Origin: a virus
Direction: 5' to 3' (one strand)
Virus record (IMG/VR): IMGVR_UViG_3300037796_000222
Span: 1-34,814 of that record
Length of the DNA: 34,814 nucleotides
Part shown: positions 1 to 34,814 of the stretch, one piece after another
Numbering within the stretch: position 1 is the stretch's first letter
How the letters are laid out: every line of letters starts with the position of its first letter
The notes under the pieces: model-generated
What the model was told of the DNA's origin: nothing
Seen by the model: only the letters and a program-made list of their open reading frames with translations
The model's database searches: none
Position numbers and translations under genes: made by a program

Positions 1-562
1 GATCACCGCGCGGCAGCTGATAATGTGGCAATTTCGCGCCACGGAGGTCCGCGTGATGGAGGTACGCGTGACGGGGATTCGCGTGACGAAGATTCGCGTG
101 ACGGAGGTCCGCGTCACTGAGGTCCGCGCCACTGAGGTCCACATCACGGAGGTCCGCATGACGGAGGCACGCGTAACTGAGGGTCGCGTCACTGAGGGTC
201 GCGCCACTGAGGTACACGTGACGGAGGTCCGCGTGATGGAGGTACGCGCCACGGAGGTTCGCGTCACTGAGATACGCGTCACGGAGGTACGCATGACGGA
301 GGTTCGCGCCACTGAGGGACACGCCACTGAGGTACGAGTGACGGAGGTCCGCGTAACTGAGGTTCGCGTCACTGAGGTCCACGTAACTGAGGTCCGCGCC
401 ACTGAGGGTCGCATGACGAAGATTCGCGTCACGGAGATTCGCGCCACTGAGGGTCGCATGACGAAGATTCGCGTCACGGAGATTCGCGCGCTCACCGCCT
501 TCACCTCGCAGCCATTTGGCATGTTCCGTTAATATTGCCCGGATTTCATCAGTCGTTGGCAT
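1..562 (-). CDS. Pentapeptide-repeat protein, 3' end beyond window
   Basis: Read from ATG at 562, the minus frame stays open to the window edge (187 codons, no stop). The N-terminus is MPTTDEIRAILTEHAKWLRG and then, from about residue 25, roughly 30 tandem five-residue units of the A(D/N)Lxx type follow (for example ANLRD, ADLSY, AYLRH). This is the pentapeptide-repeat signature, which folds as a right-handed quadrilateral beta-helix. In Qnr and MfpA such helices mimic DNA and bind gyrase; whether this one does is unknown. The SD GGAAGGGGG lies 5 bases before the start. The gene begins inside the 3' end of the preceding gene (34-base overlap). At DNA level it is a clean 15-base tandem repeat, so the plus strand is also open (VRVTE repeats), but that frame has no biological sense. 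The family is near certain; the function is not known. Confidence 0.92.
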   Translation of the reverse strand, partial: MPTTDEIRAILTEHAKWLRGEGGERANLRDANLRHATLSGANLRDANLRHATLSGADLSYVDLSDANLSYADLRHSYLSGVSLSGANLRHAYLRDAYLSDANLRGAYLHHADLRHVYLSGATLSDATLSYACLRHADLRDVDLSGADLSDADLRHANLRHANPRHAYLHHADLRGAKLPHYQLPRGD

Positions 563-843
563 GTTTGCCCCCTTCCAGCGCGACGCGCTTGTTCTTCTTT
601 CACGGTTCGTTCTAGTGCAGCGCGGTAACGGTTGTAAGCTGCAATCATCTTTAAGCGAGTTTGTTCGGTTTCATAATGAACAATTGCCTCACCCAACAGC
701 TCGTACAGCTCCCGCACGCAAGCAGCGAGGGTGTCTCGGCTCAATTCCATAGCGGCAAAATCTTCATCTGCATCCGTGTCCATCCGAGGAGTATATTCCA
801 TAGCCGCCCGAATCTCGTCACTACCCTGTATCGGATTACTCAT
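529..843 (-). CDS. Small hypothetical protein, paralogue of next gene upstream
   Basis: This is a 104-residue protein of unknown function. I chose ATG at 843 (MSNPIQGSDEIRAAMEY) because AAAGGGGG lies just upstream. A longer frame to 909 would run over the end of the previous gene. It shares a core with the gene at 836-1108: DEIRAAME/EEIRAAME near the start, TLAACVRELYE/TLTACVWELYE in the middle and RYRAALER/RYRAVLER near the end, so the two are tandem duplicates. The duplicate ends at ERGQTHE; this one continues with a basic tail (ARRAGRGQTCQRLMKSGQY) that overlaps the start of the pentapeptide gene. It looks helical, with no signal peptide or membrane segment. Confidence 0.75.
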   Translation of the reverse strand: MSNPIQGSDEIRAAMEYTPRMDTDADEDFAAMELSRDTLAACVRELYELLGEAIVHYETEQTRLKMIAAYNRYRAALERTVKEEQARRAGRGQTCQRLMKSGQY

Positions 844-1108
844 GTGTTTGCCCCCTTTCCAGCACGGCGCGGTAGCGGTCTCGCACCGTTTCAACCAGAG
901 TGTGTTCATACGAATAGAAATCGGGTGCTATGTTATAGGCTGCTCGCGTTGCCGTATAACCTGCATCCAGCGCCTCGTACAACTCCCACACACAAGCGGT
1001 GAGGGTCCGAATATGGGCCGTGCTGGACGCAACCCTATGTTCCGGCAGCCCCGTCCCGAAAACCTGTTCAAACTCCATCGCCGCTCTTATTTCTTCACTT
1101 GTCGGCAT
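836..1108 (-). CDS. Small hypothetical protein, tandem paralogue
   Basis: This is a 90-residue protein starting at ATG 1108 (MPTSEEIRAAMEF), with the strong SD GGAAGGAGG upstream. It overlaps the previous gene's end by 14 bases and the next gene's start by 8 bases. It is paralogous to the 104-residue product that follows, sharing the start motif and the LYE and RYRA(V/A)LER helices. Its first residues also match the pentapeptide protein (MPTTDEIRA). Three neighbouring genes therefore share one start module (SD plus xDEIRA). The function is unknown. Confidence 0.75.
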   Translation of the reverse strand: MPTSEEIRAAMEFEQVFGTGLPEHRVASSTAHIRTLTACVWELYEALDAGYTATRAAYNIAPDFYSYEHTLVETVRDRYRAVLERGQTHE

Positions 1109-1307
1109 CCTCACCTCCTTCCAACTCAAATACGATATGAGGATAATCCGTCATTGACTGAACCTGAGTGCCACATTCCGGACATACATACATTCCCGGC
1201 CACATCGAAGTGTTACCCGGGCCCAATTCACGACGCATCACCACGCCGCACTCCTCACACAGTGCATCAATCTGATAGGACACAACACGGCTCTTTTTCT
1301 CAATCAT
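1095..1307 (-). CDS. Zinc-ribbon small protein
   Basis: This is a 70-residue protein from ATG 1307 (MIEKKSRVVSYQIDALCEEC). Two CxxC pairs (CEEC near residue 17 and CPEC near residue 43) are spaced like a zinc ribbon, with an acidic C-terminus (EGGEDADK). It starts inside the stop of the previous gene (ATGATTGA, 8-base overlap), with GAGGGGG as SD, so translation is probably coupled. Zinc-ribbon microproteins are common in phage accessory regions. No specific role can be given. Confidence 0.75.
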   Translation of the reverse strand: MIEKKSRVVSYQIDALCEECGVVMRRELGPGNTSMWPGMYVCPECGTQVQSMTDYPHIVFELEGGEDADK

Positions 1308-1674
1308 CACGTTCCCCCTCGAGCGATATGTGTCGCCCATCTCCAAGCATCCGATCCAGCTCCGCAAGGTACTCACACGTCCACACGAAATCCGTGCCGT
1401 AACTCCACTCCATGAACTCCACGTAACGCCCCCACGCCTCACGCATGGGAGCGAGAAGCGAGGTCTCAACCACCCGCTGTAGCTCCCCTATCGCATCGGC
1501 GTGCCACTCGGCATCCGCACTGAGGTCATATCCCGTGCGTACCTCCGGGCTCACTATCCCACACACAACACACTCGGCATTCCCCCACTTGGTTCCTTGC
1601 GAGTCGATGAAGTTCCACCTCGTGCCCCCACATATAGGACACTCCATTCGCTCCGTCTGTGTCAGCCGGTTCAT
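1300..1674 (-). CDS. Zinc-finger protein, possibly Lar-like
   Basis: This is a 124-residue protein. ATG 1674 (MNRLTQTERMECPICGG) is preferred because it forms an ATGA overlap with the preceding stop; the longer frame would lie within that gene. The N-terminal CPICGGTRW...CVVCG pattern followed by an aromatic/acidic segment resembles the Lar restriction-alleviation family (CPxCG...CxxCG). That family is about 60-70 residues long and relieves type I restriction in the Rac prophage. Here the motif is followed by about 70 extra residues, mostly helical. The family match is by motif only and could be a generic zinc finger. Confidence 0.6.
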   Translation of the reverse strand: MNRLTQTERMECPICGGTRWNFIDSQGTKWGNAECVVCGIVSPEVRTGYDLSADAEWHADAIGELQRVVETSLLAPMREAWGRYVEFMEWSYGTDFVWTCEYLAELDRMLGDGRHISLEGERDD

Positions 1675-2153
1675 AGATAGTTCTCCATCACACCCGCAAC
1701 CCGTGGGGCATTCAGCACATCGAAGATTTCCATCGCAATCGCGCCAACAATCTCCGAAGGGCTCTTCCCCGTCACGTCTCTCCTCAACCATGATCGCACC
1801 ACTTCCTCACGGATATCCCAAATTGCTCCCGCGAGATCCGGTGCCGCGAGAGCCAGCTTCAGTGCTCGCTCCTGCTGCGGGTCATCGAGGTGGTAGTGAA
1901 TGGTTACCCTCAACGGATCTGGCTCGGGTCGATCCCCATCCACGAACTCACTCTCATCTCCGTCTACCGGTACCAGCCAATCCCAAGGAACCTTTCCGTA
2001 GGGGCCCCACAGTGCATACGATTCATCATCTGAATACACCGCATTCAGAACCAATCCCTCACCACGATCCTTAAACCGAAACAGAAACTGGTGAGCTAAG
2101 TTCGCATCCCGCCGATGCACGTACTCGGGAATCTCCAGTCTATACTTCTTCAT
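1671..2153 (-). CDS. Hypothetical phage protein with occluded ribosome site
   Basis: This is a 160-residue protein of unknown function. ATG 2153 (MKKYRLEIPEY) sits 6 bases after AGGAGG. Residues 1-90 are rich in beta-forming and acidic residues. The last 60 (ALAAPDLAGAIWDIREEVVR...) look like the helical tail seen in many short phage proteins. It is the first gene of a coupled run of six down to the left edge. Its SD lies wholly inside one arm of a 15-bp inverted repeat (2160-2202), so expression of this run is probably controlled at translation. See the hairpin entries. Confidence 0.75.
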   Translation of the reverse strand: MKKYRLEIPEYVHRRDANLAHQFLFRFKDRGEGLVLNAVYSDDESYALWGPYGKVPWDWLVPVDGDESEFVDGDRPEPDPLRVTIHYHLDDPQQERALKLALAAPDLAGAIWDIREEVVRSWLRRDVTGKSPSEIVGAIAMEIFDVLNAPRVAGVMENYL

Positions 2154-2159
2154 CTCAAA

Positions 2160-2202
2160 CCTCCTCATGTCGCATATTTCTCGATATTGCGACATGAGGA
2201 GG
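2160..2202 (-). promoter_or_regulatory. 15-bp stem-loop burying the SD of the 2153 gene
   Basis: Bases 2160-2174 and 2188-2202 are perfect inverted repeats of 15 bp around a 13-base loop. In the minus-strand RNA the 3' arm ends in GAGGAGG, which is the SD of the gene at 2153, 6 bases before its ATG. If the stem forms, the ribosome site is fully paired. There is no U-tract, so a terminator is unlikely. A DNA operator dyad is the other possible reading. Confidence 0.75.
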
Positions 2203-2231
2203 CCCTCATGTCACGCGTGGTGACATGAGGG
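2203..2231 (-). promoter_or_regulatory. Second 12-bp dyad, competing partner of the SD stem
   Basis: Bases 2203-2214 and 2220-2231 pair perfectly over 12 bp with a 5-base loop. They share the 9-base core CCTCATGTC/GACATGAGG with the adjacent SD-burying stem. In RNA the inner arms of the two hairpins (2204-2212 and 2191-2199) can pair with each other over 9 bp with a 4-base loop. That would release the SD arm. This gives a 1:2, 3:4 versus 2:3 arrangement like an attenuator. Confidence 0.7.
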
Positions 2232-2251
2232 CAGAACGCGCTCGAGGAAGG

Positions 2252-2460
2252 TGGTTTTCTCACGTCACATGGCTCGCTCATCGGCAGTGGGCGTCTCCGC
2301 TCTATTGGCTCGCTCAAACGCCATGGTTTCCTCTATCACAATGGCTCGTTCACTTTTCGTGGTTTTCTCAAGTTCGTTGACTCGCTCGGGCTTAATGGTT
2401 TTCTCAAATACTTTGGCTCGCTCACGTATTATAGGTTTCTCCCGGTGCGTGGCTCCGCTA
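2252..2460. repeat. Twelve-unit 18-bp array with alternating cores
   Basis: Twelve units start exactly every 18 bases (2252, 2270, ... 2450). Each has an 11-base core and a 7-base variable segment. On the plus strand the cores strictly alternate between type A (TGGTTTTCTCA and variants) and type B (TGGCTCGCTCA and variants), so the true period is 36 bases with six copies. The variable segments show no similarity to one another. The array starts 20 bases past the dyads, and its last core covers the stop codon of the HNH-transposase gene. One minus frame reads xxxERAxxxEKT repeats but stops inside the array and has no start of its own. Conservation extends to wobble positions, so I read it as a nucleotide-level element (iteron-like or an RNA). 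Confidence 0.85.
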
Positions 2461-3420
2461 ATACACCCAGCCGCGCTCTTCGGGCTGAATCGTCCGATGT
2501 GCACCGCCGAGCATAGCCTCGGGATACAGCGGGGACGTTTCGAGTCCAGCCGTCGTCCTCCACACCATCCAAAGATCGGCCAAGAAGTGCTTCATCACCG
2601 CTCGCAGCGCCGCCCCATGACGGTGGCCCGGCTTGGTGTCTTTCCACATGCACTCGACGAGCTGGCCTTTGGTGTTGCGAGTTTTCGTCACCTTCTCAGA
2701 GTGTGCAAGCCGGTGCTTCGTGTTGTCGTAGACGAGACGGTACGCACCTCGAGTTTTCATCTGACTGTCCGCCATCGTGTACAACATCGTCCGCAACGAC
2801 TTGTTTCCCCCGCTTACAGTTCCCTTCTCGTACCGTGCATAACTCGGCTTGTCGAGGCCGACGTAGGCCCACAAACTCGACGCATGGCGATCCTTCTCGA
2901 TGTCGATGTAGGCGAGACAGTATGCAATTGTCACATGACCTATTCCCTTCACACCGAGTGCCGAGGTGGCAACACGCCCCTCTACGGTTTCCGTTTCGGC
3001 GATTGCCTTCACCTGTCCAAGGAGCAAGGCGTCGCGGCCTTTCAGCTCTCGGTCAAGTTTCTCTTGCTCTGCCTCCAACCACGCCTTCGTGATCTCGTTC
3101 AGGTGGTCGACGCGCCGCTTGTAGGCGAGAAGCTGATTGTTGGTTCGCAGTGCCAACTTGCGGATTTGCTCACGGTCGTCGATTACCGCTTTGAGCGATG
3201 CCAGCATGTCGCCCCGATCGCGGTGAATACCGTGGCGCTTGAAGTGACAGACCGGGTGTACGATGCGTGTGTTCTCGTCGGTGTACTCCCCGGCCGACGC
3301 CTTCGGGTTGATACGATCGGTGTCAACGAGAGCCGCCTCCTCTGACACCTCCTCACCGCAGATCGCACACGTGCGATTCTGCCTCTCACTAATTTTCGCC
3401 TTCAAGGCTTCTTTCGCCAT
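2458..3420 (-). CDS. HNH-like domain fused to IS110-type transposase domain
   Basis: This is a 320-residue protein. ATG 3420 (MAKEALKAKISERQ) is fixed by AGAGGAGG 5 bases upstream; the longer frame to 3696 runs through the tRNA-like element. Residues 15-65 form an HNH-like zinc module (C18xxC21, TDRIN at 34-38, TDEN, HPVCHFKRHG at 55-64). The usual first catalytic His of a DHI motif is Arg36. Residues 75-150 are charged and helical. Residues 155-285 match the IS116/IS110/IS902 C-terminal domain: the helix-hairpin VKGIGHVTI, then YVGLDKPSYARYEKG and SGGNKSLRTMLY, with Ser193 or Ser203 as candidate nucleophile. The N-terminal DEDD RuvC-like domain of normal IS110 transposases is absent. Neighbours are a structured non-coding stretch upstream and the 18-bp array at its stop. 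It may be a transposase derivative or a domesticated recombinase. Confidence 0.8.
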   Translation of the reverse strand: MAKEALKAKISERQNRTCAICGEEVSEEAALVDTDRINPKASAGEYTDENTRIVHPVCHFKRHGIHRDRGDMLASLKAVIDDREQIRKLALRTNNQLLAYKRRVDHLNEITKAWLEAEQEKLDRELKGRDALLLGQVKAIAETETVEGRVATSALGVKGIGHVTIAYCLAYIDIEKDRHASSLWAYVGLDKPSYARYEKGTVSGGNKSLRTMLYTMADSQMKTRGAYRLVYDNTKHRLAHSEKVTKTRNTKGQLVECMWKDTKPGHRHGAALRAVMKHFLADLWMVWRTTAGLETSPLYPEAMLGGAHRTIQPEERGWVY

Positions 3421-3670
3421 CACAACCTCCTCTTGTGTGATATAGGCCCGTGCCGCACACAGCGACACGAGCCCAAACCGCTTCTCGTACGGCACCGGGA
3501 TCGTAGCGACTTCAACGAGCCTTCGCCCTCTCTCCGGAACGCTCCTATTGTTAATAAATGGTTCAACGCCCGATGACTCGGAGTCCACCACCGGACGAGA
3601 GGCCCCGTGCGGCCTTAATAATGCGGCGAGAGTCGTTCGGGGCACGGCCCTCGGACTCATAATGCCGTTG
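3421..3670 (-). other. Non-coding stretch with nested inverted repeats
   Basis: These are 250 bases between the tRNA-like element and the HNH-transposase start, with no convincing gene. GAGTCC (3581-3586) can pair with GGACTC (3653-3658). Inside that, GCCCC (3602-3606) pairs with GGGGC (3639-3643), or CCGTGC (3605-3610) with GCACGG (3642-3647). In IS110-family elements the non-coding end upstream of the transposase encodes the bridge RNA, so this is where such an RNA would be expected. That is an inference; no folding was computed. Confidence 0.4.
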
Positions 3671-3808
3671 TGCGGTGGCAGGATTCGAACCTGCAACGGG
3701 GCTTACAACGAACGCGGAAGATTGCTGACAAGCGCGAAGTCAACCAACGGGGTCCGCTGCCCATAGCCGCTTGTGTCGCTATTGCGTCTACCATTCCGCC
3801 ACACCGCA
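3671..3808 (-). tRNA. Atypical 138-base tRNA-like element, isotype unresolved
   Basis: In minus sense the 5' end TGCGGTG pairs perfectly with the 3' end CACCGCA (7-bp acceptor, extendable by one G-C). Then come TG, a Leu-type D arm (GCG GAATGGTAGA CGC) and, at the far end, a canonical T arm (GCAGG TTCGAAT CCTGC). The middle is abnormal. The anticodon stem ATAGC/GCTAT encloses a 10-base loop (GACACAAGCG) with no U33, and about 66 bases separate it from the T arm. That long arm has its own nested pairing (GGGC/GCCC, GCGGA/TCCGC, GTTGAC/GTCAGC). CCA is not encoded. It could be a type II tRNA carrying an insertion or intron, a degenerate tRNA, or a tRNA mimic. The anticodon cannot be assigned. 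Confidence 0.65.
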
Positions 3809-3870
3809 CACCCCGCTTTCGCCATGCTGGTAGCGGGACACCTTGATAGCCGTTTTTAACGTGGTGTACG

Positions 3871-3996
3871 TCATCCACGATCTCGGTCAGAGAACTCATG
3901 TTCATCACTAGCCATTGTAAGCAGTGCGACTATAATGAACCCAATAGCCGCTCCCACCGTTAAGCCTACCCACAATCCTACCCACAACATGATCAT
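3871..3996 (-). CDS. 41-residue membrane microprotein
   Basis: ATG 3996 begins MIMLWVGLWVGLTVGAAIGF, one glycine-rich transmembrane helix (about residues 3-27) followed by a charged tail (SDEHEFSDRDRG). The ATG overlaps the previous stop as ATGA and is preceded by GGGGGTGA, so it is probably translated by coupling. Single-helix phage proteins of this layout may be lysis, superinfection or membrane-anchor factors; nothing here decides between these. Confidence 0.7.
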   Translation of the reverse strand: MIMLWVGLWVGLTVGAAIGFIIVALLTMASDEHEFSDRDRG

Positions 3997-4070
3997 TCAC
4001 CCCCCATATTCTGCCACACCGCACCGAAACATATCAGTGCGATGGCAAGGATCAATAACACCAGATTCAT
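3993..4070 (-). CDS. 25-residue membrane microprotein
   Basis: ATG 4070 with GAGGAGAAGGT just upstream gives MNLVLLILAIALICFGAVWQ and a stop after 25 residues. It is nearly all one hydrophobic helix. It is joined by ATGA overlaps to both neighbours (4067-4468 and 3871-3996). The double coupling and the good SD are what support so short a gene. The function is unknown. Confidence 0.65.
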   Translation of the reverse strand: MNLVLLILAIALICFGAVWQNMGGE

Positions 4071-4468
4071 ACCTTCTCCTCTACATCTTTCACCCGCTTG
4101 TAGCTGTCTGTCTTCCTGAACTGAGTGATCGAGTAATCCATACAATAGCGCTCCACCGGCTCATACATAATGCGAACCCCGCGCCACTTCTTGTGCTGGT
4201 CGAGGTTGTTCTTTAGCATCTTCCGCCATAGCCACAGCGCCACCTGCATCACCCGGAAGCCGTGTTTCCCCGCCAGCTTCTTGGCGTGCTTGTAGAGCTG
4301 CTCCTCGGCCACCTCGGCCGGAACCCCCGCTCGGGAAGACGCATCCGATATCTGCACCACGCGCTTCGCGAGGTCGTTTGCCACGCGCTGCGCCTGCTTC
4401 CACACCTTACGAGATACCAACACCACCTGATTGTCGACCATCACCGCTACCTTGTCTTTGACCTTCAT
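4067..4468 (-). CDS. Basic helical hypothetical protein
   Basis: This is a 133-residue protein from ATG 4468 (MKVKDKVAVMVDNQVVLVSR) with TAGGAGGAGG upstream. It is rich in Lys and Arg and looks helical after residue 20, with tryptophans at VALWLWRKML. It heads a three-gene ATGA-coupled run with the two membrane microproteins. No family is recognised. Its basic character would suit nucleic-acid binding, but that is only an inference. Confidence 0.75.
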   Translation of the reverse strand: MKVKDKVAVMVDNQVVLVSRKVWKQAQRVANDLAKRVVQISDASSRAGVPAEVAEEQLYKHAKKLAGKHGFRVMQVALWLWRKMLKNNLDQHKKWRGVRIMYEPVERYCMDYSITQFRKTDSYKRVKDVEEKV

Positions 4469-4671
4469 ACTTTCCTCCTCCTAACATCCACTCGTACCCC
4501 CTCAAAGAAAAGGGGCGGGGGGCTCCGACGGTTTCTCAAACTTCCCGTTGGAACCCACCCCGCAGACCACCCGATCCGAACCGGGGTCACTGCGCGAAGT
4601 TGTTCCCCTCACTATTCGGTGGAGGCCCCACGCAGAAGGTCAATACGGGGCTCGGATACCGCCCCCTACTT
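4469..4671. other. Short intergenic stretch, no gene seen
   Basis: About 200 bases separate the stop of the 50-residue membrane protein from the SD of the next gene. Small G- and C-runs are present but no convincing promoter, U-tract terminator or open frame with an SD was found. Confidence 0.5.
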
Positions 4672-4824
4672 CTACTTTCGGCCAGAGTCCCAAAAATGTG
4701 AACCCCAGCGTGCACGAATCTCTCGCCGTGTCCAGTGCAGCCCCTGATCTATCAGATCGGCTGCGGCCAACATGAAAGATGCCAGCCCGATCGCCAACAG
4801 CACAACCACAAGATCGCCAATCAT
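4672..4824 (-). CDS. 50-residue single-pass membrane protein
   Basis: ATG 4824 (MIGDLVVVLLAIGLASFMLA) follows AGGAGGGG by 5 bases; the longer frame to 4986 would overlap the secreted-protein gene. It has one N-terminal transmembrane helix (residues 4-24) and then a basic tail with two tryptophans. It lies between the secreted 153-residue protein and the DNA-end trio. The function is unknown. Confidence 0.7.
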   Translation of the reverse strand: MIGDLVVVLLAIGLASFMLAAADLIDQGLHWTRREIRARWGSHFWDSGRK

Positions 4825-4847
4825 AACACCCCTCCTGTGAGTGGTTT

Positions 4848-4884
4848 GGAGCAGACCGCTCCGCAGGGCCCCCGGTAGAGACCC
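4848..4884 (-). other. Intercistronic hairpin pair
   Basis: GGAGC/GCTCC (4848-4852 with 4858-4862) forms one small hairpin. A second stem pairs 4866-4872 with 4878-4884 around a five-base loop (UACCG in minus RNA). That second stem has two G-U pairs in the minus RNA that would be C-A mismatches on the plus strand. Confidence 0.6.
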
Positions 4885-4897
4885 CACGCAACGCCGA

Positions 4898-5359
4898 CTA
4901 CAGCTCGTCTTCAGCCTGTCGATTCTGTTGCTCACGTACTCGCTCTGCAAACGCTGATTCGATATACATGATCTCCGTCTCCCCAAAACTCAGCTCCACA
5001 CTGAGATACAAGGAACCAGTATCCCATGCACGGAAATCAGGATCGGTAACAGACGGGGGCCCATATCTTCCACGATAGATATCCACCGCCGTTTCAAATA
5101 TGTCCCCATCAATCTGCAATAGAATCGACTTCAGTCCGTCCGATTCAAAGAAAAACGACGCGAGCGTCGGCTGATCCATAACCGTGGTAACATAAACCTG
5201 CACAGATCCCGAACTCCCCTCTTCCCCGTACATGTACGTCAGGTCTTCACTTACCCGGATTTCTGTGGGACGCATACCCCACTCGTAGTCCCGCCACTCA
5301 GCCGAAACCGACCCAATGACCAGAACCATCACCAGCATTGCCAGCATCCACTTCTTCAT
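4898..5359 (-). CDS. Secreted or periplasmic hypothetical protein
   Basis: This is a 153-residue protein from ATG 5359. MKKWMLAMLVMVLVIGSVSA is a textbook signal peptide, with cleavage likely after VSA at residue 20. The mature part (EWRDYEWGMRPTEIRVSEDL...) is acidic and beta-rich with several tyrosines. No cysteines suggest a lipobox. A phage-encoded exported protein among intracellular accessory genes could act at the envelope (superinfection or lysis timing), but no family is recognised. Confidence 0.8.
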   Translation of the reverse strand: MKKWMLAMLVMVLVIGSVSAEWRDYEWGMRPTEIRVSEDLTYMYGEEGSSGSVQVYVTTVMDQPTLASFFFESDGLKSILLQIDGDIFETAVDIYRGRYGPPSVTDPDFRAWDTGSLYLSVELSFGETEIMYIESAFAERVREQQNRQAEDEL

Positions 5360-5388
5360 AACACACCCCCACTCGGAGAAATTGTTTC

Positions 5389-5425
5389 GGAGCATACCGC
5401 TCCGCAAGGCACCCCGTAGGATGCC
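5389..5425 (-). other. Intercistronic hairpins, UACG loop
   Basis: GGAGC/GCTCC (5389-5393 with 5399-5403), then 5408-5414 with 5419-5425 around loop bases 5415-5418. In minus RNA the second stem is 7 bp closed by C-UACG-G and contains one U-G pair that is C-A on the plus strand. Confidence 0.7.
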
Positions 5426-5442
5426 CCACGTAGCGCTGAACC

Positions 5443-5766
5443 TTAGACGAAGGGGAGCGAAACGCTTCCCTTATAGTTCAGCCACCCCTTTTCGTCGAGG
5501 ATGTTGCCCACATCCTTGGCCAACTGCACGGCCGCCTCATTGCGGCCGTCACTTGCCGCCATCCGTCCGTAGGCATTGAGCACCTCGGCGAACACCGTGA
5601 CAAGGCTCTGCTGCAACGTGCGGTGCTGGTAGGTGATCTCCTTGACCAGTTCCATTGCCACGTCGTCGGTGTCGACCGACATGACGTTCACCTCATCGCG
5701 CAGCTCGCGGATCATGTGCTGTAGCCGTGCGACCTGATCGTCGCTCATGTCTTTCTTGGTACTCAT
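5443..5766 (-). CDS. Hypothetical helical protein
   Basis: This is a 107-residue protein. ATG 5766 (MSTKKDMSDDQVARLQHMIR) is chosen over the ATG 12 bases upstream because that one lies within the SD region (GGGGAGAGAT). It is predicted helical throughout, with charged heptads. The C-terminus is LNYKGSVSLPFV. It has no hairpin-SD cassette of the usual kind before it: its start is only 11 bases from the stop of the previous gene. The function is unknown. Confidence 0.75.
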   Translation of the reverse strand: MSTKKDMSDDQVARLQHMIRELRDEVNVMSVDTDDVAMELVKEITYQHRTLQQSLVTVFAEVLNAYGRMAASDGRNEAAVQLAKDVGNILDEKGWLNYKGSVSLPFV

Positions 5767-5777
5767 ATCTCTCCCCA

Positions 5778-6263
5778 TTAGTGAGGTGCATAGAGCACGT
5801 AATCGAGCCCCATGCTGTCGTAGGTGAACTCCGACCTCGACTTGAACTCAGTCAGGTCTTCGACTTCGATGGCCGGGCACCGCTTTCCAAACATACCCCG
5901 CCCGGAGTACGGCCTCACCCGGCGTCCCTCATCCAGCGCGTCATTCACGAACAGCGCCTGATTCGGGGTCAGGAGGTACCAGTCTGCGAGGGGATCGATC
6001 TCCTCGTCCTCATCATCCTCGTACTCCTCGTCCTCCGGGTCGACCATTTTGAAGATGAACCACCCCGGGTTGTCCGGGTCGTAGTTGCTCTTGGCCTCTC
6101 GGATTGCCGCCTGAAGGTCATCCGACTCGGCGGGTTCATCGAAGTCGATCTCGGTTCCCTGCACCAGCAGACCACGGCGCGTGCCCTCAACCTTGATCGC
6201 AATCAGATTGAGACCCTCGTGCGCGTCGAGTACCTCGACTACCTTTTTGCCTTGATAGGTCAT
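5778..6263 (-). CDS. Hypothetical protein with acidic linker
   Basis: This is a 161-residue protein from ATG 6263 (MTYQGKKVVEVLDAHEGLNL) behind the regional SD TGGAGGTGTG. Residues 75-92 are almost all Asp and Glu (PEDEEYEDDEDEEIDP), a possible DNA-mimic or flexible linker. Flanking parts look globular. No known family is recognised. Confidence 0.8.
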   Translation of the reverse strand: MTYQGKKVVEVLDAHEGLNLIAIKVEGTRRGLLVQGTEIDFDEPAESDDLQAAIREAKSNYDPDNPGWFIFKMVDPEDEEYEDDEDEEIDPLADWYLLTPNQALFVNDALDEGRRVRPYSGRGMFGKRCPAIEVEDLTEFKSRSEFTYDSMGLDYVLYAPH

Positions 6264-6297
6264 ACCTCACACCTCCAAAAGTGTAGTGGATTCTATC

Positions 6298-6372
6298 GGA
6301 CACACAGTCCGCGTGGTGGCCCCGTAAGGCCACCCCGTAGGCTGTCGTCTGAAAGGCACCCCGCAGGGTGCC
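6298..6372 (-). other. Three intercistronic hairpins, UACG and UGCG loops
   Basis: GGAC/GTCC (6298-6301 with 6307-6310). An 8-bp stem 6315-6322 with 6327-6334, loop UACG in minus RNA, contains one U-G pair. A perfect 7-bp stem 6355-6361 with 6366-6372 has loop UGCG. The last starts 2 bases past the stop codon of the upstream gene. Confidence 0.75.
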
Positions 6373-6374
6373 AG

Positions 6375-6632
6375 CTACTTCTCCTCTGGATCGACGCGAT
6401 CCTCATTGACGAGATAGGTGACCAGCGCCACGTACGCCGCCGTCGACGGCTTCGGCTCATGGTTGAAGATGGCCATGATCCCGTTCTCTTCGTTGTCAAT
6501 CGTCCGCACCTCTTCGGCCCACTTGGGCATGGAGCGATCCATCTCCTGTAGTGCCCGCACATGCGCGTTGTTCACGTGCCCGTTGAACACCGAGAAGTAC
6601 GCACCCATTCTCTCTTTCACTTCACCGCTCAT
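6375..6632 (-). CDS. Small hypothetical protein
   Basis: This is an 85-residue protein from ATG 6632 (MSGEVKERMGAYFSVFNGHV), with GCAGGAGGTG upstream favouring this ATG over the one six bases earlier. It is acidic (pairs of Glu/Asp near the C-terminus) and helical. It lies in the cassette-like run between two hairpin blocks. The function is unknown. Confidence 0.78.
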   Translation of the reverse strand: MSGEVKERMGAYFSVFNGHVNNAHVRALQEMDRSMPKWAEEVRTIDNEENGIMAIFNHEPKPSTAAYVALVTYLVNEDRVDPEEK

Positions 6633-6664
6633 ACACACCTCCTGCGTGTCTGTCTCGAGCCAAC

Positions 6665-6718
6665 GGCCCGCATCGAGCCCCCGCAGGAGATCGGTGCGGG
6701 CCCCCGGCCAAAGCCGGG
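6665..6718 (-). other. Intercistronic GC-rich hairpins
   Basis: GGCCCGCA (6665-6672) pairs with TGCGGGCC (6695-6702), with three further pairs inside. CCCGGC/GCCGGG (6703-6708 with 6713-6718) has loop TTTG in minus sense. It holds the same position as the UNCG hairpins but has different sequence. Confidence 0.6.
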
Positions 6719-6731
6719 AACCCGGGTGACG

Positions 6732-7688
6732 TTAGCCAGCCACCTCAGCGGCGACCTTGGCAAGCCTCTTCTTCGTAGCGGTACTGTCGAAGACACCCCG
6801 CTTGAAGTAGGTCTCGGGAGTGTTCGCCCGACGATAGTGATCGAGGTACTCGATCCCCGCCTGCCACAGGCCATACGCGGTGCGCTTGTGCGCCTTGGGG
6901 ATGGTCTCCCCACCGAGGATGTCATCCACCTGTCGGCGGGCATCCAAGATGTTGCGCTTGTGGCGCTCGGAGGTCACGTCCTCCGGCGGCATCGGAAAGA
7001 ACCTCTCAAGGAAGACCTTCACGTCGTCGGAGTTGACCTTGATCTCGGCGAGATCACGGGCGAGTTGCATGAACTCCTCATGTTCGTGACGCGTCACCGC
7101 CAGAGCCTGCTTGGCCTCTTCGATCCGCTCCATCACATTCCGTGTATGACGAAAGGTGTAGCGGAGGCCGCTCGACTTGGACTGGGCCTCGGCTGCCGTG
7201 AACGTGTTCCAGCAGACAACGCGGACGCTGACTGCGTGGGCCCGGGCAGCGGCCGTCCCGTCGTGGGAGTTGCTCACGAGGATGTACGGATAGATTGCCG
7301 AATCATCCCCCGGCACCTGCGATGGCTCATTGAGTCTGGCCATGACCCACGTCACGCTGCCGTCTCGCAGTACACCGGCCGTCTCATACTTGACCCGCTC
7401 CTGTTCCATGATCGCATCGATGATATCCCAGAGCGTTTCATTCTGAATGACCCTGTAACTGTCGTTGACGACGGAGAGCACCTTCTTTGTGTCCTCCCGG
7501 ACGAGTGCCTTGTAACCGTCGATGCCCTCGCTCATCGGTGCGGTGAACACCGGCTGCTCGAGTACCCGCCAGTTGTGACCGGCAAGGCGCATCGCCTCCT
7601 CGCGTCCCGGATAGTCATCCAGAACAACCGCGAGTCCGTGCCACGCAGGCTCCCTGACCGAAAATCCTTGGTCGAAATACGCTGGCAT
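6732..7688 (-). CDS. DUF932 / phage-plasmid-like protein (TIGR03299 type)
   Basis: This is a 318-residue protein from ATG 7688 (MPAYFDQGFSVREPAWHGLA), SD TGGAGGTGTATT. The opening with PAWHGLAVVLDDYPG, the middle (VNDSYRVIQNETLWDIIDAI), the CWNTFTAAEAQ segment and the tail (NTPETYFKRGVFDSTATKKR) fit the DUF932 family. That family is widespread on phages and plasmids, about 300-400 residues long, and of unknown biochemical role. Length and start are normal for the family. It is the longest gene of the accessory cassette run. Confidence 0.85.
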   Translation of the reverse strand: MPAYFDQGFSVREPAWHGLAVVLDDYPGREEAMRLAGHNWRVLEQPVFTAPMSEGIDGYKALVREDTKKVLSVVNDSYRVIQNETLWDIIDAIMEQERVKYETAGVLRDGSVTWVMARLNEPSQVPGDDSAIYPYILVSNSHDGTAAARAHAVSVRVVCWNTFTAAEAQSKSSGLRYTFRHTRNVMERIEEAKQALAVTRHEHEEFMQLARDLAEIKVNSDDVKVFLERFFPMPPEDVTSERHKRNILDARRQVDDILGGETIPKAHKRTAYGLWQAGIEYLDHYRRANTPETYFKRGVFDSTATKKRLAKVAAEVAG

Positions 7689-7712
7689 AATACACCTCCA
7701 AAGTGTGAGTTT

Positions 7713-7750
7713 GGAACCATACGGCTCCGCAAGGTGCCCCATAGGACACC
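7713..7750 (-). other. Intercistronic hairpins
   Basis: 7713-7718 with 7723-7728 (one G-U pair in minus RNA), then 7733-7739 with 7744-7750 around loop UAUG, again with one U-G pair that is a mismatch on the plus strand. Confidence 0.65.
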
Positions 7751-7765
7751 CCGCGCAGACCCGGC

Positions 7766-8221
7766 TTAGATGCCGGAGGGCTTCCAGAGCGACGGCAGCT
7801 CGAGCAACACCGGGATGAGAATACCGGGATCGGCGGGATGGCCGAACAGCCGGTACTGAAGGTCGAGTATCTCATCAATCTTCTCGGTGTACATCACCGT
7901 CCTCGTCACGAGGTCGACGACGTACAGGTACTCGATGTCCCCGTGCAGACCCTCGGGCGAGGGCTCAATGTACGAGGCCTTCCAGTCCATGATGGACTGC
8001 TTCTCACCGAGTTCACCGAGATCGGCGTATAGCTCCTTGTGACCCCAGACGATCAGCCATCCGACGGACTGAGAAACATTGTCTCGAATCCCACCATCAC
8101 GAACGCCTTGGATGTACTGCTTCAGGGTCGGCAGCACCCCCTCTGGATATCCGTCGGAGTGCTGATACAGAAGCTGGGTCGACGACCCATCCCTGACTGC
8201 GATCTGTGCACGTGTACTCAT
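7766..8221 (-). CDS. Conserved phage protein of unknown function
   Basis: This is a 151-residue protein from ATG 8221, SD TGGAGGTGTG. The start MSTRAQIAVRDGSSTQLLYQ followed by HSDGYPEGVLPTL is a pattern I know from short phage proteins (MSTRAxIxVxDG...HxDGYPEGVxP) of unknown role. The C-terminal half (IEYLYVVDLVTRTVMYTEKI) looks beta-rich. It lacks zinc motifs and membrane segments. Confidence 0.8.
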   Translation of the reverse strand: MSTRAQIAVRDGSSTQLLYQHSDGYPEGVLPTLKQYIQGVRDGGIRDNVSQSVGWLIVWGHKELYADLGELGEKQSIMDWKASYIEPSPEGLHGDIEYLYVVDLVTRTVMYTEKIDEILDLQYRLFGHPADPGILIPVLLELPSLWKPSGI

Positions 8222-8245
8222 AGCTCACACCTCCAAATTGGGTTT

Positions 8246-8282
8246 CGGGCTTACACCCGCGTGGTGGCCCCGTAGGGCCACC
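8246..8282 (-). other. Intercistronic hairpins, UACG loop
   Basis: CGGG/CCCG (8246-8249 with 8256-8259), then a perfect 8-bp stem 8263-8270 with 8275-8282 closed by C-UACG-G in minus RNA. It is the cleanest member of the series. Confidence 0.75.
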
Positions 8283-8293
8283 CCGTAGATCGG

Positions 8294-8635
8294 CTACCAG
8301 TCTTCGTTCTCCTCCATCACGCGATACATCTCACGTGCGGAGAACCGGTTCCGGTAGTCTGCCCAGCGGTACGCCTGCTCTTCCGATGAGGTAACCATCG
8401 GTTTGGCATCGTTCCCGCCACTGACCTCAAATAGCCGGGCCCAACCCGCGCCGTAATCAACCCGCTTCGCGGTGATGAAGGCCTGACCGAAATCCACCGT
8501 GTAGAGATAGCACTCACGGGGGAAATCCAACTGTCGCGGGTGGAGCCTCTCGTGCTCAAGTTCACGATAGGCCCGATTAAGTTCCTCAAACTCCTGCTCT
8601 TGGGTCATGGTCTCAATACCGATCAGATTACCCAT
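8294..8635 (-). CDS. Hypothetical protein
   Basis: This is a 113-residue protein. ATG 8635 (MGNLIGIETMTQEQEFEELN) lies 6 bases after TGGAGGTGTG; the ATG two codons earlier lies within that site's spacer. A charged helix (residues 10-35) is followed by an aromatic-rich beta part and the acidic end MEENEDW. The function is unknown. Confidence 0.78.
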   Translation of the reverse strand: MGNLIGIETMTQEQEFEELNRAYRELEHERLHPRQLDFPRECYLYTVDFGQAFITAKRVDYGAGWARLFEVSGGNDAKPMVTSSEEQAYRWADYRNRFSAREMYRVMEENEDW

Positions 8636-8660
8636 AGTCACACCTCCAAGTGTTGTACTT

Positions 8661-8699
8661 CGGATCGAACGATCCGCGTCGGGGCTCCGCAGAACCCCG
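8661..8699 (-). other. Intercistronic hairpins, UGCG loop
   Basis: CGGATC/GATCCG (8661-8666 with 8671-8676), then an 8-bp stem 8680-8687 with 8692-8699 around UGCG. It contains one U-G pair that exists only in the minus RNA. Confidence 0.7.
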
Positions 8700-8713
8700 C
8701 CGTAGAGCGTCCG

Positions 8714-9166
8714 TTACGGGAGCTTGCGCCGGATCGGCCATTTCTCCCAGACGATGTTGCCATCGGCATCTTCGTCGACGCCAATGTAGGCTACCGTCTT
8801 CTTGATGATGGCCGGTCGCCACGGACCATAGCCCACCCGATTGTTGACCTCGAGAGAGTGCGTTGCGCCCCGCTCGTAGGCCCACATATTGGGTGCACCG
8901 CTTTGCGCCCAGAACGTCCGCTTCGTCTCACGGTGAACGAAACAGATATCCATGCGAGACGCGTCCCCGCGCAGCCGCCTGCAGATATCAAGAATCACCG
9001 GGTTAGCGGTGTAATCCTCGGCGAAGTCAATCGCCGATGATTTCCACAGCTCGGCCCCGCGAACTGCCGCCTGCAGTTGCTCCCAGCTCTTGATCTCGGA
9101 TTCCATGGGCGATCCAATCTCACCCTCATCGAGGATCAGTTTGTCGTCACGGATGGTCAAGAACAT
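8714..9166 (-). CDS. Hypothetical protein, first gene behind promoter P2
   Basis: This is a 150-residue protein from ATG 9166 (MFLTIRDDKLILDEGEIGSP), SD ACTTTGGAGGTG. It is the first gene of the transcript that starts near 9397, so it sits behind the long leader described separately. It has an acidic first third, a basic tail (WEKWPIRRKLP) and no recognised domain. Confidence 0.78.
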   Translation of the reverse strand: MFLTIRDDKLILDEGEIGSPMESEIKSWEQLQAAVRGAELWKSSAIDFAEDYTANPVILDICRRLRGDASRMDICFVHRETKRTFWAQSGAPNMWAYERGATHSLEVNNRVGYGPWRPAIIKKTVAYIGVDEDADGNIVWEKWPIRRKLP

Positions 9167-9397
9167 ATGCACACCTCCAAAGTGTTGGCTTGGGGTTTCC
9201 CCCATCGAGGAGCACGATAGCTCATGCGCCTCGATGGAGGTGGTGTGTCCGTCTCTGTGCACCGGGCCTGCGGGGAACTTGATAGCTCGTGGCCGCCCGC
9301 CCCAGCGGGCATCCCCTCGGCGAAGGCTCCGTTTCAGGAACCCCCGGCTACTCTGTCAAAGACCGTGGGGTTTGGTCTCTCCCTCTCCCCTTGATCT
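9167..9397 (-). promoter_or_regulatory. Structured leader of the P2 transcript
   Basis: This is a leader of about 230 bases without a gene. Blocks shared with the leader at 11962-12205 include CTTTRACAGAGTAGCCGG and ATCAAGTTCCCC. A 6-bp hairpin lies at 9295-9310 (GCCCGC/GCGGGC). CACCTCCA in minus sense at 9235-9242 is complementary over 8 bases to the SD at 9172-9179. A 9-bp stem CCATCGAGG/CCTCGATGG lies next to that segment. The leader may regulate translation of the 9166 gene. Confidence 0.65.
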
Positions 9398-9403
9398 ACC
9401 TCT

Positions 9404-9432
9404 ATTATAATCTGAACAACCTCCCCTGTCAA
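9404..9432 (-). promoter_or_regulatory. Consensus sigma70 promoter P2
   Basis: In minus sense TTGACA (9427-9432), a 17-base spacer and TATAAT (9404-9409) match the consensus at all 12 positions. Transcription should start near 9397. The spacer begins GGGGAGGTTGTTCAG, and AT-rich DNA follows upstream (TATAATCAGATATAAACAG in minus sense), both identical to P1. Confidence 0.92.
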
Positions 9433-9480
9433 ACTGTTTATATCTGATTATAGAGCACGCGGCCTGTGGGGCCGGTGGGG

Positions 9481-9810
9481 TTATTCCCCCACCGGCACCT
9501 GGCTCCATCCGACCGAGGCGCACTGAAAGTACTCCCCGGTCTCACAGTTCTCGAGCACATCCCCGACCGACATCGAGGTATGCCCAACCCCGAGGTGTTC
9601 GATCCACCCCCGGGCCTCTCCGTTGGGACTCCAGACCTCAGCCTGCATCCGGAAGAACGCGTCCTCCAGACCGGCGAACTTGTCCTTGGTCACCACGACG
9701 TGGGTCTCGAGGAGGGTTTTCTGGGACATGTTCTCGTCCTCTTCAAACATCCGCCCGTGCTCCGGCGGCTTGCGGTACCATACCCGGTACTCGCTCATTC
9801 GTTGGGGCAT
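9481..9810 (-). CDS. Hypothetical protein
   Basis: This is a 109-residue protein from ATG 9810 (MPQRMSEYRVWYRKPPEHGR), SD TCGGAGGTC. It starts 68 bases inside the end of the preceding peptidase-like gene, in another frame. The start MSEYRVWYRKPP and the end (SVGDVLENCETGEYFQCASVGW) suggest a compact mixed alpha/beta protein. The role is unknown. It is the last gene before promoter P2. Confidence 0.75.
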   Translation of the reverse strand: MPQRMSEYRVWYRKPPEHGRMFEEDENMSQKTLLETHVVVTKDKFAGLEDAFFRMQAEVWSPNGEARGWIEHLGVGHTSMSVGDVLENCETGEYFQCASVGWSQVPVGE

Positions 9811-10294
9811 ATGACCTCCGAAAGTCTTCCACAGTCGCAAAGCGACTGATCGGGACGAGACGCCACGCAGACAGCACACGTGCCCTGCGGGGCGCATCCT
9901 TTAACCACGTTGGCACTGGGTACGAGTTGTCCACGAACCTGCGCCCCTGCACCACGATGAAGTGGCCAGTCAAGCGTATCAGGATCGGGTCTCGCCGCTC
10001 CTGCTCCGGAGTAATCCGAAGCCACTGCGCCAGCGTCGGCGGTCGTGGGTCGATCACGTAATCGGAGAATACCTCGGGAACGACCCCATGCACCAGCAGT
10101 AAATCCACCAACTCACGGTTTGTCACCCCGGCAATCCGATGTCGCCGATCACCGAGTCGTCGCCTGCGGGCTTTCCGCAGCTCCTCGGTTATGGCCATCG
10201 TACCGACCCCTGTCACCGAACTGATGACGGCGGGCCCGCACCACAGTTTCGACCGGTTATCGTGATTGACTGCACCGATCTTCAATTGCTTCAT
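9743..10294 (-). CDS. Papain-like (C39-type fold) peptidase-like protein
   Basis: This is a 183-residue protein from ATG 10294 (MKQLKIGAVNHDNRSKLWCG), SD GGGAGGTGTG. Cys19 in WCGPAVISSVTG, His111 in LTGHFIVVQG and Asp122 in RFVDNS have the order and spacing of the Cys-His-Asp triad of papain-fold peptidases. Short phage proteins with this layout are common. Whether it cleaves a host or phage protein, or acts as an amidase or deubiquitinase-like enzyme, cannot be told. A very basic insert (LRKARRRRLGDRRHR) follows the Cys helix. The last 22 residues overlap the next gene and may be a chance extension. Confidence 0.6.
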   Translation of the reverse strand: MKQLKIGAVNHDNRSKLWCGPAVISSVTGVGTMAITEELRKARRRRLGDRRHRIAGVTNRELVDLLLVHGVVPEVFSDYVIDPRPPTLAQWLRITPEQERRDPILIRLTGHFIVVQGRRFVDNSYPVPTWLKDAPRRARVLSAWRLVPISRFATVEDFRRSYAPTNERVPGMVPQAAGARADV

Positions 10295-10326
10295 ACACAC
10301 CTCCCGGAACTTCACGAGTCCCGCAA

Positions 10327-10344
10327 GGCACCCCGCAGGGTGCC
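10327..10344 (-). other. Intercistronic hairpin, UGCG loop
   Basis: A perfect 7-bp stem GGCACCC/GGGTGCC joins 10327-10333 with 10338-10344, with loop UGCG in minus RNA. It is identical in sequence to the hairpin at 6355-6372. An outer TTCACG/CGTGAA pairing flanks it. Confidence 0.75.
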
Positions 10345-10360
10345 CCACGTGAGCGTGAAA

Positions 10361-10978
10361 TCATCGATCCTGATACATCGGAATATCGAAGGTCTTCTCC
10401 ATCCGACGCATTCGATCTTCATCGACAATCCTTCGTGCTTCCTCGATAGCCTGCGCACGCTGCTCAGAGCCAAAGACGGTACCGAGTCGGCAGACCTCAT
10501 CTCCTGAGAGGAAGATCGAGACGATATAGCACTCACCATTGAGGTAGCTGGAAAACTCTCTTACCTCGGACACCAGCACCTCGCGGGCCTTGCGCCGGGT
10601 CTCAGGCGTATCCTCGCCATAGGTCTCAGAGATACGATCGCTGCTCACCCACACGACCCCAGATTGACCAGAATCGAACTCCGCGTGACCCTGTGGCACC
10701 CGTCCATAGAATGGATTTCCATCTGCGGCCTCGAGTACGACATCCCTGTGAATGTAGGCAAACACCCGAACAGCCAGCGCGTTCACCTCACCGAGCCTCT
10801 CCTCGAATGCCTCCACCGACCCGTACTTCTCACGGACGTCGACATCCCCGAGCACGTACCGGTGTGAACGGTAGATGATCTCACCCAGCGGGTCGGCATT
10901 CTCACGAGGATTGGGCGGGTCTTCGTCCAGCTCAACCACGATAGCATAACCTCGATAGTGAATTGTTTCCAATATCAT
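10361..10978 (-). CDS. Conserved phage protein of unknown function
   Basis: This is a 205-residue protein from ATG 10978 (MILETIHYRGYAIVVELDED), SD ACTTGGAGGTG. The segment PPNPRENADPLGEIIYRSHRYVLGD resembles a family of phage proteins of unknown role that carry PxNPRxxDxxG near the start. The second half is helical and ends in a basic tail. No catalytic motif is evident. Confidence 0.78.
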   Translation of the reverse strand: MILETIHYRGYAIVVELDEDPPNPRENADPLGEIIYRSHRYVLGDVDVREKYGSVEAFEERLGEVNALAVRVFAYIHRDVVLEAADGNPFYGRVPQGHAEFDSGQSGVVWVSSDRISETYGEDTPETRRKAREVLVSEVREFSSYLNGECYIVSIFLSGDEVCRLGTVFGSEQRAQAIEEARRIVDEDRMRRMEKTFDIPMYQDR

Positions 10979-11060
10979 AGCACACCTCCAAGTGTTTATT
11001 CGGAGCCCCGCTGACTCCTCTCGGCCTGCCTCATCAGGACGGGTCGGCCAACTCCCGCCG

Positions 11061-11078
11061 ACGCCCCCGTAGGGACGT
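11061..11078 (-). other. Intercistronic hairpin, UACG loop
   Basis: 11061-11067 with 11072-11078, loop UACG in minus RNA, with one U-G pair that is C-A on the plus strand. A competing stem GTCGGC/GCCGAC (11043-11048 with 11057-11062) overlaps it. Confidence 0.65.
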
Positions 11079-11090
11079 TTCGGCTATCGT

Positions 11091-11288
11091 TCATCCCATT
11101 TGCTCCTTCCCACATGCGCAGGGGTAGTGCTCCTCCACGCACTCCCCATTTGCGAATCTGGTTTCACGAGTCCCTGCCTCGGTTCCGCATTCCTCACACT
11201 CACAGGTATGCAGGAATACCGCCTCTTCCTGCGCCCCCTCGGCGTGAGGATTCAGAAACACGTTCCGTGTTTCCTGTTTGTTGACCAT
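11091..11288 (-). CDS. Cysteine-rich zinc-binding microprotein
   Basis: This is a 65-residue protein from ATG 11288 (MVNKQETRNVFLNPHAEGAQ), SD GAGGAGGG. Cysteines in CECEEC (residues 29-34) and later C50 and CAC (57-59) suggest one zinc site. The acidic protein ends CACGKEQMG. It may be a small adaptor or host-factor inhibitor; there is no evidence for a particular target. Confidence 0.72.
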   Translation of the reverse strand: MVNKQETRNVFLNPHAEGAQEEAVFLHTCECEECGTEAGTRETRFANGECVEEHYPCACGKEQMG

Positions 11289-11351
11289 AAGCGCCCTCCT
11301 CAGTAATATGTCTGACGTACCTCATCAGGTCGGGATCGTCATTCCCCGACG

Positions 11352-11369
11352 ACCGGGCCGCAGCCCGGT
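11352..11369 (-). other. Intercistronic hairpin, UGCG loop
   Basis: Perfect 7-bp stem ACCGGGC/GCCCGGT (11352-11358 with 11363-11369) closed by C-UGCG-G in minus RNA, just after the stop of the 11961 gene. Confidence 0.7.
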
Positions 11370-11376
11370 TTCGGCT

Positions 11377-11961
11377 CTACTCGACGTACTCATCGAGTAT
11401 CTCTCGTACCCTGTCAATCCCCTCTAATACAACGCCATTGCTTTCGGCCTCTTTGACCAAATTATCGAGATAGACCTTCTTGTCCTCTGCTTCCCTGTAT
11501 TCACGAACCACATCGTAGAATGCCGCCGATATCCAATCGGCCGCATCCCATACATCCGTGCGATCATAATCTTCTGGAAACAGATTCCATAGACGCTCAT
11601 TGATTGCCTGCATGGCATCCTTGGCCTCTTTCGAGTAGACGCCCACTCGATTCATCCGATCATCGTAGCCATCGGAGAACCCGTCTCCGATCACCGATAG
11701 GTCATCCTTCATCTCGTCGAAAAGCTCTCGAATACCCCTCGGCGAGAGATTATTCGGCACTTCCCATCTGAGAATCAGACTGTTCCACACAACCATCGGC
11801 ATAGCTGCGGGACTTCCAACCTCCTGTGAGTACTCAAACCCAACGTCGCCGGTTTCCGGATTGAAGTACATATAGGCTGGTTGGGGATTGACCTCTCTCG
11901 GATAACGATGGTAGAGCGGTGCCTTGGCACCCTCGAAGTCGTCGATCAGATTTACGTTCAT
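11377..11961 (-). CDS. Hypothetical protein, first gene behind promoter P1
   Basis: This is a 194-residue protein from ATG 11961 (MNVNLIDDFEGAKAPLYHRY), SD ACTTGGAGGTGTG. It is acidic, with a beta-rich first half (YMYFNPETGDVGFEYSQE) and a helical second half. It is the first gene of the transcript starting near 12205 and so heads the accessory cassette run. No family is recognised. Confidence 0.78.
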   Translation of the reverse strand: MNVNLIDDFEGAKAPLYHRYPREVNPQPAYMYFNPETGDVGFEYSQEVGSPAAMPMVVWNSLILRWEVPNNLSPRGIRELFDEMKDDLSVIGDGFSDGYDDRMNRVGVYSKEAKDAMQAINERLWNLFPEDYDRTDVWDAADWISAAFYDVVREYREAEDKKVYLDNLVKEAESNGVVLEGIDRVREILDEYVE

Positions 11962-12205
11962 GACACACCTCCAAGTGTTTGGTTTCCGGGGTTATCCCCC
12001 GCCCGGGTGTCGACCGCGTCGGCCCCCGGGTGGAGGTGCTCGTCTCGAGCACCCCCGGAATTGGAGGTGGTGTGCCTCTTCTCTATACACCGTTCATCCG
12101 GGGAACTTGATGGCCTCGACCGCTCGCCCCTGCGAGCATCCCCTCCGATCCGGCTACTCTGTTAAAGACCCTCGAGGTTTGGGACTCTCTCCCTTCCCTC
12201 TTTCT
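11962..12205 (-). promoter_or_regulatory. Structured leader of the P1 transcript
   Basis: This is a leader of about 240 bases without a gene, homologous in blocks to 9167-9397. Hairpin 12122-12137 (GCTCGC/GCGAGC) is the counterpart of 9295-9310; its third pair is changed on both sides (T-A versus C-G), so the stem is kept. CACCTCCA in minus sense at 12062-12069 is complementary to the SD at 11966-11973. Additional stems (GGTGCTCG/CGAGCACC, CCCGGG pairs) are specific to this copy. Confidence 0.65.
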
Positions 12206-12211
12206 ACATTC

Positions 12212-12240
12212 ATTATACACTGAACAACCTCCCCTGTCAA
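12212..12240 (-). promoter_or_regulatory. Consensus sigma70 promoter P1
   Basis: In minus sense TTGACA (12235-12240), 17 bases and TATAAT (12212-12217) match the consensus perfectly, as in P2. About 40 bases from the spacer start through the upstream AT-rich tract are nearly identical to P2. It lies right behind the stop of the AP2-HNH gene, so it restarts transcription after the core operon. Confidence 0.92.
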
Positions 12241-12265
12241 ACTGTTTATATCTGATTATAGAGAA

Positions 12266-12796
12266 TCAGGAGTTCCACCACGCAAGATCGGGATCACGAT
12301 TCAACTCTGAACGGGTAGTAACCCACAGATTCTCCCGACGGTTGTTGTACCGATCACCATCTATGTGCACCACGATCTCTCCCTCACCAGCACCCGCCAG
12401 CAGACGTGCCATGTTCACGTGCCGCGTTCCGTTCCACGCAACGATAAGACGACCCATGGTATACCAGTAGTAGCCACTGATCTTCGGGTAGTCCTCGGCA
12501 TCGACGAGCATGACCTGTCCATCAGGCAGATCGAGGTATGCAATCCCAGCCTCAATGACGTATGGGTTTCTGGCCCGATCACCCTCAAACAGACCGAGAC
12601 TTTCGTTCGTCATGGCACCCGCACCGTGCAGTTCCACCACCCGTTCATCATGGGCACGGGCCGCCTTCTCGGCAGACTTATACAGCCCACCATAGCGATA
12701 CTTTCCATCCGGGCCCGGGTAAGTCATCTGAAACTTGTCCCGCACCTTGGTCACCCCACGATACTTAATCGATCCTCTCGTCTTCATCCTGTTCAT
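12266..12796 (-). CDS. AP2-HNH homing-type endonuclease
   Basis: This is a 176-residue protein from ATG 12796 (MNRMKTRGSIKYRGVTKVRD); the start overlaps the previous stop as ATGA and follows GGAGGAG. Residues 11-60 form an AP2/ERF-like DNA-binding domain (YRGVTK...GGLYKSAEKAARAHDE). Residues 115-160 carry an HNH_3 motif (HVNMARLL...VVHIDGDRYNNRRENL, with His144 and Asn155 in place). Free-standing HNH-AP2 enzymes in phages behave as homing endonucleases and often sit next to terminase or polymerase genes. The AP2 domain is N-terminal here, the reverse of the commonest order. Confidence 0.82.
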   Translation of the reverse strand: MNRMKTRGSIKYRGVTKVRDKFQMTYPGPDGKYRYGGLYKSAEKAARAHDERVVELHGAGAMTNESLGLFEGDRARNPYVIEAGIAYLDLPDGQVMLVDAEDYPKISGYYWYTMGRLIVAWNGTRHVNMARLLAGAGEGEIVVHIDGDRYNNRRENLWVTTRSELNRDPDLAWWNS

Positions 12797-13056
12797 CCAA
12801 TCAACTCCTCCACCAAGCTCGACCCCTCCATACGAGGAGAATCACTGATCCGGTTGCGTTCGTAGGCCTGCAGAATCTGACTCCACACGTGATTCCACTC
12901 CGGAGAATTGATCCAGTACTCCTCAAACTCGGCGAGAGCTTTAGGACCCTGCGATTCAGCGAGATCCCGAATCGCGACGATCAATCGAAGAGCGGCGACC
13001 GTCTTGGTCTTCTTCTCTTTCGCCGGAGGAGCCGAGTACTGGCCTGCACTCTCCAC
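12793..13056 (-). CDS. Small hypothetical protein (GTG start)
   Basis: This is an 87-residue protein starting at GTG 13056, 4 bases after the terminase stop, with AAGGGG upstream. Its start (ESAGQYSAPPAKEKKTKTVA) is basic and disordered, followed by an amphipathic helical body (LRLIVAIRDLAESQGPKALA). Its place directly behind the large terminase gene hints at a packaging accessory protein, but this rests on position only. Confidence 0.7.
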   Translation of the reverse strand: MESAGQYSAPPAKEKKTKTVAALRLIVAIRDLAESQGPKALAEFEEYWINSPEWNHVWSQILQAYERNRISDSPRMEGSSLVEELIG

Positions 13057-13060
13057 CTTC

Positions 13061-15100
13061 CTACCCCTTCACCATACGACCCTGAAAATGTGTGGTTACG
13101 TATCCATTCTCTCTGAGCACTCGCTTCACATCTCCCTCATTAGCCGAAGTCATCTGAGCGAGCAGAGAAACATCCACATATCCCTGCGTCTTGTGCATAA
13201 ACTCAGCAGAATCCACGATGTCGTCAACCGGGACCGGAGGCGGCACATGTTCGCTTTTCAAGGCGCGATCCTGTAACCCACTGAGAAACTGCTCCTGCGA
13301 TACCTGCGATTGATCAAACACCTCCTCTCGCTCTTCGACCGGACGCGATGGATCCGGAATCACCCGCCGGGCGCTAATCTCATGAGACGCCTGTGCCTCC
13401 GAATCGAAGAACTCAAACACCCCCTCATAATCAGGCAGCATCATATTCGCCTGCAAGCAATACGCCTCCGCGAGAAAAAAGTGATCCGGCATCGTATGCA
13501 CCCACTCATACGCAGACTTCTCCGGATTATTCTCATCCACCTGTAACACCCGGGTCGGAGATGTCATGTGTCGATAGTAGGTACCCCGCACCAGCTCCCG
13601 GCCCTGCATGGGAATCGTAAGCCGACGCTCTCCGACGTACTGTTGCACATAATCAAGGGCGGTGGTTCGATCCATCGTGATGATGCGCCCCTTCTTGTCT
13701 ACTTGCATCTTGAGCTGATTCTTCTGGAACCGACTCGAATAGACAGAATCAAACTCACCCTTCAGATCCATGACCTTGTGTATTTCCGGCATCGCGTCTA
13801 TCACCACGATCCGAGGCTCCCAATAGCGAATGAGCTGCGCGAGCTGTTGGAATCCGGGAACTTCGGCAGCTTCGAGCATCCGCAGCACCACCACCCCCTC
13901 GTGCTTGATGCGCTCGCGTACCACTACATGCAGCATCTCGCCGACGTCCACCCCGATGAACCGGGGATTCGTAGGCCGGGTCGACTTGGCCGGGAACTCA
14001 TAGTCCAAGCGACACGCGTCCAGCTCATACTCCTGAATCTTGGCTCCAACCGCAGAATATGGCAGCCCAAGATTCGAATTATAGAAGAGCTGCATCTTTC
14101 GCTCATTTCCAACGGCCTTGAACCACGTATCCACCTGCTTCGACAGCGGGACGAACTTGGAGAAGACCTGACTAATCCGGAACCCGCGCCACTCCCGGTT
14201 CGGGTGCTCGTGCACCCAGTCACCGGTCACAAGACGATCTACCGGCTTCCCCGACGGCCCAATTAACTCAACGGGATCACCCGGCTGCCACTCGGGATTA
14301 CTACGTACCCGATACTCATTGTATCCAACCTGTTCGACGACATGCTCGAAGAAATCCGGGTGGAACCACTTGCCGTTATGTGGGTCTTTGATCATCCACA
14401 GACCCTTGGTGCTCTCCTCATAGCGCTCATCGATTCCGTAGCCTTGTACAGTGGGATTACTGATCTCACGCTGGTACTTATACGGACTCGCCGTCAGCCG
14501 ATCTGGGGCCATGAGCAGATTCGCCCCATTGCACCGGTCTTTCTCATCTATGTAAACCGAGTCCACCGGTATCTCGATAAACTCGTCCTCTACGTTTGAC
14601 CCAACATAGACAAGAGTGCCGCGCCCAAAATGCATCAGCGAGGTACGATGCACATTAGACTCTGCCTCCTCGACCATTTGGGCATAGCGGGGAACTCTCC
14701 GATGGAGCTTGTAGATACGGTTGTTCACGAACCGGTTTCGCAGCTCGTACTTGGGGAGGATGTACATGACCGTCATCCCATGAACCCCGGCCTCGATGTG
14801 GCTCTTAATGATGAAGAGTTCAGACAACCCGGTCTGAACACTCTTCTCCACCACCAATTGTTGGCTCTTCTCGATCTCCACGTACAACTTGGCAAGATAG
14901 GAGGCATCTTTGAAGTTCATCCGGTCGCCACGAGTATTCACGTGATGATGGAGGGCGAAATCCATCGCCGAGTCCTTCGGAACCCGGGCCGCGATCCGCT
15001 GCTGGTACAAACTGAGCTGCTTCCGCTTGAGCCGATACAGCTTCTGCTGACCAGCCCACCACAGCTTATCCTCACTCATCTCCGGATTCGGCCTCTTCAT
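13061..15100 (-). CDS. terL: Terminase large subunit
   Basis: This is a 679-residue packaging ATPase-nuclease. ATG 15100 (MKRPNPEMSEDKLWWAGQQK) is preferred because GAGG lies 6 bases upstream; MSEDKLWW at 15079 is an alternative. The N-terminal ATPase has a degenerate Walker A (KSVQTGLSE, residues 86-94), then TVMYILPKYEL and Walker B SVYIDEKD (about 181-188). The C-terminal RNase H-like nuclease shows RFIGVDVGEMLHVVV and IVVIDAMPEIH, which supply the acidic metal ligands. Length and order suit a gpA/TerL-type motor, which cuts concatemers and pumps DNA into the prohead. It overlaps the small-subunit candidate by 29 bases. Confidence 0.88.
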   Translation of the reverse strand: MKRPNPEMSEDKLWWAGQQKLYRLKRKQLSLYQQRIAARVPKDSAMDFALHHHVNTRGDRMNFKDASYLAKLYVEIEKSQQLVVEKSVQTGLSELFIIKSHIEAGVHGMTVMYILPKYELRNRFVNNRIYKLHRRVPRYAQMVEEAESNVHRTSLMHFGRGTLVYVGSNVEDEFIEIPVDSVYIDEKDRCNGANLLMAPDRLTASPYKYQREISNPTVQGYGIDERYEESTKGLWMIKDPHNGKWFHPDFFEHVVEQVGYNEYRVRSNPEWQPGDPVELIGPSGKPVDRLVTGDWVHEHPNREWRGFRISQVFSKFVPLSKQVDTWFKAVGNERKMQLFYNSNLGLPYSAVGAKIQEYELDACRLDYEFPAKSTRPTNPRFIGVDVGEMLHVVVRERIKHEGVVVLRMLEAAEVPGFQQLAQLIRYWEPRIVVIDAMPEIHKVMDLKGEFDSVYSSRFQKNQLKMQVDKKGRIITMDRTTALDYVQQYVGERRLTIPMQGRELVRGTYYRHMTSPTRVLQVDENNPEKSAYEWVHTMPDHFFLAEAYCLQANMMLPDYEGVFEFFDSEAQASHEISARRVIPDPSRPVEEREEVFDQSQVSQEQFLSGLQDRALKSEHVPPPVPVDDIVDSAEFMHKTQGYVDVSLLAQMTSANEGDVKRVLRENGYVTTHFQGRMVKG

Positions 15101-15791
15101 AGTCAACCTCAAGCACCTGATTCAGCTCCTCGAGTTCATGTATCTCGCGCTCTACCTCGTGGATGTCGTCCACGGTCAGATCAGGCTTATCACTATCCCC
15201 CTTCGGTCGATACATAGAGCGACCATTACCGGCTACGTTCACATTTACGCTAACACCGGAGCGGACATTATCGGGATCACCGTCGTTCGTAGATGCGCCA
15301 CGGAGGTAGAGCCCTTCCTTGATGATGTTCCACGAATGACGGCCAATTGCATCGATGTTCCCAGTGCTGATCTTCTTATCCAACACACGCTCCATAGCCC
15401 GAAACGCCTTCCGCTCTAATCGCAACCATTGAGCAAGCGCCATCGCCCGGTGCTCAGATCGAACATAAGCAACCAACCCTTGCACTTCCGGCTTTCGCAG
15501 CCACTTATAAGCAGTAGGGAAGGATATCTCATGATCCTTGGCAAGTTGAGTAATCGTCTTGGCCCCGCTAAAAGCGTAATCAAGTGCGAACTCGTACTGC
15601 TTCGGCCCTAATCGTTTGACAAAATCGATCTCGTCGAGTGTCTGGCGTCGCTCCCCAACCACCTCAATTGGCAGATTCCGCACACCGATCTCCCCATCAC
15701 TCACATCGATATTGTACTCCTCGACCTCGGTCTGCTCTATATAATCAACTACCTCACGCTCTAGGTGCTCAAATAGCTTCTCATCGGTCAT
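15072..15791 (-). CDS. terS: Putative terminase small subunit
   Basis: This is a 239-residue protein from ATG 15791 (MTDEKLFEHLEREVVDYIEQ), ATGA-coupled to the gene before. Residues 79-100 are a clear helix-turn-helix (TITQLAKDHEISFPTAYKWL), followed by an arginine-rich helix and an acidic C-terminal coiled coil (VEREIHELEELNQVLEVDYE). An HTH domain plus an oligomerising helix directly upstream of terL is the usual layout of TerS, which recognises the packaging site. The assignment rests on the domain and the position. Confidence 0.7.
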   Translation of the reverse strand: MTDEKLFEHLEREVVDYIEQTEVEEYNIDVSDGEIGVRNLPIEVVGERRQTLDEIDFVKRLGPKQYEFALDYAFSGAKTITQLAKDHEISFPTAYKWLRKPEVQGLVAYVRSEHRAMALAQWLRLERKAFRAMERVLDKKISTGNIDAIGRHSWNIIKEGLYLRGASTNDGDPDNVRSGVSVNVNVAGNGRSMYRPKGDSDKPDLTVDDIHEVEREIHELEELNQVLEVDYEEAESGDE

Positions 15792-16177
15792 AGTGGCACC
15801 ACCTTGATGATCTTGAGTAACAGCTCAACCTGTTTCGCACTGAGCACGACTATCTCCTCTCCCCCATTTTCCCAGCGCACCTGTAGCGAAGCCTGCCCAA
15901 ACGCCCGGCCCTTCTTATCGACCACAAGAGCGCTCGACTCAAAAGGCATGTTCTGAGTATTCGACACCTTTGCCTCTACCCGACCGATATCCAGCTCACC
16001 GCTGAGGGCGAAGTAATTACGGTTCGTCGTTTTCTTCGTCTTCCTCGAATTCGATTTCCCCGACGAAGAGGTCGACGTCTTCGTCTGTTGCCTCTTCGGA
16101 CTCGCTCCGTCGGAGTTCTCGGATACTGTCGAGTTCTGATTCTCGTGGGAAGTCTTCGAGTCGTTTTGCTCTGCCAT
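15788..16177 (-). CDS. Hypothetical protein with disordered start
   Basis: This is a 129-residue protein from ATG 16177 (MAEQNDSKTSHENQNSTVSE), SD AGAGGTTG. The first 55 residues are Ser/Lys/Asn-rich and disordered. Residues 55-129 look like a small beta-rich domain (FALSGELDIGRVEAKVSN...GQASLQVRWENGGEEIVVLS). The disordered part is encoded over the 3' end of the preceding gene in another frame (161 bases shared). No start codon is usable after that overlap. The function is unknown. Confidence 0.65.
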   Translation of the reverse strand: MAEQNDSKTSHENQNSTVSENSDGASPKRQQTKTSTSSSGKSNSRKTKKTTNRNYFALSGELDIGRVEAKVSNTQNMPFESSALVVDKKGRAFGQASLQVRWENGGEEIVVLSAKQVELLLKIIKVVPL

Positions 16178-16421
16178 CGTGGCTCAACCTCTTTATGATC
16201 CAATGCTTGATACGGCGCGATTCCCGATTCGCGAACCGCGAATGATACTCACAATCGTTGTCTCGATTACGATCAATTGCAGAAACAACCCCACTCACAT
16301 CCATATCCGGACGCAGCGGGCCGTTCTCAAATCTGGCCGTCGCCATACACACCGGATGAATGTTGCCCCCAGCCTTAAACAGTAACAGAAACGCACAATC
16401 TTTGCAGTATCGCTTCTTCAT
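16017..16421 (-). CDS. Cysteine-rich protein with acidic tail
   Basis: This is a 134-residue protein from ATG 16421 (MKKRYCKDCAFLLLFKAGGN), ATGA-coupled and behind AGGAGATAGGGG. C6xxC9, C25 and a later C57 (DRNRDNDCEYHSRF) suggest a zinc site of the CxxC...C...C type found in short phage proteins. The last 30 residues are strongly acidic. Its final third overlaps the next gene by 161 bases. Confidence 0.7.
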   Translation of the reverse strand: MKKRYCKDCAFLLLFKAGGNIHPVCMATARFENGPLRPDMDVSGVVSAIDRNRDNDCEYHSRFANRESRRIKHWIIKRLSHDGRAKRLEDFPRESELDSIRELRRSESEEATDEDVDLFVGEIEFEEDEENDEP

Positions 16422-17275
16422 ACCCCTATCTCCTTTATCATTCGATACTCCTCGAGCACCATGTCTCCCCCCGTCCCCGACAGGAATCCGGATATGATCT
16501 GACCGTTGATCCTCAATACCCGACTTTGATCGGAGCTGAACCCGTCGGCAAGGGTAAGCTCCCGGGGAACATCCGTCCCAATGTACTCGACCCGACGCTC
16601 CGGAGGTAGGTAGTAGAACCCGGTCTGCTCGGACATCTGCATGCCGTACAGAGCCGACAGAAACAACGACGCCGAGGACGCGCTTCGAATCGCAGAACGA
16701 ATGAACCCGCCGAACTCCCGCTGATAGATGACGGCCTCTACCGGATTCAACATCCCGTAGAGATGGTGCTGAAGATGAGGAAGAAAGTCCCCGCTATCCA
16801 CCAGCCCCCGTATCATCTCAGCTCTGGCGAACCCGAAATCAACATCCCGATCCTCGAGCGTACCCAACGGAGCAACCGGTATCGCAACCGAGGCAATATG
16901 CACTTGAGCCTCAATATCCGGTATACTCAGATACATCGACCGTAGGTCATCAAAGTCCCCCGCGATAAGTAACACCGACACACCAACTTCAGTTGGTAGC
17001 TCATCTATCAAATTGAGAAAGTCATCGTAGTCGTCATCTGCCCGGTACGGGATGGCTACCTCATCGATTCCGTACGGATCGACAACCTCGGCCCACCCAT
17101 CCGGAGAGTGAGCCTGTGCGAGCATGTAGGTGTAGTTCCCACCCTGTGACATGACGCGGATCTTTCGGCGGTACTCCGGATGGTGCTTCCACACCTCCGG
17201 GTGTACCGCGACCATCGTTGACATGCGCCCGAGGGCTTCAACCGTCCCCGGACTACTCAGATGTGCTATCCGCAT
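16418..17275 (-). CDS. Possible TGT/DpdA-like protein
   Basis: This is a 285-residue protein. ATG 17275 (MRIAHLSSPGTVEALGRMST) is set by AGGAGG 6 bases upstream and gives a 23-base overlap with the previous gene. An alpha/beta pattern with hydrophobic strands alternates with helices (VSVLLIAGDFDD, VHIASVAIPVAPLG). HHLYGMLNPVEAVIYQREFG followed by IRSAIRSASSASLF recalls the HLLGxGxPxE...RSxDSSS stretch of phage TGT-like DpdA enzymes, which insert 7-deazaguanines into DNA. The catalytic aspartates are not obvious, so this could be an unrelated TIM-barrel protein. No preQ0 synthesis genes are in the window. Confidence 0.4.
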   Translation of the reverse strand: MRIAHLSSPGTVEALGRMSTMVAVHPEVWKHHPEYRRKIRVMSQGGNYTYMLAQAHSPDGWAEVVDPYGIDEVAIPYRADDDYDDFLNLIDELPTEVGVSVLLIAGDFDDLRSMYLSIPDIEAQVHIASVAIPVAPLGTLEDRDVDFGFARAEMIRGLVDSGDFLPHLQHHLYGMLNPVEAVIYQREFGGFIRSAIRSASSASLFLSALYGMQMSEQTGFYYLPPERRVEYIGTDVPRELTLADGFSSDQSRVLRINGQIISGFLSGTGGDMVLEEYRMIKEIGV

Positions 17276-17873
17276 CCGATGCCTCCTGCTCGGGCGGGGT
17301 TTCAACCTCATTTGGCTCAGAAGTGGCTTTCTTCTTCGGGTTGGTGGTCTTCGCCTTACTCTTCACCTTGACCTGCTCTTTCACCTCTTCTTTCTCGTGT
17401 AACGCCGGGGGCTGTTCCCAATCTGCTACCAGACTGGCACGCGCGAATATGATTCCCTCATCGAGCATGGCCCGACGCGTTGCCACCACGACTATCTGCA
17501 CCGGCCCGGTGAACCCGGCTGGAAGACTTCGGGTGAGAAACATGAACCCAATGTCCCCGACCGCCTCATAGGGCTCGATCTCGATCTTGTACCCGTTCGG
17601 CACCGGCTTGTCGAAGGCCAGATTCGTCGTGATCTGGTAGGTCTCCCACGGGCGGCGAATGTTGAACGGACGCCTGTCCATATCGGCAATGGGGGCGAAC
17701 TGAGTGCCCCTCACCACCTGATCCCCGGACTCATCGAAGTACACCCGGGCCGCCCCGTTGTACATCCGGATATCTCGCAGTCGCAAGGCGAACGCGTTGC
17801 CATCATACTCGACCCCCTCCGGGGAGTCCGACAGTACGTGGCCCTCGATTCTGTGTGCGTAGTACACGCTCAT
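17253..17873 (-). CDS. dUTPase-fold protein with charged tail
   Basis: This is a 206-residue protein from ATG 17873 (MSVYYAHRIEGHVLSDSPEG), ATGA-coupled to the polymerase with SD AGGAGG. Residues 1-150 have the all-beta order of the dCTP deaminase/dUTPase superfamily, including GFTGPVQIVVVATRRAMLDE and then FARASLV, like the GFTGxLxLxLxN...GxxxxQL core. The usual catalytic motif 3 (tyrosine/glycine-rich) is not evident, so it may be a non-catalytic relative. A Lys/Glu tail (residues 155-206) follows. A dUTP-handling role would fit its place beside a UDG-polymerase. Confidence 0.45.
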   Translation of the reverse strand: MSVYYAHRIEGHVLSDSPEGVEYDGNAFALRLRDIRMYNGAARVYFDESGDQVVRGTQFAPIADMDRRPFNIRRPWETYQITTNLAFDKPVPNGYKIEIEPYEAVGDIGFMFLTRSLPAGFTGPVQIVVVATRRAMLDEGIIFARASLVADWEQPPALHEKEEVKEQVKVKSKAKTTNPKKKATSEPNEVETPPEQEASDADSTSE

Positions 17874-20329
17874 ACGGCTACCTCCTGTTGTAACCATGAA
17901 AGTTCTATTCCGGCACTCTCAAGAATGCCCCGAAGGCGGGAATCGTTGTGCTCCCCCCATCGTTTCGTGATCTCGGTCTCCACCCGCATCTGCACCGGGA
18001 GGATACTCAGCCGTTGCTCAAACGATACCCTGATCGCCTCCTCGACCGACTCCTGCTCATGAGACGGGAAGTCAACAAGTGCGCAGTCGTGGACGGTGTG
18101 GACGATCTTCGCCTCGAGACCCATCTTACGAATGTTTCTCCGAAGCCGGGCGAGCCCGAGGTAGGTGTAGAATGCCGCGCCCTGCTGTATGGGAGCATTC
18201 ATCGCCTGTCGGAACGCTCGCTGCTGCTCGTAGTCCAGATCAGACTGGGCCAATGGAAGATGCCGGTACCCGCCGAACAGGGAGGTAACATACCCGTTGT
18301 CGGATGCCTCCTGACGCTTACGGAGCATGTACTCAGTTACCTTCGGCAGCCGATCAAAGTACTTCTCGAGGAAATCCTCGGCCTCCTCGAGGGTGATCCC
18401 CAGACGACGGGCGAGCCCGTACTGAGACATCCCGTACACCAACCCGAAGTTGATAGTCTTCGCGAACCGTCGCTGCTCTTTGGTCGGCTCATAATCATCG
18501 GGCAGATCGAACACCATCCGATAGGTATCACTGTGGAGGTCTCGACCCTCATTGAAGGCACGGAGGAACACCTCTTCCCCGGATTCAGCGGCCAGATAGG
18601 CCAGCTCAGCACTCTTTAGGTCTGAGTCCGCAAACAGGTTCCCCGGGCTCGCGCTGTAGATGCCTCGGATCAGGGCATCATTCGGAACGTTGTGAATACC
18701 CGGACGACTGCACGATGCTCTCCCGGTGACCGTACCGGTGAGGTTGTAGGAGGTATGCACACGGGAGTCATCCTGCACGAACCGTAGAGCCTGCTCTACG
18801 TGCGATGAATGCATGGTCTTCAGATACGACCGGTCTACCAGTATACGGGCGACATCACCGCCCTTCTGTGAGGCGAGGTACTCGAGGGACTCCGCGTCCG
18901 TGCTCCAGTTCCCGGTGTCGGTTTCCTTCAACGGCTTGAGCCCGATCTCGTCATAGAGAACCGTCGCGAGCTGCTTGGTCGAGTTGATGTTGAACTTGCG
19001 CCCGGCGGCCTCGTACACCTGTTCCTCGAGCTGAGTCTTCGCCCGGGCACAGGCATCGGATAACTCCTCGGCCCACTCCCGATCCAAGTAGATACCGGTG
19101 TACTCGGCGTCTGACATCGTCCGTCGCACGGGCATGATGATCTTGGCGAAGGCGCTCATACTCCCCATCTTCTCCAGCCGCTCGCTGAACACCTCCCACA
19201 ACCGATAGGTAGCTACCGCATCGTACCCACCATAGGGGGCGAGTACCTCATCCGGAATCAGGGAGTAGTCCTCCTCGACCTTGTGCTCGTACTTGTACTG
19301 ATCAAGCGGAAGCTCATAGCCCCCGAACGTCGTGTGCACCCACGTCAGGGGTTTGAGCCCTACGTAGAAGTTCTCATCCACCATGTTCGCGGCTATCATC
19401 GTATCGAAGTATTTGGTGTTGATGGGAAGTCCCAACGCCCGGAAGATGGCGATCTCATACGCCCCATTGTGCATGATCTTCTCACGGCTCGATGCCACCA
19501 ACTCCAGAACACGTTCATAGGAACGCGGATCACTCTCGACCAATTCCCACGTGGCGTAGTAGCCAACGCGGGAATTGGTCGCGAACGACGCACCGATGAT
19601 CCACTTACTATCAGGCTTCCCAGTACCACCGGTCTCAATATCGAAGGCAAAGCGCTCGGATGCCTCCATCTCATCGAGCATGGAGCGCAGCTCGGAGACC
19701 GTCGTAATCCACCGTGACTCCACCTTCTGCATCCGGGGGCGCTTCTGCTTTGCGAGCTTGTTCGCCAACTCGAAGTCGGCAATCCCCTGTAGGTAGTGAT
19801 ACTCACTATCCTCCCTGCGAAACTTCGTCATCGTGTACCGGGGATGCGGTGTGGGCACGACCCAACAACCCCACTCACGGTGCCATATCTGCTTGCCGCG
19901 CCACTTGAGAATCCCCGACACCTTCGCCTCGCGGGCCTCAGACCCCTTATAGATAAACCGAAACACCGAAGCAAGGGCCGCCGACCCGGTCACCACTACA
20001 ACCTTGGGGCGGGTGGCGCGAACCTCGGCATCGAGCAGAGGGTAGAACTTCTCTATCTCCCCGATTGTCGGGGTACGATTATTCGGAGGGTGGCACCGGA
20101 CGGCATTCGTAAACCGAACGGTGGTGATGTCGATACCGGCTGGACGGAGTAGGTCTTTCTTCAGGAAGATACCGGAGCGGCCAACAAAGGGCCGCCCAAT
20201 TCGATCTTCTTCGGAACCCGGAGCCTCCCCCACAATCATGATCTCAGGGCGATCCGGGCCGTCCCCCTCCATGAGCGGGTGAAAGGAATCTTGGCATATC
20301 TGTAGCTCCGATAGATCAGTCTTCGACAC
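17870..20329 (-). CDS. Family A DNA polymerase fused to uracil-DNA glycosylase domain
   Basis: This is an 819-residue protein. GTG 20329 follows GGAGGTGACCG. Residues 1-200 form a family-4-like uracil-DNA glycosylase (IMIVGEAPGSEEDRIGRPFVG at 30-50, CHPPNNRTP at 79-87, PTPHPRY at 159-165); only some of the usual Fe-S cysteines are present. Residues 205-385 form the DEDD 3'-5' exonuclease (FDIET with Asp230 and Glu232, HNGAYEIA, YGGYDAVAT). Residues 400-800 form the PolA domain: motif A FADSDLKSAEL (566-576), motif B RRFAKTINFGLVYG (620-633), motif C VHDC (746-749). Motif C has Cys where HDE is usual; the catalytic Asp is kept. It is the replicative polymerase candidate, and the FEN nuclease is a separate gene just upstream. 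N-terminal UDG domains on PolA are rare. Confidence 0.9.
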   Translation of the reverse strand: MSKTDLSELQICQDSFHPLMEGDGPDRPEIMIVGEAPGSEEDRIGRPFVGRSGIFLKKDLLRPAGIDITTVRFTNAVRCHPPNNRTPTIGEIEKFYPLLDAEVRATRPKVVVVTGSAALASVFRFIYKGSEAREAKVSGILKWRGKQIWHREWGCWVVPTPHPRYTMTKFRREDSEYHYLQGIADFELANKLAKQKRPRMQKVESRWITTVSELRSMLDEMEASERFAFDIETGGTGKPDSKWIIGASFATNSRVGYYATWELVESDPRSYERVLELVASSREKIMHNGAYEIAIFRALGLPINTKYFDTMIAANMVDENFYVGLKPLTWVHTTFGGYELPLDQYKYEHKVEEDYSLIPDEVLAPYGGYDAVATYRLWEVFSERLEKMGSMSAFAKIIMPVRRTMSDAEYTGIYLDREWAEELSDACARAKTQLEEQVYEAAGRKFNINSTKQLATVLYDEIGLKPLKETDTGNWSTDAESLEYLASQKGGDVARILVDRSYLKTMHSSHVEQALRFVQDDSRVHTSYNLTGTVTGRASCSRPGIHNVPNDALIRGIYSASPGNLFADSDLKSAELAYLAAESGEEVFLRAFNEGRDLHSDTYRMVFDLPDDYEPTKEQRRFAKTINFGLVYGMSQYGLARRLGITLEEAEDFLEKYFDRLPKVTEYMLRKRQEASDNGYVTSLFGGYRHLPLAQSDLDYEQQRAFRQAMNAPIQQGAAFYTYLGLARLRRNIRKMGLEAKIVHTVHDCALVDFPSHEQESVEEAIRVSFEQRLSILPVQMRVETEITKRWGEHNDSRLRGILESAGIELSWLQQEVAV

Positions 20330-20669
20330 CGGTCACCTCCCTGATACGCTTGAGCACCGCCCGCTGCGTCGACTCTGGCATCGTTGACACGTAGGACGCT
20401 ATAAACTCTTTCGGCCAATGAATGCCGAAATTATAGGCCAACATGTCAAACCCGATGGTAAACAATTGCCCCAACTCTGACGGACTACCACTGATCGCGG
20501 CCATTGTCTGCTCGATGTGTTCACCGGGGGCGAGAACCACAACCGCCTCACCAGATGATTGAAGCAGATACGACACCGACCGTTTCAACAGCTCAGACGA
20601 CCCGGTATAGTATTCGAGAATGTCGTCGGGCGGGATAGGATCAATCACACCATCATTTTCGTCCGACAA
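20316..20669 (-). CDS. Small hypothetical protein (TTG start)
   Basis: This is a 117-residue protein. TTG 20669 lies 7 bases after AGAGGAG and gives SDENDGVIDPIPPDDILEYY; ATG starts further upstream lie within the exonuclease gene. It overlaps the exonuclease by 17 bases and the polymerase by 14. It is acidic at the start, with helices in the second half (STQRAVLKRIREVTGVED). It lies between the 5' nuclease and the polymerase, but no family is recognised. Confidence 0.7.
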   Translation of the reverse strand: MSDENDGVIDPIPPDDILEYYTGSSELLKRSVSYLLQSSGEAVVVLAPGEHIEQTMAAISGSPSELGQLFTIGFDMLAYNFGIHWPKEFIASYVSTMPESTQRAVLKRIREVTGVED

Positions 20670-21561
20670 GGTTCCACTCCTCTTGATACCGACCGGCCAG
20701 ATTCTCCATCCCATTTCGAAGCAGGACATTGATAGCCGCCGTCTCATCGGGGCGGCCCTCTACCCACTCTATATTAGCTGGGTCAATATGGGTCGGATCA
20801 CAGATCGTCAGCTCCATATTCACCGTAACCACATCCAGTGACTTCTCGAGCTTCCGAGCCCAGTTGTGATTCCCGGTCTCCTCACAGTACGCGACAGCGG
20901 CATCTACCACCCCTTGTGGGCCGCCACCGTTTTGGGTCGTATGCACGGCAATCATCCGAGCCAGCTTCGACGGAAACCGCTCCACGCCGGGAATATTATC
21001 ACTGACGTCCCCCTTGATCGCCTTGTACACCCCCATAATCTCAGGAGCATAACCGAGAGCGGAGATGATGTCCTTCCGGGTCTTGAGCTGATTCGCATAC
21101 TGAACCTCGACGTTATCGCGAATCACGAATTGCCACCAGTCTTGATCCTTCGAGACCAACAAGATGCGCCCGGGATCGCTATGCACAAACCACCCAGCAA
21201 GGTCGTCTGCCTCGAACCCATCGGCTGTAGCCTGATCCACCGGCAGGTGAGTGAGGAACTTTCGCACCGCGTTGATCCGCGAGAAGAACTCACCGGGGGC
21301 GTTTCCACGATTTCGCTTAACTCGATTGGCCTTGTAGAATGGGTACTTTCGCCGACGCCACTGATTTGACCCCTCCCACAGAAAGATGATCCGCGCCCCG
21401 GGCCACTTTATCTTGGTTTCCAGCACGAACTTCGCGAACCCATACAGCATGCCGGTTTGGTGACCATCGAAAGACAGGTCGATCCAATCCATGCGACCGG
21501 CCATGTTCATTGAATCTACGAGAATTAGACTGTAGGGGGAATGATTACTGAGACTCGGCAT
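20653..21561 (-). CDS. 5'-3' exonuclease (FEN family)
   Basis: This is a 302-residue protein from ATG 21561 (MPSLSNHSPYSLILVDSMNM), SD GAGGAGG. Metal-binding acids are seen in LILVDSMN (Asp16), DGFEADDLAG (115-123), SKDQDWW (137-143) and IKGDVSDNIPG (182-192). These are the conserved blocks of the PolA N-terminal nuclease and T4 RNase H/T5 FEN. It should remove RNA primers and flaps. As the polymerase nearby lacks this domain, the two genes together make a complete Pol I-like set. Confidence 0.9.
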   Translation of the reverse strand: MPSLSNHSPYSLILVDSMNMAGRMDWIDLSFDGHQTGMLYGFAKFVLETKIKWPGARIIFLWEGSNQWRRRKYPFYKANRVKRNRGNAPGEFFSRINAVRKFLTHLPVDQATADGFEADDLAGWFVHSDPGRILLVSKDQDWWQFVIRDNVEVQYANQLKTRKDIISALGYAPEIMGVYKAIKGDVSDNIPGVERFPSKLARMIAVHTTQNGGGPQGVVDAAVAYCEETGNHNWARKLEKSLDVVTVNMELTICDPTHIDPANIEWVEGRPDETAAINVLLRNGMENLAGRYQEEWNLVGRK

Positions 21562-21874
21562 CCGGAACCTCCTCTACCAGTTCGTCAGCAACAGCTCGTA
21601 GGTCGTTAATATGCACCAGTACCCAGAATCCCGGACGCCCTTTCTCTCGCAAGGCTACCACTGGGCGCTTCCCCTCCCCAGAGGCCAATACCTTCGTCTT
21701 GTCCCAAAGCGTTACAGCGGTATGCTTTACCCGCCACTTCACCTCGATGAACAATCGTGGGTGTGTTGTATCAGACTTGGTAAGTTTGGAGTTGCCACCA
21801 CTGAGGGAATTACGAAGAGCCCCAAAGGACTTTGCTATACTCCGCTCTGCCGCCTTCCACGCTTTGTCAGCCAT
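21545..21874 (-). CDS. PD-(D/E)XK nuclease, resolvase-like
   Basis: This is a 109-residue protein from ATG 21874 (MADKAWKAAERSIAKSFGAL), overlapping the previous stop by one base (TGATG). Glu10, Asp35 (SDTTHPR) and Glu44-x-Lys46 (FIEVKWR) match the E...D...ExK core of small restriction-fold nucleases such as archaeal Hjc-like Holliday-junction resolvases, which also start with KxxExxxA. With RecA and Mre11/Rad50 in the same operon, a branch-resolving role is likely. A single-strand or VRR-type nuclease remains possible. Confidence 0.65.
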   Translation of the reverse strand: MADKAWKAAERSIAKSFGALRNSLSGGNSKLTKSDTTHPRLFIEVKWRVKHTAVTLWDKTKVLASGEGKRPVVALREKGRPGFWVLVHINDLRAVADELVEEVPDAESQ

Positions 21875-22296
21875 CAGTCCAACAAGTCCTCGAACGAGTG
21901 CCAATCCTCCTCCCGCATAAGCAGGAACAAATACCCAACCAAATCGGCCACGTCATTCTTTCTCAACTCTTCTCCGTCGGCCCCCGCCTTGATGATCCGC
22001 TTCATCTTGTCATCGAGGCGTACCAGAATGGTCTGCCGGGCCAAACTATCCCCCTCTCGCATAAATCGGGTGAAAATACCAAGTGGATTGCCCGCCGAGT
22101 TCTCGTACCTCCTATTTTTTTCTACTAGAAAATCTCTGAACCCGTCAACCATCCAAGACAGCAATTCCTGCCCATCAACTTCAGAATCCATAGAAGCCGT
22201 CCGAAGATTCAGTGGCCCATCAGCCTCAGAACTAATCCGAAAACTTCCCGAATCAGCCTCTCCACCCGTAAACCGTAGGCTATTCTCATCCATCAT
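21874..22296 (-). CDS. Possible Nmad1/DUF1599-type MazG-like protein
   Basis: This is a 140-residue protein from ATG 22296 (MMDENSLRFTGGEADSGSFR), SD GAGGGGGG. The second half (FLVEKNRRYENSAGNPLGIF, RLDDKMKRI, NDVADLVGYLFLLM) follows the KNxxYGxS...R...K..R...D..DLxxY pattern of DUF1599. That all-alpha family is related to MazG NTP pyrophosphohydrolases and is often tied to nucleotide modification. The first 45 residues are disordered. The fold assignment is by pattern only. Confidence 0.5.
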   Translation of the reverse strand: MMDENSLRFTGGEADSGSFRISSEADGPLNLRTASMDSEVDGQELLSWMVDGFRDFLVEKNRRYENSAGNPLGIFTRFMREGDSLARQTILVRLDDKMKRIIKAGADGEELRKNDVADLVGYLFLLMREEDWHSFEDLLD

Positions 22297-22537
22297 TACG
22301 ACCCCCCTCTACAATATCTTCAATCTCGGCCAATTTGGCCAACTGAGCCTCAGACAACACCCCGCCACCCTCTGCATACGCGCCGGAGTCCACCTGATCA
22401 TAAATGCTATCAAGAAAATCTTCCTCCCAATCATTGAGCACAGCCTCATCAATGCACCGCTCAATTCGACGGAGTAGCTTATTTCGCTCCCTCATTTCCC
22501 GCTTTACTTCCCCCAGATTCTTTCTCAGTTCGCTCAT
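22286..22537 (-). CDS. Small charged helical protein
   Basis: This is an 83-residue protein from ATG 22537 (MSELRKNLGEVKREMRERNK), SD GGAGGAGG. It has a strongly charged N-terminal helix (possible coiled coil) and an acidic C-terminus. It overlaps the previous gene by 59 bases and the next by 11. The function is unknown. Confidence 0.7.
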   Translation of the reverse strand: MSELRKNLGEVKREMRERNKLLRRIERCIDEAVLNDWEEDFLDSIYDQVDSGAYAEGGGVLSEAQLAKLAEIEDIVEGGRNDG

Positions 22538-22718
22538 ATTCCTCCTCCAACACTTGATCGATAAGCTCCGCTACTATCTGCGGGATCAACGAAGTCCCAC
22601 CCCAGTAATTACGCTTTTCATCGGCAAACCGAAGCCGAAATCGCTCAAGGATGACCTCAGCAATCCGATTGGCCATCTCCGAACAGTTCCGACACGGCCG
22701 CTTCTTCCTTCGTCCCAT
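22479..22718 (-). CDS. Small CxxC protein
   Basis: This is a 79-residue protein from ATG 22718 (MGRRKKRPCRNCSEMANRIA), SD GGAGGTAG, starting 2 bases after the helicase stop. A basic CxxC start (residues 9-12) is followed by helical, acidic sequence. A half zinc-knuckle might be completed by dimerisation. No family is recognised. Confidence 0.7.
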   Translation of the reverse strand: MGRRKKRPCRNCSEMANRIAEVILERFRLRFADEKRNYWGGTSLIPQIVAELIDQVLEEEYERTEKESGGSKAGNEGAK

Positions 22719-22719
22719 A

Positions 22720-24393
22720 CTACCTCCACACAATCGCCTCGCGGATATACTTCGGAATAAATCGCTTGTTCATCCCGTAGAACCTCTTGAAATCGGAGTC
22801 CAGCAGATAAGTGATGGCTTTCTCGCTCTTACTGCGCACCGACCTACCCAGCGCCTGCACGAACATCAGCGTGGTCATGTAACCATACCAGCTCTTGTCG
22901 ATGTCCATCTTTCGCTTCACGCGCTTGTCACCGAGGCTTGGATACGGAACCTTGCAGAACACCTGCACCTTACTCAAATCGCCCGATAGATCGAGACCCT
23001 CGCGCAGCCCGGATGCAACAATGAAGCTACCGGGCTTCTTCCGGTGTACCTCGAGCATCTCCTGCGGGCTCGAGAAGTCCTTATTAAAAGTTAGGCGCTC
23101 ATCTTTCAATACTGAGCGCAGGTATTTAGCCGTCTTTTCATTGTGGGTCTGAATGATCCCCTTCCGATCTGGATACCGATCGAGAATTGCCTGCACCTCG
23201 GTCGCCAACAGCGGGAGGGTATTCTCACGCTCTGAGTATTTCATCGACCCCACCGGCCGAAACACAATGGGTCGGTTCTTCGCCGGGAACGTCGAGGGGA
23301 GATCAATGAAGTAGACCTCATCTGGGGAGGCCCCGATAGACCGGGCAAACAGATCTTTGTCCAGAAGCGTTGCCGACATCATGAGGAATCGCTGCGCCAT
23401 AGGAAACAGAGACTCACGAACAAACGACCCGACGAACACCGGACGAAACGTCACCCGCTGATAAGCCCCCTTATCCTCGTACTCGAAGACATACTCTACC
23501 GAACCTCCCCGATCCCGATTTAGGACATACCGACCAAGCCGATGCTCAAGTCGGGTCAGATCCTCAAGCTCCCGCACCTGATCGGGCTCGAGTCCGAACT
23601 GATCTCCACCCCGTACCGCATCGAGGGTCTTTATCTGCCGCCGCACGTACTCAAGTTCACTTCGCACCAGCCGATCGTAATCATCGATGTCGGAGTACTC
23701 TGGAATCACAAGTTCTGGACGGCCGTAACTCGAGAGAGTGAACTCCATAAAGTTGAGGTACTTCTCCTCAAGATTGTGCGCCTCGTCTATGATCATGAGT
23801 TGCCGGGGGGAGAAAGAGTGTGAGAGATAGCCCTGATAGTAGAACGAATCGAAGTTGTGCACCGTCACCGGAGCCTTCTGTGCTGCCTTCTTCGCCTCCC
23901 CATACGGGCACGAAGCGATCTTGTGGGCCCGCTTTCGCTGGCACGGACAGTTCGCACAAGTCGTGTTCAACGGCTCACCGGTATCGGGGTCGACCTCCCA
24001 CTTACTCTTGTACTCACCCCGACCCTTCATGATGAACATATCGTCAAACTCTCGAGCGTACTGATCTTGAAGAATCTTCTGCCCGGTCAGAATGTGCGTA
24101 TCCCCCGCCTCGAAGGCGATAGCCCGACCGATGATGGACTTCCCCGACCCGGTCGGAGCATTCAGAAAGACAAACCGATATCCCTGCTGGAAGGCGGCGT
24201 CGATTTCTTCGATTGCCTCCCGCTGGTGTTCCCGAAACGCGGGTGCCGTGAAATGGTCGACGCCCCGTCCTGTTCCACCAAATACGTTAGGAGCCTCTCC
24301 AACACGCGCCTCCCCAGTAACAGCTCCATTGCGAACCGATATTCCCCCGTCGATTTTCCCACTCCCTCTACGTGCGTATGGTGTCTCTGACAT
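22720..24393 (-). CDS. DinG/Rad3-like superfamily 2 helicase
   Basis: This is a 557-residue protein from ATG 24393 (MSETPYARRGSGKIDGGISV), SD TGGAG. About 50 disordered residues come first. Then follow FREHQREAI, Walker A NAPTGSGKS (78-86), a four-cysteine cluster (Cys146, 149, 151, 162) placed like the Fe-S cluster of XPD and DinG, the DEAH box (203-206), and the C-terminal motifs ASGLREGLDLSG and VQALGRSVRS. Such helicases move 5'-3' on single strands and clear R-loops or stalled forks. Its start lies 232 bases inside the HNH gene upstream, which is odd; the first conserved motif lies just past that overlap. Confidence 0.87.
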   Translation of the reverse strand: MSETPYARRGSGKIDGGISVRNGAVTGEARVGEAPNVFGGTGRGVDHFTAPAFREHQREAIEEIDAAFQQGYRFVFLNAPTGSGKSIIGRAIAFEAGDTHILTGQKILQDQYAREFDDMFIMKGRGEYKSKWEVDPDTGEPLNTTCANCPCQRKRAHKIASCPYGEAKKAAQKAPVTVHNFDSFYYQGYLSHSFSPRQLMIIDEAHNLEEKYLNFMEFTLSSYGRPELVIPEYSDIDDYDRLVRSELEYVRRQIKTLDAVRGGDQFGLEPDQVRELEDLTRLEHRLGRYVLNRDRGGSVEYVFEYEDKGAYQRVTFRPVFVGSFVRESLFPMAQRFLMMSATLLDKDLFARSIGASPDEVYFIDLPSTFPAKNRPIVFRPVGSMKYSERENTLPLLATEVQAILDRYPDRKGIIQTHNEKTAKYLRSVLKDERLTFNKDFSSPQEMLEVHRKKPGSFIVASGLREGLDLSGDLSKVQVFCKVPYPSLGDKRVKRKMDIDKSWYGYMTTLMFVQALGRSVRSKSEKAITYLLDSDFKRFYGMNKRFIPKYIREAIVWR

Positions 24394-24569
24394 AGTAACA
24401 CTCCATTCTCGACTATCAACCGCGTTGCTTTCTCCCCCCGCCGAATCACATGGTGCGGGGAGGTGTTGTAGTCCGGCGTCGTACACCCGGGCCACGCGCA
24501 CACCCCCCGATACTTCTCACGCACCAGCCGCGACCACTCCGCATCGTTTGCGGCGAACGTCCAGCTCAC
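24162..24569 (-). CDS. HNH endonuclease (GTG start)
   Basis: This is a 135-residue protein from GTG 24569, GTGA-coupled to the Rad50 stop and behind GGAGGTGAC. Residues 20-68 are an HNH module: YRGVCAWPGCTTPDYNTSPH, then HHVIRRGEKATRLIVENGVL, then CQRHHTHVEG, with the CxxxxC and CxxH zinc ligands. The second half (YRFAMELLLGRRVLERLL...) overlaps the helicase start. It sits between rad50-like and dinG-like genes, a typical spot for a mobile HNH gene. Confidence 0.75.
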   Translation of the reverse strand: MSWTFAANDAEWSRLVREKYRGVCAWPGCTTPDYNTSPHHVIRRGEKATRLIVENGVLLCQRHHTHVEGVGKSTGEYRFAMELLLGRRVLERLLTYLVEQDGASTISRHPRFGNTSGRQSKKSTPPSSRDIGLSF

Positions 24570-26545
24570 GTCACCTCCGCAACCGATGCACCGGAGACCA
24601 TGTCTACCTCGATGTTTCGGTCGAATATCTCGCGCACCGATGCGTGAGATACCATGAACACCTGCTCATACCGCCGCTGCAGGATGTGCTTGACCGTCCG
24701 GATGAGGTTGTCCCGGTTATGAGGGCTGAGATTCGCGGTGATCTCATCGAGTACCAGAAATGGTACATTCACCCCCCGGCTCTCGGAAACGATCTGGGCG
24801 ATGGCCTCACGGACTGCGAAGTAGAACATCGCCTGCTGGCCCTGCGAAAGCATCTTGTAGCGGTGCTTTCCGGACTCATGGTAGAGATAGAACTCCACAC
24901 CCGGCTTCCCGGACTGCTCCACGTCTTCAATGGTGATTGTACCGGAGTCAAACTCGGAGAACACCTCGGTGGCCCTGCGCTCGATCTCCACGCGGAGATC
25001 TTCGAGAAGCTGCTTCGGGATGCCATACCGGCTGAATGCCCCGGACACAATCTCGATGGCCTCCAGCTCACGCTCGGCGTCCTTCACGGTAGCCTCTGCC
25101 TCTTTCAGCCGAGAGCGGTTCTCTTTCACCTGCTCGATAGCCTTCTTCTCGGCTTTGATAGCAGATGTGACCCCGCCAAGGTTTCCCTGCGCCTCTTCGA
25201 TCTCCTCATTCAGCTTCTCGATCTTCTCGGCTACCCCGGAGAACTCACGATCGATACGATCCGATACGCGCACGTACTCATAGTCCCACCGGCTAACCTC
25301 GGCGTCAGCTTGCTTGAGCTGATGCTTCAATCGCTTCAGGTCTTCCTCGCCGTCATGGTACGAGCTGTGAATATCCTCGAGCTGCCGCGTATACCGGTCG
25401 AGCGCGTCTCTCATCTCGTCGATCTCTTCGATCTGACCTGTCTTGTAATCCAGCTTGTCCCGCAGCTCCTCGATCTCGGCGTCGATTTCCTTCAACTGGT
25501 TCTTCCACTGCTCGACGATACCCTCACCAAGCTCCGAGTGACAAAGCGGACACTCGGTCACCTCACCCGACTGGGTGGCAACCGACAGCAGCTCAGACAT
25601 GGTGCGATCACGGGCAATGGTCTTCTCCATATCTGCAGCCTGCGCCTGCAGCGTCTCGCGGAGGTCTGCCTTCAACTCATCTTTGATCTCCTCACGTGCC
25701 TGACGGAGCGTTTCCGAGCGCTCACTCAGACGAGAAAGCTCACCCTCACGCTGGTCAACCGCCCCCTCGATCTCCTGACGCTGTTTGCGTGCGGCCCGCG
25801 CATTCGCCTGCGCATCGGCTCGATTGTTCAACAGGGCTCGATACGCCTCGTCCTGTGCCGAAAGATCGTTTCGCTCGGATCGGAGCCGATCTACCTGATC
25901 GGCGTACTCTTTCTCCATAGCCCGAAGCCGGGTGATCTGTTCCTTGTGCTGATCGGAATCGAGGTCGCCCTCTTTTAGCGCCGTTACCGCACCCCGGGAC
26001 GACTCGAGCTTCTTTCCCACACGCTTCTTTCGGTCTTGGGTCTTCTGGTACATCTTCGCGAAGGTATGGGTACGGGCAATCGACTGGAGCATCTCGAGAC
26101 GCTTCGATGGTACGGCTGCGAGAATGTTATCTGAGTCCATACCGAAGAAGGCGGTCAGCATGAACGTCTTCCCATCCATACCGAAGAGCTGCTCTATGCG
26201 CTCTGCGGTGCCCTGACCACTCGCCTCGACCTCACCATTTACGGTAACCTGCGAGTGCCCCTTCCCCGAAGCCGTGAGACCACGGGTAACCACCGTTAGA
26301 TCACCGGAATGCGGGACGTTGGCAATGGTGACGCTCACCTCGTGACTCCCGTCACCGGTGTCCCGAGACAGCTCGTAGCTGTACCCACGACCCATACCAA
26401 ATAGGGTATAGGGGAGGGCCTCAAGCAGCGCCGACTTTCCCTTTCCGTTATCACCGACCACCGCCACAGTATGATCACCGCCTCCCAGCTCTACATCCAC
26501 ACTTGCATAGGACAGAAAGTCCGTCAGCTTAAACCGCCTAAGCAT
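24566..26545 (-). CDS. Rad50/SbcC-like ATPase (T4 gp46 type)
   Basis: This is a 659-residue protein from ATG 26545 (MLRRFKLTDFLSYASVDVEL), SD GGAGGTGCGAG. Walker A VVGDNGKGKS (29-38), long coiled coils (about 165-325 and 345-510) with a CPLC zinc hook at 332-335, the ABC signature LSQGQQ (566-571) and Walker B FLVLDE (596-601) are all present. Paired with the Mre11-like gene upstream (8-base overlap), it should process double-strand ends for recombination-dependent replication. It is shorter than host SbcC, as is usual for phages. Confidence 0.93.
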   Translation of the reverse strand: MLRRFKLTDFLSYASVDVELGGGDHTVAVVGDNGKGKSALLEALPYTLFGMGRGYSYELSRDTGDGSHEVSVTIANVPHSGDLTVVTRGLTASGKGHSQVTVNGEVEASGQGTAERIEQLFGMDGKTFMLTAFFGMDSDNILAAVPSKRLEMLQSIARTHTFAKMYQKTQDRKKRVGKKLESSRGAVTALKEGDLDSDQHKEQITRLRAMEKEYADQVDRLRSERNDLSAQDEAYRALLNNRADAQANARAARKQRQEIEGAVDQREGELSRLSERSETLRQAREEIKDELKADLRETLQAQAADMEKTIARDRTMSELLSVATQSGEVTECPLCHSELGEGIVEQWKNQLKEIDAEIEELRDKLDYKTGQIEEIDEMRDALDRYTRQLEDIHSSYHDGEEDLKRLKHQLKQADAEVSRWDYEYVRVSDRIDREFSGVAEKIEKLNEEIEEAQGNLGGVTSAIKAEKKAIEQVKENRSRLKEAEATVKDAERELEAIEIVSGAFSRYGIPKQLLEDLRVEIERRATEVFSEFDSGTITIEDVEQSGKPGVEFYLYHESGKHRYKMLSQGQQAMFYFAVREAIAQIVSESRGVNVPFLVLDEITANLSPHNRDNLIRTVKHILQRRYEQVFMVSHASVREIFDRNIEVDMVSGASVAEVT

Positions 26546-27671
26546 CTCGCACCTCCGCTATTACCTCGTGCCCGATCTGACGGGCCAGCTCCTTCACCCG
26601 GCGTCCTGCCTTCTGCTCATCCATGTACTGGTCGAAGACCTCATCCGGATTGAGATTCGTCTTAATGGCCTCACGGGTATCCTCATCGGCCCGGCGTCGG
26701 GATTCCTCCTCGCGCTGAATATCCACCTCAAACCGAGATACGTACCCGAACTGATTGAACGCACGCTTTATAGCAAGCTCATCGACCTGCGCACGACTGC
26801 GGGCGCGTACGACGATTTTGATGATCGAGTCTTCTGCCAGCGGCCGGATCGTCTCCGGATCGAGGTTGACGTGATCCTTCGATACGAGGTCGATCTCCAC
26901 GAGCTGGTACGGAGTGATACTTGATTCATAGGGAAACCACTGTGGCCCGTCCTTGGCAAGCCGAATGTAGCCTTTTTCATCTTCAACCTCACCGAAGTTG
27001 TTGACCGTGAGACTTCCGGGGTAGATCACCCGACCCTTTCGATCCGTGATCTCCGTTTGATCGTGGATATGACCGAGAATCGCCGTACCGAACGGAGCAA
27101 CCTGCTCGAGGTCGAAAACCATCGCGTTCGCGGCCTCGAAGAAAATGTCGTTCTCGTACTGAACGCCCTTCACCATCGCATGACCAATGACCACGTCTGC
27201 CTCATTGAACTGCACGTGCTCGGCGAAGAATTGACTATAGGAACCGTGTTCCTCCTCAATCCGGTCGAGAACGTGACGAGGAAGGTGTGGGAAAAACGCC
27301 ACACGAGTTCCCTCGATCTCATAAATACCGGGATCGAAGACCTCGACAACGTTGTCCATAGCCAACGAGGTAAACATCTGAAGGTTCGCAAGCCGGACGT
27401 CACAGTCATGGTTCCCCGGAATGTGATACACGTCAATCCCGGCCCGACCACAATCTGCGAGAAACTTCCCATATATCCCGATAGCCTCAACCCGTGGATG
27501 CACGGTGTCGAACACGTCCCCGGCCACCACTATCGTCGAATCACCATGCTCCTGTGCCACCCGTACAACCTCGGTCAACCTCGCCGAAATATCGATGTCC
27601 CGCCTCGGGGTTGCACCGATCATAATGGTATCCGACTTTCGCCCAATGTGTAGATCTGCAATTACAATCAT
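26538..27671 (-). CDS. Mre11/SbcD-like nuclease (T4 gp47 type)
   Basis: This is a 377-residue protein from ATG 27671 (MIVIADLHIGRKSDTIMIGA), ATGA-coupled to recA. Calcineurin-type metal-binding motifs appear in order: ADLHIG (5-10), AGDVFD (50-55), PGNHD (85-89), IGHAM and LGHIHD. The C-terminal third is charged and helical (REEESRRRADEDTREAIKTN) and would contact Rad50. Together they form the end-resection nuclease of the phage recombination system. Confidence 0.93.
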   Translation of the reverse strand: MIVIADLHIGRKSDTIMIGATPRRDIDISARLTEVVRVAQEHGDSTIVVAGDVFDTVHPRVEAIGIYGKFLADCGRAGIDVYHIPGNHDCDVRLANLQMFTSLAMDNVVEVFDPGIYEIEGTRVAFFPHLPRHVLDRIEEEHGSYSQFFAEHVQFNEADVVIGHAMVKGVQYENDIFFEAANAMVFDLEQVAPFGTAILGHIHDQTEITDRKGRVIYPGSLTVNNFGEVEDEKGYIRLAKDGPQWFPYESSITPYQLVEIDLVSKDHVNLDPETIRPLAEDSIIKIVVRARSRAQVDELAIKRAFNQFGYVSRFEVDIQREEESRRRADEDTREAIKTNLNPDEVFDQYMDEQKAGRRVKELARQIGHEVIAEVRDA

Positions 27672-28687
27672 GCGTACTCCTTCACCTTCGCCGCCACGTC
27701 TGCCTGTACCTCCGGATCATCTACAATAACCTTCAGAAGACCCTTGTCGGTGTACTCCTTGTCCTTACTCGGTAGGTACAGCTTCTTTCCCTCATCAAAC
27801 ACCCCGACATATCTGAGGAACTCCACCGCGTCGAGAAACCGGTCTACCCCCTCCCCGTAGTTGATGCGAAAGCTCGCGGTGCGGAACGGAGCGTAGGCCT
27901 TGTTTTTGACCACCTTCACGTTGACCCCAATAGAGGCCTCGTATTCTTCCTCTTTGCCATAGACCGAAAGCGATTTCTTCTTCTTGGCACCGCCGCGAGG
28001 GCTACGCACTTCCAGCCGGTAGCTGGCGAAGAACTTCAGCGCCTTTCCACCCGGGGTAGTCTCAGGGTTGCCAAACATTACCCCTACCTTCATGCGAATC
28101 TGATTGATGAAGATCACGACGGCCTTGTGACTGCTAGCCAGCGGGGTGACCTTACGCAGAGCCTGACCCATCATCCGACCCTGTAGACCGACGTGCTGGT
28201 CGCCCATATCCCCCTCAATCTCAGCTTTGGGGCTGAGGGCAGCAACCGAGTCAACCACCACCAGCTTATACCCCTTCTCAATACCCTTGATCACCGCATC
28301 GAGCCCCTGCTCTCCAGTATCCGGTTGGGCCACCGTCATCCGATCGAGATCGATACCAATCTGATAGGCGTAGGTAGGATCAACCGCGTGTTCGGCATCG
28401 ACAAACAGCACCGGAACCTCGATACCGCTTGCATCCTCCAGCCGCTGAGCCTCATAGACCGCGTGAAGTGCGAGGGTGGTCTTCCCGCCGGATTCGGGGC
28501 CATACACCTCGGCAATTCGCCCCCACTGGTAGCCCACGAGCGGGTTACCACTGAGGGCCTGATTCAACATCAGGCTCCCACTAGAAAGACCCGAGGAGAC
28601 CGTTGCGGCCTCCCCGGGTTTGAGAGAAGTCAACAGATCTGAGTTCAGTTCCTTGTTGACGGCCGCCTGTAGCTCATCGAGTTTCAC
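27668..28687 (-). CDS. recA: RecA-type recombinase
   Basis: This is a 339-residue protein from GTG 28687, GTGA-coupled to the SSB-like gene and behind GGGAGG. Walker A GPESGGKTT (63-71), VLFVDAEHAVDP, Walker B KLVVVDSVAAL and loop L2 region INQIRMKVGVMFGNPETTPG are near-bacterial RecA motifs. It is closer to RecA than to T4 UvsX, whose function it shares: strand exchange in recombination-dependent replication. The C-terminus is shorter and less acidic than in E. coli RecA. Confidence 0.95.
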   Translation of the reverse strand: MKLDELQAAVNKELNSDLLTSLKPGEAATVSSGLSSGSLMLNQALSGNPLVGYQWGRIAEVYGPESGGKTTLALHAVYEAQRLEDASGIEVPVLFVDAEHAVDPTYAYQIGIDLDRMTVAQPDTGEQGLDAVIKGIEKGYKLVVVDSVAALSPKAEIEGDMGDQHVGLQGRMMGQALRKVTPLASSHKAVVIFINQIRMKVGVMFGNPETTPGGKALKFFASYRLEVRSPRGGAKKKKSLSVYGKEEEYEASIGVNVKVVKNKAYAPFRTASFRINYGEGVDRFLDAVEFLRYVGVFDEGKKLYLPSKDKEYTDKGLLKVIVDDPEVQADVAAKVKEYA

Positions 28688-29709
28688 AGGCGCGACCTCC
28701 CACTCTTGCGCTTCTTCGATTTCGATACCGAATCGGGCCGCTTCTTCGGCTTCGGCTTGGCAACAGACTCTTCCTCTTCATCGTCCTCGACGTCGGAGAG
28801 ATTGTCTTCTCCGGGAATGTCATCCTCGAAGTCGTCGGCTGGGTCCACATCCTCGTCATCAGATGGGTCTTCGTCGTCCAGCTCGTCATCGGACAGCTCG
28901 ACGACACCGGCGTCGATCTCTTCCTCTTCATCATCCTCCTCACCAAAGGCCTCCGCTGCCACCAACTCTGCGGCCTGCTCGAGACGATCCAGATCGATCT
29001 CGAAGTCGGCGCTTATGTCCAACTCATCGAGCATCTCGGAGGGAACCTCCGGGGCATCCGACTGATGCGGATCGGGAGTCCAGAACACCTCTTTGAAATT
29101 GCCAGACTTCTTCTCCTTGTGCGACCACAGAATGCGATTTACGAGGTCTTCTCCACCCTTAATGAAGGAAAAATTGTCGTCGTCGATGGTCGAAACCAAC
29201 CGATTGAACTGATTATGCGTGAGAGACAGCACCCCGACTGCTACCGGGTTCTCTTCCTTCTCCTCATCATCATCGGGAAGCTCGAAGTCGGCGACCCACT
29301 CTTTCTTCCCGGGGTACTTGCGCCGCACACCACGAATGGCGAGGAAGTGCGCCTCGTACTTCCCACGGTTGCGGTTGCCGATGTTCTTCAGCTCCTCACC
29401 ACGCTTCTTGGCATCGGAATCGTCGAGCCCACGAAGGCGCTTGCCTTCCTTGTAGACCCGCATAACCGTATCGCAAGCAGGACAGTCGTCGGTCGCGAGT
29501 CCCCCAGCGTCGGGGCCACCTCCGCAGACCGCGCGCATCGTGCGATCATCGGCGGTCTTCACATAGTGAACGAACCCATCGGCATAATCCAAACTAAGCA
29601 GATACCACGGGGTCTTCTGATCCGGAATCGGGAGTCTGTTCGACTTCCCCCCGGACTCTGTCGCCGTCTGGGACTGGCGAACGTCATCCTTGCTCTGAAG
29701 TGATTTCAT
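28684..29709 (-). CDS. Putative single-stranded DNA-binding protein (gp32-like)
   Basis: This is a 341-residue protein from ATG 29709 (MKSLQSKDDVRQSQTATESG), SD GCAGGAGGTGTG. One cysteine (C62) plus CPAC (76-79) gives a possible zinc site in the first third, as in T4 gp32. A core of about 200 residues is followed by an extreme Asp/Glu stretch (about 260-320). Its place directly upstream of recA and the gp46/47 pair supports an SSB. It is odd that the acidic stretch is followed by a basic tail of about 20 residues (KPKPKKRPDSVSKSKKRKSG) instead of ending the protein. Confidence 0.6.
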   Translation of the reverse strand: MKSLQSKDDVRQSQTATESGGKSNRLPIPDQKTPWYLLSLDYADGFVHYVKTADDRTMRAVCGGGPDAGGLATDDCPACDTVMRVYKEGKRLRGLDDSDAKKRGEELKNIGNRNRGKYEAHFLAIRGVRRKYPGKKEWVADFELPDDDEEKEENPVAVGVLSLTHNQFNRLVSTIDDDNFSFIKGGEDLVNRILWSHKEKKSGNFKEVFWTPDPHQSDAPEVPSEMLDELDISADFEIDLDRLEQAAELVAAEAFGEEDDEEEEIDAGVVELSDDELDDEDPSDDEDVDPADDFEDDIPGEDNLSDVEDDEEEESVAKPKPKKRPDSVSKSKKRKSGRSRL

Positions 29710-29724
29710 ACTCCACACCTCCTG

Positions 29725-30240
29725 CTACATATCCGACAGGCTACCACGACCTGTCGCCTTGGGCTCGAGATTCGCCATCTCCGACTGGGTGAGCCCCGCA
29801 ATTGATCGAAGCGTCCACGCCTGCATATCTAGTGCCTTCACTATAGCGTGAACCTTCCCATGCACGGCTCGGAGACGGTGAAGCTCATCCTGCTTCGCTC
29901 GAAAGGTCTTCTCATTAGCCACGATCAGCGTGTTCTTCTTCCACGCCTCGGTGGACTTCGACGGGGCGGACTCATCCACCTTCAAATACGCATCGGCGTA
30001 CCACAGATCGAAGTCACGCTCGAGGTCTTGAATCTCGAGGGAGACCACGCTTTCCATGGCCTTCCAGTACGCGAACTTCGACGGAAGATCGTTGAGCGCG
30101 TCCTTGATCTCGGACGTGCTCATATCCTCCATCCGGAAGTCTTCAACCTGCTCGGTGTAGAACTCATCGTGGTACTCAAACTGGATCGTATCATCAGGTG
30201 GGCCCATCGTTTTCGGATCGGAACTGTTCAACGTCTTCAA
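29725..30240 (-). CDS. Helical protein, possible recombination mediator
   Basis: This is a 171-residue protein. AGGAGG stands immediately before an ATG (30246) but 6 bases before TTG 30240, so the TTG start (KTLNSSDPKTMGPPDD) has the normal spacing and I prefer it; ATG 30246 would add two residues. The body is all helical with a YxKxMExVVxLEIxxL...WYADAYLKV...LRSIAGL pattern. Short helical proteins next to gp32-like and RecA genes include T4 UvsY, which loads the recombinase. The match in layout is suggestive, but sequence identity is not evident to me. Confidence 0.5.
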   Translation of the reverse strand: MKTLNSSDPKTMGPPDDTIQFEYHDEFYTEQVEDFRMEDMSTSEIKDALNDLPSKFAYWKAMESVVSLEIQDLERDFDLWYADAYLKVDESAPSKSTEAWKKNTLIVANEKTFRAKQDELHRLRAVHGKVHAIVKALDMQAWTLRSIAGLTQSEMANLEPKATGRGSLSDM

Positions 30241-30290
30241 TATCATCCTCCTACTACTGCTTTCGGCCAAAGGGGCACGAAACTGAACCC

Positions 30291-31376
30291 CTATAGATCA
30301 TCAGTTTGCAACTCCTGAATGTAGCCACGCTCGTCCATCTTATCGAGACCCTTGCGGGCGATCTCGTGGAGCTTGTCGAACTCTTTGCTCTTACCGACCC
30401 CGGAGAGAAGCATGTTGATCTTGCACCGGGTCAGCTTCTTGTTGTAGTAGCTCGATCGGGCAATGTCCGGGGCACGCTTGGTGGCACGCTCGACCGCCTG
30501 AAACGCCTCCTCGACAAAATCGAGTATGCGATGCTGAGTACGCCACCCGTTCGGCATCCCCACGGAAACGATTGCGCTTCGAGTGGTGCCGATGTCCAGC
30601 CGCCCAAAGGTGAGCGAGCCATTCTTGATCTCACGAACGAGCCCGTCGGAATCAGGCTTAGTGAGGGTGACCTCACACACGTCCACGAACCCCATCCGGG
30701 AGAACAGCACCCGCCGCACGTCGTTGGCGTCGATAGCCTTGTACCCCGCCGCCATGTCTACGTACTCCTGATACTCATTGAGCCGAGACATCATCTCGAA
30801 GCGCTTCAGGGCCCGGGAGATGCTCAGATTCACCCGCCCCCAGTAGCTGTCACCGGTGCGACCGTAGCGGTCAATGCAGTACTGATTGTCCACCGGGAGC
30901 ACCGATATGCGACGCTTCGAGGTACGCAGGGTATAAGTCGTACGGATGCGCTCAAGAGTTTTGATCGAGTTCGGTACAGCCGGTACCCCCTCGCGGCGCT
31001 CCGGGAGTGTGTATACCAACAGCACCTCGTATTTCGCCCGGATGAGATAGTCGATCACCGGAAACAGATACCCGACCCCGGAACCACCACCGCCCCCGAC
31101 GCAGACGACCACGTACTGTGCCCGGGTGAAGTTCACGTTTCGGGTGAGAAACGACTCAACCTCTGCCCAGCGTTCTTTCACCACCTGCTCCCCGTACTTG
31201 GGGTCGCGACCGGTACCGCCGGACTCGAGCACCAGCATCCGATCCTTGGCCACGTCGAACTGGCTGAAATCGATCCCGGCGAGGTTCATGTAAACCCCGT
31301 CAATGCCGAAATCCTCTACGAACGTCTGTGCGATCCTCGACCCGCCTTGGCCGAGACCAATTGCAAAATCAATCAT
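30291..31376 (-). CDS. Tubulin/FtsZ-like GTPase
   Basis: This is a 361-residue protein from ATG 31376 (MIDFAIGLGQGGSRIAQTFV), overlapping the ParB-like gene by 8 bases, SD GGGAGG. The glycine-rich first loop GLGQGGSRIA (7-16), the tubulin signature VGGGGGSGVG (93-102) and the loop YTLPERREG (122-130) build the nucleotide pocket. The T7-like segment AIDANDVRRVLFSRMG (214-229) aligns with FtsZ VDFADVRTVMSEMG and keeps two catalytic acids, so polymer-driven GTP hydrolysis is plausible. It is closer in these motifs to FtsZ/CetZ than to PhuZ. Phage tubulins centre or move DNA or capsids, and TubZ segregates plasmids. Confidence 0.88.
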   Translation of the reverse strand: MIDFAIGLGQGGSRIAQTFVEDFGIDGVYMNLAGIDFSQFDVAKDRMLVLESGGTGRDPKYGEQVVKERWAEVESFLTRNVNFTRAQYVVVCVGGGGGSGVGYLFPVIDYLIRAKYEVLLVYTLPERREGVPAVPNSIKTLERIRTTYTLRTSKRRISVLPVDNQYCIDRYGRTGDSYWGRVNLSISRALKRFEMMSRLNEYQEYVDMAAGYKAIDANDVRRVLFSRMGFVDVCEVTLTKPDSDGLVREIKNGSLTFGRLDIGTTRSAIVSVGMPNGWRTQHRILDFVEEAFQAVERATKRAPDIARSSYYNKKLTRCKINMLLSGVGKSKEFDKLHEIARKGLDKMDERGYIQELQTDDL

Positions 31377-32403
31377 GGCTTCCTCCCGGGAGCATCCTGT
31401 CGTGAACCAGCTCGACTACCCGGTCTATTTCGGCGAGAAACTGCCGGGTCATCGTTTCGTTCTCCGCACGCAGCTCTTCGTTCCACTCCACCGGAGCTAT
31501 TTCCTTTGATATCACCTCGAGCTTTGAGTACAGCTTCCGAAACACACCGAGCGTGTTATACGCACGCCTGCGCTGGGCGAAGGCGAGATCGCGATCCTCG
31601 CGTGCCTTCTGGGCCTCTTGTTCGACCTTCTGCTTTTGCTTCAGAAGCCCGTCTATCTGCTCTTGAAGATCGGCGGCATTCGATGGCTTTTCTTCCTCGG
31701 AGCTGAACTCGAGTTCCCCGGTATCGAAGTTATACCGCGCCCCGTACCGGTCTTCGATCTTCGCAATGAGGGCGTGATAGCCTTCTCTCAACGACTTCTT
31801 CTCCTGCTTCTGCTCATGTATACGCGCCTCAAGTTCTTCGACCTTTTCCTTGATCTCTGCCTCGGTTCGAGACTCAACCTTGGCGTACTCGAGCACCTTC
31901 TGCCGGTCTTCCTCTGGCATGTTCTGGATCGCCATCGAGAGCCGGTACAGGTCGTCGCTGACCCCGAGGGTCTTTTTCACGTGGGATTGGGTGCGAGTAC
32001 CTTTCCACTGCTCGGGGTGCTCTTTTCGGAGCTTCGACACCAACTCACGGAATGCGGAGATACGCTCGATCTTCTTGTCGAGGGTGTCCTTGCGCCGCAG
32101 GTCGTTGTCGCGGATCAGCTCGATCAGCTCTTCTTCGGTCGTCTCGAGATGCACCCCGATTGCGGGGATGGTCTCGAACTCAAGCTCTCTGGCCGCTTGC
32201 AGCCGCTGGTTCCCGGCTATGACGTAGTTGTTTCGCGTGTTGTACTTGATCGGCGTCGTGATACCGTTCTCGGCGATATCGGCGAGGAACATCTCCCACA
32301 TCGTCTCGTCCATCGGCCCGTAGTACTGGGCATTCCGTGGGTGCTCCTCGAGCTGGTCTACCGGGACGTTCTCGAACGTCTTGAAGTATCCGTTACTGTC
32401 CAA
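31369..32403 (-). CDS. ParB-like protein with coiled coil (TTG start)
   Basis: This is a 344-residue protein. AAGGAGG is 6 bases before TTG 32403 and directly abuts an in-frame GTG (32409), so TTG is the better start. Residues 8-110 are a ParB/Srx-like domain: VPVDQLEEHPRNAQYY, ENGITTPI, YVIAGNQRLQAARELEFETI (60-79), RDNDLRRKDTL. Next comes a helical DNA-binding-type region (VKKTLGVSDDLYRLSMAI), then long coiled coil (about 185-310). ParB proteins bind CTP and spread from centromere sites. The overlap with the tubulin-like gene suggests a shared segregation or positioning job. Confidence 0.82.
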   Translation of the reverse strand: MDSNGYFKTFENVPVDQLEEHPRNAQYYGPMDETMWEMFLADIAENGITTPIKYNTRNNYVIAGNQRLQAARELEFETIPAIGVHLETTEEELIELIRDNDLRRKDTLDKKIERISAFRELVSKLRKEHPEQWKGTRTQSHVKKTLGVSDDLYRLSMAIQNMPEEDRQKVLEYAKVESRTEAEIKEKVEELEARIHEQKQEKKSLREGYHALIAKIEDRYGARYNFDTGELEFSSEEEKPSNAADLQEQIDGLLKQKQKVEQEAQKAREDRDLAFAQRRRAYNTLGVFRKLYSKLEVISKEIAPVEWNEELRAENETMTRQFLAEIDRVVELVHDRMLPGGSHD

Positions 32404-32728
32404 AACCACCCTCCTTGAGGTTCTGCGGGGTGATGATCTTCCCCGTCCCGTGAGTCTTGAGCTTGGGGTCTTTGTACTCCACGTTCTCGTACTCCTCAAC
32501 GGAGATTACGTAGTGCCTCCCCCTCGACTCCACCAGCCGCATGTAGCCGGGCTGCACGTACTCGATAACACTCAGCGCCACGGCCGACGTCACATCCTTC
32601 GCCTCGACGATCTTCATCGGGTTCTCTTCATCCCCGGTCTCCTCGACGGCCACCACCTTGATGCTGGTACCATCTGGGTCGGGTACGACGAAAATCTGAT
32701 CCATTGTGTAGCTCTGTCTCTCTGCCAT
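32393..32728 (-). CDS. Small hypothetical protein
   Basis: This is a 111-residue protein. GGAGG is 7 bases before ATG 32728 (MAERQSYTMDQIFVVPDPDG) but only 1 base before the ATG at 32734, so 32728 is chosen. It is beta-rich and compact (SIKVVAVEETG, MRLVESRGRHYVISVEEYEN). It lies between the primase and the ParB-like gene and overlaps the latter by 11 bases. No family is recognised. Confidence 0.75.
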   Translation of the reverse strand: MAERQSYTMDQIFVVPDPDGTSIKVVAVEETGDEENPMKIVEAKDVTSAVALSVIEYVQPGYMRLVESRGRHYVISVEEYENVEYKDPKLKTHGTGKIITPQNLKEGGFGQ

Positions 32729-32730
32729 AG

Positions 32731-33705
32731 TCATACCTCCAAGAATGCCTTCAGCTCATCGATTTGATCCGGTGTCATGTCATTCGGATCAGTACCATCG
32801 GGAAGGTCGTACACCAGCGTCGGCACGTAACGCTTCAACCGAGCATAATGTCCGGGTACATAATTCCCCTTCCGATCGTAGTGACCATTCACCGCCCGGC
32901 GACCGGCCTCGTCCCCGTCGTAAAGCAGGACGGCCCGGTGCGCAAAGTGCCGGATCAGCCGCATCTGGGTCGGGTTCATGTTTGACGTACCCATCACCGA
33001 TACGGCCGGTACACCGTGCTGTTGCAGAAACACGGCATCCAGCTCACCCTCCACACATACTATTTTCGGCATTCGGTGCCCAGAACTGTACCCCTGCTCC
33101 CGAATCAGTTCAAAAAGCCCATATACTGCAGCGGAAGCAGGCCGAGCCTTGCGAGTTTTAGGTTCAATGCCGCCATCTGACGCCCTTCCAACGAAACTGA
33201 GTAGCTTTCCATCATGCGTTCGAATTGGTAGGACAACTCTTCGGCGAAAGGTTCCGGAGCTTCCCCCCCATCGGATAAGAAAACGGTCAAGACTCTCTCC
33301 ATCGATCCCACGTCCTTTCAGGTAGGTCTCCCCATCGGTTCCGTGTACCGAGGGGAATGTCGCTTTGAACGACCGGGTGCTGTAATACTTGATCGACTCG
33401 GATTCCCCACGGTCGAGGAAGTCAATCAGCCGTTTCTTGTACTCTGACACCGGCTGCGGCTGAATAACGCGACGCAGCGCAACGTCCTCTTCAACCCCAT
33501 CAAGAAGTGATATCAACCCCTTAAACTGACCCTCCCGGTGGCATCCGAAGCACCGCCAGTATCCGGTATTCAGGTCTACCGAAAACGACGGATTCTCATC
33601 GTCGTGATCCGGAAATGGACAGTTCGTAAGGGCAAAGTGGTCACCTGACTTGCGAAGTGGAAGCCCACGCTGCTCGAGTGATTCCCACACCTTCAACCGC
33701 TTCAC
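32731..33705 (-). CDS. DnaG-type DNA primase
   Basis: This is a 324-residue protein from GTG 33705, GTGA-coupled to the helicase. A CHC2 zinc finger comes first (Cys29, His34, Cys52, Cys55 in NCPFPDHDDE and WRCFGCHREG). Then follow an RNA polymerase domain with GRASDGGIEPKTRKA and Toprim motifs VCVEGELDAVFL and LLYDGDEAGRRA with the catalytic Glu and Asp pair. It is shorter than host DnaG (about 580) and lacks the helicase-binding C-terminal domain. It should make the primers for this replisome. Confidence 0.92.
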   Translation of the reverse strand: MKRLKVWESLEQRGLPLRKSGDHFALTNCPFPDHDDENPSFSVDLNTGYWRCFGCHREGQFKGLISLLDGVEEDVALRRVIQPQPVSEYKKRLIDFLDRGESESIKYYSTRSFKATFPSVHGTDGETYLKGRGIDGESLDRFLIRWGGSSGTFRRRVVLPIRTHDGKLLSFVGRASDGGIEPKTRKARPASAAVYGLFELIREQGYSSGHRMPKIVCVEGELDAVFLQQHGVPAVSVMGTSNMNPTQMRLIRHFAHRAVLLYDGDEAGRRAVNGHYDRKGNYVPGHYARLKRYVPTLVYDLPDGTDPNDMTPDQIDELKAFLEV

Positions 33706-34814
33706 GCAACCGACCCCTTCAGTGCCGCGAGACTCTTCGTCCCGTCGGCGGCCCGCTGCTGCGAGCGAGTGTTAAGCTGCATGTAATCCAGATTCGGGGT
33801 TAGTGTGATGAAATGATTCTTCGGCAGAGGGCTATTCCTCAATTTCAACATTTGGAGTGAAAGAGGATAGAGACTATCCTCGGTTCGAATAATGGCCGCG
33901 ACAATTGGCGCGGTTTCTCCGATGGCCCGGGCATACTTGAGGTCTTTCAGTGCGTACTCTGTTCGCTTGTAGGCGTCATCGGTGACCTGATTCGCCGTCC
34001 ACCCGGCGATGTTATGTGACTGATAGAGACCCTTCACGTCCCAGACGATGTCGGCTTGACTGTCCCAGTTCCGCGAGCTGCCCCGAACCTCGGTGGTTGG
34101 CTTCATGATGTTGAGGTAGTCGATGAACACCGCATCGACCGGATTCCCGGTGTCCTCGGCGACCTTGAGCATGGTGTTCTCAATGTCCTCGGTTGTGAAG
34201 CCCCGCGAGAAGGTCGCGATGTAGAGCCAGTTGTCGAACTCGGCCTTGTAGCGCTCGATGGTCGAGTCCCACCTCGAGTAGTCGGTCTCATCGAGGGCCC
34301 CGACACGGAACTTGTTCGCGGTGATCTCGGCGAGGTGCGCGTCTATGCGGAAGCCGAGGTCTCCCTTGCCCATCTCACCGGAGACGAGCAGGCAGTTGTA
34401 CCCAGCCAACCACGACGAGATGGCGAAATGTACAAGCCCAACAGTCTTACCGATGCCGGGGACTCCGGCCAACACGCCAAACTCACCACGCATGAGGCCC
34501 CCGGTGCTGGAATCAAACTGGTAAATACCAGTTGGGAATCCGGGGCCCTGATCAGAATCTTCCTGCTGGGCCCGCTTCTCCTCGACGATCTCGAGACGCT
34601 CTGTGTAGTCCTCAAGATAGTATCCTTCAGTGCGCCGGTCTTCGAGCTTCGCCGGACGACTGAGCACCCGCATCTTCTCCTGTGCCTGCTCGAGGTCAAA
34701 GTTCTCAATGGACTCAATGATCTCACCCGCACCCTCCACGAGGCGGCGGCTTGCATCCATCTGCAGAAGCAGGGTCACGAGGTGCCGAGCTGACTGATCG
34801 GTGAGGTCGTCAAT
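33702..34814 (-). CDS. DnaB-type replicative helicase, 5' end beyond window
   Basis: The frame is open from the right edge (34814) to a stop at 33702, at least 370 residues. A GTG at 34778 is only an internal candidate, because the codons above it continue a DnaB-like N-terminal helix (LTDQSARHLVTLLLQMDASR). The RecA-fold core shows GEFGVLAGVPGIGKTVGL (Walker A), LLVSGEMGKGDLGFR, DAVFIDYLNIMKP (Walker B) and WTANQVTDDAYKRTE. It unwinds DNA ahead of the UDG-PolA polymerase and partners with the primase just downstream. Confidence 0.9.
   Translation of the reverse strand: MDDLTDQSARHLVTLLLQMDASRRLVEGAGEIIESIENFDLEQAQEKMRVLSRPAKLEDRRTEGYYLEDYTERLEIVEEKRAQQEDSDQGPGFPTGIYQFDSSTGGLMRGEFGVLAGVPGIGKTVGLVHFAISSWLAGYNCLLVSGEMGKGDLGFRIDAHLAEITANKFRVGALDETDYSRWDSTIERYKAEFDNWLYIATFSRGFTTEDIENTMLKVAEDTGNPVDAVFIDYLNIMKPTTEVRGSSRNWDSQADIVWDVKGLYQSHNIAGWTANQVTDDAYKRTEYALKDLKYARAIGETAPIVAAIIRTEDSLYPLSLQMLKLRNSPLPKNHFITLTPNLDYMQLNTRSQQRAADGTKSLAALKGSVA

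What the first reader, a model, noticed from the sequence alone, without database searches (positions are those of the whole stretch)
2458..3420. HNH domain joined to IS110 C-terminal transposase domain without the RuvC domain
Normal IS110 transposases combine a DEDD RuvC-like domain with a C-terminal serine domain and are guided by a bridge RNA. Here the RuvC-like half is replaced by an HNH-like zinc module (with Arg for the first catalytic His), while the helix-hairpin and serine-containing blocks are kept. The gene has its own perfect SD and is intact. This may be a distinct recombinase or nuclease class, or an inactive phage regulator.
Basis: partly seen in the sequence, partly recalled or inferred. 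Interest (0 to 1): 0.8.

Follow-up and report, generated by a model that had tools for sequence, protein, structure and literature searches.

The report
Phage RNA-guided DNA-cutting system (TIGR-TasH)
The odd phage protein is TasH, a recently described RNA-guided DNA scissors, and it sits directly against its own array of six two-part guide RNAs; it is a new, diverged member of a known system whose natural targets nobody knows yet.

Summary
The ORF at 2458-3420(-) is real, intact and has a perfect SD. It is not a new kind of recombinase. It is TasH, the HNH-armed effector of TIGR-Tas (described 2025): NCBIfam TIGR_Tas_endo 112 bits against a cutoff of 100, 49% identity to Salicola phage TasH (PDB E=1e-94), and an AlphaFold model that superposes on the TasH-tigRNA-DNA cryo-EM structure (TM 0.81-0.84). 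No DEDD domain is hidden: residues 71-141 are the Nop coiled coil.

It overlaps the TasH stop codon and runs from 2459 to 2234(-): six exact 36-nt units of edge repeat, 8-nt spacer A, loop repeat, 8-nt spacer B. All six predicted tigRNAs keep the box C/D pairs; one does so through a compensatory change split over two successive edge repeats.

The Arg in place of the first catalytic His is invariant in 25/25 TasH proteins, including the experimentally active one, so it does not mark inactivity. All 25 distinct TasH loci examined carry such arrays. TasH is the only clearly shared gene among these phages, and spacers turn over completely even at 85% TasH identity.

I found no convincing natural target and no reproducible self-avoidance. 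Verdict: new member of a known kind.

The parts
2458..3420 (-). tasH: 320-aa HNH-Nop RNA-guided endonuclease
   Evidence: NCBIfam TIGR_Tas_endo E 3e-32; PDB TasH E 1.4e-94; Foldseek TM 0.81/0.84 to 9w04
3426..3431 (-). Shine-Dalgarno AGGAGG of tasH
   Evidence: sequence AGGAGGTTGTGATG
3214..3408 (-). HNH nuclease domain (about residues 5-69; D33, [D/H]35, R36, N50, H59, H63)
   Evidence: conservation in 25 TasH
2998..3210 (-). coiled-coil dimerisation region (residues 71-141), in the place where a DEDD domain was to be sought
   Evidence: two long helices in the AlphaFold model, superposed on TasH/TasR
2548..2985 (-). Nop / IS110-like C-terminal RNA-binding domain (residues 146-291)
   Evidence: Pfam Transposase_20 27 bits against cutoff 21.3; TasR and IS621 matches
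2234..2459 (-). TIGR array: 6 units of 36 nt (10-nt edge, 8-nt spacer A, 10-nt loop, 8-nt spacer B) plus a degenerate terminal edge at 2243-2234; the first edge repeat overlaps the tasH stop codon
   Evidence: 36-nt spacing of 5 repeat copies; unit table and box C/D pairs; column conservation against background
2202..2232 (-). 13-bp perfect hairpin directly after the array, in the place where published arrays have a terminator; no U-tract
   Evidence: I2; z -8.3 for the hairpin pair; no terminator called
2160..2202 (-). 15-bp perfect hairpin whose 3' arm contains the SD (GAGGAGG) of the next gene (ORF 1671-2153)
   Evidence: (I1)

Best explanation
This is a TIGR-TasH system on a tailed-phage contig. 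Shown here by sequence and structure comparison: the protein is TasH, and a six-unit TIGR array in the same orientation overlaps its stop codon. Inferred from the characterised orthologue: TasH and array are co-transcribed; TasH binds the transcript and a host RNase trims it to about 36-nt tigRNAs running from the middle of one edge repeat to the middle of the next; a TasH dimer holds one tigRNA; spacer A pairs with one DNA strand and spacer B with the other at a site reading 5'-A-rc(B)-3', with no PAM or TAM; the two HNH domains cut both strands, giving 8-nt 3' overhangs. Most likely biological role (least certain step): attacking or curing competing mobile elements in the same host, since the module is a sporadic accessory gene and its spacers change much faster than its effector.
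For: Family: NF052498 TIGR_Tas_endo 112.3 bits, cutoff 100; PDB TasH E 1.4e-94 over residues 10-319; model pLDDT 84.5 matching TasH-tigRNA-dsDNA 9w04 (TM 0.81/0.84), then TasR (0.52), then IS621 (0.47). Array. Universality: 25/25 deduplicated TasH loci carry at least 3 same-strand 36-nt units near the gene, mostly within 1.5 kb. RNA pairing: over 317 units, the loop box C/D pair covaries within one loop copy (296/317 WC, z 5.2), while the edge pair covaries between successive edges of the same tigRNA (z 2.4, P 0.0085) and not within one copy (z -0.8); here edge 3 C-to-T is met by edge 4 G-to-A. Catalysis: D33, R36 and N50 in 25/25, H59 and H63 in 24/25; Salicola TasH cleavage is HNH- and tigRNA-dependent (PMC12045711). 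Accessory status: none of 11 TerL relatives has Tas and TasH is the only gene clearly shared by TasH phages. Spacer turnover: no shared spacer pair, even at 85% TasH identity.
Against: No expression or cleavage was tested. Two loop repeats (units 1 and 5) and the first and last edges are degenerate. No promoter or canonical terminator was found. No convincing target was found in the TasH phages, the terminase relatives or IMG/VR, so the competition role is inference. In E. coli, TasR caused plasmid loss but not phage or conjugation resistance (PMC12045711).
Confidence: 0.92

Rival explanations
1. IS110-family transposase or recombinase that exchanged its DEDD domain for HNH and moves DNA with a bridge RNA.
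For: Pfam Transposase_20 above cutoff; remote IS621 structural match, TM 0.47.
Against: Far closer to TasH (TM 0.81, 49% identity) than to IS621; no DEDD domain; catalytic serine not conserved; the adjacent RNA is a six-unit array, not a single two-loop bridge RNA; related phages without it share no flanking genes in that region that could define element ends.
Confidence: 0.02
2. Catalytically dead TasH acting as an RNA-guided DNA binder (TasA-like regulator or roadblock), because Arg replaces the first catalytic His.
For: R36 is aligned with the second His of a canonical HNH; one relative (L039) has lost H59 and H63, so dead forms may exist.
Against: R36 is invariant in 25/25, including the active Salicola enzyme; all other catalytic residues are present here.
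Confidence: 0.07
3. Functional TasH used against the host chromosome or to regulate the phage's own genome rather than against competing elements.
For: Host unknown; natural targets unknown; other phage nucleases degrade host DNA.
Against: No near-match (2 mismatches or fewer) to the window outside the array in the predicted geometry; 0 exact self-matches for 338 units in 25 contigs. The host genome could not be tested.
Confidence: 0.35
4. The 36-nt repeats are a chance or coding repeat, and TasH is an orphan.
For: Array short (6 units) with some degenerate copies.
Against: 19 of 36 columns conserved against a maximum of 11 elsewhere; same repeat grammar as 24 other TasH loci; compensatory pair change.
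Confidence: 0.01

Closest known systems
TasH of Salicola phage CGphi29 (SpTIGR-TasH; PDB 9w04, 21kl and others)
   Same: Same HNH-coiled coil-Nop architecture, 49% identity over 99% of the protein; array downstream of the gene; 36-nt units with 8-nt spacers; edge AAGCGAGCCA against GAGCGAGCCA here
   Different: Loop repeat AAGACAACCA there, GAGAAAACCA here; 6 units rather than about 11; no spacer in common; different phage backbone; separate long branch in the TasH tree
TasR (TaTIGR, PDB 9mty)
   Same: Nop and coiled-coil domains, dual-repeat array, tandem-spacer guides
   Different: RuvC instead of HNH; 9-nt spacers; TM only 0.52
IS110/IS621 bridge-RNA recombinases
   Same: Homologous RNA-binding C-terminal domain
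   Different: DEDD plus catalytic serine, bridge RNA, recombination; TM 0.47
IscB / Cas9 HNH nucleases
   Same: RNA-guided, HNH fold; faint IscB hit (14 bits, cutoff 175)
   Different: No Nop domain; single-spacer guide with PAM/TAM; RuvC partner domain

Membership tests
TIGR-Tas (TasH type) | Nop-domain Tas protein above the family model cutoff | tested here: met
   NF052498 112.3 bits against 100; Foldseek TasH TM 0.81-0.84
TIGR-Tas (TasH type) | N-terminal HNH domain with catalytic residues | tested here: met
   D33, D35, R36, N50, H59, H63 all present; same set as the active Salicola TasH
TIGR-Tas (TasH type) | Adjacent array of alternating edge and loop repeats (8-12 nt) with about 9-nt spacers | tested here: met
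   six 36-nt units at 2459-2244, 10-nt repeats, 8-nt spacers
TIGR-Tas (TasH type) | Truncated edge repeats at both array ends, then a rho-independent terminator | tested here: inconclusive
   terminal edges degenerate; a 13-bp hairpin follows but without a U-tract
TIGR-Tas (TasH type) | box C/D base pairs within the loop repeat and between successive edges | tested here: met
   6/6 units; statistics on 317 units
TIGR-Tas (TasH type) | Processing to 36-nt tigRNA and tandem-spacer DNA cleavage | not testable with these tools
   needs RNA-seq and cleavage assay
IS110 transposase | N-terminal DEDD RuvC-like domain | tested here: not met
   HNH plus coiled coil instead
IS110 transposase | Catalytic serine in the C-terminal domain | tested here: not met
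   no conserved serine at the IS621 YESG motif; the gapped alignment is ambiguous by a few residues, S193 is S/A/R in the family
IS110 transposase | Bridge RNA with two internal loops | tested here: not met
   array RNA not more structured than shuffles (z -0.78); tigRNA array instead

The most novel reading that the evidence does not exclude
TasH-TIGR is a module that hops between otherwise unrelated phages and serves as a reprogrammable weapon in phage-phage or phage-plasmid competition, with guides replaced by an unknown, adaptation-gene-free mechanism. The evidence that allows this: TasH is the only clearly shared gene among these phages, the gene is absent from terminase relatives, and spacers turn over completely while the effector is still 85% identical. 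No target was found to prove it.
Probability: 0.4. Interest if true: 0.75.

Novelty: new member of a known kind. Interest (0 to 1): 0.42.

Why it matters
TIGR-Tas has no known natural targets, no known spacer-acquisition route and few characterised TasH enzymes. This locus is a compact diverged TasH (separate branch, about 50% identical to all others), with a minimal six-guide array on a phage contig, useful as a test enzyme. The comparative set gathered here (25 loci, over 300 units) gives unit-level covariation showing that the guide's edge pair forms between two successive repeats, and shows fast spacer turnover. That makes the spacer-origin question testable in dated metagenome series.

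Tried and rejected
(1) Self-avoidance of spacers: strong in the first 10 loci (8 near-matches against 21.9 expected) but absent in 15 new contigs (27 against 27.9); rejected as unreplicated. (2) Targets among 1.03 Mb of TasH-phage contigs: one exact A-rc(B) hit, against 0, 2 and 2 in control geometries. (3) Targets in 494 kb of terminase relatives: none with 1 mismatch or fewer, and no excess at 2-3. (4) IMG/VR scans of units 6 and 5: 10 and 35 exact hits (gap 0-2), judged about chance for 16 specified bases; none of the hit loci shared genes with the window phage beyond one weak UvsX match. (5) TasH in 84,980 prokaryote genomes: no hit, but the pattern prefilter is coarse, so absence is not shown. 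(6) Rfam around the locus: nothing. (7) IS110 recombinase and dead-nuclease readings: see rivals.

Full report
OBSERVATION. The ORF 2458-3420(-) encodes 320 aa, with AGGAGG 5 nt before the ATG. Pfam sees Transposase_20 at 157-224 (27 bits, cutoff 21.3) and a sub-threshold HNH at 18-63. PHROGs gives 'transposase' for 73-311 and many HNH families for the N-terminus. Two details are not: the CxxC 'zinc' pair is peculiar to this protein (Cys21 in 1 of 25), and the recombinase serine is not conserved.

IDENTITY. NCBIfam TIGR_Tas_endo matches above its curated cutoff (112.3 against 100 bits). The best solved structure is TasH (E 1.4e-94 over residues 10-319). The experimentally studied TasH is that of Salicola phage CGphi29 (PMC12045711), which is also the best phage-database hit here (49% identity). 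An AlphaFold model from the window protein and eight relatives (pLDDT 84.5) matches TasH-tigRNA-dsDNA (TM 0.81/0.84), then TasR (0.52), then IS621 (0.47). Residues 71-141, where a hidden DEDD domain was to be sought, are two long helices, the coiled coil of the Nop fold.

THE ARRAY. Directly after tasH, overlapping its stop codon, lies an array on the same strand: five 45-nt copies at exact 36-nt spacing, parsed as six units of 10-nt edge (GAGCGAGCCA), 8-nt spacer A, 10-nt loop (GAGAAAACCA), 8-nt spacer B, then a degenerate terminal edge. In the best 216-nt window 19 of 36 columns are conserved in at least 5 of 6 units; the rest of the window never exceeds 11. This is the grammar of a dual-repeat TIGR array; like SpTIGR, it has 8-nt spacers. 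The array transcript alone is no more structured than shuffles (z -0.78), as expected for tigRNAs. A 13-bp hairpin without U-tract follows, then a 15-bp hairpin that buries the SD of the next gene.

RNA PAIRING. Faure et al. saw a box C/D pair in the loop repeat, and edge pairs formed between the two edge halves of one tigRNA. Tested on 317 units from 25 loci, with permutation inside each locus: the loop pair (positions 2-7) covaries within one loop copy (296/317 Watson-Crick, z 5.2). The edge pair 2-7 covaries between an edge and the NEXT edge (z 2.4, P 0.0085) but not within one copy (z -0.8). The second edge pair 3-6 behaves alike (z 2.7 against 1.7). Among the 25 position pairs tested, 3-5 between edges also reaches z 2.9, so the edge signal is supportive rather than conclusive. 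In the window, edge 3 has C-to-T and edge 4 the matching G-to-A, so tigRNA 3 keeps its pair as U-A; all six units keep all pairs.

CATALYSIS. Aligned to a group II intron maturase HNH, D35-R36 sit where that enzyme has His-His. In 25 TasH proteins D33, R36 and N50 are invariant, position 35 is D, H or N, and H59 and H63 are in 24 of 25. [quoted passage not shown] The Arg is therefore a family trait, not a lesion.

FAMILY AND MOBILITY. Two alignment-driven scans found 27 IMG/VR contigs with near full-length TasH. A 36-nt array lies beside the gene in all of them. After removing near-duplicates and adding the window and Salicola phage, 25 of 25 loci have at least 3 parsed units near the gene, all in the gene's orientation, downstream, upstream or both. 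The window TasH is a separate long branch, not a close ally of Salicola TasH. TasH is the only gene clearly shared by these phages; other matches are weak (under about 31% identity, universal replication genes). Eleven terminase relatives of the window phage share its packaging and replication block (about 11-35 kb) but none of the left accessory region, and none has Tas; several of those contigs are incomplete. No spacer pair is shared between any two loci, even at 85% TasH identity.

TARGETS. From the 'C-5 rule' and 8-nt 3' overhangs the protospacer reads 5'-A-rc(B)-3', gap 0-2. Searches of the window, 1.03 Mb of TasH-phage contigs, 494 kb of terminase relatives and two IMG/VR scans gave nothing judged beyond chance. 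An apparent avoidance of self-targets in the first ten loci did not replicate in fifteen more. The natural target, and hence the biological role, stays open.

MECHANISM. Shown: gene, array, pairing rules, family conservation. Inferred from the characterised orthologue: co-transcription, host-RNase trimming to about 36 nt, a TasH dimer holding one tigRNA, strand-split pairing, double-strand cut. Guessed: use against competing elements.

VERDICT. New member of a known kind.

Noticed in passing
window 11020-11085(-) and 11311-11376(-): Two type II hammerhead ribozymes (Rfam RF02276, 50.2 and 39.5 bits) about 290 nt apart between two ORFs; in tandem they could release a small RNA.
   Followed up: no
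window 2145-2245(-): Two adjacent perfect hairpins (13 and 15 bp) that share CATGAGG/CCTCATG motifs and could pair alternatively; the second buries the SD of ORF 1671-2153. Folding z-score -8.3. Possible translational switch or processing site.
   Followed up: partly
window 3669-3809(-): tRNA-like element just upstream of tasH with good acceptor and T arms but an extra 45-nt stretch; ARAGORN calls it only when introns are allowed (tRNA-Thr(tgt)), and Rfam gives no hit.
   Followed up: partly
window 30291-31376(-): Tubulin/FtsZ-like GTPase (Pfam E 9e-7, just under the curated cutoff) next to a ParB-like gene; no match in the phage collection, but present in some terminase relatives.
   Followed up: partly
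window 33-489: Tandem repeat of period 15/45 nt, about 10 copies of 45, inside open frames on both strands.
   Followed up: no
L039 (IMGVR_UViG_3300032163_000079), TasH at 2983-3924: A TasH that has lost H59 (to R) and H63 (to Q), probably a catalytically dead HNH, yet it keeps an array.
   Followed up: no
G019 (IMGVR_UViG_3300033145_000788), about 38878-40760: A second, diverged Tas-like ORF (39677-40273, 33% identity) with its own arrays and different repeats (TTGCGAGCTA / TTGAAATCTA) on the same contig as a TasH: two TIGR systems in one phage.
   Followed up: no
G003 (IMGVR_UViG_3300020048_000070): unit at 34190 and site at 22579: Spacers A and B of one unit occur joined head to tail (A+B, 16/16) elsewhere in the same contig, in a geometry not expected to be cut; may be chance or a hint of spacer origin.
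   Followed up: no
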